From positions 1-64,000 of the forward strand of contig JAKPQE010000179.1 in assembly GCA_029572955.1 (NCBI GenBank): DNA of 64,000 bases, read 5' to 3'. The notes under the pieces are model-generated. The model saw nothing but the letters and a program-made list of their open reading frames with translations. It was not told where the DNA came from and ran no database searches. Origin of the DNA: Pseudomonadota bacterium (lineage in GTDB: Bacteria > Pseudomonadota > Alphaproteobacteria > Rhizobiales > JAKPQE01). Made by a program: the position numbers and the translations under genes. This document shows positions 1 to 64,000 of this stretch, in pieces (the stretch's first letter is position 1; each line of letters begins with the position of its first letter).

Positions 1-2782
1 GACGGTCGGTCATCAGACGTTCCAGGTCGTCCGAGCGCTCGGAGAGCGACTCAACCACCTCGAACACCTTCGAGCCGAGCGAGACATTGATCTCGGAGAT
101 GCGGTCCGCCAGCGTGTCGGTGATCTCGCGGGCCTGATCGGCGAGCGCGTTGCCGACATCGGCGACGCGACGGTCGAGGGCGGCGTTGATCTCCTCCTGG
201 CCGGCCGAGAAGGCGCCGGCGAGCTCGCGGGTGCGGCCGATCAGCGTCTCGTTGATCTGGCGCAGGCGGTTGTCGAGGGCGCCGTCGATCTTGGCGGTAC
301 GCTCGTCGAGCGTCGTGGCAAGGGCGTCCGCCTTGGTGGCGAAGGCCTCGGTTGCCTGGTCGAGGCGCTCGCCGATGCCGCGGTCGAACGAGCCGAGGCG
401 GTTCTCGACGGTCGTCTCGAGGGCGGCGGTGCGCTCGGCGATGGCGGTCCCGATCTCGTCGGCCTTGCCGCCGATCGCCTGACCGAATTCCTCGATCTGG
501 CTGGCGAACAGGTCGCGGAAGAGGTCGGAACGCTGGGTGAGGGTGTCGGCGATCTCGCCGGAACGCTGGCCGACGGACTCGTCGAAATGCGCCAGCCGCT
601 CGGCAATCGTCATCTCGAAGGTCATCGCCCGCTGGTCGAGGACGGCCGCCATGTGCTCGGTGCCCTCGATCATGCCGCGCTCGATCGCCTCGAGGCGATC
701 GGCCATGGCCCGGTCGACGTCGCTGGCCCGGTTGGTCAGGGTGTCGACCAGCAGGGCGCCGCGGCCCGTCACGATCTCGTCGAACTCGCCGATCCGGCCG
801 GCGAGGGCGTCGCGCAGCTCCTCGCCGCGCTGGGCGATGGTGTTGGCGAGCTCGGTGCTCGATTCGACGATGGCCTCGTTGACCTTCATGCCACGCGCCG
901 CGATCGCCTTGGCGACTTCGGCGCCGATCGTGGCGAGGCGCTCGATCAGCTGATGGCTCTGGCTGCCGAGGGCCTCGTTGACGGCCATGCCGGCGATTTC
1001 CAGGCCGTTGCGCATCTCGAGCGAACGCTCGTCGATGAGGTTGGCGATGGCGCCGCCGGTCTCGGCGAGACGGCTCTCGAGGTCGGTGCCGTTGATGTTG
1101 ATCGCCTCGAAGATGCGGTTGCCGGTGGCGTCCAGACGGTCGGCGAGGTCGCCGCCCTTGGTCGTGATGGTCTCGGCGATGCGCGTGCCGGTCTCGTCCA
1201 GGCGGTCGGTGATTTCGCCGCCGCGCAGGGCGAGGTCGACGAGCAGCGACTCGCCGGTGGTCTTCAGCGCCTCGTTGACCTCGTTGGCGCGCCCGCCGAT
1301 CGCCTCGATGATCTCCATGCCGGAGGTCGTGATGGAATCGGTGACGGCGCTCGCCCGGTCGGTGAAGGTGGTGGTCAGCGCGGTGCCGGCGGCAACGAGC
1401 GTGTCGTTCACCTCGCGGCCGCGCTCGCTGATGGTCTCGGCGATCGCCGTGCCGGCGCCGGCCAGCGTGTCGGTGATCTCGGCGCTGCGGCTGGTGAGCG
1501 TGTCGTTGATCTCGGCCGTGCGCAGGTTGAGCGTGTCGTTGATCTCCGAGGTGCGGATGTTGAGCATCTCGTTGATCTCGGAAACGCGGATGTGCAGCGT
1601 GTCGGTGAGCGCGCCGACCCGGGTCTCGAGGGTATCCGCGACTTCGCCGGAGCGCTGGGCGAGCGTGTCGTTGATCTCGGCGCCGCGCTCGGTGAGCGTG
1701 CGGGCGATGCCGTCCGCGGTCTCGGAGAGGGTGCTGGTGACTTCCTCGCCGCGCGTGGTGAGGAGATGCACCATGGTCTCGCCGGCGCTCGACAGCGCAA
1801 GCGTCAGGCGCTCGCCCTTGTCGCCGAGCGTGTTGGTGATGCGCTCGCCGGTGTCGGCGAGACGATCGACGATCGAGGAGCCGGTCGCCGCGATCTCGTC
1901 GGCGAAGTCCTTGTGGGCGCCCTCGATGGCGGCGCGCACGCGCTCCGAATTGTTGATGATGGCTTCGCGCTGGCTGACCAGCTCCTCGACGAGGCTGCGG
2001 ATGCGCAGCTCGTTGTCGTTGTAGGAGCGCTCGAGCGAGGCGACCTCGTTGTGGACCATCACCTCGAGCTCGCTGGCCCGCGCCAGCGCCCGCTCGACGC
2101 CGTCGCCCATGGCGGTCACTTCGCGGCGGATCGCCTGGGAGACGCTGATGACGGCTTCCTTGGCAACGCTCTCCGGCTCGGCGAGACGGATCGCGACCTC
2201 GGTCATGGCGCGGGCGACGAGCCGCATCTCGGCGGCGCGACGGATCATCGTCGCCATGACGAAGAAGAAGACGACGGGAAGCGCGATCGAAATGCCAAGG
2301 CCGATCAGATGCGGCTTCTGAACGATCCCGGCCGGGTTGGCGAGCGCTTCGGCGATGTCGGAACCCCACATGGCGATGCCGATGGCGCCGCCGATGGTCG
2401 CCCAGACGATCGACAGGACGAGGGCGATCCAGATCGGCGTGCTCGAGGCACGGCGCTGCAGGGCAAAGACGAGATTGCCGACGCTGGCCCGGTCGTCGTT
2501 GGCCGGGCGCCGGTCCTCGTTGGCGGCGCGCCGCGGGGCGGCGGGCTCGGCCTTCTTGGATGCCTTCCTGGTCTCGGCCTCGCTGCTCTGGGGCAGGGGC
2601 GGAAGCACCGGCGTTGCCGCGGCCTTCTCCTCGGGCTCGAGATGCAGGTCCCCGAGCAAATCCTCGCTGCCGGAGAAATCGGCGATGCTGTCGTCCGGAC
2701 CGCCGAAGTCGAGCTTCAGGGCCTCTTCGACCGCGGACAGTGCCGCTTCCGCCGGGTCTTTGATCTTCGGATTGTTCGCCAT
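1..2782 (-). CDS. Membrane-anchored giant hendecad-repeat (coiled-coil/apolipoprotein-like) protein, C-terminus outside window
   Basis: The frame reads from ATG at 2782 to the left edge without a stop (927 residues visible). Residues 1-110 are acidic and Pro/Ala-rich. Two hydrophobic segments lie at about 115-138 and 157-180, and residues 181-289 look like ordinary coiled coil. From residue 290 to the edge the protein is 58 consecutive 11-residue units with no insertion or deletion; typical units are TSEINDTLNLR and TAEINDTLTSR. This suggests a long amphipathic right-handed helix anchored in the inner membrane. Related very large proteins in Rhizobiales are annotated as kinesin-like or apolipoprotein A1/A4/E-like. 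The function is unknown; a structural or cell-envelope role is inference. The Shine-Dalgarno is weak (AAGGCGG). The long open frames on the opposite strand are shadows. Confidence 0.85.
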   Translation of the reverse strand, partial: MANNPKIKDPAEAALSAVEEALKLDFGGPDDSIADFSGSEDLLGDLHLEPEEKAAATPVLPPLPQSSEAETRKASKKAEPAAPRRAANEDRRPANDDRASVGNLVFALQRRASSTPIWIALVLSIVWATIGGAIGIAMWGSDIAEALANPAGIVQKPHLIGLGISIALPVVFFFVMATMIRRAAEMRLVARAMTEVAIRLAEPESVAKEAVISVSQAIRREVTAMGDGVERALARASELEVMVHNEVASLERSYNDNELRIRSLVEELVSQREAIINNSERVRAAIEGAHKDFADEIAATGSSIVDRLADTGERITNTLGDKGERLTLALSSAGETMVHLLTTRGEEVTSTLSETADGIARTLTERGAEINDTLAQRSGEVADTLETRVGALTDTLHIRVSEINEMLNIRTSEINDTLNLRTAEINDTLTSRSAEITDTLAGAGTAIAETISERGREVNDTLVAAGTALTTTFTDRASAVTDSITTSGMEIIEAIGGRANEVNEALKTTGESLLVDLALRGGEITDRLDETGTRIAETITTKGGDLADRLDATGNRIFEAININGTDLESRLAETGGAIANLIDERSLEMRNGLEIAGMAVNEALGSQSHQLIERLATIGAEVAKAIAARGMKVNEAIVESSTELANTIAQRGEELRDALAGRIGEFDEIVTGRGALLVDTLTNRASDVDRAMADRLEAIERGMIEGTEHMAAVLDQRAMTFEMTIAERLAHFDESVGQRSGEIADTLTQRSDLFRDLFASQIEEFGQAIGGKADEIGTAIAERTAALETTVENRLGSFDRGIGERLDQATEAFATKADALATTLDERTAKIDGALDNRLRQINETLIGRTRELAGAFSAGQEEINAALDRRVADVGNALADQAREITDTLADRISEINVSLGSKVFEVVESLSERSDDLERLMTDR

Positions 2783-3148
2783 CTGATTTGCCGCCTTGCG
2801 TCCGTACTCTCTACAATTCCGGCGCTCGCCCGGTGTCCAGCGCTCGACCGGTGGGCGATAGCCCGTCATGGAGATCGGCCCGCCTCCCGGGTCCCGATCG
2901 CCATTGCGCACTTGGGGTAAAAGGCTCGGAAAACCTTGCTTTCCCCACGGTTTCACACGTGCATTCATACACGAGTTGCCGCGAAAATATGGTAATGGCA
3001 CATTGGTATCAAAGGAACAAGAAACTCGGGTGGTTACCGTTTACCTGTTGTTAAGGTAAACGCGCGGCCTCTCGCGACGGGGAGGACGGGCGCCGAAACC
3101 TGCGGGCAGGCGGCGTTCGCGAAGCGGATGAAGGCGGGCGGTGCGACC
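2783..3148. other. Intergenic region between divergent genes
   Basis: This gap of about 365 bp separates the leftward repeat protein from the rightward small protein. It is locally AT-richer around 2935-3060 and presumably carries both promoters. The only motif singled out is a CtrA-like box at 3040-3054. No convincing coding frame or RNA gene was seen. Confidence 0.5.
3040..3054. promoter_or_regulatory. Candidate CtrA box (TTTA-N7-TTAA)
   Basis: The sequence TTTACCTGTTGTTAA matches the alphaproteobacterial CtrA consensus TTAA-N7-TTAA except for one base. It lies in the divergent promoter region of the hendecad protein and the small protein at 3149. The assignment rests on sequence similarity alone. 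Confidence 0.3.
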
Positions 3149-3415
3149 ATGACCACGAACGGGCGACGGGCCGGCGAACGCCCGACCGATGCGCAGCGCC
3201 GTTACCTCGTGCGCGGCCTCGACCAGCCCGGCGGCAAGCTTCCGCTGTTCGACGAGAACGGGCGCGAGATCGCCAGGAAGACCATCGAGGCCTGCGTCGC
3301 GCGCGGCTGGGCCGAGCCCTGGTTCGAAAACCCGCTGAAGCACGACTGGCTGGTCTGCAAGCTGACGCCGGCCGGCTACGAGGCCGTCGGGGCGCGGGCG
3401 CCGATCGATCGCTGA
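3149..3415 (+). CDS. Small conserved-looking protein of unknown function
   Basis: An 88-residue soluble, basic protein with no signal peptide or membrane segment. The core reads as a compact alpha/beta or winged-helix-like fold, with LPLFDENGREI near the middle and a C-terminal DWLVCKLTPAGYEAV that resembles the wing of small DNA-binding proteins. That resemblance is weak. An in-frame ATG at 3128 would add seven residues (MKAGGAT). The later ATG was chosen because the conserved-looking part begins just after it, with GGCGG-rich sequence upstream. Function not recognised. Confidence 0.65.
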   Translation: MTTNGRRAGERPTDAQRRYLVRGLDQPGGKLPLFDENGREIARKTIEACVARGWAEPWFENPLKHDWLVCKLTPAGYEAVGARAPIDR

Positions 3416-3513
3416 TCGGCGCGGCGGGCCGTTTCTGGCCGTTAGGCCACGGTCAACCATGTTTTCTGCAAAACGGTCGCAATAGCCTTAGAAGCGCCGC
3501 ATTCAGAGCCGCC

Positions 3514-3528
3514 TTAACACCCCATTAT
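3514..3528. promoter_or_regulatory. Candidate CtrA box (TTAA-N7-TTAT)
   Basis: TTAACACCCCATTAT lies about 110 bp before the Hpt gene and departs from TTAA-N7-TTAA at one position. Hpt proteins feeding the CtrA phosphorelay are often themselves cell-cycle regulated in alphaproteobacteria, so the placement is suggestive only. Confidence 0.28.
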
Positions 3529-3637
3529 GGTCCGTGCCCTATCTTTGGGCACAAGGGACGAACGAGCGCCGCAGACGGCGCGCAGCGGCCGTTTCCCGGT
3601 GCGGAGCGGCCCTCAGGGGTATCTAAGGAGTAGCGTT

Positions 3638-4021
3638 ATGGCAGTCGGTATGGCGGTCGCGATGAAGATGGTGGACGACACCGAGGGTCCCGCTTCGGGG
3701 CGCCCGATCGATCTGGTTCATCTCAGCCGGCACTCGCTCGGCAATCGCGAACTCGAGCAGGAGATCCTGCGTCTGTTCGTTCGCCAGTCGGCCCTCTATC
3801 TGGAGCGCCTGAAGGTGGCGACCACGGCCCGCGCCCGCGCCGAGGCCGCGCACACCATCAAGGGTTCCGCCAAGGGCATCGGCGCCTGGCGCGTCGCCCG
3901 TCTCGCCGAGGCGGTCGAGAATCCGCCGGCCGCCGACTACGCCATGGCGATCGAGCTGATGGGTGATCTCGAGGCGGCCGTCGCCGAGGCCAACGCCTAT
4001 ATCGACGCGATCATCGACTGA
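3638..4021 (+). CDS. Hpt-domain histidine phosphotransfer protein
   Basis: A 127-residue stand-alone Hpt protein. The phosphorylatable histidine is H72 in AHTIKGSAKGIGA, the classic HxxKGxxxxxG signature, and the whole protein is a helical bundle of single-domain size. It would pass phosphate between a hybrid kinase and a response regulator in the cytoplasm; the partners are unknown. The start at 3638 is supported by AAGGAG seven bases upstream; the frame stays open to 3527, but that extension is arginine-rich and lacks a better ribosome site. A CtrA-like box lies upstream. ChpT is longer and carries a pseudo-ATPase domain, so this is not ChpT. Confidence 0.85.
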   Translation: MAVGMAVAMKMVDDTEGPASGRPIDLVHLSRHSLGNRELEQEILRLFVRQSALYLERLKVATTARARAEAAHTIKGSAKGIGAWRVARLAEAVENPPAADYAMAIELMGDLEAAVAEANAYIDAIID

Positions 4022-4094
4022 CCCTGCCGGCGGCGCACCTGCCGGCCGCGAGCCGCGGCAAGGGGGGTGACTTCGACGCCGCAGCACGATATGA

Positions 4095-4508
<414 letters not shown>

Positions 4509-4650
4509 GGCAGGCGCGTCGACCGGTTGCCGCGCTGGTCGGGCGCGCCGGTCGCGCGCCTTTCGGCCGTTGCCGCTCCCTTGCGGCGAATTCTCCGGCA
4601 GCGCCGGATTGTTCTCGGCCCGCCAATGCCTATGTTTGTCGCGACCATGA

Positions 4651-5727
<1,077 letters not shown>

Positions 5728-5742
5728 CGCCGGGCCGTCGCC

Positions 5743-6756
5743 TCACTCGGTCATGTCGCGGGTGAGCAGCGAGACGAGCCTGCCGCGCAGCATCGCGATC
5801 GACATCCAGACGAGGAAGACAAGGCCCGCCGCGGCAAGGCCCATGGCGAGCCATTCGTCGCCGTAGAGCGAGGAAAAGCCGGTCCACGGCTCGCCGCCGA
5901 ACTGGCTCTGGTGCACCTCGAGCCCACGCACGGTGATCTCGAACACCATCCAGCCGACGCCGGCGAGCACCGCATAGGCGAGCAGCGGGATCAGCCAGAC
6001 GGTCGCCAGCGCGAAGCACAGCGTGAAAATCAGCGCGAAAAGATGCACCTCGAACGGGTAGGGCATCGCAAAGAGCGGCACGAGCGCGAGGAAGACGCCG
6101 AGCGTCAAGAGCAGCGGCTGGACGAGCGGATGCCGCCCGCCACGCGCCGGGGCCTTCCTGCCCTTCATCGCCACCATCGCCTCGACGCGGGCGCGGGCCT
6201 CGGGGTAGATCTCCGGCGGACAGAAGAGATAGGCGACGGCGCGCCAGTCGTTCGAAAGCGTGATGACCCGCCGGCGGTCGTCGTATCCGGCCTTGGCGAT
6301 CTGGCGCCACTCGAACTCACGCACCTCGTCGGCCGTGGCGATGAGGCCGGCCCCGGCAAGGCCCGGCTTGCCGGCGAGCGCCCCGACGACGGTGGCGATG
6401 CGGCTGCCGGCCTTCGCCCGGCGGTCGGCGACTTCGGTGCGCACCTTCCGGCCGTCGAGGCGGAAGCGCATCCGCATGCGGTTGCCGAAGACGACGAGCA
6501 TGATGACGAGCATCAGCACGAAGAGCCCGAAGCAGACGAGGGCGAACATGCCGAGGAGCGGCGGGATGGCGTCCGCCTCGCCCTGTGCCGCCATGATGAA
6601 CGACATCAGCAGGGCGATCACGACGTAGGTCGCGATCATCATCGTCGCCAGCGCCTTCCAGATCATCCGGTTGCCGAGCAGGGCGACATCGGTCTCCCAC
6701 TCGAGCACCCCTTTGGCGGAACGCAACGGCGGCGGTTCGCGGTCTTTGCCGATCAT
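5743..6756 (-). CDS. Multi-pass membrane protein of unknown function
   Basis: A 337-residue protein with about five or six hydrophobic segments: two near residues 35-92, a soluble middle section of about 120 residues, then three or four from about 212 to 327. The soluble section (RFRLDGRKVRTEVADRRAK to VAYLFCPPEIYPEA) looks like a cytoplasmic PH-like or YcxB-like domain, an impression that cannot be confirmed here. It follows the PsiE-like gene by 34 bp in the same direction and is probably co-transcribed. It is convergent with the ferredoxin reductase (15 bp between stops). No enzymatic motif is visible. Confidence 0.7.
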   Translation of the reverse strand: MIGKDREPPPLRSAKGVLEWETDVALLGNRMIWKALATMMIATYVVIALLMSFIMAAQGEADAIPPLLGMFALVCFGLFVLMLVIMLVVFGNRMRMRFRLDGRKVRTEVADRRAKAGSRIATVVGALAGKPGLAGAGLIATADEVREFEWRQIAKAGYDDRRRVITLSNDWRAVAYLFCPPEIYPEARARVEAMVAMKGRKAPARGGRHPLVQPLLLTLGVFLALVPLFAMPYPFEVHLFALIFTLCFALATVWLIPLLAYAVLAGVGWMVFEITVRGLEVHQSQFGGEPWTGFSSLYGDEWLAMGLAAAGLVFLVWMSIAMLRGRLVSLLTRDMTE

Positions 6757-6790
6757 GACGGACCCCCTGCCGGCGGCGGCCGGCTGTCCA

Positions 6791-7336
6791 TCAATTTGGA
6801 ACGGCTACCTTGTCTTCGGTCCGCGGCGGCTCCTTCGGCTCGACGCTGCGCGTCTTCATGGCGAAGCGCACGACGAGGAACATCACCCCGAGCAGGAGAG
6901 CGGCCGCGACCCAGAGGATGACCTCGGTCGGCGTCGGCTGGATCTCCTGCACCGGCATGGTGATCAGCTTCCTGAGGACGACGACGATCGTCACCTCGAC
7001 GAAGGTGTCGACCGACACCGGGCTGCCCTTCATGTAGCGGATTTCGGCCGAGATCAGCGCCGAGACCGTCCACAGCAGCATCAGCGTGCCGAGCGCGTGG
7101 AAGAAGCCGTGGACGAGATTGTCCTTGGCGAAGGAATTGTAGACGTCGGCAAAGAACAGCCAGGTGAACATCAGCACCGAGATCGCCAGCGCGACCCCGA
7201 GGATGAGATGGGCAAAGCCGTTGAGCCAGCCCATCGAAATGATCGCGACGCGATTGATGTCGTGAAAGAGCGGCGGAACGTAGTCCTCGCTCTCGCGCGC
7301 GACCGATCGCATCTCCTGCCGCAGTCGCTGAAACAT
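6791..7336 (-). CDS. PsiE-like (phosphate-starvation-inducible E family) membrane protein
   Basis: A 181-residue inner-membrane protein with four hydrophobic helices (about residues 38-65, 78-96, 112-130 and 138-160). The short loop IRYMKGSPVSVDTFVEVTI and the adjacent VVLRKLI match the PsiE family pattern. The family's biochemical role is not established; the name comes from phosphate-starvation induction in E. coli. No Pho box was identified upstream. The start ATG at 7336 is the first in frame. It probably forms a two-gene unit with the membrane protein at 5743. Confidence 0.7.
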   Translation of the reverse strand: MFQRLRQEMRSVARESEDYVPPLFHDINRVAIISMGWLNGFAHLILGVALAISVLMFTWLFFADVYNSFAKDNLVHGFFHALGTLMLLWTVSALISAEIRYMKGSPVSVDTFVEVTIVVVLRKLITMPVQEIQPTPTEVILWVAAALLLGVMFLVVRFAMKTRSVEPKEPPRTEDKVAVPN

Positions 7337-7478
7337 GGCCCGAGACTCCCCAGCCCGGAAAGACTGGCGAAGCATCGCGCGCCGCCGCGCATTTGGCAGT
7401 GCGACGGATCGACCGACTGACAAACCAGCCGAAATCGTGACGGAACGGCAGGCCGCCGTCCCGTCGCGTTTCGCCCGC

Positions 7479-8846
7479 TCAGACGTTGAGCAGCAGGTAC
7501 TCGCGCTCCCAGCTCGAGATGACCTTGTTGTAGAGCTTCCACTCCAGCGACTTGACCTCGATGAAGGCGTCGATGAAGCGGTCGCCGAGCACCTTGCGCA
7601 GCGGCTTGGAGCGGTCGAGCAGACCGAGCGCGTCCTGCTGGTGCAGCGGCAGCGTGAAGGGCAGGGTGTGCGCGTCGATGGTGACGACGGCCTTCGGCTC
7701 GCGCGCCTCGTCGATGCCGACGAGACCGCTCGCCAGCGTCGCGGCGATGGCGAGATAGGGGTTGGCGTCGGCGCCGACGATGCGGTTCTCGATGCGCCGC
7801 GCGTCCGGCGGCGAATCCGGCACGCGCAGCCCGCAGGTGCGGTTGTCGCGGCCCCAGTGGACGTTGATCGGCGCATCCGATTCGAGGCGGATGCGGCGGT
7901 AGGAATTGACGTTCGGGCAGTAGAGCGGCATCGCCGCCGGCGAATAGCGCTGCAGGCCGGAGATGTAGTGCAGCAGCGTCGGCGTCTCGTTGCCCTCGGC
8001 GTCGACGAAGATGTTGCTGCCGTCCTCGATGCGCACGATCGACTGGTGGATGTGCATCGCCGAGCCCGGCTCGTTCTCGTGCGGCTGGGCCATGAAGGTG
8101 GCGTACATGTTGTGGGCGAGGGCGGCCTGGCGCAGCGCCCGCTTGAACAGGAACACCTGGTCGGCGAGCTCCATCGGATCGCCGTGGCGGAAATTCATCT
8201 CGAGCTGGGCCGGGCCGGCCTCGTGCGCCATGGTGCCGATCTCGATGCCCGACGCCTCGGCGAAATCATAGGCGGCGTTGACCACCGGGTCGAAATCGTT
8301 GGCGGCCTCGATGCCATAGGCCTGGCGGCCCGATTCCTTGCGGCCGGAGAGCCCCTTCGGCACGCTGAGCGGCAGGTCCGGGTCGTCGTTCTTCTCGACG
8401 AGATAGAATTCGAGCTCCGGCGCGATGACCGGCTTCAGGCCGCGCTCGGCATAGAGGTCGAGGACGTGGCGCAGCACCGAGCGCGGCGCATAGTCGACGA
8501 GCGTGCCGGAGGTGAAGGCCGTGTCGCAGATGATCTGCGCCGTCGGCTCGCGGTACCAGGGCACGATCCGCACGGTGCCGAGGTCCGGCACGGCGCGGAT
8601 GTCCTGATCGGTCTCGGCGGCGACCTGGGTGTCGTTGACCGTATCGCCGGTGACGGCCTGCACGAGCACCGACTCGGGCACGCGCAGGCCATGCGTCTGG
8701 ATCGCCCGGATGAAGTCCTCGCGTGGGACGATCTTGCCGCGCATCATCCCGTTCATGTCGGGTATGATGCACTCGACCTCGTCGATGTTGCGCGAGCGCA
8801 GCCAATGCACGATATCGGCGTGGGTCGCGGGTCTGTCTTCGGACAT
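7479..8846 (-). CDS. Glutamine synthetase family protein, PuuA-like gamma-glutamyl-polyamine ligase
   Basis: A 455-residue protein with the N-terminal beta-grasp (IIPDMNGMMRGKIVPRE) and the C-terminal catalytic domain of the glutamine synthetase superfamily. Metal- and ATP-site motifs are visible (PELEFYLV, EAGPAQLEMNF, AMHIHQS, ENRIVGADANPYL). The divergent N-terminus and the C-terminal SWEREYLLLNV are typical of the PuuA/GlnT-like group that glutamylates polyamines or amines, rather than of GlnA, which has an adenylylation tyrosine loop. No polyamine genes are adjacent, so the substrate is inference. It is divergent from the methyltransferase at 8979. Confidence 0.88.
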   Translation of the reverse strand: MSEDRPATHADIVHWLRSRNIDEVECIIPDMNGMMRGKIVPREDFIRAIQTHGLRVPESVLVQAVTGDTVNDTQVAAETDQDIRAVPDLGTVRIVPWYREPTAQIICDTAFTSGTLVDYAPRSVLRHVLDLYAERGLKPVIAPELEFYLVEKNDDPDLPLSVPKGLSGRKESGRQAYGIEAANDFDPVVNAAYDFAEASGIEIGTMAHEAGPAQLEMNFRHGDPMELADQVFLFKRALRQAALAHNMYATFMAQPHENEPGSAMHIHQSIVRIEDGSNIFVDAEGNETPTLLHYISGLQRYSPAAMPLYCPNVNSYRRIRLESDAPINVHWGRDNRTCGLRVPDSPPDARRIENRIVGADANPYLAIAATLASGLVGIDEAREPKAVVTIDAHTLPFTLPLHQQDALGLLDRSKPLRKVLGDRFIDAFIEVKSLEWKLYNKVISSWEREYLLLNV

Positions 8847-8978
8847 GGGATCCTCGGGCGTCCGGCGCCGCTATGGCGACCGTTCCGACGCGCCGCGAGG
8901 ATATCACCGGCCGGCGGCGAGCCAACCGAATTCCGCGCGTGGCGCGGGCCTCATGTCAGGACCGACGGGAACGACGAA

Positions 8979-9644
8979 TTGGGCTTCTACTCGACGCATA
9001 TCGCACCGCATGTTCTCGATGCGGTCTGTTCGTTCCGCTCGCTGACGGCGCAGCGCCAGCGCATCGTGCCGGCCGCCCACGGAACGGTGGTCGAGATCGG
9101 CATCGGCACCGGCCTCAATCTCGTCCATTACGATCCGGCCCGCGTCGAGCGGCTGATCGGCGTCAACCCGCCGGACGGCTTGCAGCGCCTCGCCGACCGG
9201 CGCGCCGGCGCCGTCGGGTTCCCGGTCGACATCCTCGCCGAATCGGCCGAGGCGATGTCGCTGCCCGACGCCATCGCCGACACCGTCGTCGTCACCTACA
9301 CGCTCTGCTCGATCCCCGATGTCGAGGCCGCGATCGCCGAGATGCGGCGCATCCTGAAGCCGGACGGGCGGCTGCTGTTCTGCGAGCACGGCCGCTCCGA
9401 CGATCCCTTCGTCGCGCTCTGGCAGGATCGCCTGACGCCGGTCTGGCGCCCCATGGCGGGCGGCTGCCACCTCAACCGCAACCCGGCCGAATTGCTCGTT
9501 GCCGGCGGCTTCACGCTCGACCGGCACGAGGCCTTCACGCCGAAGGGGGTGCCGTCACTGGTCGGATTTCATCATCTCGGCTCGGCCTGCCCGACGCCGC
9601 TTCACCCGCACGGGCTGGGAGCCGCCGTCGTCAGACGGCCCTGA
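8979..9644 (+). CDS. Class I SAM-dependent methyltransferase (TTG start)
   Basis: A 221-residue methyltransferase with motif I VVEIGIGTGLNL, followed by a Rossmann-fold core and LKPDGRLLFCEHG. This is the small UbiE/phospholipid-methyltransferase-like group. Family members begin MGFYxxHxxPxLID; here that N-terminus is encoded from TTG at 8979, preceded by GGGAACGACGAA, and no in-frame ATG occurs in a suitable place. The 3' end overlaps the convergent sensor gene by 14 bp. The substrate is unknown; lipid or small-molecule methylation is the usual guess for the family. Confidence 0.85.
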   Translation: MGFYSTHIAPHVLDAVCSFRSLTAQRQRIVPAAHGTVVEIGIGTGLNLVHYDPARVERLIGVNPPDGLQRLADRRAGAVGFPVDILAESAEAMSLPDAIADTVVVTYTLCSIPDVEAAIAEMRRILKPDGRLLFCEHGRSDDPFVALWQDRLTPVWRPMAGGCHLNRNPAELLVAGGFTLDRHEAFTPKGVPSLVGFHHLGSACPTPLHPHGLGAAVVRRP

Positions 9645-11295
9645 GTGCCGGGCGCCGCGACTGGTCGGCGCCGAGACCGGGGAACTTGACGCTCGCCGTG
9701 ATCACCGGGCCGTGCACCTCGATGGTGGTGAACTGGCCGCCGATGGCGTTGAGCCAGACCCGCAGATGCGCTTCCTGGACGCCGAGCAGTTCGTCGCCCT
9801 CGCCACAGTCGCCGTGCCGGCTCTTGGCCGCGAAGGCGAACTCGACCGTGCGCCCGTCGGTGAAGGCATTGACCGCGACCTCGGCGCCCGGATGGCCGAC
9901 GGCCGAAAGCAGCACGTGGAAGATGCGGTCGACCGCCTCGTAGAAGACGTAGGACGGGATCGCGATGCCGGGCAGTTCGTCAACGTCGAGGCGCGGCGAC
10001 ACGATGCCGGCGACCTTGGCCTTGGCGTGCCAGGTGCGGATGAAGCGCACCGGCCATTGCGTCGCGGTATCCTCTGTGTCGCGCTCGCTCTCGGGCAGCG
10101 GCTCGCTGCCGGTCATGTCGCGCGAGATGCCGTGCAGGCGGAAGGTCTGGAACACCGAATTGGCGGCGAGCTTGCGCCGCTCGACCTCGGTCTTCTCGAA
10201 CTGTTCCTTGAACTTCTTGGTCGTCTGGACGAAGCGCGTGACGTCGAGAAACTGCACGACGGTCAGCGAGCGCTCCTCGAGATGGGCCCGATGGCGGATG
10301 TGGCTCATCTGCACCTGACGGGTGCCGTTCGCCGTCTTGACGTTGACGATGCGGCTGTTGCGGCCGTCGTCGAGCGTGTCGCCGACGAAGCGCTCGGTCT
10401 CGCCCGACGCCGTCTGCGCGGTCACCACCGGCCATCTGGCGGCGATCATGTCGCCGAGGCTCGACAGGCCGAACAGCTCGAGCGCCGCCGGATTGGCGAA
10501 TTCGAGCGTGCGCCCGGCGCGCAGCGTGATGACCGGGATCGGACCGTGCGACAGGAAGGTCCGCGTCGCCTCGGTCTGGTCCTGCCGGTTGGCCGAGAGA
10601 TTGCGGAATAGCCGGTCGATCGAGAGGGCGAGCTCGCCGATCTCGTCCTGGCGCGACCAGTCGAAGATGTACTTCTCGGGATGCTCGAAATCGGCGAAGG
10701 CGCCGAGCACGCCGTCACGCAGGCGGGCGAGCGGCCGGGCCGCATAATAGACCACCGCGAGGAACACCAGGAGGAAGCCGATGGCATAGAGGACGACGGT
10801 GAAGGCCGTCGTCTCGATGACGTCGTCGAGGGCCATCGCCTTGATCGGCTTGCGGTCGACACGGACGATCAGGTCGTAGCCGAGCCCCTGCCGCGTGCCG
10901 TTGAAACGCAGGTCGAGAAACAGGCCGTCGGCGCTGGTCTGCGAATAGCGCTGCGGGCCGGCATCGGTGAGGTCGAGCGACGGCGGCTGGATGCCGAAAT
11001 TGCCGACGACGCTGTCGTTCTCGTCGAGAATGACGCCGCCGACGACGACCTGCTGCATGACCAGCCGGCGGCCGACGAACTCCATGTCGCGGACGGTCGG
11101 GGCCTTCAGCGGGTCGATGGAGACGAGGACGGCCGCTTCGATGACCTTCAGATAGCGCTCGGCCATGCCGTTCATCTGCGCGCGAAACGCCAGCACGGCG
11201 ACCGTCGTTTCAACGACGATCAGCGTCACCAGGAACGCGATTGCCAGGCGAATGACGAGGCCATGGCGCGCGATGAAGGACAGTTGTGCTTTCAA
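9631..11295 (-). CDS. Membrane-bound PAS/HAMP sensor with a degenerate histidine-kinase-like C-terminus
   Basis: A 554-residue protein. Transmembrane helices at about 13-35 and 175-200 bracket a periplasmic sensor segment. Next come a HAMP-like linker (ARPLARLRDGVLGAF), a PAS-like region around 250-350 (HGPIPVITLRAGRTLEFAN), a coiled segment, and a C-terminal region resembling a worn HATPase_c domain (YEAVDRIFHVLLSAVGH, LNAIGGQFTTIEVHGP). The H-box histidine and the glycine-rich ATP boxes are not recognisable, so kinase activity is doubtful. The TTG at 11295 is the only workable start (TGGAAG six bases upstream). No response regulator is adjacent. Confidence 0.78.
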   Translation of the reverse strand: MKAQLSFIARHGLVIRLAIAFLVTLIVVETTVAVLAFRAQMNGMAERYLKVIEAAVLVSIDPLKAPTVRDMEFVGRRLVMQQVVVGGVILDENDSVVGNFGIQPPSLDLTDAGPQRYSQTSADGLFLDLRFNGTRQGLGYDLIVRVDRKPIKAMALDDVIETTAFTVVLYAIGFLLVFLAVVYYAARPLARLRDGVLGAFADFEHPEKYIFDWSRQDEIGELALSIDRLFRNLSANRQDQTEATRTFLSHGPIPVITLRAGRTLEFANPAALELFGLSSLGDMIAARWPVVTAQTASGETERFVGDTLDDGRNSRIVNVKTANGTRQVQMSHIRHRAHLEERSLTVVQFLDVTRFVQTTKKFKEQFEKTEVERRKLAANSVFQTFRLHGISRDMTGSEPLPESERDTEDTATQWPVRFIRTWHAKAKVAGIVSPRLDVDELPGIAIPSYVFYEAVDRIFHVLLSAVGHPGAEVAVNAFTDGRTVEFAFAAKSRHGDCGEGDELLGVQEAHLRVWLNAIGGQFTTIEVHGPVITASVKFPGLGADQSRRPALRAV

Positions 11296-11461
11296 TGCTT
11301 CCAGCTTGGTCTTTTCGAGGCCTTCGCGACACGCCTGAAAACGGACGTATCTCTCAGCCAGGAAACGGCTTTTCGATGCTCTACAATACGTCCAAGAAAC
11401 GAATAAAATCTTACAGACCGGGCGGTCGCGGCGCGGGTCGGAAAGGCTCGCCGTCGCCGGA

Positions 11462-12700
11462 TTATTCGGCGGGCGATGTCGCGCCGCCGCCGACGGGCGC
11501 CGGCTTCTGCCAGACGAGCTCGCGGCCCGGCTCGGGCACCCGCGGCACGAGCCGGGCGAGAACGAGGCTCGTTGCCGCCATGCCGGCGCCGATCAGGAAC
11601 ACGGCGGTCGGGCTTTTCAGCCAGATGAGGCCGAACGCCGCCGGAATGATCACGGCCGCGATGTGGTTGATGGTGAAGGCAACTCCGGCGGTCGGGGCGA
11701 TGTCGGCCGGATCGGCGATCTTCTGGAAATAGGTCTTCATGGCGATCGCCATGGCGAAGAACGCATGGTCGACGACATAGAGCCCGGCCGCGATCCATGG
11801 GTCGGTGACGAAGGCATAGCAGACGAAGACGGCGATGAGGCCGACATACTCGACCGTCAGGGCCCGCCTTTCGCCGACCCGGGCGATGAAGGCGCCGATC
11901 TTCGGGGCGAACAGCATGTTGACGACGCAGTTGACGAGAAACAGGGTCGAGACCTGGTGCACGTCGTAGCCGAACTTCTCGACCATCATGAAACCGGCAA
12001 AAACCGTGAAGATCTGCCGCCGCGCGCCGCCCATGAAGGTGAGCGCGTAGTAGAGCCAGTAGCGCTTGCGAAGGACCAGCGTCTTTCGCTGCGGCACGGC
12101 CTCCCTGAATACCGGGAAGGCGAACCACAGGGCGAGGGCGACGACCACCGTCGTTGCCCCGGCGATGCCGAAGACGACCGCGAAAGAGAGTTCGAGGGTC
12201 TTCCAGGCGAGCGCGATGAAGCCGTAGGCGATCATCTGGGCGAAGGCGGCCGCCGCGAGGATCCGCCCCATCTGGCGCGGTGCGTCGGCCTTCGGCAGCC
12301 ATTGCAGCGACAGCGACTGGGCCATCGTCTCGTAGTAGTGGAAGCCGACCGACATGATGACGGTCGTCAGGTACAGGCCCCAGATGGTCGGCAGCATGCC
12401 CGTCGCGGCGACGCCGACACCGAGGAGTACCAGCGACAGCAGCGCCAGCCGCTGCTCGCGCATGAACAGCAGCAGGAACACGGCGGTGAAGGACAGGAAG
12501 CCGGGGATCTCGCGCAGCGACTGCTGGATGCCGATCTCGCGACCGGTGAAGGCGACCTCGGTCACCGCGAAATTGTTGAGCAGCGCCCACCAGGTCGCGA
12601 ACGCGATCTGCATCGTCGCGGCCATCGCCATCAGGAGAATCGCCGGGCTGCGCCAGCCCGATTGCGGCGCGCCGGGCGGTGGTACGGGCGTTGGCGACAT
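11462..12700 (-). CDS. MFS transporter
   Basis: A 412-residue polytopic protein with about twelve hydrophobic helices in two halves joined by a basic loop (VFREAVPQRKTLVLRKRYW). The N-terminal TM pattern, the conserved GxxxR-type loop between helices (GIQQSLREIPGF) and the overall length fit the major facilitator superfamily. The substrate cannot be predicted. The start ATG at 12700 has GAGG nine bases upstream. It is followed 166 bp downstream by the degenerate sensor in the same direction, and is divergent from the universal stress protein gene. Confidence 0.88.
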   Translation of the reverse strand: MSPTPVPPPGAPQSGWRSPAILLMAMAATMQIAFATWWALLNNFAVTEVAFTGREIGIQQSLREIPGFLSFTAVFLLLFMREQRLALLSLVLLGVGVAATGMLPTIWGLYLTTVIMSVGFHYYETMAQSLSLQWLPKADAPRQMGRILAAAAFAQMIAYGFIALAWKTLELSFAVVFGIAGATTVVVALALWFAFPVFREAVPQRKTLVLRKRYWLYYALTFMGGARRQIFTVFAGFMMVEKFGYDVHQVSTLFLVNCVVNMLFAPKIGAFIARVGERRALTVEYVGLIAVFVCYAFVTDPWIAAGLYVVDHAFFAMAIAMKTYFQKIADPADIAPTAGVAFTINHIAAVIIPAAFGLIWLKSPTAVFLIGAGMAATSLVLARLVPRVPEPGRELVWQKPAPVGGGATSPAE

Positions 12701-12907
12701 CGGTTGGACCTCGATTGCCGGTCGTTAACGGCCGGGCGAGCGACTATATGTTGTTTAGCCCTTCGTCGGCGGACGAGGTAGCTGCCATTGTGTTCCGGCT
12801 CAGGATAGGATGCGCTGCCGCCGGGCCGCCCCATTGACAGGAACGCCGCGACGCGGCATCGCAGTGACCCACAACGCCAGACAGAGAGACATTTGGAGGA
12901 GCATTCG

Positions 12908-13339
12908 ATGTTTTCCACGATCGTCGTGCCGGTCGACCCGTCCGAGCCGGAATTTTCCAAGCTCTCGCTGGAGGCGGCTTCGGATTTCGCCAAGCGCTAT
13001 GGCTCGACCGTCCATCTCGTTTGCGTCCTGCAGGTCCTGCCCGGCCTCGTCGCCGAGTACCTGCCGCCGGACTACGAGAGGCAGGCCGTCGACAGCACCC
13101 GCGCCAAGCTGAAGGAACTCGCCGACACCCTCGGCATTCCGGCCGACAAGGCGGTCGTCTCGGTCCGCGTCGGCGGCGTCTATCACGAGGTTCTCGACGA
13201 GGTCGAGGAGATCAAGGCCGATCTCATCGTCATGTCCTCGCACCGCCCGGCGATGAGCACCTACCTGCTCGGCTCCAACGCCGCCAAGATCGTGCGCCAC
13301 GCGCCGTGCTCGGTGCTGGTGCTGCGTCCGCAGGACTGA
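12908..13339 (+). CDS. Universal stress protein (UspA family)
   Basis: A 143-residue single-domain Usp protein. The N-terminal MFSTIVVPVDPSE carries the conserved Asp of the ATP-binding fold, and the C-terminal part has G-x2-G-x9-G(S)-like elements (HRPAMSTYLLGSNAAKIVRHAPCSVLVLRP), the nucleotide-binding pattern of ATP-binding Usps. The ATG at 12908 has a strong TTGGAGGAGC ribosome site; an upstream in-frame start at 12893 would swallow it. The gene stands alone. Such proteins are usually induced by starvation or stress. Confidence 0.92.
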   Translation: MFSTIVVPVDPSEPEFSKLSLEAASDFAKRYGSTVHLVCVLQVLPGLVAEYLPPDYERQAVDSTRAKLKELADTLGIPADKAVVSVRVGGVYHEVLDEVEEIKADLIVMSSHRPAMSTYLLGSNAAKIVRHAPCSVLVLRPQD

Positions 13340-13360
13340 CGACCGGTCGTCGCCGGGCGA

Positions 13361-14536
13361 TCAGCGAAGCAGTTCGCGCATCGCCCGGTCGAGACCGTCG
13401 AGGGTCAGCGGATACATCCTGCCGCCGAGAATCTGGCGGATCATCTGGATCGAATGGGTCGCGCCCCAGTGCCGTTCCGGCACCGGGTTGAGCCAGACCG
13501 TTGCCGGATAGATCTTCAGCAGCCGTTCCAGCCAGAGCCCGCCCGGCTCCGGATTGTAATGCTCGACCGAGCCGCCGGGATGGCTGATCTCGTAGGGGCT
13601 CATCGAGGCATCGCCGACGAACACCACGCGATAGTCCGACGGATAGGTGTGCAGCACGTCCCAGGTGTCGGTCCGCTCGTTGTGGCGCCGGCGATTGTCC
13701 TTCCACACGCTCTCGTAGAGGCAGTTGTGGAAGTAGAAGTGCTCCATCGTCTTGAACTCGGAGCGCGCCGCCGAGAACAGCTCCTCGGTGATCTTGACGT
13801 GCCAGTCCATCGAGCCGCCGATATCGAAGAACAGCAGCACCTTGACGGCGTTGCGGCGCTCCGGGCGCATGCGGATGTCGAGATAGCCGCGATGGGCGGT
13901 CGAGCGGATGGTGCCGTCGAGGTCGAGTTCGTCGTGGGCGCCGGTGCGGGCGAATTTGCGCAGGCGGCGCAGCGCCACCTTGATGTTGCGGGTGCCGATC
14001 TCGACCGAATCGTCGAGGTCCTTGAACTCGCGCTTGTCCCAGACCTTGACCGCGCGGAAATTGCGGTTGCCGTCCTGGCCGATGCGGATGCCTTCCGGGT
14101 TGTAGCCGTAGGCGCCGAAGGGCGAGGTGCCGGCCGTGCCGATCCACTTGTTGCCGCCCTGGTGCCGGCCCTTCTGCTCCTCGAGGCGCTGCCGCAGCGT
14201 CTCCATCAGCTTCTCCCAGCCGCCGAGCGCCTCGATGAGGGCCTTTTCCTCGTCGGTGAGGTTTTTCTCGGTGAGCTTCCTCAGCCAGTCTTCCGGGATA
14301 TCGGCCTCGATCCCGTCGCCGAGGGATTCGAGGCCCTTGAAGACGGTGCCGAACACCCGGTCGAACTTGTCGATGTTGCGCTCGTCCTTCACCAGCGCGG
14401 CGCGCGACAGATAGTAGAAATCCTCGACCTTCTTGTCGGCGAGATCGGCCTTCAGCGCCTCCATGAGCGTCAGGTATTCGCGCAGCGACACCGGCAGGCC
14501 GGCCGACTTCAATTCGTGAAAGAAGGTGACGAACAT
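13361..14536 (-). CDS. VWA domain protein, CoxE/DUF58-like
   Basis: A 391-residue cytoplasmic protein. An N-terminal helical half (FFHELKSAGLPVSLREYLTL) is typical of CoxE-like proteins, and a von Willebrand A domain occupies the C-terminal half. The metal-site motif is DIGGSMD (residues 238-244): the usual DxSxS has Gly in place of the first Ser. No MoxR ATPase is adjacent; a separate MoxR/CoxE pair lies at 45-47 kb. It is the last gene of the leftward run from ycjX, 34 bp after the lipid kinase. Its role is unknown; homologues usually act as adaptors for AAA ATPases. Confidence 0.85.
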   Translation of the reverse strand: MFVTFFHELKSAGLPVSLREYLTLMEALKADLADKKVEDFYYLSRAALVKDERNIDKFDRVFGTVFKGLESLGDGIEADIPEDWLRKLTEKNLTDEEKALIEALGGWEKLMETLRQRLEEQKGRHQGGNKWIGTAGTSPFGAYGYNPEGIRIGQDGNRNFRAVKVWDKREFKDLDDSVEIGTRNIKVALRRLRKFARTGAHDELDLDGTIRSTAHRGYLDIRMRPERRNAVKVLLFFDIGGSMDWHVKITEELFSAARSEFKTMEHFYFHNCLYESVWKDNRRRHNERTDTWDVLHTYPSDYRVVFVGDASMSPYEISHPGGSVEHYNPEPGGLWLERLLKIYPATVWLNPVPERHWGATHSIQMIRQILGGRMYPLTLDGLDRAMRELLR

Positions 14537-14570
14537 CGCGTTCCCCTGATCCCGCGGCTGCGGACCGGCG

Positions 14571-15500
14571 CTAGTTTGCCGCCGCCGGGCGCCGAGGTCG
14601 AGCCCCCGGCGGGTAGAGCAGGCCGAGGTGTTCGGGATGAAGGCCGATCCGGCACGGCAGCGGGCCGCCGACATCGCCGTCGATCTGCACCCGCTCGCCG
14701 GCGCGGCCGGAAATCTCGACCGTCCCGGCGCGGATGCTCTTGGCGTTGCCGAGGCGCGTCGCCCCGCCGGCAAGCAGCGCGCCGCCGAAGAGAAGCATGT
14801 GTGCCCGGGTCGGGAAGCGGAACAGGCAGACCTCGAAATGGTCGGCGCAAAGGTCGGCGCCCGGGGCGAGCACGTAGCCGCCGGCATAGTGGCGGCCCTT
14901 GGCGACGACGACCGAACTCGCCTCGTGGCGAACGCCGTCGACGACGACCGTGTAGCTGTCCGGCGGCCGCGACACCACCCGGCCGAGTGCGCTCCAGATA
15001 TAGGCACCGGGACCGAAGCGCGCCTTGATCGCCGGATCGACCGCCTCGACCGCCTGGGCGTCGAAGCCGGCACCGAGCGAGAAGGCGAACAGCCGGCCGT
15101 TGGCAACGCCCGGCCGGATCGCCCGCGGCACGCCGGAGAGCAGCGTTTCGACCGTTGCGCGGGCCTCGACCCTGAGGCCGATTTCGTGGGCGAGCACGTT
15201 GGCCGTGCCGCAGGGCACGATGCCGAACGGTACGTCCGGGCCGCCGGGCGCGTGGGCGATGCCGTTGATCACCTCGTTGATGGTGCCATCGCCGCCGGCG
15301 ACCGCGATCAGCTCGGCCCGCTCGGCGACGGCGGCGGCAGCGAGCGTTTCGGCATGGCCGCGATGGCTGGTCGGCCGCTCGACGATCTCGACGCCGGCCT
15401 CGGCGAGGCCCTGGACGACCGCGCCGACGAAGCCCTGCCGGCGCTGGCCGGCGACCGGATTGTAGATGAGATGGATGCGGCGCACCGGGGGATGGGTCAT
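14571..15500 (-). CDS. Diacylglycerol/sphingosine kinase-like lipid kinase (DAGK catalytic family)
   Basis: A 309-residue protein with the DAGK catalytic signature GGDGTINEVINGIAH and the downstream FGIVPCGTANVLAHEI, which form the ATP- and lipid-binding cleft, followed by the C-terminal beta-rich domain (VQIDGDVGGPLPCRIGLHP). Members phosphorylate diacylglycerol or related lipids, or take part in lipid biosynthesis (DgkB, YegS and BmrU types). It sits 17 bp after the small secreted protein in the RND operon, which suggests the operon handles a lipid. The start ATG at 15500 is the first in frame. Confidence 0.9.
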   Translation of the reverse strand: MTHPPVRRIHLIYNPVAGQRRQGFVGAVVQGLAEAGVEIVERPTSHRGHAETLAAAAVAERAELIAVAGGDGTINEVINGIAHAPGGPDVPFGIVPCGTANVLAHEIGLRVEARATVETLLSGVPRAIRPGVANGRLFAFSLGAGFDAQAVEAVDPAIKARFGPGAYIWSALGRVVSRPPDSYTVVVDGVRHEASSVVVAKGRHYAGGYVLAPGADLCADHFEVCLFRFPTRAHMLLFGGALLAGGATRLGNAKSIRAGTVEISGRAGERVQIDGDVGGPLPCRIGLHPEHLGLLYPPGARPRRPAAAN

Positions 15501-15517
15501 GCCGCGCCGCCTCTCGC

Positions 15518-16039
15518 TCAGCGCCGCGAGAAGGTGATCTCGGAGGTCGCGACCCGGCCCTGGCCGCCGGTCGAGGTAACGCGCATGACGTAGCGGTCTT
15601 CGCCCTGCGGCACGAGTTCGATGCGCCCGGTCGCGTCGCTGCCGCGCTCGCGCGCCTCGAACACGATGCCGCCGCCGGCGCCGTTGCCGCTGAGATCGGC
15701 GATCTTGCCGTCGGCGGTGGTCTGCCAGGTGCCGGTGTAGCGCCCGGAGGCGGGATCGAAGCGGATGACGCCGCTGATCGAGGAGGTCTGGTCGGTGGTC
15801 GCGCAGCGCCCGGTCTGGCCGAGCTGCAGGCCTTCCTTCTCGAGCGAGGAGGAGATCTTGCACTTGATCGGCTCGAGCGGGCCGTCGATACGGCGCTGCG
15901 CCTTGCCGACGCCGGTCCAGTCGCCGGCGAGGTCTTCCAGCATCGAGGCGCCGTCGTCGGCGAGCGCCGGCCTGGCCAGCATCGGCGCGCCGACGAGAGC
16001 GGCGACCAGCGCGATACGGGCGAATTTCTTCAACGTCAT
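15518..16039 (-). CDS. Small secreted beta-rich protein
   Basis: A 173-residue protein with a Sec signal peptide (MTLKKFARIALVAALVGAPM to about ALA-DD, residue 27). The mature part is beta-rich and starts LAGDWTGVGKAQRR; the GDWTGxG opening resembles lipocalin-like or ligand-binding barrels. It has a Cys pair (C60, C79) that could form a disulphide in the periplasm. Its ATG overlaps the stop of the RND gene (ATGA, 16036-16039), so translation is probably coupled. Function unknown; a periplasmic partner of the exporter is inference. Confidence 0.8.
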   Translation of the reverse strand: MTLKKFARIALVAALVGAPMLARPALADDGASMLEDLAGDWTGVGKAQRRIDGPLEPIKCKISSSLEKEGLQLGQTGRCATTDQTSSISGVIRFDPASGRYTGTWQTTADGKIADLSGNGAGGGIVFEARERGSDATGRIELVPQGEDRYVMRVTSTGGQGRVATSEITFSRR

Positions 16040-18342
16040 CGTTTCTTCCGTTTGTCTGCGAGGATGAGCAGCGCAGGCAGCAGCACGAGGTCTGCCAGGA
16101 GCGCGGTGCCGAGCGTGATGATCGCCAGGCGTCCGAACAGTCTCAGCATGGGAAGTTGGCTGATAAATGTCAGAGCGAGGCCGACACAAAGGACAATTGA
16201 TGTCGTAACGAGGACGGGACCGACCTCGACATTGGCGATGCGCACGGCATCGACCGGCGGCAGCGTCGCCCGGTCGAGGCGGTAGCGGTTGAGGAAATGC
16301 ACCGTGTCGTCGACCGCGATGCCGAAGGCGATGGTCAGCGCGATGGCACTCGCGAACTGCAGGCCGTGGCCGGAGACGACGAGATAGGTGCCGGTCGCCA
16401 GGATCGGCAGGAGGTTCGGAAAGAGGCTGATGACGCCCACCCGCACCGAGCGGAAGGCGAGCGAGATCAGCACTATGTTGAAGAACACCGCGGCGACGAG
16501 GCTGAGGTTCAGCTGCATGATCATGCGGTCGCTCTCGCGCGAGGAGACCGCGAGGAAGCCGGTGGCGCGCACCGGCACATGCATTTCCGGAACGGCGGCC
16601 CGGGTCTGGGCCTCGAGCGCGGTGAGCCGGGCGAGCGTCGCCGCCGCGCCCTCGTCGCCGAAATAGACCGTCACCAGCGCCGTCGAGCCGTCCGGGGTGA
16701 AGAGCCGCGAGCGCCAGCTTTCCGGCATCGCCTCGAGCAGTTCGTCGAGCCGTTCGCGGATCGCCTCCGGGTCGGCCTCGCCGCCGAGCCATTTGACGAT
16801 GCTCCAGAACGAGAGCACCGAGTTCGAGCCGGAAAAGTCGGTGAGGGCGAGGTGAATGCGCCGGACGACGTCGAGATTGGCCGGCGCCGTGATGCCGCCG
16901 GGCTGCGGCAGCGGCACCATGACGTGGACGGGATTGGAGCCGCCGAACTCGTGGTTGATGCGGGCCATCGCCTGCACCGGCGCCAGTTTCTCGCCGAGAT
17001 GTTCGTTGAACGAGAATTCCGGCCTGAGGCGGCTGTGGCCGAAGGCGAAGACGGTGATGACGGCAAGGCCGACGATCGCGGTTGCGACCGGGCGCTGCCA
17101 GCTGACCGTGCCGGCGTGGCGGGCGAAGGCGCCGAGCCAGTGGAAGGCGCGGCCGGTCTCGGCCGGCGGCGCGATCGGCCCGCGCCCGATCGTCACGAAG
17201 AGCAGCGGCCCGACCGTGATCACCGCGGCATAGGACAGGAGCGTCGCCATCGAACCGGCAAGGCCGAGTTCGCGGATCGCGAAGGAGTCCGAAAAGGTCA
17301 GCGTCAGGAAGGCGATCGCCGTCGTCAGCGAGGTCAGCACGCAGGCCGGGCCGACCTCCTTGACCGCCAGATAGGCCGACTCGTGCAGCGACTTGCCGGC
17401 CACATGGGCGCGCAGCATGTGCACCGTGAGGTGCATCGAATCGGCGAAGGCGAGGATCAGGATGAGGACCGGCAGGATGGTCGTCGTCAGGTTGATGTTG
17501 ACGCCGAAGGCGCCCATCAGCCCCATCACCCAGAGAACCGCGACGACCGCCGGAACCTGCGTGACGAGCGCGCCGACGAGCGAACGGAAGATCAGCGCGC
17601 TGATGACGAAGACGAGGGCGATGCCGAGGCCGATGATGCGCGCCTGATCGGAGATCAGCCGCTTGACGAGCTCGACCCGCAGCACCGGGATGCCGGTGAC
17701 CTCGCTGGCGATCCCCAGGGGCTCGAAGCTCTCGCGGGCGAGCTCCCGGAGATCGGCGTTCATCTCCTTGGCGGTGTCGAGATCCTGGGCGGTCGGCTCG
17801 ACGGCGACGATCACCAGGGCCGCCTTGCGGTCCTTGGAGATGAGCTTGCCGAGGCCGAGCGGATGCTTGTCGATCTCGGCGAGGAGCCCGTCGAGGTCGG
17901 GTCCGGACGGGATTTCCTGCGGCATCACCGTCGGCGCGTCGCCGTTCACGTCCGGCACCTTGCGCAGCGAGAACAGCGAGACCGCCGAGGCGACGCCGTC
18001 CTCGAGGCGCACGTCGAGGGTGAATTCCCGGAGCGCCGCGAGCGCCTCGGGCGTCGCCAGATTGTCGCCTTCGATGAGTATGAAGAAGTCGGACTCGGTG
18101 TTGCCGAAGGCCGCCTCGAACTTCACGAACGTCTTGTGGTCGATGCTCGTCGAGCGGAAAATGTTCCGCATCTCGTCGTCGAAGCTGAGACGCGACAGGC
18201 CGAAGGCGGCGAACAGCGACAGCGCCAGCACGATCAGCGCGCCGAGCACCGGTCGGCCGACGGCGACGAGGCCGAGCTTCTCGAGCCCGAAGCCGATCGA
18301 ATGATGCCGCGGCTTCGCGTCGGGGGCGGTGTCGTTGCTCAT
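16036..18342 (-). CDS. MMPL/RND-family transporter
   Basis: A 768-residue membrane protein with the duplicated RND layout: TM1 at about 30-50, a large periplasmic loop, a five-helix bundle at about 240-390, a second TM and loop at about 420, and a second bundle from about 610. The SSD/MMPL motifs FADSMHLTVHM and GIAVDDTVHFLNRYR contain the in-membrane Asp residues of proton relay. The closest general type is the HpnN/MmpL group that moves lipids such as hopanoids. The ATG at 18342 was preferred over a TTG at 18423 that would overlap ycjF. It is 34 bp after ycjF and translationally coupled to the small secreted protein. Confidence 0.9.
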   Translation of the reverse strand: MSNDTAPDAKPRHHSIGFGLEKLGLVAVGRPVLGALIVLALSLFAAFGLSRLSFDDEMRNIFRSTSIDHKTFVKFEAAFGNTESDFFILIEGDNLATPEALAALREFTLDVRLEDGVASAVSLFSLRKVPDVNGDAPTVMPQEIPSGPDLDGLLAEIDKHPLGLGKLISKDRKAALVIVAVEPTAQDLDTAKEMNADLRELARESFEPLGIASEVTGIPVLRVELVKRLISDQARIIGLGIALVFVISALIFRSLVGALVTQVPAVVAVLWVMGLMGAFGVNINLTTTILPVLILILAFADSMHLTVHMLRAHVAGKSLHESAYLAVKEVGPACVLTSLTTAIAFLTLTFSDSFAIRELGLAGSMATLLSYAAVITVGPLLFVTIGRGPIAPPAETGRAFHWLGAFARHAGTVSWQRPVATAIVGLAVITVFAFGHSRLRPEFSFNEHLGEKLAPVQAMARINHEFGGSNPVHVMVPLPQPGGITAPANLDVVRRIHLALTDFSGSNSVLSFWSIVKWLGGEADPEAIRERLDELLEAMPESWRSRLFTPDGSTALVTVYFGDEGAAATLARLTALEAQTRAAVPEMHVPVRATGFLAVSSRESDRMIMQLNLSLVAAVFFNIVLISLAFRSVRVGVISLFPNLLPILATGTYLVVSGHGLQFASAIALTIAFGIAVDDTVHFLNRYRLDRATLPPVDAVRIANVEVGPVLVTTSIVLCVGLALTFISQLPMLRLFGRLAIITLGTALLADLVLLPALLILADKRKKR

Positions 18343-18376
18343 CGGGTCGGGTTGCGGTTCGCTCGGTCGGTGCAGA

Positions 18377-19444
18377 TCAGGTACGACGGTCAGACTTCTC
18401 CGATGTTCCGCCGATTTTGGCAAGCTCCGTCATGACGTCGGAGAGCGCCGGCGGCTTGCCGTCGATGAACGGAAGGGGCCGGCAGACGTCGATCGCGGCG
18501 ATGCCGACACGGGCCGTCAGCATGCCGTTGACGACGCCCTCGCCGAGGCGGGCGGAGATCTTGGCCGCAAGGCCGTGGCCGAGAAGCTGCTGCACGAGGC
18601 TGTCGCCGACGGCGATCGAGCCGGTGACCGCGAGATGGGCGATCGCGGCACGGGCCAGCCGCATCATGCCGAGCGTGCCCGGCCGCCCGCCGTAGAGTTC
18701 GGAGAGCCGCCTGAGGAGCCGGAGGTTCTCGGCGACGACGAAGGCGATGTCGACGAGCGCCCGCGGGCTGACCGCGGTCACCACCGACACGCGCTTGGCC
18801 GACTGCATGACCATCCGCCGTGCCGTCGCGTCGAAGTCGGTGAGCAACTCCCGTTCGGCGAGGCGCACGAGATCGCGACCGTCGATTATCTCGCCCATGT
18901 GGCCTTCGAGTTCGGCCCGGCCGCGCGCCGTTTCCGGGCGCTTCCGATAGAGGCCGATGAGGTCGGAGAGCACGCCGAGCGCCGCCTTGCGGTCGTCGGT
19001 CTCGGCCGCGCCGGCGGCTTTCTCGCGCAGATGCGTGATCCGCGACAGCCGCAGGATGCCGGCGATTTCACGCAAGGCGAGGGCGCCCGCGCCGACGACG
19101 ACGAGGGCGACGAAGGCAAGGCCGGTCCAGCCGAGCCAGTCGGTGCGCGCGAAGAGATCGCGGATGAGCTGGTCGATGGCGAGGCCGACGCCGAGCGAGA
19201 CGAGGCCGGCAAGACCGGCGAAGAACAGCGACGCCCAGCGCCCGCCGCGCGGCTTCGGCGGCACCGGCAGGGTCTCGGGCTCCTCGAGCGTGAAGTCCTC
19301 CTCCTGCGGCACCGGCGTGATCACCGTCGGCATCCGCCGGCGTTCCTCGGCCGGGTTCGGCGCGGCGGCCGTGCGCCCTTCGAGCGCGACCGACGGGTCG
19401 TCGAGGCGGAAGGCGGTCGGCTTGCGGGTCGGCTTGTCGGTCAT
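18377..19444 (-). CDS. ycjF: YcjF family membrane protein (DUF697/TIGR01620)
   Basis: A 355-residue protein. A disordered N-terminus of about 65 residues precedes two TM helices (about 72-90 and 103-122), then a cytoplasmic helical domain with the DUF697 region (RVSVVTAVSPRALVDIAFVV) and a Gly-rich C-terminal helix bundle. In many proteobacteria YcjF is encoded with YcjX; their role is undefined, although in enterobacteria they follow the phage-shock operon. Here the start overlaps the ycjX stop by four bases, so the pair is coupled. Confidence 0.88.
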   Translation of the reverse strand: MTDKPTRKPTAFRLDDPSVALEGRTAAAPNPAEERRRMPTVITPVPQEEDFTLEEPETLPVPPKPRGGRWASLFFAGLAGLVSLGVGLAIDQLIRDLFARTDWLGWTGLAFVALVVVGAGALALREIAGILRLSRITHLREKAAGAAETDDRKAALGVLSDLIGLYRKRPETARGRAELEGHMGEIIDGRDLVRLAERELLTDFDATARRMVMQSAKRVSVVTAVSPRALVDIAFVVAENLRLLRRLSELYGGRPGTLGMMRLARAAIAHLAVTGSIAVGDSLVQQLLGHGLAAKISARLGEGVVNGMLTARVGIAAIDVCRPLPFIDGKPPALSDVMTELAKIGGTSEKSDRRT

Positions 19445-20994
19445 GCGAGCCGGTCTCCGATCAGGAATTCGATGGCCCGGTCGAGCCGGATGTGGGGCAG
19501 CGACAGCTCGCGCCCGCCGGCGGTCTTTTCGACCCGTGGCGGGCGGAAGCGCACGAAGCGCAGCGGATTGTCCTCGTCGACCACGGCAACCGGAGGATTC
19601 TGCGCGTGTTTGCCTTGGCTTGCCAGCCGATCCTCAGACGGGTCGAGGGTCCTGTTTTTTACCTCGAACAATTTCTCGGGATCGCGCGGCAAGTCACCGG
19701 GAAACATGGCGATTTCCGTTTCGCCGTCGAATACCTGCCCGTCGGCGCGCTCGCCCGGCAGCGGCGTTCCCATGATGCAGGCGAGTTCCTCGCCCTCGTG
19801 CTTGACCCGCGCCTCGCGCGTCGCCCGGACCGAAGCGAGCGCCAGCACGTCGACCTCGGCGCCGGCGAATTCGGCCCGCTCGATGCCGCCGGCGACCAGC
19901 CGGCGCAGCACGGCTTCCAGCCGGTCGTGGTCCTCGTGGTGCAGATGGTCGGCCTTGGTGGCGGCGAACAGCAACCGGTCGATGCGCCGGGTGACGAGGG
20001 TCGAGAGCCAGGAATTCCGCCCCGGCCGGAAGCAGGCGAGGATCTCGCCGAGCGCGGCCTCGAGGTCGTGCAGCGCCTCCGGGCCGGCATTGAGCGCGGC
20101 GAGCGCGTCGACGAGCACGATCTGCCGGTCGAGCCGGGTGAAGTGGTCGCGGAAGAACGGCCGGACGACGATCGATTTGTAGGCCTCGTAGCGCCGCTCC
20201 ATCATCGCCCGCAGCGAGCCGCGCGGCACCGCGCCGCCATCCTCGGGCAGGATCAGCGGTGAGAAGGTGAGGGCGGGCGAGCCCTCGAGGTCGCCGGGCA
20301 TCAGGAAACGGCCGGGCGAGAGCGTCGAGAGGGCGAAGGCATCGGCCCGGCAGGCGCGCAGATAGTCGGTAAAGAGCGCCGCCGCCTTGCGTGCGGTTTC
20401 CTCGTCGTCCGGGCCGGCCGGATCGAGTGTTGCAAGGAAGCCGAGCCATTCGGCGGCGAGCTGCGCGCGCTTCGGCTCGCGGGCGAGTTCGACCGCATGG
20501 CGCGACCAGTCGGCATAGTCCTGGGCGAGCAGCGGCAGGTCGAGCAGCCATTCGCCGGGATAGTCGACGAGGTCGACATGCAGCCGGCCGCGCCCGAGCG
20601 CCCGCGACAGGAAGCCGGCCGACTCGTATTCGATGGTCAGCCGCAATTCGCTGATGCGCCGGGTGGAATCGGGCCAGATGCGCTTGTCGACGAGGTCTTT
20701 CAGGTGCGCCTCGTAGTCGAAGCGCGGCACGCCGTCGTCCGGCTGCGGCTCGAGGAAGGCCCGCGCGATGCGCTTCTCGGCATGGGCAGAGAACAGCGGC
20801 AGGCGACCGCCGCGCACCAGGTTGTGGACGAGCGCCGTGATGAAGATGGTCTTGCCGGCGCGCGACAGTCCGGTGACGCCGATCCGCACCGAGGGCGTGA
20901 CGACGCTGACCGCCGCCTCGGCGAGATTGCTGAGGGCGATCCGGGCATCGTCGGCAAGGCTGGTGAGTTTCAAGGCCTTCGGGTCTCCCGCCAT
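19441..20994 (-). CDS. ycjX: YcjX family P-loop GTPase-like protein
   Basis: A 517-residue protein. A Walker A motif GLSRAGKT lies at residues 42-49 and a DxxG-like motif in HVDLVDYPGEWLLD, with a later TKAD guanine-specificity motif (LLFAATKADHLHHED). The DUF463 core follows. It probably hydrolyses GTP; the family's role is unknown. The ATG at 20994 is used because the family N-terminus (LTSLADDARIAL) starts just after it; ATG 21081 in the same frame would add 29 residues without a better ribosome site. It is the first gene of a leftward run that continues through ycjF, the RND exporter, the secreted protein and the lipid kinase. Confidence 0.9.
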   Translation of the reverse strand: MAGDPKALKLTSLADDARIALSNLAEAAVSVVTPSVRIGVTGLSRAGKTIFITALVHNLVRGGRLPLFSAHAEKRIARAFLEPQPDDGVPRFDYEAHLKDLVDKRIWPDSTRRISELRLTIEYESAGFLSRALGRGRLHVDLVDYPGEWLLDLPLLAQDYADWSRHAVELAREPKRAQLAAEWLGFLATLDPAGPDDEETARKAAALFTDYLRACRADAFALSTLSPGRFLMPGDLEGSPALTFSPLILPEDGGAVPRGSLRAMMERRYEAYKSIVVRPFFRDHFTRLDRQIVLVDALAALNAGPEALHDLEAALGEILACFRPGRNSWLSTLVTRRIDRLLFAATKADHLHHEDHDRLEAVLRRLVAGGIERAEFAGAEVDVLALASVRATREARVKHEGEELACIMGTPLPGERADGQVFDGETEIAMFPGDLPRDPEKLFEVKNRTLDPSEDRLASQGKHAQNPPVAVVDEDNPLRFVRFRPPRVEKTAGGRELSLPHIRLDRAIEFLIGDRLA

Positions 20995-21197
20995 CCGCGT
21001 TTCCGCGCCCTCATGTAGCGATTGGCAGGCGCGATCGAAAGAGGCGCCGCTAAAATCCGCGGGTTTCCCTCCATTGGCCATTAACGAGCGCCGGATTTGT
21101 ACCGTGCATCGTAAAAGACCCGGTCAACCTTTGCCACGACAGTGGACGTGCGGGGACGGCGCCGTCGGCCCCCGCCACTGCGGGAGGCCAACCACGA

Positions 21198-21698
21198 ATG
21201 TCGCAACTCGTTGCCTGGAAAGACAGCTTCGCGATCGACGACGGTCTGATCGATGCCGACCACAAATATCTGATCTCGCTCATCAACGACGTCCTCGTCG
21301 CCATGCGGGACGGTCGCGACCAGGACGAGATCCGGCGCATGATCGGCCGCCTGCGCTGCTTTGCCCGCCTCCATTTCGACCGCGAGGAAATCCTGCAGAG
21401 CGTCGCCGGCTTCGAGGAGCGCGGCTTTCATGCGCGGCGCCATAACGAATTGATGATCCAGCTCGACGAGGCCTTCGAGATCCTCGCCGAGGAAGAGCCG
21501 GCCGACCGGCGCGGCCGCAGCGAACGCCGGCGTTCCAGGAGCGCCCGCATGAAGACGCTGTTCTATGGCTGGCTGCACGCCCACATCGTGCGCGAGGACA
21601 TCAAGATGCGGCCGCTCGTGCCGCGAATGCGCGGTATCTGGTCGCGCTTCCCGCCGCTCGACGGGACCGGCCCGGACCTCGCGCGCGCCGCCGGCTAA
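21198..21698 (+). CDS. Bacteriohemerythrin-like protein
   Basis: A 166-residue four-helix protein. All seven di-iron ligands of the hemerythrin fold can be placed: H22, H59, E63, H78, H82, H129 and D134 (the last pair as HIVRED). It would bind oxygen reversibly or act as an oxygen or iron sensor or carrier. Between helices 3 and 4 there is an unusual Arg-rich stretch (residues 103-118, DRRGRSERRRSRSARM) not expected in short hemerythrins. ATG 21198 follows GCGGGAGGCC. A pair of intergenic repeats starts immediately after the stop. Confidence 0.9.
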   Translation: MSQLVAWKDSFAIDDGLIDADHKYLISLINDVLVAMRDGRDQDEIRRMIGRLRCFARLHFDREEILQSVAGFEERGFHARRHNELMIQLDEAFEILAEEEPADRRGRSERRRSRSARMKTLFYGWLHAHIVREDIKMRPLVPRMRGIWSRFPPLDGTGPDLARAAG

Positions 21699-21699
21699 A

Positions 21700-21774
21700 G
21701 CGTTTCCAGGCGAAGTGGGAACCGGTTCGCCGTCCGGAAACGCGATCAGGAAAAAACCTGGAGCCGCCTGTCGA
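21700..21774. repeat. 75-bp intergenic repeat, copy 1
   Basis: Starts GCGTTTCCAGGCGAAGTGGG, contains the palindromic core GAACCGGTTC and a GGAAACGC that pairs with the opening GCGTTTCC. It lies one base after the hemerythrin stop codon. It resembles the dispersed palindromic elements common in rhizobial intergenic DNA. A second copy starts 102 bp further on. Confidence 0.75.
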
Positions 21775-21801
21775 TGCCATGGGCCGGAAAGCGGCGACAG
21801 G

Positions 21802-21876
21802 GCGTTTCCAGGCGAAGTGGGAACCGGTTCGCCGTCGGCAAACGCGACCGGCAAAAAACCTGGAGCCGCCTGTCGA
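21802..21876. repeat. 75-bp intergenic repeat, copy 2
   Basis: A near-identical direct repeat of 21700-21774, differing at only a few positions; one lies in the right arm (GTCGGCAAACGC against GTCCGGAAACGC), so the stem is slightly weaker here. The pair is separated by 27 bp of unrelated sequence, which suggests local duplication of one element. Confidence 0.75.
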
Positions 21877-21996
21877 ATCCCCGGGACACGAACGGCCAGG
21901 AGCCGGTCGCCGGCGCCGGGAGACTTGCGCCGCCGTCACGCTCGCACCATCTGATCGGGCGATATTGGCCCGAGGGGGCGTGCAAGGGAGACCGGC

Positions 21997-22311
21997 TTGA
22001 GCGCGAAACACGTCCGATTCGGCAATCACAGGATGGAGATGCCGCGCTCGCGGGTCGTCCGTCTGGCGATCGGCATCGGGCTCATTGTCGGCGGAACGCT
22101 CGGTTTTCTGCCGGTGCTCGGCTTCTGGATGATCCCGCTCGGCCTCCTGGTGCTCTCGATCGACCTTGCCATCGTGCGCCGTGCCCGGCGCCGCATGGAG
22201 GTCGCCTGGTACCGGCGCACCAACGGCAACGGCCGCCGGGGCAACGGCAACTCGGCCGGCGCGGCGCCGGAAGCGCCCGCAAAACCCGGCGGCTGGCAGA
22301 ACTCGGAATAG
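21997..22311 (+). CDS. Small membrane protein (PGPGW-like), TTG start
   Basis: A 104-residue protein with one hydrophobic hairpin at about residues 21-56 (LAIGIGLIVGGTLGFLPVLG then FWMIPLGLLVLSID), followed by a basic stretch VRRARRRM and a Gly/Asn-rich tail. The fold resembles the short PGPGW transmembrane family. TTG 21997 is backed by AAGGGAG six bases upstream; the ATG at 22033 has a poorer site. Function unknown. It is convergent with the tRNA-Cys gene ten bases downstream. Confidence 0.75.
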   Translation: MSAKHVRFGNHRMEMPRSRVVRLAIGIGLIVGGTLGFLPVLGFWMIPLGLLVLSIDLAIVRRARRRMEVAWYRRTNGNGRRGNGNSAGAAPEAPAKPGGWQNSE

Positions 22312-22320
22312 GGAAAGGTT

Positions 22321-22394
22321 TGGAGGCCACGCCCGGAATCGAACCGGGGTATACGGATTTGCAGTCCGCTGCGTCACCACTCCGCCACGTGGCC
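22321..22394 (-). tRNA. tRNA-Cys (GCA anticodon)
   Basis: Read on the minus strand, the 74-nt sequence starts GGCCACG and ends CGTGGCC-T-CCA, giving a 7-bp acceptor stem with the CCA tail encoded. The anticodon loop contains GCA (plus-strand TGC at 22360-22362), the T arm carries GGTTCGATTCC, and the D arm GAGTGGTGACGCAG. All arms fold canonically. Confidence 0.96.
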
Positions 22395-22574
22395 TCGCGC
22401 CGGCACGAGGCCGGCCCCATCGGGGCCTGATCATTAGCAAACCCCCTCCGACGGAACAACAGGGAATTCGATCGGCTGCAAGATCGCGGGGGCTGGCCGC
22501 AAGGCGGGCTTGTCACCCATGCGGCTGGCCGCTAATGAACAGGCAGCGGGTCTTTTTCCGGAAGGGGTCTCGAC

Positions 22575-23240
22575 ATGGCGGATTCTGCCGGCGCACGCGC
22601 GACGATGGTCGACAGCCAGCTGCGCACCAATGACGTCACCGACCGGGCGGTTCTGGCCGCCATGGCTGCCACGCCGCGCGAGGCCTTCGTGCCGGCCGCC
22701 AGGCGGGCGCTCGCCTATCTCGATCGCGACATCGAGCTGAACTCCTCGGATGCCGGTGGCCGGGCGCTGCTGAAGCCGATGGTCATGGCCAAGCTGATCC
22801 AGCTCGCCGAGATCAAGCCCGACCACGTTGTCCTCGATATCGGCTGTGGCACCGGCTATTCGACCGCGATCCTGTCGCGCATGGCCGGCTCCGTCGTCGC
22901 CCTCGAATCCGACGCCGATCTCGCCGCCGAGGCGAGCGAGCGGCTGCTGGCGATCGAGGCCTCGAACGCCGCCGTCGTCACCGGTCCGCTCGAGGCGGGC
23001 CTGGCCAAGGAAGGCCCGTTCGACGCGATCGTCATCGAGGGCGCGGTCGACGAGGTGCCGCCCGCCATCCTGCAGCAGCTCAAGGACGGCGGCCGTCTCG
23101 TCGCCATCGTCGGGCGTGGCAATGCGGCGCGGGCGCTCTGCTTTACCCGCAGCGGCGACAGCTTCGGCGAGCGCATGGGTTTCAATGCCGCCGCGCCGGT
23201 GCTGCCGGGCTTCGCGCGCGCGCCGGGCTTCGTTTTCTGA
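22575..23240 (+). CDS. Protein-L-isoaspartate O-methyltransferase family protein
   Basis: A 221-residue methyltransferase with the Pcm fold: an N-terminal region MVDSQLRTNDVTDRAVLAAM and SAM motif I VLDIGCGTGYSTAIL. This is the rhizobial Pcm-like group; the strict Pcm active-site region is less conserved, so repair activity is not certain. Its place immediately before tolC, popZ and valS matches a gene order typical of Hyphomicrobiales. The start ATG at 22575 follows GGAAGGGGTCTCGAC. Confidence 0.85.
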   Translation: MADSAGARATMVDSQLRTNDVTDRAVLAAMAATPREAFVPAARRALAYLDRDIELNSSDAGGRALLKPMVMAKLIQLAEIKPDHVVLDIGCGTGYSTAILSRMAGSVVALESDADLAAEASERLLAIEASNAAVVTGPLEAGLAKEGPFDAIVIEGAVDEVPPAILQQLKDGGRLVAIVGRGNAARALCFTRSGDSFGERMGFNAAAPVLPGFARAPGFVF

Positions 23241-23540
23241 AGCGCCGACCGGGTGCGCATTCCCTCCGGGAATGCAAATCCCCGGTTGAATTGTTGCCGT
23301 TTTTTGCCGCAGCTGCGGTTGTGGCATTCATGCCGCACCGCAGGATGTTTCGACGCATGGAGCGCGCTCGGCGGTTTTCCGATTATGCGATCGGAGTATT
23401 GTTGCGGCGTGCTGGGGCCGGTCTCCTGGGGGCGAGGGGACGGGCGTCTTGAGCTTTGCCCGTGTCTCGGGGCTTCTCCGAGGGCTGCGGGCCAAACCAG
23501 AACACGTCGTGTCCACACGACTGCATGACAGGTGAGAGCG
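23241..23540. other. Intergenic region upstream of tolC
   Basis: 300 bp without a convincing gene. It holds a perfect hairpin at 23257-23275 just after the methyltransferase stop, then presumably the tolC promoter. A -35/-10 pair could not be fixed with confidence. Confidence 0.5.
23257..23275 (+). terminator. Hairpin, possible terminator of the isoaspartyl methyltransferase gene
   Basis: GCATTCCC-TCC-GGGAATGC is a perfect 8-bp stem 16 bases after the stop codon. The downstream sequence is not a real T-tract, so intrinsic termination is uncertain. Confidence 0.4.
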
Positions 23541-24941
23541 GTGAAGAAACTTCGTTTCGGCACTATCGGCGCGCTTGCCGTCGCCATGGCGACGACGTTT
23601 GCTGCCCCGGTTTCGGCGGAAAGCCTCTTCGAGGCCCTGGAGAAGGCATACAACGCCAATCCGACGCTGAACGCGGCGCGCGCCGAAACCCGTGCGACCG
23701 ACGAGTCGGTGCCCCAGGCCCTCTCGGGCTATCGACCGACCGTTTCGGCGAGCGGCGAATACGGCGCCCAGTCGACCGATTCGCGGGCCCGCGCGACCTC
23801 GATGGGCGTGACCCAGAAGGTCCGCTCCAGCTCCGAGACCAATCCGGCGAGCGTCGGCATCACGATCTCGCAGCCGGTGTTCAGCGGCTTTCGCGTCAAG
23901 AACGGTACCAAGGCCGCCGAGAGCCAGGTCCGCGCCTCGCGCGAAGTGCTGCGCAACACCGAGCAGAACGTCCTGCTCGACGCGGTGACCGCCTATATGG
24001 ACGTGCTGCGCGACGACGCCATCGCGGTGCTGCGCGTCAGGAACGTCGACTTCCTCGAAGAGCAGGTCCGCGCCTCGCGCGACCGCTTCAATGTCGGCGA
24101 GGGCACCCGCACCGACGTCGCCCAGGCCGAGGCGCGCCTCAGCCTCGCGATTGCCCAGGTCAATCTCGCCAAGGCCAATCTCAATGCCAGCCGCGCCGTC
24201 TACCGGCAGGTGATCGGCACCGAACCCGGCAATCTGCGCCCCGGCAATCCGTCGGCGAAGCTCGTTCCGAACACGCTCGATTCGGCCCTTTCGGCCGGCC
24301 AGACCGAGCATCCGGCGATTCTCGCCGCGCTCCACGCCGTCGATGCCGCGAACTTCCAGGTCAAGACGACCGAGGGCGAGCTGCTGCCGACCGTCTCGAT
24401 CCAGGGCAGCGCCTCGCGCAGCTGGGAATCGTCCTCGACCGTCGATCGCGTCGATTCGGCTTCGATCGCGGCCCGCGTCTCGGTGCCGATCTATCAGGGC
24501 GGCCAGGTCTCCTCGCGCGTCCGCCAGGCCAAGGAAACCCTCGGCCAGCGCAAGATCGAGGTCGATGTGGCGCGCGATCAGGTGCGTGCCGCCGTCGTCG
24601 CCGCCTGGGGCGGCCTGCAGGCCGCGCGCGCCCAGGTCGAAGCCACCCAGGCCGCCGTCGAAGCCGCCCAGCTCGCGCTCGAGGGCGTCATCGAGGAGCA
24701 GAAGGTCGGCCAGCGCACCACGCTCGACGTGCTCGACGCCCAGGAAGAGCTGCTGAACGCCAAGATCGATCTCGTCAGCGCCCAGCACGACAGCGTCGTG
24801 GCGTCCTATTCGGTCGTCTCGGCGGTCGGACGGCTCAACGCCGAGACCCTCGGCCTGCGCGTCGCGGTCTATGATCCGACCCATCATTACGACAAGGTTC
24901 GCGACAAGTGGTTCGGCCTGCGCACGCCCGATGGGCGCTGA
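23541..24941 (+). CDS. tolC: TolC-family outer membrane efflux channel protein
   Basis: A 466-residue protein with a Sec signal peptide (MKKLRFGTIGALAVAMATTF, cleavage after ALA-like VSA, about residue 26) and two homologous outer-membrane-factor repeats, each with the long helices of the TolC tunnel (SLFEALEKAYNANPTLN near the N-terminus; NAKIDLVSAQHDSVVASYSV near the C-terminus). It forms the outer-membrane duct for type I secretion and RND pumps. GTG 23541 has AGGTGAG upstream; GTG 23532 in the same frame is the alternative. A hairpin terminator follows at 24972. Confidence 0.93.
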   Translation: MKKLRFGTIGALAVAMATTFAAPVSAESLFEALEKAYNANPTLNAARAETRATDESVPQALSGYRPTVSASGEYGAQSTDSRARATSMGVTQKVRSSSETNPASVGITISQPVFSGFRVKNGTKAAESQVRASREVLRNTEQNVLLDAVTAYMDVLRDDAIAVLRVRNVDFLEEQVRASRDRFNVGEGTRTDVAQAEARLSLAIAQVNLAKANLNASRAVYRQVIGTEPGNLRPGNPSAKLVPNTLDSALSAGQTEHPAILAALHAVDAANFQVKTTEGELLPTVSIQGSASRSWESSSTVDRVDSASIAARVSVPIYQGGQVSSRVRQAKETLGQRKIEVDVARDQVRAAVVAAWGGLQAARAQVEATQAAVEAAQLALEGVIEEQKVGQRTTLDVLDAQEELLNAKIDLVSAQHDSVVASYSVVSAVGRLNAETLGLRVAVYDPTHHYDKVRDKWFGLRTPDGR

Positions 24942-24971
24942 TCGCTGCGGAACGAATTTCGGTTGCATTCC

Positions 24972-25010
24972 GGGGCCGGCACTTCGAGGAGGTGTCGGCC
25001 CCTTCGTTTT
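24972..25010 (+). terminator. Rho-independent-like terminator of tolC
   Basis: GGGGCCGGCAC pairs with GTGTCGGCCCC across a short loop (one mismatch), followed by TTCGTTTT. It lies 30 bases after the tolC stop. The GC-rich stem is strong and the T-run is modest. Confidence 0.65.
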
Positions 25011-25077
25011 GGAATGATCGGTGACACTTCGCGCTTCGGTTTTTCGTGGAAAAGCAGGGGCCTGCGGAAGGTTCGGT

Positions 25078-25105
25078 TTGGCTCGCGACCGTCGCTGGCT
25101 ATACT
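25078..25105 (+). promoter_or_regulatory. Possible promoter of popZ
   Basis: TTGGCT and TATACT are separated by 16 bp, a good sigma-70-like pair about 150 bp before the popZ start. The long leader between it and popZ has no recognisable regulatory RNA. Confidence 0.35.
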
Positions 25106-25253
25106 GACGAGGTGCGGCGAATCGATTGGGCTCGGCAGGTCTGTCCGGCAATCGGTATTGTCTATCGGCGACGGCGTGTCGCGGCTTCGGCCGCTCGCGA
25201 CGGGCGTGGGAGACATCGACACGCATGCCGCGTAATCGCCTGCGGGGGAGGCC

Positions 25254-25955
25254 ATGAGTAAAGCCAGTGCCGCCAACGAGCCTTCGATGGAGGAAATCCT
25301 CGCGTCGATTCGTCGGATCATCTCCGACGAGGACGAGGCTGCGCCCGCCGCTGCTGCCGCTGCTGCCGCTGCGCCCGAGTTCGAGGCCGGCGCCGACATG
25401 AGCGAGGACGACCTCGACAAGCTGTTCGCCGATACGAGCGGCACCGTCGAGGAGGATTTCTCGCTCGGCATCGACGACGCGCCGATGCCCGCGATGGAGG
25501 AGGACGAGGAAGACGTCCTCCGGCTTTCGGCCGATCAGGCGATCGAGAAGGATCTCGCCGCCGCCGCGCACATCGTCGATCCGCCGACCGACATCGATTT
25601 CATGGAACCCGAGCCCGAGCCGGAGCCGGAACCCGAGGCCGACTGGGACTGGGAGCCGGAACCCGAGCCGGAGCCGGAGCCTGCCCCGGCGCCGCGCCAG
25701 GCCGCGCCCGCCGCGCCGCCGCCGGTATTGGATACCGAGCCGGTCCTGCTGTCGCCGACCGCCGATCAGGCGGTTTCGAACGCCTTTCAGAACCTCGCTC
25801 ACACGATCCTGTCCAACAACGCCCGCACCCTCGAGGACCTCGTCAAGGAGATGCTGCGGCCGATGCTGAAGTCGTGGCTCGACGACAATCTGCCGCCGCT
25901 GGTGGAGCGTCTGGTCAAGGCCGAGATCGAGCGGGTATCGCGCGGCGGCCGCTGA
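25254..25955 (+). CDS. popZ: Polar organising protein PopZ (DUF2497)
   Basis: A 233-residue protein with the three PopZ parts: a conserved N-terminal helix (EPSMEEILASIRRIISDED, residues 9-27) that binds client proteins, a long acidic disordered middle, and a C-terminal oligomerisation region ending EMLRPMLKSWLDDNLPPLVE and LVKAEIERVSRGGR. The middle contains Glu-Pro dipeptide runs (about residues 118-145) and an eight- to nine-Ala stretch. PopZ self-assembles into a pole-located condensate that anchors chromosome origins and cell-cycle kinases. It lies before valS, as in other Hyphomicrobiales. Start ATG with GGGGGAGGCC upstream. Confidence 0.95.
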   Translation: MSKASAANEPSMEEILASIRRIISDEDEAAPAAAAAAAAAPEFEAGADMSEDDLDKLFADTSGTVEEDFSLGIDDAPMPAMEEDEEDVLRLSADQAIEKDLAAAAHIVDPPTDIDFMEPEPEPEPEPEADWDWEPEPEPEPEPAPAPRQAAPAAPPPVLDTEPVLLSPTADQAVSNAFQNLAHTILSNNARTLEDLVKEMLRPMLKSWLDDNLPPLVERLVKAEIERVSRGGR

Positions 25956-26037
25956 CCGGGCCGCTGCCGGCGGGCGGCAATCAGGAAAATTCGATGTGTA
26001 GCCGGCGCCTCGGCCGGCCGATGCGCCATAGCGCCGG

Positions 26038-26066
26038 TTGACTTGGCCCGGCGCGTGGGCTTTACA
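26038..26066 (+). promoter_or_regulatory. Possible promoter of valS
   Basis: TTGACT and TTTACA are separated by 17 bp, ending about 35 bp before the valS ATG. The spacing and -35 are near consensus. Confidence 0.45.
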
Positions 26067-26101
26067 CCCTGCGGAAAACCCATTCGCGTTCGGGAAAAGC
26101 G

Positions 26102-28864
26102 ATGCTTGAGAAGACCTATCAGCCTGCCTCGGTCGAGGGGCGGATCTATGAGGCTTGGGAAAAGGGCGGTGCCTTCCGTGCCGGCGCCGGCGCCGAGGCC
26201 GGCGCCGAGACCTATTGCATCGTCATTCCGCCGCCGAACGTCACCGGCTCGCTGCACATGGGCCACGCTCTCAACAACACGCTGCAGGACGTGCTGATCC
26301 GCTACGAGCGCATGCGCGGCAGCGACGTGCTCTGGCAGCCGGGCACCGACCATGCCGGCATCGCCACCCAGATGGTCGTCGAGCGCCAGCTTGCCGCCAA
26401 TGGCGAGCCGGGTCGCCGCGACATGGGCCGCGACGCCTTCGTCGAGCGCGTCTGGCAGTGGAAGGCCCAGTCGGGCGGCACCATCATCAACCAGCTGAAG
26501 CGCCTCGGCGCCTCCTGCGACTGGAGCCGCGAGCGCTTCACCATGGACGAGGGCCTTTCCGAGGCCGTCCTCGAGGTCTTCGTCAAGCTCTTCCACGAGG
26601 GGCTGATCTACAAGGACAAGCGCCTCGTCAACTGGGATCCGAAGTTCCACACCGCGATTTCCGACCTCGAGGTCCAGCAGGTCGAGGTCAAGGGCCATCT
26701 CTGGCACTTCAAATACCCGATCGAGGGCCAGCCGGGCCGCTTCATCACCGTCGCCACGACCCGGCCGGAGACGGTGCTCGGCGACACCGCCGTCGCCGTC
26801 CATCCGTCCGACGAGCGCTACAAGGACCTCGTCGGCAAGCATGTCGTGCTGCCGCTCGTCGGCCGCCGCATCCCGATCGTCGCCGACGATTACGCCGATC
26901 CCGAGACCGGCTCGGGCGCGGTCAAGATCACCCCGGCGCACGACTTCAACGACTTCGAGGTCGGCCGCCGCAACGATCTCGCCATGATCAGCGTTCTCGA
27001 CGCCGAGGCGGCGATGGACCTCGCCGGCAACGACGATTTCCTCAAGGGCGTCTCGCCGAGCGACGAACTCAACGAGACGCTGACCATGGACGGGCTCGAT
27101 CGCTTCACCGCCCGCAAGGTCGTCGTCGAGCGCATGGAGGCCCTCGGCCTCCTCGAGAAGATCGAGGACCACGTCCACATGGTCCCGCATGGCGACCGCT
27201 CCGGCGTCGTCATCGAGCCGTGGCTGACCGACCAGTGGTATGTCGACGCCAAGACGCTGGCCGAGCCGGCGATCGCCGCCGTCCGCGAGGGCCGCACCAC
27301 CTTCGTGCCGAAGAACTGGGAGCGCACCTATTTCGACTGGATGGAGAACATCCAGCCCTGGTGCGTCTCGCGCCAGCTCTGGTGGGGCCATCAGATCCCG
27401 GCCTGGTACGGGCCGGACGGCGCCGTCTTCGTCGCCCGCAGCGAGACCGAGGCCAAGGTCGAGGCCGAGAAGCACTTCAATCGCTCGGTCGAGGTCGTCT
27501 CGCGCGAGGAAGCGCTCGGCCGCTGGGTCAACGAGGGCATCGAGCCGGTCGCGCTCTATCGCGACGAGGACGTGCTCGACACCTGGTTCTCCTCGGCGCT
27601 GTGGCCGTTCTCGACCCTCGGCTGGCCGCACGAGACGGCCGAGCTCGAGCGCTACTACCAGACCGACGTGCTCGTCACCGGCTTCGACATCATCTTCTTC
27701 TGGGTCGCCCGGATGATGATGATGGGCCTCCATTTCATGAAGGAGGAGCCGTTCCACACGGTCTATATCCACGCTCTGGTCCGCGACGAGAAGGGCCAGA
27801 AGATGTCGAAGTCGAAGGGCAACGTCATCGATCCGCTCGAGCTGATCGAGGAATACGGCGCCGACGCCCTGCGCTTCACGCTCGTTGCCATGGCCGCGCA
27901 GGGCCGCGACATCAAGCTGTCGCCGGCCCGTGTCGCCGGCTACCGCAACTTCGCGACCAAGCTCTGGAACGCCGCGCGTTTCTGCGAGATGAACGGCTGC
28001 GTCCGCGTCGAGGGCTTCGACCCGCAGGCGGCCCGCGAAAGCCTCAACCGCTGGATCGTCGTCGAGGCCGACCGCACCGCCGACGCCGTCGCCGAGGCGC
28101 TCGCCGCCTACAAGTTCAACGAGGCGGCCGGCGCGCTCTATCGCTTCGTCTGGAACACCTTCTGCGACTGGTATCTGGAACTCGCCAAGCCCGCGCTCTC
28201 GGGCGAGGGCGGGCCGCAGAAGGACGAGACGCGGGCAACCGCCGCCTTCGTGCTCGACCGCATCCTCGTCATGCTGCACCCGTTCATGCCGTTCATCACC
28301 GAGGAGCTGTGGCGCCTCACCGGCGAGACCGGCCCGGCGCGCGCCGGCATGCTGGCGATGGTCGGCTGGCCGAAGGCCGCCGGCCTCGACACCGCCGCCG
28401 CCGACGAGATCAACTGGCTGGTCGACCTCATCACCCAGATCCGTTCGGTCCGGGCCGAGATGAACGTGCCGCCGGCGGTCCAGATTCCGCTCGTCGTCGC
28501 CGGTGCCGGCAGCGAGACGCGGATGCGCCTCGTCACCCACGATGCGGCTCTCAGCCGGCTGGCGCGGCTCGAATCCGTGACCGTCGTCGAGCAGGCCCCC
28601 GAGGGCGCGGTGCAGATCATGGTCGGCGAGGCGATCGCCTGCCTGCCGCTCGCCGACATCATCGACATCTCGGCCGAAAAGGCGCGCCTTGCCAAGGAGC
28701 TCGACAAGCTCGCCAAGGAAGTCGCCCGCATCGACGGCAAGCTCGGCAACGAGCAGTTCATCGCCAAGGCGCCGGAAGAGATCATCGAGGGCGAACGCGA
28801 AAAGCGCGACGAGGCCCTGGCCCGCCGCGCCAAGATCGAGGAAGCGCTCGCCCGCCTCGGCTGA
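26102..28864 (+). CDS. valS: Valyl-tRNA synthetase
   Basis: A 920-residue class I synthetase that charges tRNA-Val. The HIGH signature is HMGH (residues 52-55) after PPPNVTGS, and KMSKS occurs at 567-571. The CP1 editing domain (about 190-350, with [10 protein letters not shown] and [11 protein letters not shown]) removes misacylated threonine. The C-terminal coiled-coil arm ([20 protein letters not shown]) that contacts tRNA is intact. The length is normal for proteobacteria. A possible promoter lies just upstream, and a T-tracted terminator at 28923 ends the unit. The very long frames on the opposite strand are GC-driven shadows. Confidence 0.98.
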
Positions 28865-29218
28865 GCGCCGCGCCTGCCGGAAAGGGCAGGGCACGGCGCC
28901 GCGCTTTCGGGCGCGACGCTGGGGCGCGCATCGCGTGCCGTTTTTTCGACTTCCGCAGACCGCCGAAGCCGCTATGTTGCGGTTTCGCAACACAGGACCG
29001 AAAGCCTTTCGGCTATAGGTCCCGTGACCGCCACCTGCCGCGTTTCAGCCACACTTCCGCATGAGGTTCGATGGCGTCGGTTAGGTTCTGCCGCGGCGTT
29101 TCGATGCGGCTGGACCGGACGACGGAAGACCCTGCTGAACGTGTGGCAGCCGTGGCAGTCCGTAAGGATTGCGGGTCGTCGTCGAGCCGGACCCGGGAAC
29201 CAACCGAAGGGGAGCGTT
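28865..29218. other. Intergenic region upstream of ilvD
   Basis: 354 bp. It holds the valS terminator (28923-28946) and then two palindromes (28976-28991 and 28998-29012) that could fold in the ilvD leader. No small gene with a good ribosome site was seen, and no known riboswitch class was recognised. Confidence 0.5.
28923..28946 (+). terminator. Rho-independent terminator after valS
   Basis: GGCGCG-CATCG-CGTGCC (six pairs, one of them G-U) is followed by GTTTTTT. It lies about 60 bases after the valS stop codon. Confidence 0.65.
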
Positions 29219-30943
29219 ATGGACCTCAAGATCTACGACAAGTCGAAGCTGCCGAGCCGGCACGTCACCGAAGGGCCGCAGCGCGCTCCGCACCGGTCGT
29301 ATTACTATGCGATGGGTCTCGGTCAGGAAGAGATCCACCAGCCCTTCGTCGGCGTCGCCACCTGCTGGAACGAGGCCGCGCCCTGCAACATCTCGCTGAT
29401 GCGTCAGGCGCAGGCCGTCAAGAAGGGCGTCGCCGCCGCCAAGGGCACCCCGCGCGAGTTCACCACCATCACGGTGACCGACGGCATCGCCATGGGCCAC
29501 CAGGGCATGAAGGCCTCGCTCGCCTCGCGCGACGTCATCGCCGACAGCGTCGAGCTGACCATGCGCGGCCACTGCTACGACGCCCTCATCGGCCTTGCCG
29601 GCTGCGACAAGTCGCTGCCCGGCATGATGATGTCGATGGTCCGCCTCAACGTGCCCTCGATCTTCATCTATGGCGGCTCGATCCTGCCGGGCACCTTCAA
29701 GGGCCAGCAGGTCACCGTCCAGGACGTCTTCGAGGCGGTCGGCCGCCATTCGGTCGGCAACATGAGCGACGAGGACCTGCTCGAGCTCGAGCAGGCGGCC
29801 TGTCCCTCGGCCGGCGCTTGCGGCGCCCAGTTCACCGCCAACACCATGGCGACCGTTTCCGAGGCGATCGGCCTCGCGCTGCCCTATTCGGCCGGCGCCC
29901 CGGCGCCCTACGAGATCCGCGACCGGTTCTGCTTCGCCGCCGGCGAGGCGATCATGGACCTTCTCGACAAGAAGATCCGTCCGCGCGACATCGTCACCCG
30001 CAAGGCGCTCGAGAATGCCGCGACCGTCGTCGCCGCCTCGGGCGGCTCGACCAACGCCGCGCTGCACCTGCCGGCGATCGCCAACGAGGCCGGCATCGAC
30101 TTCGATCTCTTCGACGTTGCCGAGATCTTCAAAAAAACGCCGTATATTGCCGACCTCAAGCCGGGCGGACGCTATGTCGCCAAGGACATGTTCGAGGCCG
30201 GCGGTGTGCCGCTGCTCATGAAGACCCTGCTCGAGCACGGCTTCCTTCATGGCGATTGTATGACTGTTACTGGCCGTACAATTGCCGAAAACATGGAATA
30301 CGTGAAGTGGAACGCGGAGCAGGACGTCGTCCGGCCGGCCAACAATCCGATCACCAAGACCGGTGGCGTCGTCGGCCTGTCGGGCAATCTGGCTCCGGAT
30401 GGGGCGATCGTGAAGGTCGCGGGCATGACGAACCTGAAGTTTACCGGTCCTGCGCGATGCTTCGACTCTGAGGAAGAGTGCTTCGAGGCGGTCAGCAAGC
30501 GCGGCTACAAGGAAGGTGAGGTTCTGGTTATCCGTTACGAGGGTCCGCGCGGCGGTCCGGGCATGCGTGAAATGCTCGCCACCACGGCCGCCCTCTACGG
30601 CCAGGGCATGGGCGACAAGGTCGCGCTGATCACCGACGGCCGGTTCTCCGGCGCGACGCGCGGCTTCTGCATCGGCCATGTCGGGCCGGAAGCGGCCGTC
30701 TGCGGGCCGATCGCGCTGCTGCGCGATGGCGACATCATCGAGATCGACGCGGTCGAAGGCCGCCTCGAGGTCAAGGTCGACGCCGCCGAACTGGAGCGTC
30801 GCAAGAAGGATTGGGCACCGCGCGAGACCGGCTACGGCTCCGGTGCCCTGTGGAAATATGCTCAAGGGGTGGGCCCGGCCCGTTTCGGCGCGCTGACCCA
30901 TCCCGGAGCGAAGGCGGAAACACAGTGTTATGCGGACATATGA
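29219..30943 (+). CDS. ilvD: Dihydroxy-acid dehydratase (IlvD/Edd family)
   Basis: A 574-residue dehydratase of branched-chain amino-acid synthesis that converts dihydroxy-isovalerate and -methylvalerate to the 2-oxo acids. The Fe-S ligands line up with the family: C56 (APCN), C129 (AGCDKS, with the metal-bridging K131) and C201 ([14 protein letters not shown]). Length and motifs suit the shorter IlvD clade; sugar-acid dehydratases of the same family are a less likely alternative. The ATG at 29219 follows GGGGAGCG. The 3' end overlaps exoR by 14 bp. Around 30240-30545 codon choice shifts away from the G/C-ending norm of the neighbouring stretches. Confidence 0.93.
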
Positions 30944-31727
30944 GTTTCTGATCGGCGCGGTTCTGGCGACGGCTCTCGTCGTCGCCGGTCCGGCGCGGGC
31001 ATTCGACGGCAGCACTGCCACGTCCGACGACGTTGGCGAGCCGGATGCCCTGCGGATCGGAGCACGAGCCTATTTCTCGGGTGACAAGGTCGGGGCCCTC
31101 GAAGCCCTGCGTGTCGCCGCCGAGCAGGGCCATGCGGCCGCGCAGTGGAAACTCGGACGCATGTACGCCGAAGGCGACGGCGTGCCGGAGAACGACCAGA
31201 AGGCTTTCGAATATTTCAGCCAGGTCGCCAACGCGCACGCCGACGACAATCCGGCGAACCCGGAATCCCGCTACACCGCGAGCGCCTTCGTGGCGCTCGG
31301 CACCTACTACCTGCACGGCATCCGCGACAGCGCCGTCAAGCCGAACATCGATCGGGCCCGGCAGATGTACTCCTACGCCGCGTCCTACTTCGGCGATCCG
31401 GAGGCGCAGTTCAATCTCGCCCGGCTCTATCTCGAGGACGCGACCAGCGAGAGCGACCGGCTGCAGGCCGCCCGCTGGCTGAAGCTCGCCGCCCAGAAGG
31501 GCCATGTCCGCGCCCAGGCGCTGCTCGGCGAGCTGCTCTATTCGGGCGACGACCTGCCGCTGCACCGGCCGGAAATCGGCCTGATGTGGCTGACCATCGC
31601 CCGCGCCCGGGCCGAGGACGTCGATCGCGACTGGGTCGCCGCCAAGCAGGAAGAGGCCTTCGCCTCGGCGAGCGAGGACGAGCGCCGCACCGCCGTCGAT
31701 CTCGCCAACACCTGGCTCGACAAGTAA
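30930..31727 (+). CDS. exoR: ExoR-like periplasmic Sel1-repeat regulator
   Basis: A 265-residue protein with a Sec signal peptide (cleavage after PARA, residue 24) and several Sel1-like repeats; [20 protein letters not shown] and [11 protein letters not shown] are typical. Length, architecture and the position of the repeats match ExoR, the rhizobial periplasmic inhibitor of the ExoS sensor kinase that controls exopolysaccharide and motility through ChvI. ExoS/ChvI are not in this window, so the partner is inferred. The ATG lies inside the end of ilvD (14-bp overlap), so the two may share a transcript. The next gene, xthA, is convergent. Confidence 0.85.
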
Positions 31728-31828
31728 TCCCGAAAACCGTGGATCAGGACCCGCCCGACGGCGCCGGATCGGCCCGTCGGCGGGCTCGCGTCGCCTGACT
31801 CCTCGAACCGGCCGCTGTGCCGGCCGGC

Positions 31829-32620
31829 TCAGCGCGCCGCGATGTCGAGCTCGACGATCAGCGGCACATGGTCGGACGGCCGCTCCCAGCCGCGCACGCG
31901 CTTGTCGATGACGACCGAGGCGAGGCGGTCGGCGGCCTGCGGCGACAGCAGCGCATGGTCGATGCGGATGCCGTTGTTCTTCTGCCAGGCGCCGGCCTGA
32001 TAGTCCCAGAAGGTATAGAGGTCGCCGGCATCGCTCGTCGCGCGCAGCGCGTCGACGAGGCCGAGGCCGAGGAGCCGGCGCCAGGCGGCGCGGCTCTCCG
32101 GCTGGAAGAGCGCGTCGTCGACCCAGGCCTCCGGCCGGCGCGCGTCGATCGGCTCGGGAATGATGTTGCAGTCGCCGGCGAGCACGAACGGCGTCTCCTC
32201 GGCGAGGAGCCCGCGCACATGCGCCTCGAGCCGCTCCATCCAGCCGAGCTTGTAGCTGAACTTCTCGGTGCCGAGCGGATTGCCGTTCGGGCAATAGAGC
32301 GAGGCGACGGTCAGGGCACCGTCGCGGGTCGAGATCGTCGCCGAGAGGAACCGCGCCTGCTCGTCGGTCTCGTCGCCCGGAAGGCGCGCCGAGGTTTCGT
32401 CGAACGGATGGCGCGACAGGATGGCGACGCCGTTGAAGCTCTTCTGGCCGTGCGTGGCGACATTGTAGCCGCGCTCGGCAAACAGGTGTTCCGGGAAGCC
32501 CTCGTCGACCGACTTGATTTCCTGCAGGCAGACGATGTCGGGGCGGACGTCGTCGAGCCAGGCGAGCAGTCCCTCGATCCGGGCCTTGATGCCGTTGACG
32601 TTCCAGGTCGCGATCTGCAT
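31829..32620 (-). CDS. xthA: Exodeoxyribonuclease III
   Basis: A 263-residue AP endonuclease / 3'-5' exonuclease of the EEP superfamily. The motifs are complete: IATWNVNGIKAR (Asn), CLQEIK (metal-binding Glu), YCPNGNP, LAGDCNIIPEP (Asp-x-Asn), NNGIRIDHALLS and the final SDHVPLIVEL (Asp-His pair). It cleaves abasic sites in base-excision repair. ATG 32620 gives the standard N-terminus. The exoR-xthA arrangement recurs in Rhizobiales. Confidence 0.96.
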   Translation of the reverse strand: MQIATWNVNGIKARIEGLLAWLDDVRPDIVCLQEIKSVDEGFPEHLFAERGYNVATHGQKSFNGVAILSRHPFDETSARLPGDETDEQARFLSATISTRDGALTVASLYCPNGNPLGTEKFSYKLGWMERLEAHVRGLLAEETPFVLAGDCNIIPEPIDARRPEAWVDDALFQPESRAAWRRLLGLGLVDALRATSDAGDLYTFWDYQAGAWQKNNGIRIDHALLSPQAADRLASVVIDKRVRGWERPSDHVPLIVELDIAAR

Positions 32621-32673
32621 GGCGGCTCGGGTCCTCGGGTTCTGGCGCGCCGCGCTGCCGCGGCCCGGCGCCG

Positions 32674-33750
32674 TCAGTTGCGGTCGGTGTCGACCGTGAG
32701 GCCGTTGCGGCTCGCCGCCGTCGGCTCCTGCGCCACCACCTCGACGTCGGCGTCGACGCCCGGCTCGACCGTGAAGTCGCGGTTGAAGGTCTCGCCCTCG
32801 TGGCGGGCGATGACGCTGTATTCGCCGGCCGCCAGCACGAAGCTCGGGAACGCGCCGACGCTTTCCTTGACGACGTCGCCGCCCGGGCTGAGGACCACCC
32901 AGGCGGTGTTGGCGAGGGCCTCGCCGCCGGCTTCCGAAACGAGCTTCAGCGTCACCTCGGCCGCCTTGTGGTAGATCGTCGCGTCGGTCAGCTTGCCGGC
33001 CTCGACCCTGATGTCGGCGCGCACGACCGCATTGGCCTCGCCGTATTTGCTGACGACGTGATAGGTGCCGGCATTCAGCCGCACGATGCGATTGTCCTTG
33101 GCGTTCGGCACCAGCAGGCGGCGGTCGCCGCCTTCCTCGTCGGCGCCGGAATAGACCTCGAAGACGAGCTGGTCGGAGCGGATCGGCTGGTCCTGCGAAA
33201 TCGCGCCGTGCAGGCGCAGGCCGCCGGCATTGACCACCACCACCTCGTCATGCGCCGCTTGGCCGACATCGATGCGCTTGGTGGCGCCGGCCGCGCCATA
33301 GGCGACGTGCACGAGGTAGGTGCCGGGCTTGAGGTCGAAGGTCGTCGGCCCGCCGGCCGCGGTGGCAAGGAGCGGCAGCTTGCCGGTGTCGTCGGTGGCA
33401 TCGCCGAACACCCGCCAGGCGAGGCCGGAGGGCACTTCCGGCCCGTCGGTGACGAGCTTGGCACGCATGGTGATGGCGACCGTGGCCTCGCCCGCCATTC
33501 CGGCGGCCGGCACGCCGGGCGTCAGCAGCGGCGGCGGGGTGAGTTTCGGGGCGTTTAGGTCGAGCGGCGCGAACTGCTTGTCGATCGCCTCGAGCGGCGC
33601 CGCACCCGGCGCCGGCAGCGGCAACGGGGTCTGCGCCATCGCCGGCAGAACCGAAACGAGGAGCGCGAACGCCATCGCCGCGACGGTCCGCAGCGGTTTC
33701 GAAGGTGCGCCGGACGATGCCTGCGACCGCCCGGGGCGGGTTGGCTGCAC
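32674..33750 (-). CDS. Secreted protein with three tandem beta-sandwich-like repeats (GTG start)
   Basis: A 358-residue protein with a signal peptide (hydrophobic core at about 24-37, cleavage near AMA-Q at 39) and a Pro-rich linker at 42-80. Three related segments of about 75-80 residues follow (about 93-172, 177-258 and 265-338). Each ends with a strand motif such as LKPGTYLVHVAYG, LNAGTYHVVSKYG or LAAGEYSVIARHEG. These look like Ig or carboxypeptidase-regulatory-type sandwiches acting in the periplasm. Start GTG 33750 is fixed by AAGGAGG nine bases upstream. Function not recognised; it lies 53 bp upstream of xthA, in the same direction. Confidence 0.8.
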   Translation of the reverse strand: MQPTRPGRSQASSGAPSKPLRTVAAMAFALLVSVLPAMAQTPLPLPAPGAAPLEAIDKQFAPLDLNAPKLTPPPLLTPGVPAAGMAGEATVAITMRAKLVTDGPEVPSGLAWRVFGDATDDTGKLPLLATAAGGPTTFDLKPGTYLVHVAYGAAGATKRIDVGQAAHDEVVVVNAGGLRLHGAISQDQPIRSDQLVFEVYSGADEEGGDRRLLVPNAKDNRIVRLNAGTYHVVSKYGEANAVVRADIRVEAGKLTDATIYHKAAEVTLKLVSEAGGEALANTAWVVLSPGGDVVKESVGAFPSFVLAAGEYSVIARHEGETFNRDFTVEPGVDADVEVVAQEPTAASRNGLTVDTDRN

Positions 33751-33935
33751 GCGGTTTGCCTCCTTCGTTCGAACTGCCCGCGCGCGCCGCCGAGCCGACG
33801 ACTCGCGCTTTTCACCATCGAAACGAAAACCATGGCGATTTCAAGCCCGGGCCGCGTTGACAATCGCATCAGGCTCGGGTCCCCTGTCCCCTGTTTTCGA
33901 AGAAACCGGCATTCCGCGACAATGGGTAGGACGAC

Positions 33936-34508
33936 ATGCCTGACGCATTGAAACTGCTGCTCACCCGCCGCACCATCCCGGCCAACCGGCTCGGCGAACC
34001 GGGCCCCAACGACGAGCAGGTCCGCAGTCTCATCGCGGCGGCGAGTCGCGTGCCCGACCACGGCAAGCTCGCCCCCTGGCGCTTCATCCTCTATGCCGGC
34101 GCCGATCGCCTTGCGGCCGGCAACCAGCTCTTCGATCTGTGGAAAAGCCGCAATCCGCAGGCCGACGAGAAGCTGCTCGCCCTCGTTCACGAGCGCCTCG
34201 TCGCCTCGCCGGTGGTCATCGCCGTCGTCTGCCACACCACGATCCATCCGAAGATCCCGGAATGGGAGCAGGTGCTGTCGGCCGCCGCCTCCACCATGAA
34301 CCTGATGCTCGCCGCGCACGCCATGGGCTTTGCCGCGCAGTGGCTCACCGACTGGTACTCCTACGACCAGGAGGCGCTCGACCTGCTCGGCGTCCGCGAG
34401 GGCGAGAAGGTCGTCGGCTTCATCCATGTCGGCACGCCGATGGAGCCGCCGAGCGACCGGCCGCGCCCGTCCTTCGAGGAAGTGGTGACGGTCTGGAAGG
34501 CCGACTGA
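33936..34508 (+). CDS. Nitroreductase family protein, YdjA-like
   Basis: A 190-residue FMN-binding protein of the small nitroreductase type. The N-terminal LLTRRTIPANRL and RVPDHGKLAPWRFIL, and the C-terminal GFIHVGTP, are conserved FMN/NAD(P)H contacts. A homodimer with two FMNs is expected. Substrates are typically nitroaromatics or quinones; nothing here specifies one. ATG 33936 opens the standard N-terminus. The gene is followed 40 bp later by a flavin-reductase-like gene in the same direction. Confidence 0.9.
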   Translation: MPDALKLLLTRRTIPANRLGEPGPNDEQVRSLIAAASRVPDHGKLAPWRFILYAGADRLAAGNQLFDLWKSRNPQADEKLLALVHERLVASPVVIAVVCHTTIHPKIPEWEQVLSAAASTMNLMLAAHAMGFAAQWLTDWYSYDQEALDLLGVREGEKVVGFIHVGTPMEPPSDRPRPSFEEVVTVWKAD

Positions 34509-34548
34509 CGGCAAGCCGGGCGCGGGGCGCGGGGAAGGGAGCAACGGC

Positions 34549-35154
34549 GTGTTCTACGAACCCGGTCGCGGCGATCACGGTCTGCCGCGCGATCCCTTCA
34601 AGGCCCTCGTCGCGCCGCGCCCGATCGGCTGGATCTCCACCGTCGATGCCGGGGGCCGGCCGAACCTTGCCCCCTACAGTTTCTTCAACGCTTTCGGCTC
34701 GCGCCCGCCGATCGTCGGCTTTTCGAGCGAGGGCGCCAAGCACTCCAAGGCGAATGCCGAGGCGACCGGTGCCTTCGTCTGCAACATGGCGACCTATGAG
34801 CTGCGCGAGGCGATGAACGCGACCTCGGCGCCGCTGCCCGCCGGCGCGAGCGAGTTCGCCTTCGCCGGTCTCGCCATGGCGCCGAGCCGGCTCGTCGCCG
34901 CGCCGCGTGTCGCCGCCTCGCCGGTCGCCCTCGAATGCCGCCATCTGCAGACCGTGGTACTGACCGACCTGTCGGGCGAGCCGTCCGGCGCCCATCTGGT
35001 TCTCGGCCAGGTGGTCGGCGTTCACATCGCCGACGAGATGATCGTCGACGGCTTCGTCGACCTGACGCGGCTGCGCCCGCTCGGCCGTCTCGGCTATCTC
35101 GACTATTGCGTCGTCGACAGCCTGATCTCGATCGAACGCCCGCCCGGCGCCTGA
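34549..35154 (+). CDS. Flavin reductase-like FMN-binding protein (GTG start)
   Basis: A 201-residue split-barrel flavoprotein. The family signature is PRPIGWISTVDAGGRPNLAP-YSFFNAF (residues about 24-51), followed by FNM-type motif NMATYELREAMNAT and the C-terminal GYLDYCVVD. Members bind FMN and reduce flavin or act on undefined substrates. GTG 34549 is backed by GGGAAGGGAGC upstream. It probably forms an operon with the nitroreductase. It is convergent with the CitE-like gene, five bases between stops. Confidence 0.88.
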   Translation: MFYEPGRGDHGLPRDPFKALVAPRPIGWISTVDAGGRPNLAPYSFFNAFGSRPPIVGFSSEGAKHSKANAEATGAFVCNMATYELREAMNATSAPLPAGASEFAFAGLAMAPSRLVAAPRVAASPVALECRHLQTVVLTDLSGEPSGAHLVLGQVVGVHIADEMIVDGFVDLTRLRPLGRLGYLDYCVVDSLISIERPPGA

Positions 35155-35159
35155 TCGGC

Positions 35160-36041
35160 TCAGGCGATCCCGGCGAGCCGCGCCCGCGCCAGCAGCCGCT
35201 CGGCCCGCCGCAGATGCGGCCGGTCGAGCATTTCGCCGTCGAGCCCGATGACGCCGGCATCGCCCGCCGCCGCGAAGGCGGCAACGATCGCCCGGGCCTT
35301 GTCGACCTCGGCCGCGCTCGGCGTGAACACCTCGTTGATCACCGCGACCTGTGCCGGGTGGATCGCCATTTTGCCCGTGAAGCCCTCGATCCGCGCTTCC
35401 TCGCATTCGCGCCTGAGGCCGGCCTCGTCGCGAAAGGCGGTGAAGACGGTGTCGATCGCCTGCACGCCGGCAGCCGCCGCGCCGAGGACCGAGAGCGTGC
35501 GGGCGAGCCGATAGGGATCGCGGAAACTGCCGTCGGCAAAGCGGTTCGCCTCGGCGCCGATGTCGGCGGAAAGGTCTTCCGCGCCCCAGGTGAGGCCGAC
35601 GAGACGGGCGCTCGCCGCACCATAGCTGCCGAGGTGGAAGACCGCGGCGGCGGTCTCGGTGGCGATCGCGACGATTTTGGTCGCGCCATCGGCGATGCCG
35701 GCCGCCGGCTCGCGCGCCGTCAGCTTGGCATCGAGCCGGGTGACATCGGCGCCGGAGCCCGATTTCGGCAGCATGATGCCGTCCGGCCGGGCGCCGAGAA
35801 CGGCGTCGAGGTCACCGTCGGTGAGGTCCGTGTCGAAGGCGTTGACCCGGACGTAGAGCAGCGGGTGCTTGTCGGCGCGGCGTGCCTCGGCGAGAAACGC
35901 CGCCGTCGTCGCGCGGGCCGCGACCTTGGCGCTCGCCGCGACCGAGTCCTCGAGGTCGACGATCAGGACGTCGGCGCCGCTGGAGAGGCCCTTGGCGAGC
36001 TTCTTTTCCGAATCGCCCGGAACGAAGAGAAGCGAGCGCAT
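35160..36041 (-). CDS. HpcH/HpaI (CitE-like) CoA-ester lyase
   Basis: A 293-residue TIM-barrel aldolase-lyase: RSLLFVPGDSEKKLAKGLSS, LIVDLEDSV (metal-binding Glu/Asp), YVRVNAFDT (Arg), IMLPKSGSGAD and GKMAIHPAQ are all family positions. It acts on (methyl)malyl-CoA-type or citramalyl-CoA-type thioesters; the precise substrate is not visible. It lies three bases after a MaoC hydratase, so the pair probably catalyses consecutive hydration and cleavage steps of a CoA thioester. A second, larger lyase of the same superfamily is encoded at 59029. Confidence 0.88.
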   Translation of the reverse strand: MRSLLFVPGDSEKKLAKGLSSGADVLIVDLEDSVAASAKVAARATTAAFLAEARRADKHPLLYVRVNAFDTDLTDGDLDAVLGARPDGIMLPKSGSGADVTRLDAKLTAREPAAGIADGATKIVAIATETAAAVFHLGSYGAASARLVGLTWGAEDLSADIGAEANRFADGSFRDPYRLARTLSVLGAAAAGVQAIDTVFTAFRDEAGLRRECEEARIEGFTGKMAIHPAQVAVINEVFTPSAAEVDKARAIVAAFAAAGDAGVIGLDGEMLDRPHLRRAERLLARARLAGIA

Positions 36042-36044
36042 CGG

Positions 36045-36500
36045 TCAGGCCGGCCGCTTCTTCATGAAGGCCTGGCGCCGGCACACCGCGACGAGCTCGC
36101 CGGTCTGCTTGAACGCCTTGTGCTCGAACTCGACGATGCCGGCGTCGGTGCGCGACTTCGACTCGCGCTTGGCGACGACTCCGGTCGTGACATTGACGGT
36201 GTCGCCCTGGAACAGCGGATTGGGGAACTTCACGTCGGTCATGCCGAGATTGGCGATCGTCGTGCCGACGGTGGTGTCGTTGACCGAGATGCCGATCATC
36301 AGGCCGAGGGTGAACAGGCTGTTGACCAGCGGCTGGCCCCATTCGGTCTGCGTCTCGCAGAAATGGCGGTCGATGTGCAGCGGCTGCGGATTGAGGGTCA
36401 TGTTGGAGAACAGCATGTTGTCCATCTCCGTCACCGTGCGGCGCAGCGGATGCTCGATCACCCGTCCGACCTCGAACTCCTCGAAATAGAGCCCCGCCAT
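36045..36500 (-). CDS. MaoC-family enoyl-CoA hydratase/dehydratase
   Basis: A 151-residue hot-dog-fold protein. The hydratase-2 loop is present as LNPQPLHIDRHFCETQTEWG, the position of the catalytic Asp/His of R-specific enoyl-CoA hydratases, although the Asp-x4-His spacing is altered. It would hydrate a 2-enoyl-CoA. ATG 36500 has AAGGGAAGG upstream. It is transcribed first, with the CitE-like lyase three bases downstream, so both belong to one unit. It is divergent from the transglycosylase gene. Confidence 0.85.
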   Translation of the reverse strand: MAGLYFEEFEVGRVIEHPLRRTVTEMDNMLFSNMTLNPQPLHIDRHFCETQTEWGQPLVNSLFTLGLMIGISVNDTTVGTTIANLGMTDVKFPNPLFQGDTVNVTTGVVAKRESKSRTDAGIVEFEHKAFKQTGELVAVCRRQAFMKKRPA

Positions 36501-36557
36501 GACCTTCCCTTCTTTCCGTTTTGGTCAAAAAAACAACGTCTTGGCCCCGTGAGGGCC

Positions 36558-36572
36558 TTAACGTTCCGTTTA
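36558..36572. promoter_or_regulatory. Candidate CtrA box (TTAA-N7-TTTA)
   Basis: TTAACGTTCCGTTTA deviates from TTAA-N7-TTAA by one base. It lies about 55 bp before the transglycosylase ATG, a common spot for CtrA sites. Another CtrA-like site precedes the next gene. Confidence 0.35.
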
Positions 36573-36626
36573 CCATACGCAAGCGATGGTGATTTGGGGA
36601 GTCGGAACACGGGGGGAGGAGGTTCG

Positions 36627-37694
36627 ATGAAAGTCGCAAGCTCGCCTACTGTTTCCGAACGGATCGAGACGGCATTCAAGACCGCGGCACGATCCACCGG
36701 AACCGGATTCGATTTTCTGCTCAAGACGGCGATCCGCGAGAGCAGCCTCGACGAGACGGCCAAGGCGCCGACCTCGAGCGCCGTCGGCATGTTCCAGTTC
36801 ATCGAGAGCACCTGGCTGCAGATGGTCAAGGAAGAGGGGTCGAAATACGGCCTCTCCGACGCGGCCGCCGCGATCACCCGCACCGGCAACGGCGGCTACC
36901 GCGTCGCCGACCCGCAGGCCCGGCGCGAAATCCTCGATCTGCGCAAGGATCCCAAGGTCTCCGCCGTCATGGCCGGCGCCTATGCCAGCCGCAACGCCGA
37001 ATCGCTGAAGGACCGCCTCGGCCGCGATGCCAGCTCGGGCGAACTCTACATCGCCCATTTCCTCGGCCCATCTGGCGGCGCCCGGCTGATCTCGCTTGCC
37101 GAATCCGATCCGAACGCCAGTGCCGCCGCCACGTTCCCGGCCCAGGCCCGGGCCAACCGGTCGATCTTCTATGGCGCCGGCGGACGGCCGCGCAGTGCGT
37201 CGGAAGTCTACGACGTGCTGGTGCGCAGCCACGACCGCAGCCAGCCGACGGCCGAGCCGACCATGGTCGCGAGCATCCCGGCAACTCCGGCGGACGCCGT
37301 CAGCGCGGCGGCCGGTGCCGAGACCGAGAGCGCCGTGCCGCGCATGGCGAGCGCCTTCGCCGGTTTCGAGGCGCGCGATCCGGCGGCCGTGTTCGACGCT
37401 TTCTTCCGTACCGACGAGAACACCGAGGAACCGGTCTCCGTCGAGGCCTTCTGGGCGAACTTCGCGGAAAACGCCGCCGCCGAGCGGCAAGGCCGCGCGG
37501 CGCCCGCCACCGGCGCCGAGGCGACCGAGAAGACCAGCGAGCGCACGCTCGCCTCGTTCACGCCGCTGCCGTCGCGGCGGCCCGGGGCGATCGGCGTCTG
37601 GCAGCGCCATCTCGAGGGCGAGCCGCTCGATCTGCAGCAGTATCTGAAGCAGCGGCTGGGCGGCGAGGACGACGGCGAACTGCCGCCGGTCTGA
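36627..37694 (+). CDS. Transglycosylase SLT-like (lysozyme-fold) domain protein
   Basis: A 355-residue protein. The N-terminal half (about 20-185) carries a lytic-transglycosylase-like domain: FLLKTAIRESSLDETAKAP gives the catalytic Glu, and SSAVGMFQFIESTWLQMV is the following signature. It probably cleaves peptidoglycan glycan strands. There is no obvious signal peptide at the N-terminus, so export by a non-Sec path or a flagellar-type role is possible (inference). The C-terminal half is Ala/Glu-rich and disordered. ATG 36627 has GGGGGAGGAGG upstream. Confidence 0.85.
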   Translation: MKVASSPTVSERIETAFKTAARSTGTGFDFLLKTAIRESSLDETAKAPTSSAVGMFQFIESTWLQMVKEEGSKYGLSDAAAAITRTGNGGYRVADPQARREILDLRKDPKVSAVMAGAYASRNAESLKDRLGRDASSGELYIAHFLGPSGGARLISLAESDPNASAAATFPAQARANRSIFYGAGGRPRSASEVYDVLVRSHDRSQPTAEPTMVASIPATPADAVSAAAGAETESAVPRMASAFAGFEARDPAAVFDAFFRTDENTEEPVSVEAFWANFAENAAAERQGRAAPATGAEATEKTSERTLASFTPLPSRRPGAIGVWQRHLEGEPLDLQQYLKQRLGGEDDGELPPV

Positions 37695-37780
37695 TCCCGA
37701 TCCGAGGCGATGGAATTCCCGGCGGCGCCCCATCGAGGGCGCCGTCGCCGTTTCCGGGTCTCGTGACCAAGCCCTTATAG

Positions 37781-37795
37781 TTAATGAAAGATTTA
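37781..37795. promoter_or_regulatory. Candidate CtrA box (TTAA-N7-TTTA)
   Basis: TTAATGAAAGATTTA has one mismatch to TTAA-N7-TTAA and lies about 120 bp before the DUF2336 start. It has the same half-site deviation as the box at 36558. Confidence 0.3.
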
Positions 37796-37904
37796 GATTC
37801 AGGGTGAACCTAACGTTAAGGCTTTTTCGGCATCATCGGCCTCGTCGAAGTTTTGGTTTTGCGTATTCGACCTCTCGTGTAGTCGAGTAGGGGTAGGCAT
37901 TCAG

Positions 37905-39044
37905 ATGATCGTCGAAGAGTTCCTTCGCTGGGTACGGACCGCGCCAATGGACGCGCGGGTCGATGCGACGCGCGCTCTGGCGAATGCCTATCTCTACTCC
38001 GACATGGACGAGGCGACGCTGGAGGCGGCCGAGGCCGCCCTGACGACGCTGCTCGACGACGGCTCGATTTCGGTTCGCCGCATGCTCGCCGAGACGCTGG
38101 CAGCGAGCCCGCTGGCGCCGCGCCACATCATTCGCGAACTCGCCGCCGACCAGCCCGACATCGCCGCGCCGGTGCTGGCCCGCTCGCCGGTCCTGCTCGA
38201 CGCCGAGCTCGTCGACATCGTCGGTCTTTGCGATCCGCGCTGCCAGACGGTCATCGCCGGCCGGGCGAAGCTCTCGCCGACGGTTGCCGCCGCGATCGCC
38301 GAAGTCGGCGACCTTGTCGCCTGCATCGCCCTTGCCGACAACGGCAGCGCCCGCCTCGCGCTTGCCACCTGCCATCGCCTCGTCGAGCGCTTCGGCGCCG
38401 ATCCGACCCTGCGCGACGCTTTGCTCGCGCGCCGGGAACTGCCGCTGGAGATCCGCCAGCGCCTCATTTCGCGCCTCGGCGACGCGCTCAGCGCCTTCGT
38501 CACCGATCGCGCCTGGATGCCGAAGCCGCGCGCCGAGACGGTGACGCGCGACGCCTGCGACAAGGCGACGGTCACCATCGCCATGGACGCCTCGGACCGT
38601 GAGGTCGAGACGCTGGTCGCCCACCTCAGGGCGAGCGGCGCGCTGACGACCTCGCTGATCCTCAGGGCGATCTGCCTCGGCGAGATCCGCTTTTTCGAGG
38701 CGGCGCTGTCGAACCTTTCCGGCCTGCCGCGCAAGCGCGTCTTCTCGCTGCTCGAGCGCGGCAACGACGGCGCCTTCCGGGCGCTCTACGAGAAGGCCAA
38801 GCTGCCGCCGTCGGCGCTGCCGGCGTTCCGCGCCGCGCTCCATCTCCTGCGCGAGATGCGCTACGAGAACGAGACCGGCAATCGCTACCGCTTCGCCCAG
38901 CGCATGATCGAGCGCATCCTGACGAAGTCCGACGATATCGGCGACATCGAACTCGACCGGCTGCTCGCCATGCTGCGTCGCTTCGCCGCCGATGCGGCCC
39001 GCGACGTGGCGCGCGAATACGCCGAGCGCTGCGCGGCGGCCTGA
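37905..39044 (+). CDS. DUF2336 domain protein
   Basis: A 379-residue all-helical cytoplasmic protein. HEAT-like repeats fill the protein (for example SVRRMLAETLAASPLAPRHI), consistent with DUF2336, a family found almost only in alphaproteobacteria. Members are often near cell-cycle or chemotaxis genes; no function is established. It follows the transglycosylase on the same strand, 210 bp after its stop, with its own CtrA-like box. A gene for an Hpt protein lies just beyond on the opposite strand. Confidence 0.88.
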   Translation: MIVEEFLRWVRTAPMDARVDATRALANAYLYSDMDEATLEAAEAALTTLLDDGSISVRRMLAETLAASPLAPRHIIRELAADQPDIAAPVLARSPVLLDAELVDIVGLCDPRCQTVIAGRAKLSPTVAAAIAEVGDLVACIALADNGSARLALATCHRLVERFGADPTLRDALLARRELPLEIRQRLISRLGDALSAFVTDRAWMPKPRAETVTRDACDKATVTIAMDASDREVETLVAHLRASGALTTSLILRAICLGEIRFFEAALSNLSGLPRKRVFSLLERGNDGAFRALYEKAKLPPSALPAFRAALHLLREMRYENETGNRYRFAQRMIERILTKSDDIGDIELDRLLAMLRRFAADAARDVAREYAERCAAA

Positions 39045-39083
39045 GCCACCGCGACACCGGCGGTCGATGCGGGGAAGGGGTCT

Positions 39084-39608
39084 CTAGTCGTCTTCCGGCG
39101 CCCGGCCGATCCTGTCGAGGATCTCCGAGGCCATCTCCTCGAGCCGCGCGGCGATCTCCGAGCCGACGCGGTTCTGGTCGTCCTTGGCCTTTTCCCGAAC
39201 GATGGCCCGCACCGTGTTGACGTGGTGCTCGATGATCGCCGGCGGAATGAGCGAGCGGTCGGCGGCCGATTCCATGAGAACGCTGAGATTGCCGGCGACG
39301 CGGCCGGCGAGCGGATAGCCGAGGGTTTCCGACTGGCCGCGCAGATCGTGGGCGCTGCGGAAGAGGGCGTCGGCGGCCTTTTCGTCGGCGGGATTTGCGG
39401 CAAATGCCGCAAAGGCCTGCTCGAGGTTCACCGTCTCGTCTTCCATCCAGGTATCGAACCGGACCGCGAGCCGCGCCAGTTCCTGCTCGGCCTGGGCAAT
39501 CGGATCGAAACCGGCTGCCTTGCCGCGCAAGGGCTTGCATTTCTTGCGCAGGTCGACCGGCGTCGGGATCAGTTCAAACGCCTTGTCCTTCTGTGCCGAA
39601 TTGCTCAT
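39084..39608 (-). CDS. Hpt-domain protein
   Basis: A 174-residue protein with an N-terminal disordered section rich in basic residues and a helical Hpt domain. The phosphoryl-accepting histidine is H87 in SAHDLRGQSETLGYP. It would shuttle phosphate in a multistep relay. ATG 39608 was chosen because upstream in-frame codons give a low-complexity tail. It lies 114 bp downstream of a stand-alone receiver gene in the same direction, so the two may be co-transcribed and interact. Confidence 0.82.
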   Translation of the reverse strand: MSNSAQKDKAFELIPTPVDLRKKCKPLRGKAAGFDPIAQAEQELARLAVRFDTWMEDETVNLEQAFAAFAANPADEKAADALFRSAHDLRGQSETLGYPLAGRVAGNLSVLMESAADRSLIPPAIIEHHVNTVRAIVREKAKDDQNRVGSEIAARLEEMASEILDRIGRAPEDD

Positions 39609-39722
39609 GACCGTCTCGCGTCCTGTGAAGCGGGCCGCCGGGGCGCGGCCGAAGTTGTTTTCGTCGTCGGGGCAATTTGGCCCATCTTGCACGAAGCTCC
39701 TGAACGCTTCGTTGCAGTCGGC

Positions 39723-40283
39723 TCATCCCCAGTTCTCCGGGATCGTCGCGTCGTCGATTTCCATCGTGTCGTGCGGTTCCCGCGGCGGGGCGCCCGAGCG
39801 CCGCTCCGGCCCCTTGTAGTTCGGATTGTCGTAGCGCCGCCGGTCGGGGCCGAAATAGGTCTTGGTGCGCACGAAGGGCCGCGGGTTGACCACCGTGGCG
39901 ATCAGCCGGCCATAGAGCGACTTGGCCGAGATCGGCTTGGCGAGAAACTCCGAAACCCCGGCATCGCGCGCCTCGATCACCCGGCGCCGTTCCGCATGGC
40001 CGGTCAGGATGATGATCGGCACATAGGGGTTCGACTGCGAGCCCGGGTTGCGGATCAGCCGCGTCAGCTCCAGCCCGTCGATGATCGGCATCGCCCAGTC
40101 GGTGATCACGATATCGGGATTGTGCGAATTGAAGGTCTCGAGCGCGCTCGCCCCGTCTTCCGCCTCCGCCACCTCGCGAACGCCGAACCCGTGCAGAAGG
40201 CTGCGGATGATCCGGCGCATGTGTGCGTTATCGTCGGCGACGAGCATCCTCAGGGTCGAAAGATCGACGCGGTTCGTTGACAC
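39723..40283 (-). CDS. Response regulator receiver protein (GTG start)
   Basis: A 186-residue single receiver domain: acidic pair D17-D18, phospho-acceptor D62 (TDWAMPIIDG), the conserved Thr in IILTGHAE and the Lys in AKPIS. A C-terminal tail of about 55 residues (KTYFGPDRRRYDNPNYKGP) is charged and probably flexible. There is no output domain, so it works through protein interactions, like DivK or CpdR. GTG 40283 gives VSTNRVDLSTLRMLVADDN, the usual family start. The Hpt gene at 39084 follows in the same direction. Confidence 0.88.
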   Translation of the reverse strand: MSTNRVDLSTLRMLVADDNAHMRRIIRSLLHGFGVREVAEAEDGASALETFNSHNPDIVITDWAMPIIDGLELTRLIRNPGSQSNPYVPIIILTGHAERRRVIEARDAGVSEFLAKPISAKSLYGRLIATVVNPRPFVRTKTYFGPDRRRYDNPNYKGPERRSGAPPREPHDTMEIDDATIPENWG

Positions 40284-40455
40284 TTTCTGGCGGTCTCCGC
40301 GGGCCGGATATCGAAGGCGCCGGCTTGCATGCGAACGAACACGCGATCGTTTGCCGGCATCATGTGAATCGGCGCCTTGAATTTCAGTATAGCAAATCTG
40401 CCGCGACGTCGCGGAAACCGCCCGAAGGGCGGGCCGGCCCGACCCGTCGCCGGAC

Positions 40456-41238
40456 CTAGTAGCCGAACTGCTCACGCAGGATCCGTTCCTCGAGGCTGTG
40501 CCCGGGATCGAAAAGCATCAGGCAGGCCGAATTGCGATCCTGCCGGACGCTGACCTCCTTGATGAAGCGGAACTCGATGCTGTCGGCCGTCGTGCTGACG
40601 GGACGGCGTTCCGGTTCCAGCACCTCGATGCGGATGTCGGCATAATCGGGCAGCAGCGCGCCGCGCCAGCGCCGCGGCCGGAACGGGCTGATCGGGGTGA
40701 GCGCCAGGAGCGGCGCCCGGATCGGCAGGATCGGCCCCTGGGCCGAGAGATTGTAGGCGGTGCTGCCGGCCGGCGTCGCCACCAGCACGCCGTCGCAGAT
40801 CAGCTCCTCGAGGCGCACCTTGCCGTCGATCGAGAGGCGCAGCCGCGCCGCCTGGTAGGACTGGCGCAACAGCGAGACCTCGTTGATCGCCCGGGCGACG
40901 TGGACGCCGCCGTCGACGTCGATCGCCCGCATCGCCAGCGGGTGGATCGTCGTCGGCTTGGCCGCGGCGAGACGCTGATAGAGATCCTCGATCCGGAACT
41001 CGTTCATCAGGAAGCCGACAGAGCCGCGGTTCATGCCGTAGATCGGCTTGCCGGAGTTCATGAAGCGGTGCAGCGTCTGCAGCATCAGGCCGTCGCCGCC
41101 GAGCGCGACGATGACGTCGGCGGTCTCGGGCGGCACCTCGCCATAGCGCTCGACGAGCGAGCGGCGGGCCTTCTCGGCCTCCGCGACAGGGCTGGCCACG
41201 AAGGCTATTCTGCGCCGGTTTGCCCTGTCCGCTTGCAT
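40456..41238 (-). CDS. nadK: NAD kinase
   Basis: A 260-residue kinase that makes NADP from NAD and ATP. The GGDG motif is in [17 protein letters not shown], followed by [36 protein letters not shown] is the second signature. The length is typical of alphaproteobacterial NadK. ATG 41238 is the first in-frame start with a full N-terminus. It is divergent from cutA (72 bp). Confidence 0.95.
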
Positions 41239-41310
41239 GTTCCTGTGTTCCCTCGGCGACAGCCGTTCGGCTCCGGGTTTATCATGCGGCCCGGGGAGGA
41301 GCGAGGCCCG

Positions 41311-41637
41311 ATGACTGATACCCAGGATGTCGTAATGATTTACACGACATTTGCAACCGTCGCCGATGCCGCCGCCGTCGGGCGCCGGCTGGTCGAGGAA
41401 CGTCTGGCGGCCTGCGTCAACATCCTGCCGGCGATGCACGCCATCTATCGCTGGAAGGATGCGGTCGAGGAAGCCGACGAGGCGGTGATGCTGGTCAAGA
41501 CGAAAGCGGCGACGGCCGAAGCCGCCGCCGCCCGCATCGAGAAGCTGCACCCCTACGAGACCCCGGCGGTGCTGGTCTTGCCGGTCACCGGCGGCAGCGC
41601 GCCCTATCTCGCCTGGATCGCCGGGGAAACCCGCTGA
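41311..41637 (+). CDS. cutA: CutA-like divalent cation tolerance protein
   Basis: A 108-residue protein with the PII-like CutA fold. Typical segments are [40 protein letters not shown] (with the conserved Cys) and [15 protein letters not shown]. It trimerises; copper/divalent-metal tolerance is the assigned role in E. coli. ATG 41311 has GGGGAGGAG upstream. It is convergent with the TonB receptor, seven bases between stops. Confidence 0.93.
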
Positions 41638-41644
41638 ACCGGCC

Positions 41645-43648
41645 TCACTTGGCCTGCAGCGCCACCTTCACGCCGGCATAGGCCTCGAAGCCCGGCGCCC
41701 GGTAGGAGTAGGATTCCTCGTAGTCCGTATCGAAGAGATTGTCGGCGCGGGCAAAGACCGTGACCCGGTCGTCGACCTTGTAGGATGCCCCGACATTGAC
41801 GACGGTGTAGGCGGCGAGCGGCGCATTCGGCGGGAAGCCGTCGATCGCCTCGCCGCTGTAGCGCAGGCCCGCATGGACCTCGGCGCGGTCTTCGAGGAAG
41901 CGCGCGACCGCATCGAGGCTCGCCGTGTTCTGCGGCACGCGCGGCTCCTGCAGGCCCTGCGAGTTCTCCGCGATCGTGTAGGTGTAGGTGCCGGTGAGGG
42001 TCAGCCAGTCGAACGGGATGACCGAGACGGCGGCCTCGACGCCCTTGCGGGTCGCCGTGCCCGGCGCGTTGATCGTGGTGTAGACCGGCGCGAAGACCGT
42101 CGTGATCTTGTCGCGGAAGCGCGACGAGAAATAGGTGAGGTCGGCGACGATCCGCCCGTCGAGCAGCGTCTGTTCGACGCCGAAGTCCCAGCCGACCGAC
42201 GTTTCCGGCCTGAGGTTCGGGTTGCCGACGAAGAACAGCGGCGAATAGCCGTAGAGTTCGATCACCGTCGGGTCGGTCACGCCCTTGCCGGCCGAGGCAT
42301 GCAGCCGCGTGCCGGTCGCCTCGATGCTCTGGGAGATCGTGGCGCGCCACGTCGTGACGTCGGCGAAGGTGTTGTTGTCGTCGTGGCGTAGCGCCCCGGT
42401 CAGCGAGGTGCCGGTCGCGAGGTCGAGCGCGTATTCGGCAAAGACGCCAGTGCGCGCCCGCACCGGGAAGGCGTCCCACGGGCCGCTCGCCGGCCCGTCC
42501 GCCTTGCGGAAGGTCTCGCGCTGGCTGTCGATGCCGGTCGTCACCGCGTGGCGGGCGCCGAACAGCGCGGGCGTCTCGAACGAATAGGTGTTCTTGTAGG
42601 CGGCGGCGTAGCGCGTGCCCTCCGAGTGATATTCGTTCGGCGCCGGCGTCAGCGTGTTGGTTGCCGAGGTGTAGTTGAAGAAGGTCGAGAGCACGTCGAT
42701 GTCGTTCTCGTGCCGCGAGACGCTCGCCTGATGGACCCAGCGGTCGTCGAGCATCTTGAAGGTCGCGCCGACCCGGCCGGAGAACGCGGTGTCCTCGGTC
42801 CGGTCGCGCGCCGCGTCGAGCACGTGGCCGTAGCTCGGCGAGTCGATGCCGGTGAACCAGTCGGACGAGGAATCCTGAGGATCGGTCCGCACGCGGCGGT
42901 GGACGTAGCGCAGCATGCCCTCGACATTGAGGTTCTCGGTGAGGTCGACGCCGCCCTTGGCGGTGACGTTGAGGCTGCGCGAGGCGTCTTCTTCGCTGCC
43001 GTTGCGGGCGATGTTGTAGCCGTCGGTGCGGTACTGCGACACGGCGAACGAGCCGTAGGCCGGCCCGAAGGCGGCACGCAGGGCGGCATAGCCGGTCTGC
43101 GTGTTGCGGCTGCCGATCTCGGCCTTGCCCTCGATTTCGGGCGTGAAGGCGCCCTTGCCGGACTTCGTCACGATCGAGATGACGCCGGCATGGGCGTTGG
43201 CGCCGTAAAGGCCCGATTGCGGGCCGCGGATCACCTCGATGCGCTCGACATCCTCGACCGGAAGGTCGGCGAAATCGAAGCCGCCGTCCGAGAAGCCGTT
43301 GACCGGCACGCCGTCGATGAGGACGAGCAGATGGTTGGCCTCGGCGCCGCGGATGCGCAGCTGGGTCTGCGAGCCGCGATTGCCGACCTGGCTGATCGCG
43401 ATGCCCGGCACCGCGCGCAGCACGTCGGAGACGGTCTTGGCGCCGGTCTCGGCGATCTGAGCCTCGGAAACGACGGTGACGGCGGAGCCGACACGGGCCG
43501 CCTCGGTCGGCGTCTGGTTGGCGAAGATGACGATCTCGGGCAGGCCGACGGCCGCCGGTTCGGCGTTGGCCGCGGGTTGCCAGAGAAGGGTGAGGGCGGT
43601 TGCTGAAAGAACGGCCGGAAGGACACGGCCTGGGGTATGGGGTCGCAT
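41645..43648 (-). CDS. btuB: TonB-dependent outer membrane receptor, probable cobalamin/cobamide uptake (BtuB-like)
   Basis: A 667-residue outer-membrane receptor with a signal peptide (cleavage near NAE, about residue 29). The TonB box-like start is [17 protein letters not shown]; the plug domain follows ([36 protein letters not shown]), then a 22-strand-type barrel ending in the usual terminal beta-signal ([13 protein letters not shown]). A cobalamin riboswitch in its leader (43822-44030) identifies the substrate as B12-like. BtuFCD is not encoded nearby. ATG 43648 has GGAG eight bases upstream; ATGs at 43672 and 43720 are alternatives. Confidence 0.9.
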
Positions 43649-43821
43649 GAGCGGTGCTCCGTGGCGTGACATGACCGCCGCCTGCGTCGATCGGCGCAAC
43701 GGTCGCGAGCACATGCCCATGGACAGCCGCAGCCGACCGCCGGAAGGCGGCTCGGGCTTCAGTTGTCACCGCAACGGAATTGACCGCTCCTGCGCACGCC
43801 CCGTACGCCGGATGGGTGACC

Positions 43822-44030
43822 CGGACAGGCAGGTCTCCTGGCTCGCGGGTCAGCACCTTCATGTCCCGCCTTCCCGAACCCTCGGGTTCAGTGGCGTCCG
43901 GGACCGGCTCGCCGCGTACAGTTGCGGGGGCAGCCACGATGGCCTCGGCCTTACCTGCCGAAGCGTCCGTGTTCCCTCTTGGCCCCGCGCCGAAACTGCG
44001 GCTCGGGGCACACCTGTCTGGTGCCGGCGA
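43822..44030 (-). promoter_or_regulatory. Cobalamin riboswitch (AdoCbl-type leader)
   Basis: On the minus strand the leader has the diagnostic B12 box GCTGCCCCCGCAACTGTA, the conserved AAGAGGGAACACGG upstream and AGCCAGGAGACCTGCC at the 3' side. This is the full cobalamin-aptamer layout upstream of the TonB receptor. Binding of adenosylcobalamin is expected to repress the receptor. The 510-bp gap between the receptor and sfsA holds little else. Confidence 0.93.
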
Positions 44031-44158
44031 TGGTGTCCATCCGTTTACCTCTTGTCAATCATCCCTCGGTCGCAGGCGGCCGGGCCGAAAGCCGCACCTC
44101 GTTCCTGTCGGCGGGGTCGGCGGTTGCCTTGCCGTCGCGGCCGGGCTAAAGCGCGACC

Positions 44159-44881
44159 ATGCTGTTGCCGTCGCCGCTCCACGAAGGTCGTCTCGTTCGC
44201 CGCTACAAGCGGTTCCTCGCCGACATCGAGCTCGCCGACGGCCGCCTGGTGACGGCGCATTGCGCCAACCCCGGCGCGATGACCGGCCTTGCCGAGCCCG
44301 GCATGCCGGTCTGGCTGTCGCACTCGGACGACCGCAAGCGCAAGCTCGCCTGGTCCTGGGAACTCGTCGAGGTCGACGACGGCGCCGGCCGCACCCTCGT
44401 CGGCGTCGACACCTCGCGCCCCAATGCCATCGCCGCCGAGGCGATCGAGGCCGGTCGCATCCCCGAACTCGCCGGCTATGCGAGCCTTCGCCGCGAGGTC
44501 GCCTATGGCAGGAACAGCCGCGTCGACATGCTGCTCGAGGGTGAGGGCAGGGCGCCCGCCTATGTCGAGGTGAAGAACGCCCATCTCTCGCGCGCGGCCG
44601 GGCTCGCCGAATTTCCCGATTCGGTGACGAAGCGCGGCGCCAAGCACCTCGACGAGCTCGCCGCGATGGTCGCGGCGGGCGCCCGCGCGGTGATGTTCTT
44701 CCTCGTCCATCGCGGCGATGCCGACCGCTTCTCGCTCGCCGCCGACATCGATCCGGGCTACGCTGCGGCCTACCGCGCCGCCACCGCCGCCGGGGTCGAG
44801 GCGATCGCTTATGCCTGCCGGCTGACGACCGAGACGGTCGAGGTCGTGCGTCCCGTGCCGATCGTTTTCGGCGACGACTGA
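44159..44881 (+). CDS. sfsA: SfsA family DNA-binding/nuclease-like protein
   Basis: A 240-residue SfsA homologue. Conserved segments: [40 protein letters not shown], and VEVKNAHL with D-x12-K-type PD-(D/E)XK residues ([17 protein letters not shown]). SfsA is described as a sugar-fermentation stimulation / nuclease-like protein. It stands alone here, 125 bp before the moxR operon. The ATG at 44159 gives the family N-terminus. Confidence 0.93.
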
Positions 44882-45007
44882 TCCCGGACACCGAAAATCT
44901 CGACATTGCCGTTCCCCGCCACCGGTGCCACCATGGGCCGCTTGCCACGCACCGGGGCGCGATCCAAATAGCTCCAATCGACAAGAACGATGGCCGAGCG
45001 GGGGAAC

Positions 45008-45940
45008 ATGACCGAGGATGACACCAAGGCCGGCCTGCCCGGCTCGATCGACGAGACCGTGACGCTGCTGTCGTCGTCGAATTACGTCGCGGACCGGTCG
45101 CTGGCGACCGTCGTCTACCTGTCGCTGAAGCTCGGCCGGCCGCTTTTTCTCGAAGGCGAGGCCGGCGTCGGCAAGACCGAGGTCGCCAAGGTTCTCGCCA
45201 GGGTGCTCGGCCGCAACCTCATCCGCCTGCAATGCTACGAGGGCCTCGATGTTTCGCAGGCCGTCTACGAGTGGAACTATGCCGGCCAGATGATCGAGAT
45301 CCGCCTTGCCGAGGCCATTGGCGGCGCCGATCGCGATCAGCTCTCGCACGACATCTTCAACGAGCGCTTCCTCATCAAGCGGCCGCTGCTCGAGGCGCTG
45401 GAGCCGGCCATCGGCGGCGCCCCGGTGCTGCTCATCGACGAACTCGACCGCGCCGACGAGGCCTTCGAGGCGTTCCTGCTCGAGGTGCTGTCCGACTTCC
45501 AGATCTCGATCCCGGAATTCGGCACCGTGCGCGCCGCCGAACCGCCGATCGTCGTCATCACCTCGAACCGCACGCGCGAGATCCACGACGCGCTGCGCCG
45601 CCGCTGCCTTTACCACTGGGTCGACTATCCGAGCGCCGAGCGCGAGCTGGAGATCGTCCGCCTCAAGGTACCGGGTGCCGCCGAGCGGCTCGCCGCCGAG
45701 GTCGTCGCCTTCGTTCAGGCGCTGCGCGGCGACGAACTCTACAAGGCGCCGGGCGTCTCCGAGACGCTCGACTGGGCGCAGGCCCTGACCGAGCTCGACG
45801 CCGTCGCCCTCGACCCCGAGACCATCGCCGATACCCTCGGCGTGCTCCTGAAATACCAGGACGATATCGCCCGCCTCGGCCAGAGCCGCATCCGCGCGAT
45901 GCTCGACGAGGCCCGCGTCGCCGCCGGAGAGCACCCGTGA
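45008..45940 (+). CDS. MoxR-type AAA+ ATPase (CoxD-like)
   Basis: A 310-residue AAA+ chaperone. Walker A is GEAGVGKTE (about 50-58), Walker B VLLIDELDRADE, with sensor residues in VVITSNRTREIHDALRRRC. Encoded just upstream of a CoxE VWA protein and XdhC halves, it fits CoxD, which inserts or activates the Mo-Cu or Mo cofactor in molybdenum hydroxylases. ATG 45008 (GGGGGAAC upstream) was chosen; ATG 44990 adds six residues. It overlaps coxE by four bases (GTGA). Confidence 0.9.
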   Translation: MTEDDTKAGLPGSIDETVTLLSSSNYVADRSLATVVYLSLKLGRPLFLEGEAGVGKTEVAKVLARVLGRNLIRLQCYEGLDVSQAVYEWNYAGQMIEIRLAEAIGGADRDQLSHDIFNERFLIKRPLLEALEPAIGGAPVLLIDELDRADEAFEAFLLEVLSDFQISIPEFGTVRAAEPPIVVITSNRTREIHDALRRRCLYHWVDYPSAERELEIVRLKVPGAAERLAAEVVAFVQALRGDELYKAPGVSETLDWAQALTELDAVALDPETIADTLGVLLKYQDDIARLGQSRIRAMLDEARVAAGEHP

Positions 45941-47148
45941 GCATGCTCGCCAAGGGCGCTGCCCAGTCGGGCGCGCGGCTCGCCGACAACATCGTCTATT
46001 TCGCCCGGGCGCTGCGCGCCGCCGGCATGCCGGTCGGTCCCGGCGCCTCGGCCGATGCGGTGCGCGCCGTCGAGACCGCCGGCATCCGCCACCGCGACGA
46101 CTTCTACTGGACCCTTCATGCGGTGTTCGTGAAGAAGCGCGAACATCGGGCGGTCTTCGACGAGGCCTTCCGGCTGTTCTGGCGGCCGCGCCAGCTCGTC
46201 GAGAAGATGATCGCCATGCTCTCGCCGATCGCCCCGGCGCGCGGCGAGAAGGAAAAGCCCAAGGCAGCCGCCCAGCGTGTCAACGAAGCGCTGTTCGAGG
46301 GCAAGGAGCCGCAGGCGATGCCGGAGAACCCGGAGATCGAGATCGACGCCCGCCTGACGCTGTCCGATCGCGAGCTTTTGCAGAAGCGCGACTTCGCCCA
46401 GATGTCGGCGGCCGAGATCGCCGAGGCCAAGCGCCGGGTCCAGGGCCTCGTCCTGCCGGCCGACCGGATCCCGGTGCGGCGCCTCGTGCCGGCGGCGCGC
46501 GGCCACGCCTTCGATGCCCGCCGCACCCTGCGCGCCTCGCTGAAAGCCGGCGGCGACGTCATCGACCTGCGCTACCGCAGCCACAAGGAGCTGCGCCCGC
46601 CGATCGTCGCGCTCCTCGACATTTCCGGCTCGATGAGCCAGTACACCCGCATCTTCCTGCATTTCCTCCACGCCCTGACCGACAGCCGGCGCCGCGTCTC
46701 GAGCTTCCTCTTCGGCACCCGCCTGACGAATGTCAGTCGGCACCTGAAGCTGAAGGACCCGGACGAGGCGCTCGAGGAGGTCTCGGGTGCCGTCGTCGAC
46801 TGGTCGGGCGGCACGCGCATCGCCGCCTCGCTGCACGATTTCAACCGGATGTGGGGCCGCCGCGTGCTCGGCCAGGGGGCGATCGTGCTGCTCGTCACCG
46901 ACGGCCTCGAACGCGAGCAGGACAGCGACCTCGCCTTCGAGATCGACCGGCTGCACCGCTCCTGCCGGCGCCTCGTCTGGCTCAACCCGCTGCTGCGCTT
47001 CGACGGGTTCGAGGCCAGGGCCTGGGGCATCCGCACGATGCTGCCCCATGTCGACGAATTCCGCCCGATTCACTCGCTGGAAGCGATGGGCGAACTGGTC
47101 GCCGCCCTCGACGGGCGCGGCCCGGCCCGCATGGGTCGGGCGGCCTGA
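45937..47148 (+). CDS. VWA-domain protein, CoxE family (GTG start)
   Basis: A 403-residue protein. The N-terminal half contains helical CoxE segments (DDFYWTLHAVFVKKREHRAV). The VWA domain starts near residue 220 with an intact metal site LLDISGSMSQYTR (DxSxS) and a later Thr/Asp loop (VTDGLEREQDSD). It is the partner of the MoxR ATPase for maturing molybdenum hydroxylases. GTG 45937 overlaps the moxR stop and has GGAG upstream; ATG 45943 is an alternative. The C-terminus is followed by a palindromic repeat. Confidence 0.9.
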   Translation: MSMLAKGAAQSGARLADNIVYFARALRAAGMPVGPGASADAVRAVETAGIRHRDDFYWTLHAVFVKKREHRAVFDEAFRLFWRPRQLVEKMIAMLSPIAPARGEKEKPKAAAQRVNEALFEGKEPQAMPENPEIEIDARLTLSDRELLQKRDFAQMSAAEIAEAKRRVQGLVLPADRIPVRRLVPAARGHAFDARRTLRASLKAGGDVIDLRYRSHKELRPPIVALLDISGSMSQYTRIFLHFLHALTDSRRRVSSFLFGTRLTNVSRHLKLKDPDEALEEVSGAVVDWSGGTRIAASLHDFNRMWGRRVLGQGAIVLLVTDGLEREQDSDLAFEIDRLHRSCRRLVWLNPLLRFDGFEARAWGIRTMLPHVDEFRPIHSLEAMGELVAALDGRGPARMGRAA

Positions 47149-47188
47149 AGCGAGATCCGAAAGTCGCGAACCGGTTTTCGGACAAATC
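47148..47188. repeat. Palindromic intergenic repeat
   Basis: Contains TCCGAAA and TTTCGGA (47156-47182) around GAACCGGTT, the same core as the 75-bp repeats at 21.7 kb. It occupies the gap between coxE and the XdhC N-terminal gene; similar elements are common in rhizobial spacers. Confidence 0.6.
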
Positions 47189-47270
47189 GAGCGAGAAGAA
47201 AAAAGCAGGTTCAGACACGAATCCGGAATTGGCTCGAAAGCGATGGCGAGCCTTCTTGGGAGTGAAGACC

Positions 47271-47588
47271 ATGACCGCGCATGACGTGCTGGAAGTCGCT
47301 GAAGGCTGGCGCCGCGCCGGCCGCAAGGTGGCGCTTGCCACCGTGATCGAGACCTGGGGCTCGGCGCCGCGCCCGGTCGGCAGCCATCTCGTTGTCGACG
47401 ACGAGGGCAATTTCGAGGGCTCGGTTTCGGGCGGCTGCGTCGAGGGCGCCGTCGTCACCGAGGCGATCGAGGCGATCGCCGAGAAGAAGCCGCGCATCCT
47501 CGAATTCGGCGTCGCCGACGAGACCGCCTGGCGCGTCGGCCTGTCCTGCGGCGGCCGCATCCGCATCCACGTCGAACCGGTGGAGTAA
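47271..47588 (+). CDS. XdhC/CoxF-type protein, N-terminal (XdhC_CoxI) half
   Basis: A 105-residue protein equal to the first domain of XdhC: ALATVIETWGSAPRPVGSHLV, then VSGGCVEGAVVTEAIEAI and LSCGGRIRIHVEP. The conserved Cys residues lie in SGGCV and SCGG. The domain handles molybdenum cofactor for xanthine-dehydrogenase-type enzymes. The NAD-like C-terminal domain is encoded by the next gene, four bases later. ATG 47271 has GGGAGTG upstream. Confidence 0.85.
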   Translation: MTAHDVLEVAEGWRRAGRKVALATVIETWGSAPRPVGSHLVVDDEGNFEGSVSGGCVEGAVVTEAIEAIAEKKPRILEFGVADETAWRVGLSCGGRIRIHVEPVE

Positions 47589-47591
47589 GCC

Positions 47592-48281
47592 ATGCGTCTG
47601 GCAATTCTCGAGGCTTTGAACGCCGAGCGCCTCGCCCGCCGCGCCGCCGCCCTCGCCACGCAGCTGAAGGGCGGCGAGGTCCGCCTCGTCAAGGCGTCCG
47701 ACGTCGCCGCCGATCCGCTCGGCGAGGAAATCGCGGCGCGGTTCCGCAGCGGCCAGAGCGGCATCGTCGAGACGCCGGCCGGCGACGTCTTCCTCACCAT
47801 CTCGGTGCCGCCGCCGCGTCTCGTCGTCATCGGCGCCGTCCACATCACCCAGGCGCTCGCGCCGATGGCGGCGATCGCCGGCTTCGACGTGACCATCATT
47901 GACCCGCGCACCGCCTTTGCGACGCCCGAGCGCTTTCCGGACGCGACGCTCGTTGCCGACTGGCCCGAGGACGTGTTGAAGAAGCGTCCGTTCGACGCCT
48001 ATACGGCGCTCGCCGCCGTCACCCACGACCCGAAGATCGACGACATTCCGATCATCGCGGCGCTGCAGGCCGGCAGCTTCTATGTCGGCGCCCTCGGCAG
48101 CCGCAAGACCCACGCCAAGCGCGTCGACCGGCTGACGGCAGCCGGCGTCTCGGCCGAGGACATCGCCCGCATCAAGGCGCCGATCGGCCTCGATATCGGC
48201 GGCCGCTCGCCGGCCGAGCTCGCCGTCTCGGTGCTCGCCCAGGTCGTCGCCGCCTTGCGCAAGGGGGAGGTCGCCCGGTGA
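47592..48281 (+). CDS. XdhC family protein, C-terminal Rossmann half
   Basis: A 229-residue protein with a C-terminal XdhC_C Rossmann fold (RLVVIGAVHITQALAPMAAI, VTIIDPRTAFATPERFP, YVGALGSRKTHAKRV, GLDIGGRSPAELAVSVLAQV). Together with the preceding gene it corresponds to one full XdhC split in two. Expected role: sulphuration, storage or insertion of the molybdenum cofactor. It overlaps the next gene by GTGA (48278-48281), so they are probably translated together. Confidence 0.87.
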   Translation: MRLAILEALNAERLARRAAALATQLKGGEVRLVKASDVAADPLGEEIAARFRSGQSGIVETPAGDVFLTISVPPPRLVVIGAVHITQALAPMAAIAGFDVTIIDPRTAFATPERFPDATLVADWPEDVLKKRPFDAYTALAAVTHDPKIDDIPIIAALQAGSFYVGALGSRKTHAKRVDRLTAAGVSAEDIARIKAPIGLDIGGRSPAELAVSVLAQVVAALRKGEVAR

Positions 48282-49888
48282 GGTTCGGCCCGCTCGATGT
48301 CGCCGAGGCCGAGGGCTCATTCGCGGCCCACTCCGTCAGCCTCGGCAAGGGCGTGCTGAAGAAGGGCACGCGGATCGGCCCCGAAGAGATCGAAAGGCTG
48401 AAGGCGGCCGGCATCGCGACGATCGTCGCCGCGACGCTGGAACCCGGCGACGTGCCCGAGGACGACGCGGCGACCCGCATCGCGACGACGGTTGCCGGCG
48501 CCGCGGTCGAGGTCGCCCCGGCCTTCACCGGCCGTGCCAATCTGATGGCGCGCGCCGCCGGCATCGTGCGCGTCGACAAGTCCGGCATCGACCGGCTCAA
48601 CCGGGTCGATCCGGCGATCACCTTTGCAACGCTCGCCGATTTCGCCCCGGTCGCCGCCGGCCAGATGGTCGGCACGGTCAAGATCCTGCCCTATGCCGTG
48701 GCGAGCCACGCCCTCGATGCCGCGCTCGAGGGCACCGAACCGCTGCTTTCCGTCGTGCCGTTCCGCAAGCTCGACGTCGGCCTCGTCCAGACCCGCGTCG
48801 CCGGCACGCGCGAGCAGGTGCTCGACAAGACCATCCGCGTCCTCGACGAGCGCCTTGCGCCGTCCGGCAACCGGGTCGGCCGCGAGATCCGCACCGACCA
48901 TAACGCCGGCGCCGTGGCCGAGGCGATCGACGTCCTCGTCGGCGAAAACCACGAACTCGTCGTCGTCTTCGGCGCTTCGGCCAACGCCGACCGCACCGAC
49001 GTGGTGCCGACCGCGATCGAGCTCGCCGGCGGGCGCGTCGAGCAGTTCGGCATGCCGGTCGATCCCGGCAACCTCCTCGTTCTGGGCGGCGTCGGGCCGG
49101 TGACGGTCGTCGGCGCGCCGGGTTGCGCGCGGAGCCCGAAGGAGAACGGCTTCGACTGGGTGCTCGACCGCATCCTCGCCGATATCGCGGTTACCGCCGA
49201 GGACATCACCGGCATGGGCGTCGGCGGCCTCCTGATGGAGATCGCGACGCGGCCGCAGCCGCGCGAGGAAAGCGCGCCCGGTACGACGGCGCGCAAGGTC
49301 GCCGCCGTGGTGCTCGCCGGCGGCTCGTCGCGCCGCATGGGCGGGCCGAACAAGCTCGTCGCCGAACTCGACGGCAAGCCGATCCTCGCCCATGTGGTCG
49401 CCGCCGCCCTTGCGAGCCGGGCCGGGCCGGTCATCGTCGTCACCGGCAACCGCGACCACGAGGCGCGCACCGCGCTTGCCGGCCTCGACGTCGAATTCGT
49501 CTACAACGCCGAGCACGCCGAGGGTCTGTCGACCTCGCTCAGAGCCGGCATCGCCGCCGTCCCGGAGGATGCCGACGCCGCGATCGTGCTGCTCGGCGAC
49601 ATGCCGCGCGTCTCGGCCGCGACCATCGACCGCCTGATCGAAGCCTTCGATCCGGAGGCCGGGCGCACCATCGTCGTGCCGACCTACCGGGGCAAGCGCG
49701 GCAATCCGGTGCTCTGGGCGCGCCGCTATTTCCCCGACCTTGCGGCGATCCGCGGCGATACCGGCGCGCGTCACCTGATCGGCGAGAACCGCGACGGCGT
49801 CGTCGAGGTCGAGTTCGACGAGAGCGTCGCCCTCGATGTCGATACGCCGGAGGCCCTCGCGAGCCTCGGCGGGCGCTTCGCCGACTGA
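48278..49888 (+). CDS. Molybdopterin-binding (MoCF) and MobA-like nucleotidyltransferase fusion (GTG start)
   Basis: A 536-residue two-domain protein. Residues 1 to about 335 form a MoeA/MogA-like molybdopterin-binding section (EIRTDHNAGAVAEAIDVL, PVDPGNLLVLGGVG, GAPGCARSPKENGFDW). From about residue 342 a MobA/MocA-type nucleotidyltransferase begins with AVVLAGGSSRRMGGPNKL, with VLLGDMPRVSAATIDRLI and a DTPEAL end. Such fusions add CMP or GMP to molybdopterin for Mo hydroxylases. It ends the moxR-coxE-xdhC operon; no oxidoreductase subunits are in the window. Confidence 0.9.
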   Translation: MRFGPLDVAEAEGSFAAHSVSLGKGVLKKGTRIGPEEIERLKAAGIATIVAATLEPGDVPEDDAATRIATTVAGAAVEVAPAFTGRANLMARAAGIVRVDKSGIDRLNRVDPAITFATLADFAPVAAGQMVGTVKILPYAVASHALDAALEGTEPLLSVVPFRKLDVGLVQTRVAGTREQVLDKTIRVLDERLAPSGNRVGREIRTDHNAGAVAEAIDVLVGENHELVVVFGASANADRTDVVPTAIELAGGRVEQFGMPVDPGNLLVLGGVGPVTVVGAPGCARSPKENGFDWVLDRILADIAVTAEDITGMGVGGLLMEIATRPQPREESAPGTTARKVAAVVLAGGSSRRMGGPNKLVAELDGKPILAHVVAAALASRAGPVIVVTGNRDHEARTALAGLDVEFVYNAEHAEGLSTSLRAGIAAVPEDADAAIVLLGDMPRVSAATIDRLIEAFDPEAGRTIVVPTYRGKRGNPVLWARRYFPDLAAIRGDTGARHLIGENRDGVVEVEFDESVALDVDTPEALASLGGRFAD

Positions 49889-49893
49889 TCGGC

Positions 49894-51642
49894 TCAGCGG
49901 TGCGGCGCGTCCGCGCCGGCCATGGCTATGGCAGCCTCGACCGAAGCTGCGAAGATGACGGTCGGCGGCTTCAATTCGAGCCGTTTGACCGAATGGCGCA
50001 CGTCGGGGCGGACATTGGCGATGATGATGCGCGACCCGCCCTGGCGCGCCTTGCCGACGAAGCTCTTCAGGGCGCTCGCGGCCGTGGAATCGACGAAGGG
50101 CACGGCCGAGAAGTCGAGGATATAGGCCCGCGGCGGCGTGCCGATCTGCTCGAGAATGCCCGAGACGCGCTGGCTCGCCCCGAAGAAGAACGGTCCGTTG
50201 ATCCGGTAGATGACGTAGTCGTGGCCGCGCGCTTCGGCGTCGATGATGGCGTGATCGCGCGGCGCCGTGTCGGCGACGTCACCCTCGATGATCCGCGCCT
50301 GGGTCTGGACTTCGACGGCATCGGCCATGCGATGCATGAACTGGAAGGCGGCCAGCACGACGCCGACCTCGATGGCAACGGTCAGGTCGAACAGAAGCGT
50401 CAGCAGGAAGGTGGTGATCATCACCACACGGTCGCCCTGCGAGGTGCCGGCGAGGATGCGGCGGATATGGTCGATCTCGCCGATGTTCCAGGCGACGATC
50501 AGGAGGATCGCGCCGAGGGTGGCGAGCGGCACGTAGGCCAGCAGCGGCGCCGCGACCAGCATGAAAAGCAGCAGGAACACGGCGTGCAGCATGCCGGCGA
50601 CGGGCGTGCGCGCCCCGGCCCGGATGTTGGTCGCCGTGCGGGCGATCGCGCCGGTCGCCGAAATGCCGCCGAAAAGGCCGGCGGCGACGTTGGCGATGCC
50701 TTGCGCGAGGAGTTCCGAATTGGAGCGGTGGCGCCGCCCGGTCATGCCGTCGGCAACCACGGCCGAGAGCAGGGATTCGATACCGGCGAGAAGCGCAATG
50801 GTGAGAGCCGAGGGCAGCAGCGCTTCGATGCGGGCAAGGTCGAAAGCCGGCAGCGTCGGCGTCGGCAACATCCGCGGCACGCCGCCGAAGCGCGAGCCGA
50901 TCGTCGCAACGTCGAGATGGAGGCCGGCGGCGAGGACGGCCGTTGCCACGATGGCGATGAGGAAACCCGGCCATTTCGGCCGATACCGCCGCAACAGGAG
51001 GATGATCCCGAGGGCCGCTGCGGCCAGGCCCACTGCCTCGAAATTGGTCGTGCCGAGATTTGCGCCGATCTGCTCCATCTTCGGCAGGAAATCGGCTGGA
51101 AGCGCGACGTCGAGCCCGAGCACCTCCTTGATTTGCGAGGCGAAGATCGACACGGCGATGCCGGCGGTGAAGCCCGTGACCACCGGGTAGGGGATGTACT
51201 TGATGTAGGTTCCGAGCCGCAGAAGGCCGATGGCGACGAGGATGAGGCCGGCCATCACGGTTGCCAGGACCAGGCCGTCGAGGCCGTGTTTCTCGATGAC
51301 ATCGAAGACGACGACGATGAAGGCGGCCGTCGGCCCGCCGATCTGGAAGCGGCTGCCGCCGAGCGCCGAGATCAGGAAGCCGGCCACGATCGCCGTGAAC
51401 AGACCGCGTTCCGGGGTCGTGCCCGATGCGACGGCGATGGCCATCGCGAGCGGCAGGGCGACGATCGCGACCGTCAGGCCGGCGATGGCGTCGTGGCGCA
51501 AGTCCGCGAGGTGATAGCCTTCGCGCATCGCCGACACGAATTTCGGGGTGAATATCTCGGCAAAGCCGGAAGCCCTCCCGCGGGAAGTGCCGCGCGTGGT
51601 CATGGCTGAATGAAACCTGGGTTCTGGGATCTCTGGGCTCAT
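49894..51642 (-). CDS. SulP-family anion transporter with STAS domain
   Basis: A 582-residue inner-membrane protein with the SulP core of 12 to 14 hydrophobic helices. Family motifs: DLRHDAIAGLTVAIVALPLA, GGPTAAFIVVVFD and NIAAGLFGG-type repeats. The C-terminal STAS domain (about 455-560) includes YILDFSAVPFVDSTAASALK, with the phosphorylatable Ser/Thr region. It probably transports sulphate, bicarbonate or dicarboxylates. ATG 51642 is used; ATG 51603 (MTTRG) is an equally reasonable alternative. The upstream region is shared with the quinone reductase. Confidence 0.9.
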   Translation of the reverse strand: MSPEIPEPRFHSAMTTRGTSRGRASGFAEIFTPKFVSAMREGYHLADLRHDAIAGLTVAIVALPLAMAIAVASGTTPERGLFTAIVAGFLISALGGSRFQIGGPTAAFIVVVFDVIEKHGLDGLVLATVMAGLILVAIGLLRLGTYIKYIPYPVVTGFTAGIAVSIFASQIKEVLGLDVALPADFLPKMEQIGANLGTTNFEAVGLAAAALGIILLLRRYRPKWPGFLIAIVATAVLAAGLHLDVATIGSRFGGVPRMLPTPTLPAFDLARIEALLPSALTIALLAGIESLLSAVVADGMTGRRHRSNSELLAQGIANVAAGLFGGISATGAIARTATNIRAGARTPVAGMLHAVFLLLFMLVAAPLLAYVPLATLGAILLIVAWNIGEIDHIRRILAGTSQGDRVVMITTFLLTLLFDLTVAIEVGVVLAAFQFMHRMADAVEVQTQARIIEGDVADTAPRDHAIIDAEARGHDYVIYRINGPFFFGASQRVSGILEQIGTPPRAYILDFSAVPFVDSTAASALKSFVGKARQGGSRIIIANVRPDVRHSVKRLELKPPTVIFAASVEAAIAMAGADAPHR

Positions 51643-51848
51643 TGTATAGGCCTGCGATCGCGGCGAGGGCAGCATCAAAGCTGCCGCCCCGAACACGTTT
51701 TCTTACCGACTGTAACGATCACCGCGGCAAGGGCGCGCGATTGCAGTCGATGACGGTCCCGGGTGACGCTGCCCTGCACTTGGGTCTTGCGGCGTGTGCG
51801 TTCCGCGCCATGATGTCGGCGAGTGATGCCGCAACGGAGGGCCGATCG

Positions 51849-52826
51849 ATGAACCGCGCGATGCTTGTCTACGAGACCGGGGGCCCCGAGGTGCTGCGCT
51901 GGGAAGAGGTGGAGATCGGCGAGCCTGGGCCGGGCGAGGCGAAGGTTCGCCACACCGCCGTCGGCCTCAATTTCATCGACGTCTATTTCCGCACCGGCCT
52001 CTATCCGGCGCCGAACGGCCTGCCGTTCACGCCCGGCCACGAGGGTGCCGGCACGGTCGTCGCGGTCGGCGCCGGCGTCGATCACGTCAAGCCCGGTGAT
52101 CGCGTCGCCTATGTCGGGCCGCTCGGCTCCTATTCCGAGGAGCGGCTCGTCCCGGCCGATCGCCTCGTCAAGATCCCGGCCGGCATCGACGACAAGACGG
52201 CGGCGGCGATGATGCTGAAGGGCATGACCGCCCGCTACCTCTTGAGGCGCACCTTCCGCGTCGAGGCCGGCCATACCATCCTCTTCCATGCGGCGGCCGG
52301 CGGCGTCGGCCTCATCGCCTGCCAGTGGGCGAACGCCCTCGGCGCCACCGTCATCGGCACCGTCGGCTCGGAGGAGAAGGCGGCGCTCGCCCGCGCCCAT
52401 GGCGCCCACCACACGATCAACTACCGCACCGAGAATTTCGTCGAGCGGGTGCGCGAGATCACCGGCGGCAAGGGCGTCGACGCGGTCTACGACTCGGTCG
52501 GCAAGGACACGTTCCCGGGCTCGCTCGAATGCCTGAAGCCGCTCGGCATGTGGGCGCTGTTCGGCCAGTCGTCCGGCCCGATCCCGCCCTTCGACATGGG
52601 CCTGCTCGCCCAGAAGGGTTCGCTTTTCGCCACCCGGCCGACGCTCTTCACCTATGTCGCCAGGCGCGCCGACCTCGAGGAGACCGCCAGTGATCTCTTC
52701 GATGTCGTCGCGAGCGGTGCCGTCAGGATCGAGATCAACCAGGAATACGCGCTCGCCGACGCGGCCAGGGCCCATGCCGACCTCGAAGGCCGGCGCACCA
52801 CCGGCGCCAGCGTCTTCATCGTCTGA
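51849..52826 (+). CDS. Quinone oxidoreductase (zeta-crystallin type MDR)
   Basis: A 325-residue NADPH:quinone oxidoreductase. The GroES-like N-terminal fold (GLNFIDVYFRTGLYP) and the Rossmann motif AAAGGVGLIACQWANALGA are typical of the Qor group; no zinc ligands are present. It reduces quinones by one or two electrons. ATG 51849 has CGGAGGGCC upstream. It is divergent from the SulP gene; the downstream spacer carries the hairpin repeat array. Confidence 0.93.
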   Translation: MNRAMLVYETGGPEVLRWEEVEIGEPGPGEAKVRHTAVGLNFIDVYFRTGLYPAPNGLPFTPGHEGAGTVVAVGAGVDHVKPGDRVAYVGPLGSYSEERLVPADRLVKIPAGIDDKTAAAMMLKGMTARYLLRRTFRVEAGHTILFHAAAGGVGLIACQWANALGATVIGTVGSEEKAALARAHGAHHTINYRTENFVERVREITGGKGVDAVYDSVGKDTFPGSLECLKPLGMWALFGQSSGPIPPFDMGLLAQKGSLFATRPTLFTYVARRADLEETASDLFDVVASGAVRIEINQEYALADAARAHADLEGRRTTGASVFIV

Positions 52827-52844
52827 CACGTCGCGGCACGCCTG

Positions 52845-52931
52845 CGCCAATGATCTGTGCCCGTCGCGCCAATGGCGCGACAATGAGCTGTGCCCGCGGC
52901 GGCGGAATGCCGCCGGAATGATCTGTGAATG
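52845..52931. repeat. Array of direct repeats alternating with hairpins
   Basis: Three copies of AATGA(T/G)CTGTG occur at 52849, 52882 and 52917 (spacing 33 and 35 bp). Between them lie two hairpins: GTCGCGCC-AAT-GGCGCGAC (perfect 8-bp stem) and CGGCGGC-GGAAT-GCCGCCG. The pattern could be an operator array, an mRNA structure or the end of an old IS21-type element; none is proven. It lies between the quinone reductase and the BMP transporter. Confidence 0.6.
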
Positions 52932-53018
52932 ACCAAAATGTAACGTTGTTCGGGCCGGCGGGGCTGGCTATCGTCGGTCCGGCGCTGTCGCGGCAAGCCC
53001 CGCGCCGATGAAGGATTC

Positions 53019-54632
53019 ATGGCTCGCGGGAAGGCCCGACCGGTGAACGCAGAAGCGAGGCACACCGACACCGGCAGCGAGGCGGCGAAACCCGCCAACT
53101 CGCAGCCGACGCTTCTCGAGGCGCGTGGCCTGACCAAGGCTTTCGGTGATTTCCTCGCCTGCGACCACATCGATTTTTCGATCCGCCGCGGCGAAATCCA
53201 CGCGCTCCTCGGCGAGAACGGTGCCGGCAAGTCGACCTTCGTCAAGATGCTCTACGGCGCCCTGCAGCCGACCTCCGGCGAGATCCGCTGGAAGGGCGAA
53301 CCGGTCTCGATCGACAATCCGGCGACCGCCCGCCGCCTCGGCATCGGCATGGTGTTCCAGCATTTCTCGCTGTTCGACGTGCTGACCGTCGCCGAGAACA
53401 TCGCGCTTGCCCTGGCCGGCAAGGTCGGCCCCGGAGCGCTCGCCGAGCGCATCCGCACCGTCTCGCGCGACTATGGACTGCCGCTCGATCCGATGAGCAT
53501 CGTCGCCGATCTCTCGGTCGGCGAGCGCCAGCGCGTCGAGATCGTGCGCTGCCTGCTGCAGGAGCCGGACCTCATCATCATGGACGAGCCGACCTCGGTG
53601 CTGACCCCGCACGAGGCCGAGGACCTGTTTCGCACGCTCGCCCGGCTGACCGGGGAGGGTGTCGCCATCCTCTACATCAGCCATCGCCTCGAGGAGGTGA
53701 AGCGCCTCTGCCACGCCGCGACGATCCTGCGCCACGGCAAGGTGGTGGGCAGCTGCGACCCGGCGGGCGAGACGCCGGCGAGCCTTGCGCGCATGATGGT
53801 CGGCGCCGACGTGCGCGAGGTGCGCCATCGCGAGCAGGCGCGTCTCGACATGCCGGTGCGGCTCGAGCTGAAGCATCTCTCGCTGCCGCCGGCCGGCCCG
53901 TTCTCGGTGCCGCTCGTCGAGATCGATCTCGCGGTGCGCGGCGGCGAGGTGGTGGCGATCGCCGGCGTCGCCGGCAACGGCCAGGGCGAGCTGTTCGACG
54001 CGCTTTCCGGCGAGCGGCCGCTGCACGACCGCGGCGCCCTCGTCATCGACGGCCACGAGGCCGGCCGCATGTCGGTCGGCGCGCGCCGGCGCCTCGGCGC
54101 CGCCTTCGTGCCCGAGGAGCGGCTCGGCCATGCCGCCGTGCCGGGCCTGAAGCTTTCGGAAAACGTGGTGCTGACCCGTCACGGCGAGCACCATGTGGTG
54201 CGCGGCGGCTTCCTCAAGGGCGGCGCGCGGGCAATCGCCGATCGCGTGGTCGAATCTTTCGACGTGCGCAAGTCGCACCGCGACCCGGAAGCGCGCTCGC
54301 TCTCCGGCGGCAATCTGCAGAAATTCGTCGTCGGCCGCGAGATCGACCGCCAGCCCGGCGTGCTCGTCGTCAGCCAGCCGACTTGGGGCGTCGATGCCGG
54401 CGCCTCTGCCGATATCCGCCAGGCGCTCGTCGATCTCGCCCGCGCCGGCTCGGCCGTGCTGGTCATCTCGCAGGACCTCGACGAGATCTTCGAGGTCGCC
54501 GACCGCATCGCCGTCGTCTCGCGCGGGCGCCTGTCGGCACCGGTGCCGGCCGCGACCACCAGCCGCGACGATATCGGCCTGCTGATGGGTGGCATCGGCC
54601 ATGGCGGGGAGGGCGCGTCCGATGCGGCTTGA
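53019..54632 (+). CDS. Nucleoside-type ABC transporter ATP-binding protein (duplicated ABC domains)
   Basis: A 537-residue protein with two ATP-binding cassettes. The first has Walker A GENGAGKST and signature SVGERQRVEI with DEPTSVLTPHE; the second has VAGNGQGE and the signature LSGGNLQKFVVGREI with a Gln/Trp-altered Walker B (VVSQPTWGVD). This RbsA/MglA-like duplication is typical of BMP-family nucleoside importers. ATG 53019 has AAGGATTC upstream. It is the first of four overlapping or closely packed genes. Confidence 0.92.
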   Translation: MARGKARPVNAEARHTDTGSEAAKPANSQPTLLEARGLTKAFGDFLACDHIDFSIRRGEIHALLGENGAGKSTFVKMLYGALQPTSGEIRWKGEPVSIDNPATARRLGIGMVFQHFSLFDVLTVAENIALALAGKVGPGALAERIRTVSRDYGLPLDPMSIVADLSVGERQRVEIVRCLLQEPDLIIMDEPTSVLTPHEAEDLFRTLARLTGEGVAILYISHRLEEVKRLCHAATILRHGKVVGSCDPAGETPASLARMMVGADVREVRHREQARLDMPVRLELKHLSLPPAGPFSVPLVEIDLAVRGGEVVAIAGVAGNGQGELFDALSGERPLHDRGALVIDGHEAGRMSVGARRRLGAAFVPEERLGHAAVPGLKLSENVVLTRHGEHHVVRGGFLKGGARAIADRVVESFDVRKSHRDPEARSLSGGNLQKFVVGREIDRQPGVLVVSQPTWGVDAGASADIRQALVDLARAGSAVLVISQDLDEIFEVADRIAVVSRGRLSAPVPAATTSRDDIGLLMGGIGHGGEGASDAA

Positions 54633-55716
54633 ACTCGTCCGTCGCCCCGAGCAGTCGCGCCGCATGGCGATGCTCTCGCCGCTGCTCGCCATCGCCCTGA
54701 CGCTCGTCTCCGGCGCGATCCTCTTCGCCGCGCTCGGGCATGATCCGGTCCGCGCCCTCGGCGTCTATTTCATCGAGCCGCTGACCACCTCCTGGTCGGT
54801 GCAGGAACTGCTGGTCAAGGCGACGCCGCTCGTCATGATCGCCGTCGGCCTTGCCATCTGCTACCTCTCCAACAACTGGAACATCGGCGCCGAGGGCCAG
54901 TTCACCTTCGGCGCGATCGCCGGTTCGGGCGTCGCGCTCAGCCTCAACTCCTGGGATTCCGGGCTGCTGCTGCCGCTGATGCTCGTTGCCGGCATCCTCG
55001 GCGGCATGGCCTGGGCAGCGATCCCGGCCTTCCTCAAGACCCGCTTCAACACCAACGAGATCCTGACGAGCCTGATGCTCGTCTATGTCGCCCAGCTCCT
55101 GCTCGACTGGCTGGTGCGCGGCCCCTGGCGCGATCCCGGCGGCTACAATTTCCCCGAGTCCGAGGTGTTTTCCGACGCCGCGACGATGCCGCTGCTGATC
55201 GCCGGCAGCCGCCTCCACATCGGCGCGGTCTTCGCCGTGCTCGCCGTCGTCGTTGCCGCGATCATGCTCGGCGCGACGCTGAAGGGCTTCGAGATCCGCG
55301 TCCTCGGTCAGGCGCCGAAGGCCGGCTCCTTCGCCGGTTTCTCGCGCACCCGGCTCACCGTCTTCGCCTTCCTCCTCTCCGGCGGCCTTGCCGGCCTTGC
55401 CGGCATATCCGAGGTCTCGGGCACGATCGGCCAGCTCCGCCCGACGATCTCGCCGGGCTATGGCTTTGCCGCGATCATCGTCGCCTTCCTCGGCCGCCTC
55501 AATCCGATCGGCATCCTCGTCGCCGGCCTTCTGCTGGCGCTCTCCTACCTCGGCGGCGAGGCGGCGCAGGTCTCGCTCGGCATTTCCGACAAGATCACCA
55601 AGGTGTTCCAGGGCATGCTGCTGATCTACGTGCTCGCCTGCGACACCTTCATTCTCTACCGGCCGCGCCTCGTGCGCGCCAACCCGACCGGGGAGGCGGC
55701 GCATGGGCGTGCTTGA
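54622..55716 (+). CDS. ABC transporter permease (BMP/nucleoside family), subunit 1
   Basis: A 364-residue permease with about nine to ten hydrophobic helices. The BPD_transp_2 family pattern is shown by NWNIGAEGQFTFGAIAG, GFEIRVLGQAPKAGSFAGFS and LSGGLAGLAGISEVSG. ATG 54622 lies inside the end of the ATPase gene (11-bp overlap). It forms the inner-membrane channel with the permease that follows. Confidence 0.92.
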   Translation: MRLELVRRPEQSRRMAMLSPLLAIALTLVSGAILFAALGHDPVRALGVYFIEPLTTSWSVQELLVKATPLVMIAVGLAICYLSNNWNIGAEGQFTFGAIAGSGVALSLNSWDSGLLLPLMLVAGILGGMAWAAIPAFLKTRFNTNEILTSLMLVYVAQLLLDWLVRGPWRDPGGYNFPESEVFSDAATMPLLIAGSRLHIGAVFAVLAVVVAAIMLGATLKGFEIRVLGQAPKAGSFAGFSRTRLTVFAFLLSGGLAGLAGISEVSGTIGQLRPTISPGYGFAAIIVAFLGRLNPIGILVAGLLLALSYLGGEAAQVSLGISDKITKVFQGMLLIYVLACDTFILYRPRLVRANPTGEAAHGRA

Positions 55717-56623
55717 GGCGATCCTCCTCACGGTCATCACCGCCGCGACGCCGCTCGTCCTCGCCGCCATCGGCGAACTCGTCGTCGAGCGCTCCGGCGT
55801 CCTCAATCTCGGCGTCGAGGGCATGATGATCGTCGGTGCCGTCACCGGCTTTGCCGCGGCCAATGCCACCGGCTCGCCGCTCGTCGGCGTCGCCGCCGCC
55901 GCGCTCGGCGGCATGGTGCTCTCGGCGCTCTTTGCCTTCCTGATCCTCTTCCTCGTCGCCAACCAGTACGCGACCGGCCTTGCCCTGACGCTGCTCGGCC
56001 TCGGCCTGTCCGGCATGATCGGCGAGGCCTATGTCGGAACGCCCGGCGTGCGCCTCGGACGCATCGACATCCCGGTCCTCTCCGACATCCCGTTCCTCGG
56101 CCCGGTGCTCTTTTCCCAGGACATCCTCGTCTATCTCTCCTTCGCGCTCGTCGCCGGGGTCTCCTGGTTCCTGTTTAGGAGCCGCGCCGGCCTCGTGCTG
56201 CGCGCCGTCGGCGACAACCACGCCTCGGCCCATGCGCTCGGCTTCTCGGTGCGCCGGGTGCGCTTTGCCGCCGTCCTCTTCGGCGGCGCCTGCGCCGGCC
56301 TCGGCGGCGGCTATCTCTCGCTCGTCTATACGCCGCAGTGGATCGAGGGCATGACCGCGGGCCGCGGCTGGATCGCGCTCGCCCTCGTCGTCTTCGCTTC
56401 CTGGCTGCCCGGCCGGCTGGCCGTCGGCGCCTATCTCTTCGGCGCCGTGATGATCCTGCAGTTCCACGCCCAGGCCGCCGGCATCGGCATCCCCTCGCAG
56501 TTCCTGACGATGCTGCCGTATCTGGCGACCGTCGTCGTCCTCGTCGCCATTTCCCGCGATCGCACCCGCATCAGGCTGAACACGCCGGCAACCCTCGGCC
56601 AGCCCTTCGTGCCCGATCGCTGA
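55703..56623 (+). CDS. ABC transporter permease (BMP/nucleoside family), subunit 2
   Basis: A 306-residue permease of the same family with about eight to nine helices (VLNLGVEGMMIVGAVTGFAA, RAVGDNHASAHALGFSVRR, LFGGACAGLGGGYLSLVY). It overlaps the first permease by 14 bases. The two permeases, the ATPase and the BMP protein make a complete importer. Confidence 0.92.
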   Translation: MGVLEAILLTVITAATPLVLAAIGELVVERSGVLNLGVEGMMIVGAVTGFAAANATGSPLVGVAAAALGGMVLSALFAFLILFLVANQYATGLALTLLGLGLSGMIGEAYVGTPGVRLGRIDIPVLSDIPFLGPVLFSQDILVYLSFALVAGVSWFLFRSRAGLVLRAVGDNHASAHALGFSVRRVRFAAVLFGGACAGLGGGYLSLVYTPQWIEGMTAGRGWIALALVVFASWLPGRLAVGAYLFGAVMILQFHAQAAGIGIPSQFLTMLPYLATVVVLVAISRDRTRIRLNTPATLGQPFVPDR

Positions 56624-56715
56624 ACGTTTTTCCTCCGGCGCGGGGCAGGGGTCCGCCGGCGCCGGAACCGAAGGTCAGAACACCGGAACCCGCAAGAAAT
56701 GAGGGAGTCTCAGGC

Positions 56716-57777
56716 ATGAAGAAGATCATTGCCGCCGCTGCCGCCGCGCTGGCGCTGGCGGTCGTCCCGGCCCAGGCCGAGAAGCTGAAGGTCGGTTTCG
56801 TCTATGTCGGTCCCGTCGGCGACCACGGCTGGAGCTATCAGCACAATCAGGGCCGCCTCGCGGTCGAGGAGGCTCTCGGCGACCAGGTCGAGACGACGTT
56901 CGTCGAGAACGTCTCGGAAGGCCCCGACGCCGAGCGCACCATCGAGCGCCTCGCCCATGACGGCAACAAGCTGATCTTCACCACCTCGTTCGGCTTCATG
57001 AACCCGACCCTCAAGGTCGCCAAGAAGTTCCCGGACGTGAAGTTCGAGCACGCCACCGGCTACAAGCGCGCCGACAACGTCGCGACCTATTCGGCCCGCT
57101 TCTACGAGGGCCGCTACGTGATCGGCCAGATCGCCGCCAAGATGTCGAAGACCGGCACCGTCGGCTACATCGGCTCCTTCCCGATCCCGGAAGTGGTGCG
57201 CGGCATCAACTCGTTCATGCTCGGCGCCCAGTCGGTCAATCCGGACATGAAGGTCAAGGTCGTCTGGGTGAACTCCTGGTACGACCCGGGCAAGGAAGCC
57301 GACGCGGCCAAGGCCCTCATCGACCAGGGCGCCGACGTGATCTCGCAGCACACCGACTCGCCGGCGCCGCTGCAGGTCGCCGAGGAGCGCGGCATCGTCG
57401 GTTTCGGCCAGGCCTCCGACATGATCCGCTTCGCCCCGAAGGCGCAGCTGACCGCGATCGTCGACAACTGGTCCGACTACTACATCGCCCGCACCAAGGC
57501 GGTCATCGACGGCAGCTGGAAGAGCGAGGACGCCTGGGGCGGCTTTGCCGCCAACATGGTCAACATGGCGCCCTACACCAATCTGCCCGAGGATGTCGTC
57601 AAGATGGCCGAGGAGACGGCGGCCAGGATCAAGTCCGGCGAGCTGCATCCCTTCGCCGGTCCGATCACCAAGCAGGACGGCAGCGAGGCCGTGAAGGCCG
57701 GTGAGACCCTCGGCGACGACGTGCTGCTCGGCATGAACTGGTACGTCAAGGGCGTCGACGACAAACTTCCGGAATGA
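56716..57777 (+). CDS. BMP-family ABC transporter substrate-binding protein
   Basis: A 353-residue periplasmic protein with a Sec signal peptide (MKKIIAAAAAALALAVVPAQ, cleavage near AQA-E at 22). The Bmp family start KLKVGFVYVGPVGDHGWSYQ and the region NVSEGPDAERTIERLAHDGN are characteristic. It probably binds purine nucleosides (inference from relatives such as PnrA/TmpC). The ligand Trp/Phe positions are plausible but not proven. ATG 56716 has GAGGGAG upstream; it is the last gene of the transporter operon. A hairpin follows at 57811. Confidence 0.92.
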   Translation: MKKIIAAAAAALALAVVPAQAEKLKVGFVYVGPVGDHGWSYQHNQGRLAVEEALGDQVETTFVENVSEGPDAERTIERLAHDGNKLIFTTSFGFMNPTLKVAKKFPDVKFEHATGYKRADNVATYSARFYEGRYVIGQIAAKMSKTGTVGYIGSFPIPEVVRGINSFMLGAQSVNPDMKVKVVWVNSWYDPGKEADAAKALIDQGADVISQHTDSPAPLQVAEERGIVGFGQASDMIRFAPKAQLTAIVDNWSDYYIARTKAVIDGSWKSEDAWGGFAANMVNMAPYTNLPEDVVKMAEETAARIKSGELHPFAGPITKQDGSEAVKAGETLGDDVLLGMNWYVKGVDDKLPE

Positions 57778-57810
57778 CCGGTCGGTCGAAATCCCTGTGA
57801 ACAGGAAGAA

Positions 57811-57837
57811 GAGCCGGGGCCTAAGCGCCTCGGCTCG
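57811..57837 (+). terminator. Hairpin after the BMP gene, possible terminator
   Basis: GAGCCGGGGC and GCGCCTCGGCTC form an imperfect stem 33 bases after the stop of the BMP gene. There is no long T-run. Confidence 0.35.
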
Positions 57838-57974
57838 TTGCCTTCCACTGCACTGCACCATGCATTACACGCAGTTTTGATCCGTTCCTACTTGCAGAAC
57901 TCTTCGACGATGCTACCCTGCGACCGGACGCCGCAGTTTGTATGCGGGCGGCGAGACGCGGGAGAGCCAGCGAA

Positions 57975-58559
57975 ATGCATGTCGAACCAGCGGATGTCAG
58001 GCGAGTTCCGTGGCTGTTGCGGCCGTTTTTCTGGAACCAGAAGCGCAAATACGGCGAGCACCTGCTGGCCGCGCTGGCCTGGGCGCGTTCGCCGAAGCTC
58101 TTCATGGGCGTTGCCGTGCTCTACGGCATGATCGACCGGCGCTCCTCGCCGATCGAGCCGCAGCTGCGCTCGCTGATCACCGTCCGCGTCTCCCAGATCA
58201 ACTGGTGCACCTTCTGCGTCGATCTCAATTCGGCGACGCTGATGAAGCGCGGCGCCGACCGCGCCAAGGTCGAGGCCCTGCTCGACTGGCGCCAGAGCGA
58301 GCTTTTCACGGACCGCGAGCGGGCCGCTCTCGACTATGCCGAAGCGATCACCTGGTCGGACCGGCAGGTCGATGATCGGCTGATGGCCGAGCTGCGCCGG
58401 CATTTCGACAATGACGGTATCGTCGAGCTGACCGGCCTCATCGCCTTCCAGAACCTGTCGAGCAAGTTCAACGCCGCGCTCGCCGTGCCGCCGCAGGGTT
58501 TCTGTACGGTACCGGTGGCCGTGGTCGAGGCGGAAGACGAGCGTCTGGCGGCGGAGTGA
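57975..58559 (+). CDS. Carboxymuconolactone decarboxylase (CMD) family protein
   Basis: A 194-residue helical protein with the CMD redox motif CTFC in VSQINWCTFCVDLNSATL, plus AEAITWSDRQVDDRL. It belongs to the AhpD-like/alkylhydroperoxidase-like branch and may act as a peroxidase or decarboxylase; the substrate is unknown. ATG 57975 has GGGAGAGCC upstream. It stands alone after the transporter operon, convergent with hspQ. Confidence 0.9.
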   Translation: MHVEPADVRRVPWLLRPFFWNQKRKYGEHLLAALAWARSPKLFMGVAVLYGMIDRRSSPIEPQLRSLITVRVSQINWCTFCVDLNSATLMKRGADRAKVEALLDWRQSELFTDRERAALDYAEAITWSDRQVDDRLMAELRRHFDNDGIVELTGLIAFQNLSSKFNAALAVPPQGFCTVPVAVVEAEDERLAAE

Positions 58560-58590
58560 CGCCGCGATCTCATGCCCGGAGCGCGTGGTG

Positions 58591-58920
58591 TCAGTGGGTC
58601 ACGCGCGTCCGCTGGCGATAGCGGCCGTCGACCACGCCGTCGAACATCTCTTCGACCTGCGGATGGCGCACCGGCGTCTCGATGCTGTCGGGCAACAGGT
58701 TCTGTTCCGAGACATAGGCGATGTACTCGGTCTCCTCGTTCTCGGCGAGGAGATGATAGTAGGGCTGGTCCTTTTCGGGCCGCGTCTCTTCCGGGATCGC
58801 TTCCCACCATTCCTCGGTGTTCGAGAACGTCGGATCGATGTCGAAGATGACGCCGCGGAACGGATAGAACCGGTGGCGGACGACCTGTCCGATCATGAAT
58901 TTGGCGGTTCTTTCTTTCAC
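58591..58920 (-). CDS. hspQ: HspQ heat-shock/hemimethylated-DNA-binding protein (YccV) (GTG start)
   Basis: A 109-residue protein. The family core is IGQVVRHRFYPFRGVIFDID, PTFSNTEEWWEAIPEE and the C-terminal YYHLLAENEETEYIAYVSEQ. HspQ stimulates protease degradation (Lon adaptor in E. coli). GTG 58920 gives VKERTAKFMIGQVV, the standard opening. A strong terminator of the following leftward gene (mcl) lies just upstream at 58942-58978, separating the two transcripts. Confidence 0.93.
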   Translation of the reverse strand: MKERTAKFMIGQVVRHRFYPFRGVIFDIDPTFSNTEEWWEAIPEETRPEKDQPYYHLLAENEETEYIAYVSEQNLLPDSIETPVRHPQVEEMFDGVVDGRYRQRTRVTH

Positions 58921-58941
58921 GGGCGACTTCCAACGCTGTTC

Positions 58942-58978
58942 AAACAAAAGGGTCCCGGCGGGGGGGGCCGCCGGGACC
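58942..58978 (-). terminator. Rho-independent terminator of the malyl-CoA lyase gene
   Basis: Read on the minus strand, GGTCCCGGCGG pairs with CCGCCGGGACC (11 bp, short C-rich loop) and is followed by CTTTTGTTTG. It lies 50 bases after the stop of the lyase at 59029 and just before the hspQ start. Confidence 0.8.
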
Positions 58979-59028
58979 ATTATTCCACTTGAAGGGAAGG
59001 AGCAACAAGAGGGGCGAGGGCGATGCCC

Positions 59029-60069
59029 TCACAGCCCGTAGGCGGCGCCGCGCTCCGGGTCCTTCTTGGCGACGAGCCGGGCGAGGTCGACGATGACCTT
59101 GGCCTGCTTCCAGGTGGCGTCGTCCTGCATCTTGCCGTCGATCATCACCGCGCCGGTGCCGTCGGGCATCGCCTCGAGGATCTTCTTGGCGAAGGCGACC
59201 TCGCCGGCGTCCGGGCTGAACACCCGCTTGGCGATGTCGATCTGGGTCGGATGCAGCGACCAGGCGCCGAGGCAGCCCATCAGGAAGGCGTTGCGGAACT
59301 GCGCCTCGCAGGCCTCGAGGTCGGAAAAGTCGCCGAACGGCCCGTAGAACGGCTTGATGCCGGCCGACATGCAGGCATCGACCATCCTGGCGACGGTGTA
59401 GTGCCAGAGGTCCTGCTGGAAGGCGGTGCGCGGTGCCTCGCCGGCCTTGTCGGCGAGCACGGCATAGTCGGGATGGCCGCCGCCGACGCGGGTCGTCTTC
59501 ATGCCGCGCGAGGCGGCGAGGTCCGCCGGGCCGAGGCTCATGCCGTGCATGCGCGGCGAGGCGGTGGCGATGCTGTCGACGTTCTTGACGCCCTCGGCGG
59601 TCTCGAGGATCGCGTGGATCAGGATCGGCTTTGCGATGCCGTGGCGCGCCTCGAGCTGGGCGAGCAGCTGGTCGAGATAGTGGATGTCCCACGGGCCCTC
59701 GACCTTCGGCAGCATGACGACGTCGAGCTTGTCGCCGACCGCGCCGACGATCTCGACGATGTCGTCGAGCAGCCAGGGCGAGTTTAGGCAGTTGACGCGG
59801 GTCCAGAGCCCGGTGTCGCCGAAATCGTTTTCTTTGGCCATGGCGATGAAGCCCTGGCGCGCCTCGATCTTCTTGTCGGCCGGAATGGCGTCCTCGAGAT
59901 TGCCGAGCACCACGTCGACGCTCTTGACGAGGTCGGGCACCTTGGCGCGCATCTTCTCGACATGCGGCGGCACGAAATGGATCATCCGCTCGAGCCGGAC
60001 CGGCAGCTCGCGATAGGGCTCGGGGGCGCCGATGGCGAGCGGCTTGAAGAAGGCGCGCGGCGTTTTCAT
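59029..60069 (-). CDS. L-malyl-CoA/beta-methylmalyl-CoA lyase-type CoA-ester lyase
   Basis: A 346-residue HpcH/HpaI TIM-barrel lyase. Motifs: [27 protein letters not shown] (Arg), [30 protein letters not shown], and [19 protein letters not shown]. It most resembles Mcl-type lyases that cleave malyl-CoA or methylmalyl-CoA to glyoxylate plus acetyl- or propionyl-CoA, used in the ethylmalonyl-CoA and related assimilation routes. No other pathway genes are adjacent. ATG 60069 has GGGAG upstream. Terminator at 58942. Confidence 0.85.
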
Positions 60070-60180
60070 GGGGGCTTTCTCCCGCTGGATGGAGGGTTTA
60101 GCCGCACCATATCGCGCTTGCGCTGCGGTGCAACAGAAACCGCCGGCGATCATCCGAACGTCTGAAGGAGGTCCGCCCGC

Positions 60181-61080
60181 TCAGTCCTCGTCGTCCGCCG
60201 CGTCGGCGGTATCGCCGGGCAGCACCGCGCCCCAGCGCTTCTGCGCCCACATCCAGTGGTCGGGATGCTCGCGGATCCAGCGCTCGAAGATGGCGTGCAG
60301 CGCCTTGGTGGCGGCCAGGACGTCGGCCGAGCGGTCGTCGGTGCGCGGCACCGGCACTTCCTCGATCTCGATGCGGAAGCGCGCGCCGCCGGTGCGGATG
60401 GTTCGCGCCGCGACGAGCGGCACGTCGAGCACCCGGGCGATCATCGCCGGGAAGGGATTGGTCGGCGCCGGATGGCCGAAGAAGGCGATGTCGAGCCCGT
60501 GCGCCTTGCGCTGGTCGGCGAGCATGGCGATGTGACCGCCCTCCTTGACGAAGGCGAGTACCTTGCGCCCGACCGCGTCGCCCTTCTGGAAAAGGCCGCC
60601 GGGATAGAGGCCGGCGCGCTGCGAGAGCAGGTAACGCTCGACCAGCGGATTGCGCAGCGGCCGGTAGATGCCGCCCGAGCGCATGCCGTTCGCCGTCGCC
60701 GGCACGACGACGACCTCCCAGTTGCCGTAGTGCAGCGAGGCCATCGAGCAGCCGCGTCCGCTCGCCACGATCTCGCGCACCCGCGCCGCATCGGCAAATT
60801 CGATGCGCGAGGGATCGGCGACGATCCGGTCGAGCATGAAGGTCTCGGCAAAGACCCGGCCGAGATTTTCCCACATGGCGCGGGCGATCGTCTCGCGCTC
60901 GGCCGGCGAGGTCTCGGGCAGGGCGAGCGCCATATGGGCGAGCGCCCGCTTGTGCCGGCCGGTGAGCGGGGCAAGGACGCGCCACGTCCGGCCCATCGCC
61001 GCCGAAGCGACGTCGAGCGACGCCAGACGCAGGATGCCGCCGAGAAGGCGCACGCCGGCATATTCCAGCGCTTCGCTCAC
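60181..61080 (-). CDS. LpxL-type lauroyl/acyl transferase (lysophospholipid acyltransferase family)
   Basis: A 299-residue membrane-associated acyltransferase. The acyltransferase motif HX4E is present as SLHYGNWEVV, followed by RPLRNPLVERYLLSQRAG and the ADQRKAHGLDIAFFGHPAP-type region. It would transfer an acyl chain in lipid A biosynthesis or a related glycolipid (LpxL/HtrB family). GTG 61080 is the probable start; no ATG exists near the N-terminus. The TTG and GTG possibilities further upstream would add unstructured residues. It lies 111 bp upstream of the malyl-CoA lyase start, in the same direction. Confidence 0.85.
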   Translation of the reverse strand: MSEALEYAGVRLLGGILRLASLDVASAAMGRTWRVLAPLTGRHKRALAHMALALPETSPAERETIARAMWENLGRVFAETFMLDRIVADPSRIEFADAARVREIVASGRGCSMASLHYGNWEVVVVPATANGMRSGGIYRPLRNPLVERYLLSQRAGLYPGGLFQKGDAVGRKVLAFVKEGGHIAMLADQRKAHGLDIAFFGHPAPTNPFPAMIARVLDVPLVAARTIRTGGARFRIEIEEVPVPRTDDRSADVLAATKALHAIFERWIREHPDHWMWAQKRWGAVLPGDTADAADDED

Positions 61081-61260
61081 CGATCTCGACCAGCCCGATT
61101 GTCGCGACAAGCGTCGTCCTTTTCTTTCTCGTGGAGCAAAGGCGTCTGGCGACGGCCGGACGTTGACCCCTGTTGCCAAAGCCGCTAGGCCACCGTCAAG
61201 CCCGATCGCGCATCGGGCGCCCCGCCGCCGCGTCTCCGGTCGGTCGGCGGGCAAGCCCAG

Positions 61261-62235
61261 GTGCCGGTCGTGAACGATATTCTTTCACTCGCCCTGCCGT
61301 TCTTCGGCCTCATCTTTCTCGGCTACGTGTCGGGAAAGCTGGTGCACATCCCCGAAGAGGGCCTCGCCTGGCTGAATTTCTTCATCATCTACATCGCCCT
61401 GCCGGCGCTGTTCTTCCTCCTGATCGCCGAGACACCGATCGAACAGCTCGCCAACTGGGCGTTCGTCCTGACGACGACCTTCTCGACCTATTGCGGCTTT
61501 GCCATCGCCTTTGCGATCGGTGTGCTCGTCACCCGCGGCAATATCCCCGAATCGACGATCATGGGCATCGCCGGCGCCTATTCGAACATCGGCTACATGG
61601 GACCGGGCCTGACGCTCGCCGCCCTCGGGCCGGAGGCGACGGTGCCGACGACGCTGATCTTCTGCTTCGACAACGCGCTGCTCTTCACCCTGGCGCCGCT
61701 GATGATGGCGATCGGCGGCACCGAGAAGAAGCCGATCGGCCAGGTCGTCCTGCTCGCCGCCAAGCGCGTGCTGCTGCACCCGTTCATCCTCGCCACCATG
61801 GCCGGCGTCGCCGCCGCGGCGATCGATTTCCAGCCGCCCGTGGCGATCGGCAAGATGCTGACCTTCCTCAAATCGGCCGCCGCGCCCTGCGCGCTCTTCA
61901 CCCTCGGCGTGACGGTCGCGCTCCGGCCGCTGAAGAAGGTGCCGACCGAGCTGCCGGCGCTGCTCTTCGTCAAGCTCGTCATCCATCCGGTGATCGTCTG
62001 GGTGCTGCTCGGCTATGTCGGCAACTTCGAGCCGGTCTGGGTCTACACCGCGATCCTGATGGCCTCGCTGCCGCCGGCCCTCAACGTGTTCGTCATCGCC
62101 CGCCAGTACGGTACCTATGTCGAGCGCGCCTCGAGCGTCGTTCTCGTCGGCACGCTGGTCTCGGTCTTCACCGTCACCGGGCTGCTCTATCTCATCGCCC
62201 ACAAGATCCTGCCGGCGGACCTCTTTCCCGGCTGA
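61261..62235 (+). CDS. AEC (auxin efflux carrier) family transporter
   Basis: A 324-residue inner-membrane protein with about ten hydrophobic helices, PFFGLIFLGYVSGKL at the N-terminus and GIAGAYSNIGYMGPGLTLAA in the middle. The AEC family exports or imports small acids such as malonate or malate; the substrate is not apparent. GTG 61261 is the predicted start (GTG 61270 alternative). It is followed 22 bp later by the racemase-like gene, so the two may share a transcript. Confidence 0.88.
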   Translation: MPVVNDILSLALPFFGLIFLGYVSGKLVHIPEEGLAWLNFFIIYIALPALFFLLIAETPIEQLANWAFVLTTTFSTYCGFAIAFAIGVLVTRGNIPESTIMGIAGAYSNIGYMGPGLTLAALGPEATVPTTLIFCFDNALLFTLAPLMMAIGGTEKKPIGQVVLLAAKRVLLHPFILATMAGVAAAAIDFQPPVAIGKMLTFLKSAAAPCALFTLGVTVALRPLKKVPTELPALLFVKLVIHPVIVWVLLGYVGNFEPVWVYTAILMASLPPALNVFVIARQYGTYVERASSVVLVGTLVSVFTVTGLLYLIAHKILPADLFPG

Positions 62236-62257
62236 TCGAAGCAACAGGGGTTTCGCC

Positions 62258-63346
62258 ATGCGTCCGCTCGAAGGCATCACGGTCATCGATTTCACGACGC
62301 TGCTGCCGGGGCCGCTCGCCACCCTGATGCTCGCCGAGGCCGGCGCCCGCGTGATCAAGGTCGAGCGCCCGGGCGGCGAGGACATGCGCTTCTATCCGCC
62401 GGCCGTCGGCGGCGTGTCGGCCCATTTCGCCGCCCTCAACCGCGGCAAGGAGGGCTTCGTCCTCGATCTCGAGGACGCGGGCTCGAGGGCGGCGCTGATG
62501 GAACTCGCCGCCAGGGCCGACGTCATCGTCGAGCAGTTCCGTCCCGGTGTCATCGACCGCCTCGGCTTCGGCTACGAGGCCGTGAAGGTGGTCAATCCCG
62601 GCATCGTCTTCTGCTCGATCTCCGGCTACGGCCAGACCGGCCCGAAGGCGATGAAGGCCGGCCACGACCTCAACTACCAGGCCGAGACGGGCATCCTCGC
62701 GCTCTCGCACGGGCCGACCGAGGCCCCGGTGCTGCCGGCGACGCTCACGGCCGATATCGGCGGCGGCTCGATGCCGGCGGTGATCAACATCCTTCTTGCC
62801 CTCCTCAAGCGCAACGCGAGCGGCGAGGGGACCCGCATCGACATCGCCATGACGGACGCGATGTTCGCCTTCGCCCCGTTCCCGATGTCGGAGGGCAACG
62901 CCACCGGCCATTTTCCGAAGAACGGGCAGGGCTACCTCACCGGCGCCCTGCCGCGCTACGGGCTCTACCCGACGGCCGACGGCCGCATCGCCGCGATCGC
63001 CGCGCTCGAGCCGAAATTCTGGCAGCGCTTCTGCGAGCTGATCCAGTTGCCGGCCGAGCTGCGCAACGACATCGCCGACCCGCCGGCGACGCGCGCCGCG
63101 GTCTCGGCGGCGATCCGCGCCAGGACCGCCGAGGAGTGGATCCCGCTCTTTGCCGAGGCCGACTGCTGCGCCAACATCGCCCGCACCCTCGAGGAGGCGA
63201 TGGCCGATCCGGACTTCATCGAGCGCGGCCTGTTTGCCCGCAAGGTCCTCCTGCCGAACGGCGACACCATGCCTGCCGCCGCCGTACCGATCGTCCCGGA
63301 GCTGCGCGAGGACGACGGCGAGGCGAAACCTTTTCCGGCGATCTGA
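62258..63346 (+). CDS. CaiB/BaiF family protein, alpha-methylacyl-CoA racemase-like
   Basis: A 362-residue protein. Residues correspond to the alpha-methylacyl-CoA racemase active site: R95 (FRPGV), H136 (GHDLNYQ), D166 (ADIGGG) and E251 (ALEPKFW). The length is also racemase-like, not the 400-plus of formyl-CoA transferases. It probably interconverts 2-methylacyl-CoA epimers; a CoA-transferase role is the alternative. ATG 62258 opens the MRPLEGITVIDF N-terminus. It follows the AEC transporter on the same strand. The DNA becomes AT-rich directly after it. Confidence 0.88.
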   Translation: MRPLEGITVIDFTTLLPGPLATLMLAEAGARVIKVERPGGEDMRFYPPAVGGVSAHFAALNRGKEGFVLDLEDAGSRAALMELAARADVIVEQFRPGVIDRLGFGYEAVKVVNPGIVFCSISGYGQTGPKAMKAGHDLNYQAETGILALSHGPTEAPVLPATLTADIGGGSMPAVINILLALLKRNASGEGTRIDIAMTDAMFAFAPFPMSEGNATGHFPKNGQGYLTGALPRYGLYPTADGRIAAIAALEPKFWQRFCELIQLPAELRNDIADPPATRAAVSAAIRARTAEEWIPLFAEADCCANIARTLEEAMADPDFIERGLFARKVLLPNGDTMPAAAVPIVPELREDDGEAKPFPAI

Positions 63347-63395
63347 CGGATGGTCCGGCGCCGAAATCGAGAAATCGGAATTGCAGGGATGCCCA

Positions 63396-63509
63396 ATGGT
63401 CTCTACGGTTGCAGGAGCAACGCAACAAACTGCAACCGAAATTCAGTCAGATGACCGTGACAAAGTTTTGCCACCGCTTTATGCAGAGAAGAAGTGGTCA
63501 AAGACATGA
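63396..63509 (+). CDS. Possible 37-residue small protein
   Basis: ATG 63396 opens a short frame (MVSTVAGATQQTATE to WSKT) with AGGGA about eight bases upstream, 38 bp before the next gene. It is hydrophilic with no signal or membrane segment. It has no recognisable family and may be chance. Confidence 0.3.
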   Translation: MVSTVAGATQQTATEIQSDDRDKVLPPLYAEKKWSKT

Positions 63510-63547
63510 CACTTTAAATAAAGAGATATCATGGCGTGGGGTGTATC

Positions 63548-64000
63548 ATGAAACGAATCTTTGCCGGTGCGGCTAATGCATTTATTGCCTTTGCATTGTT
63601 CGCGGGATTTATGGCTACAACACTGCTAGTTCTCTCGATTTTCAATATCGGATCCGTATCGTATGGCGATCAGGATGTATTTGTAACGATTTCGGTCTTT
63701 GGAATTTTCTTTGCGCTATTTTTTATTGCAAGCGATTCGCGCCGAAAAAAAAGAGAAACTCTAGAGAGTATTTCACAAACACTTGACGGAGATCTGCGTG
63801 CTGTTGTCCGTGCAAAAGAGTTATTCACATCTTCGGAAAAACACTATAGGGCTGCCATCTTCAGTCAAGTTCTTTCTTTCGCTATTTTGATTCTGGTTGC
63901 GGTTTTTGTTGCGCTGGCTGGAATGGCAATCAGTCGCGAGACCGTTGAATTTCAAACGGCCAGTCAATTAAGGGCCCAAATTGCGATCTTGGAAGCAGAA
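63548..64000 (+). CDS. AT-rich membrane protein of unknown function, C-terminus outside window
   Basis: ATG 63548 is followed by a frame open to the window edge (151 residues). Residues 1-37 and 45-62 are hydrophobic, and a third segment lies near 107-128 (SFAILILVAVFVALAGMAI); between them is a charged loop of about 44 residues (RRKKRETLESISQT). The layout resembles a membrane sensor or phage/plasmid-type protein, but no domain is recognisable. Codon use (A/T-ending third positions) differs sharply from the whole window, which suggests recent acquisition. Confidence 0.6.
   Translation, partial: MKRIFAGAANAFIAFALFAGFMATTLLVLSIFNIGSVSYGDQDVFVTISVFGIFFALFFIASDSRRKKRETLESISQTLDGDLRAVVRAKELFTSSEKHYRAAIFSQVLSFAILILVAVFVALAGMAISRETVEFQTASQLRAQIAILEAE

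Follow-up and report, generated by a model that had tools for sequence, protein, structure and literature searches.

The window, that is the whole stretch of 64,000 nucleotides analysed here, opens within a minus-strand gene. Its ATG lies at position 2782, and window base 1, which is the start of contig C164, falls inside the gene. An exact 73-bp overlap with this contig end was found in contig C171 (locus L009), where both the reading frame and the 11-residue (hendecad) register carry on. The overlap suggests that C164 and C171 join here, and a chance overlap is unlikely since the 11-residue phase is unbroken across the join. The completed protein has a length of 1,722 aa, with its stop codon at L009:6330. 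From the N-terminus, two transmembrane (TM) helices are followed by a long helix, then by a Pro-rich linker and lastly by a conserved C-terminal domain of about 115 aa. The features of the gene and its neighbours are listed in Table 1.

Table 1. Features of the probable gpr/rgsE orthologue and of the surrounding locus. Coordinates refer to the window unless contig C171 (L009) is named.
Feature	Position	Strand	Basis
Probable gpr/rgsE orthologue, 5' part, residues 1-927 of 1,722	1..2782	-	contig overlap, frame, register
Probable gpr/rgsE orthologue, remaining part	contig C171, L009:6330-8789	-	73-bp overlap
Predicted TM helix 1, residues ~119-137	2372..2428	-	hydropathy 2.22; helical in AlphaFold2 model
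Predicted TM helix 2, residues ~159-177	2252..2308	-	hydropathy 2.54
Conserved juxtamembrane helical segment, residues ~190-289	1916..2215	-	comparison of relatives; 61/61 genomes of the order
Hendecad array, window part residues 293-927, register unbroken as far as ~1078 on C171	2..1906	-	
95-aa ORF between gpr and hpt	3128-3415	+	no Pfam family
Hpt-domain protein, divergent neighbour	3638..4021 (possible longer start 3527)	+	PF01627, E 1.5e-8
2Fe-2S ferredoxin, same divergent group	4188..4508	+	PF00111
mlaE-mlaF-mlaD and auxiliary lipoprotein gene, downstream, convergent with gpr	contig C171, L009:2109-5804		

The neighbourhood of the gene is conserved. Among 80 named gpr loci, which are essentially from Rhizobiales only, the Hpt neighbour is present in 63 and the ferredoxin neighbour in 75, and the ORF of 95 aa was found on the same divergent strand in 20. 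At the locus described here, a pyridine-nucleotide oxidoreductase is also located upstream, divergent from gpr. On the downstream side, a convergent MlaE is encoded in 62 of the 80 named loci, and mla adjoins gpr in 13 of the 18 sampled families of the order (11 convergent, 2 codirectional). The arrangement extends beyond the order: in six sampled genomes from five other families (L213, L217-L220, L231), mla lies convergent beside the gene, with hpt upstream in four of the six, and the Hpt neighbour was seen in four families outside the order. This recurrent arrangement is consistent with a functional tie of gpr to the Mla system.

For the protein itself, the earlier note had claimed 58 hendecads without an indel from residue 290 to the edge of the window. 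This count is correct, as residue 290 corresponds to window position 1915 and the 638 residues from there to the edge equal 58 x 11; the residues listed in Table 1 as the array are hendecads free of indels. In the register counted from residue 293, repeat position 1 is occupied by I, L, V, F, A or M and position 5 by L, I, F, V or M in 71 of 71 consecutive repeats, up to residue 1073. The ILMVF residues recur most strongly every 3.666 residues (11/3), power at 18/5 or 7/2 is practically nil, and they are found at position 1 in 89% of the repeats compared with at most 46% across 5,000 residue shuffles. A cyclic 11-state HMM, which was trained on the family and assigned an equal penalty to every jump, detected a single unbroken run of 73.3 hendecads at residues 273-1078 and no hendecad run in the residue-shuffled sequence. 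The main run is ended by a 7-residue step (VERNWRG, residues 1074-1080), after which hendecads resume to about residue 1216, followed by a degenerate register with frequent steps to about residue 1425. Register breaks, which the earlier note had considered for the remainder of the gene, are present in this tail and absent from the main run up to about residue 1078.

The other outcome considered there, a prediction of unstructured repeats, is at odds with the AlphaFold2 result. The model of residues 96-515, built with eight homologues, is a near-continuous helix of moderate confidence, with a mean pLDDT of 70 and a pTM of 0.27; the helix is broken at 109-128 and 239-250, counted within the modelled piece. 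The proposal of one very long helix next to a pair of TM helices is supported. The hydrophobic stripe of this helix is narrow, being formed by positions 1 and 5 and flanked by Arg at position 8 and small residues at position 9. The 11/3 periodicity and the spacing of core positions, +4/+7 apart, are those of hendecad coiled coils.

The repeat region was measured between fixed anchors in 79 full-length relatives. The distance from the second TM helix to the anchor is 87 residues in 78 of the 79. Values for the repeat region run from 988 to 2,293 aa (2.3-fold), with differences of up to 403 residues inside one genus. Within genera or families, 25 of the 42 nonzero length differences divide exactly by 11 (P 5e-16, a value that treats the contrasts as independent), and the corresponding counts in the control regions are 0/38 for the N-terminal tail and 2/43 for the Pro-rich linker. 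For two well-sampled genera, with six and five species, all length differences are multiples of 11. The earlier note had read the regularity as strong selection on length or pitch. Selection on length is ruled out by the spread between the same anchors, while the register part of this claim is supported by the exact multiples of 11.

The alignments give a similar picture. Between close pairs, 40 of the 42 array gaps are multiples of 11, and the two exceptional gaps, of 40 and 80 residues, come from one genus. The 40- and 80-residue differences within one genus (L041-L045) suggest a 40-residue unit composed of three hendecads plus a heptad. Gap lengths are multiples of 11 in 92 of 140 cases in the array compared with 5 of 133 in the linker. 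Array gaps of less than 11 residues were not found in 22,195 repeat residues of the close pairs, compared with 45 such gaps in 4,420 linker residues. In the full sequence set, segments are separated by 1,060 phase steps, of which 1,044 have a size of 7, 14, 21, 28 or 4 residues mod 11. Since steps of these sizes return the hydrophobic stripe to the same face of the helix, they are not arbitrary.

The length of the uninterrupted run varies across the relatives from about 7-15 hendecads (about 14.5 in Brucella) to 150, and the run of 73 hendecads in the window protein is slightly under the median of 83 for the Rhizobiales comparison set. Three relatives (L078, L073, L086) have unbroken runs of 138-150 repeats, that is up to about 1,650 residues or twice the window protein. 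In Brucella and one Mesorhizobium species the runs stop at about 14 hendecads and 7-residue units are frequently mixed in, which indicates that a constant 11/3 pitch is not essential. Judged from these sequences, stripe continuity, and not one fixed pitch, is what the family keeps.

The C-terminal domain (residues 1605-1722, L009:6333-6686) is all-helical and has no Pfam model; four residues, G36, F41, F78 and G104, are invariant in its alignment A1. An AlphaFold2 model of the domain reached a pLDDT of 86. A Foldseek search with this model returned no match at E<=0.001 in the PDB or viral libraries, and no sequence relative in the PDB was better than E 0.046. Of 199 genomes of the order, 194 carry the C-terminal domain, and the N-terminal domain is present in 61/61, each with one copy in almost all genomes; named carriers are Rhizobium, Neorhizobium, Ciceribacter, Mesorhizobium and Brucella. 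A recognisable C-terminal domain was not found in five genomes of the order (G033, G062, G121, G138, G187). Two of them, G033 and G062, have the N-terminal domain in a frame of about 1,700 aa, and here the C-terminal domain may have diverged or been lost.

On the basis of the architecture, the order-wide single copy and the relatives of the same family, the gene is very probably an orthologue of the Rhizobiales growth-pole scaffold known as GPR in Agrobacterium and RgsE in Sinorhizobium, and this high confidence includes selection on the stripe as the account of its repeats. GPR is a protein of 2,115 aa with two TM helices, a cytoplasmic location, a long helical region with PF01442 matches and an essential C-terminus, and it is found in a ring of foci at the growth pole (PMC8262873). 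Loss of the growth-pole scaffold makes cells round. RgsE, with 2,089 aa, is a membrane-anchored cytoplasmic growth-pole protein which interacts with RgsA, RgsS and TolQ (PMC7327166). Like GPR (Atu1348), the window protein has a pair of N-terminal TM helices, an extended cytoplasmic helical region carrying multiple PF01442 matches and a Pro-rich region ahead of the C-terminus, and its presence is Rhizobiales-wide (PMC8262873); it differs in its length of 1,722 aa. RgsE of Sinorhizobium meliloti (SMc00190), likened by its description, has the same architecture. A membrane- or ring-associated structural role, as envisaged in the earlier note, matches the published GPR of Agrobacterium (PMC8262873), to which the window protein is assigned by its architecture and distribution. 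The window protein is a known protein, and the register claim is now quantitative. The GPR paper makes no mention of hendecads or 11-residue repeats (PMC8262873), and no paper linking hendecads to GPR was found in the open-licence literature. A kinship with ZorA indicated by NCBIfam was rejected, as the score of 26 bits compares with a cut-off of 190; the match is read as shared long-helix periodicity.

The conservation of the register in an array of variable length can be explained in several ways. Many inserts resemble the adjacent DNA, with up to 98% identity, and steps of 22 residues are the most frequent. For these two reasons, in-register duplication or loss of units is likely the mutation behind the length changes. 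The same observations would also be expected if the 11-residue steps reflected the mutational mechanism only, that is unequal recombination or slippage between 33-nt or 66-nt repeats, with the register itself unselected. However, the array lacks the small indels that form the most frequent class in the gene's own linker, the steps between segments are restricted to stripe-preserving sizes, and neighbouring 33-nt units, with a median identity of only 39-48%, offer a weak substrate. A purely mutational origin of the pattern is therefore quite unlikely. Unequal recombination between repeats also favours 11-residue steps, but it leaves the absence of small indels unexplained, which would be best explained by selection against loss of the stripe. 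It is even less probable that the long array serves as a ruler whose length sets the geometry of the ring or the cell. The standard rise of an alpha-helix is 0.15 nm per residue. The 73 hendecads would measure about 121 nm as a helix, near the 105-nm arc between the six foci of a 200-nm ring (ring size from PMC8262873). Nevertheless, the 2.3-fold variation of the repeat region across the order and the differences of up to 403 residues within one genus argue against a ruler. The GPR paper arrives at 600 nm for a helical region of 1,700 residues (PMC8262873), which implies a rise of about 0.35 nm; with the standard rise of 0.15 nm, these residues would span 255 nm.

Apart from selection on the stripe, a further reading concerns the nature of the helix. 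The earlier note had compared the array to an apolipoprotein-like belt, and for GPR the Pfam match to apolipoproteins is the basis of a published lipid-sorting hypothesis (PMC8262873). Accordingly, the array could be a genuine belt of this kind, with an amphipathic helix on the inner membrane at the pole that sorts or sequesters lipid. This reading can draw on multiple PF01442 matches across the helical region, which lie above the Pfam cut-off with 143-165 bits, and on the Mla phospholipid-transport operon that adjoins the gene in most families. The array indeed shares with apolipoprotein A1/A4/E (PF01442) an amphipathic helical periodicity of 11/22 residues, but it is bacterial, membrane-anchored, acidic and without W/Y. 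As a control, each of the 11 repeat columns was shuffled independently, which keeps the periodicity and the column composition and destroys ancestry. These column-shuffled sequences scored 157, 168 and 176 bits against PF01442 compared with 165 bits for the native sequence, while full shuffles gave no match. The PF01442 match therefore reflects periodicity and composition, and apolipoprotein homology is unsupported, with no family-specific signal beyond the 11-residue periodicity. In addition, the array has a net charge of -65 in 781 residues with neither Trp nor Tyr, the median net charge in the family is -6.5 per 100 residues (range -8.9 to -4.5) with 0.15% W+Y, and a lipid-binding discriminant (HELIQUEST form) is passed by only 2% of the 18-residue windows. 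A lipid-binding amphipathic helix would be expected to show balanced or positive charge beside a wide hydrophobic face. Strong acidity, a narrow stripe and the near absence of W/Y would suit a scaffold of the coiled-coil type more than a lipid belt. The belt comparison is weak for these reasons, and a genuine apolipoprotein-like function is considered unlikely. A second, weak PF01442 match in the genome (L215:1649-6868 on contig C150) belongs to an Ala/Glu-rich protein of about 1,740 aa. It was rejected as a gpr relative, since by reading it is PAS-domain histidine-kinase-like and unrelated.

Outside the order, a class sample of 285 genomes yielded the C-terminal domain in about 107. The proteins carrying it there are mostly shorter, although some reach 2,000 aa or more, and among the short relatives the runs reach only about 3-10 hendecads, compared with uninterrupted hendecad helices of up to 150 repeats in Rhizobiales. 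The shorter forms at the conserved hpt-gpr-mla locus mostly have 700-1,200 aa, and the conservation of this locus outside the order is evidence that the short and giant forms share an ancestor. It also suggests that the giant array arose largely by expansion within Rhizobiales. GPR has been described as similar to TipN of Caulobacter (PMC8546619) and as 'analogous' to it (PMC13170164). TipN of Caulobacter crescentus has 882 aa, and relatives of 700-1,000 aa with the gpr C-terminal domain occur outside the order.

From these results and the published work on GPR and RgsE, a possible mode of action can be outlined. The two TM helices, predicted from the sequence, would anchor the protein in the inner membrane, and the cytoplasmic part would form one long, nearly continuous helix of 11-residue units, connected by the Pro-rich linker to the conserved helical C-terminal domain. 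The stripe would run almost straight along this helix, as in hendecad coiled coils; the periodicity is observed and the packing is deduced from it. Judging from the published GPR and RgsE work, the helices probably self-associate through the stripe and keep proteins of polar growth together in a ring close to the new pole. If the stripe must stay continuous, off-register indels would be purged and whole 11-residue units tolerated, and the length would drift in 11-residue steps. A broader account, which we put forward tentatively and with somewhat less than even confidence, is that GPR is an ancient alphaproteobacterial polar scaffold and not an apolipoprotein. In Rhizobiales its stalk would have been extended as units of 11 or 22 residues were duplicated in register, with the stripe selected and the length free, and the protein would be functionally tied to polar Mla phospholipid transport.

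In the open question of how a single growing pole is built in Rhizobiales without MreB, GPR is central and structurally obscure. The comparison presented here removes the sequence argument for GPR as an apolipoprotein and points out a conserved genomic tie between gpr and the Mla lipid transporter. For the family, it yields a testable rule, according to which the continuity of the stripe is kept and the length is not.
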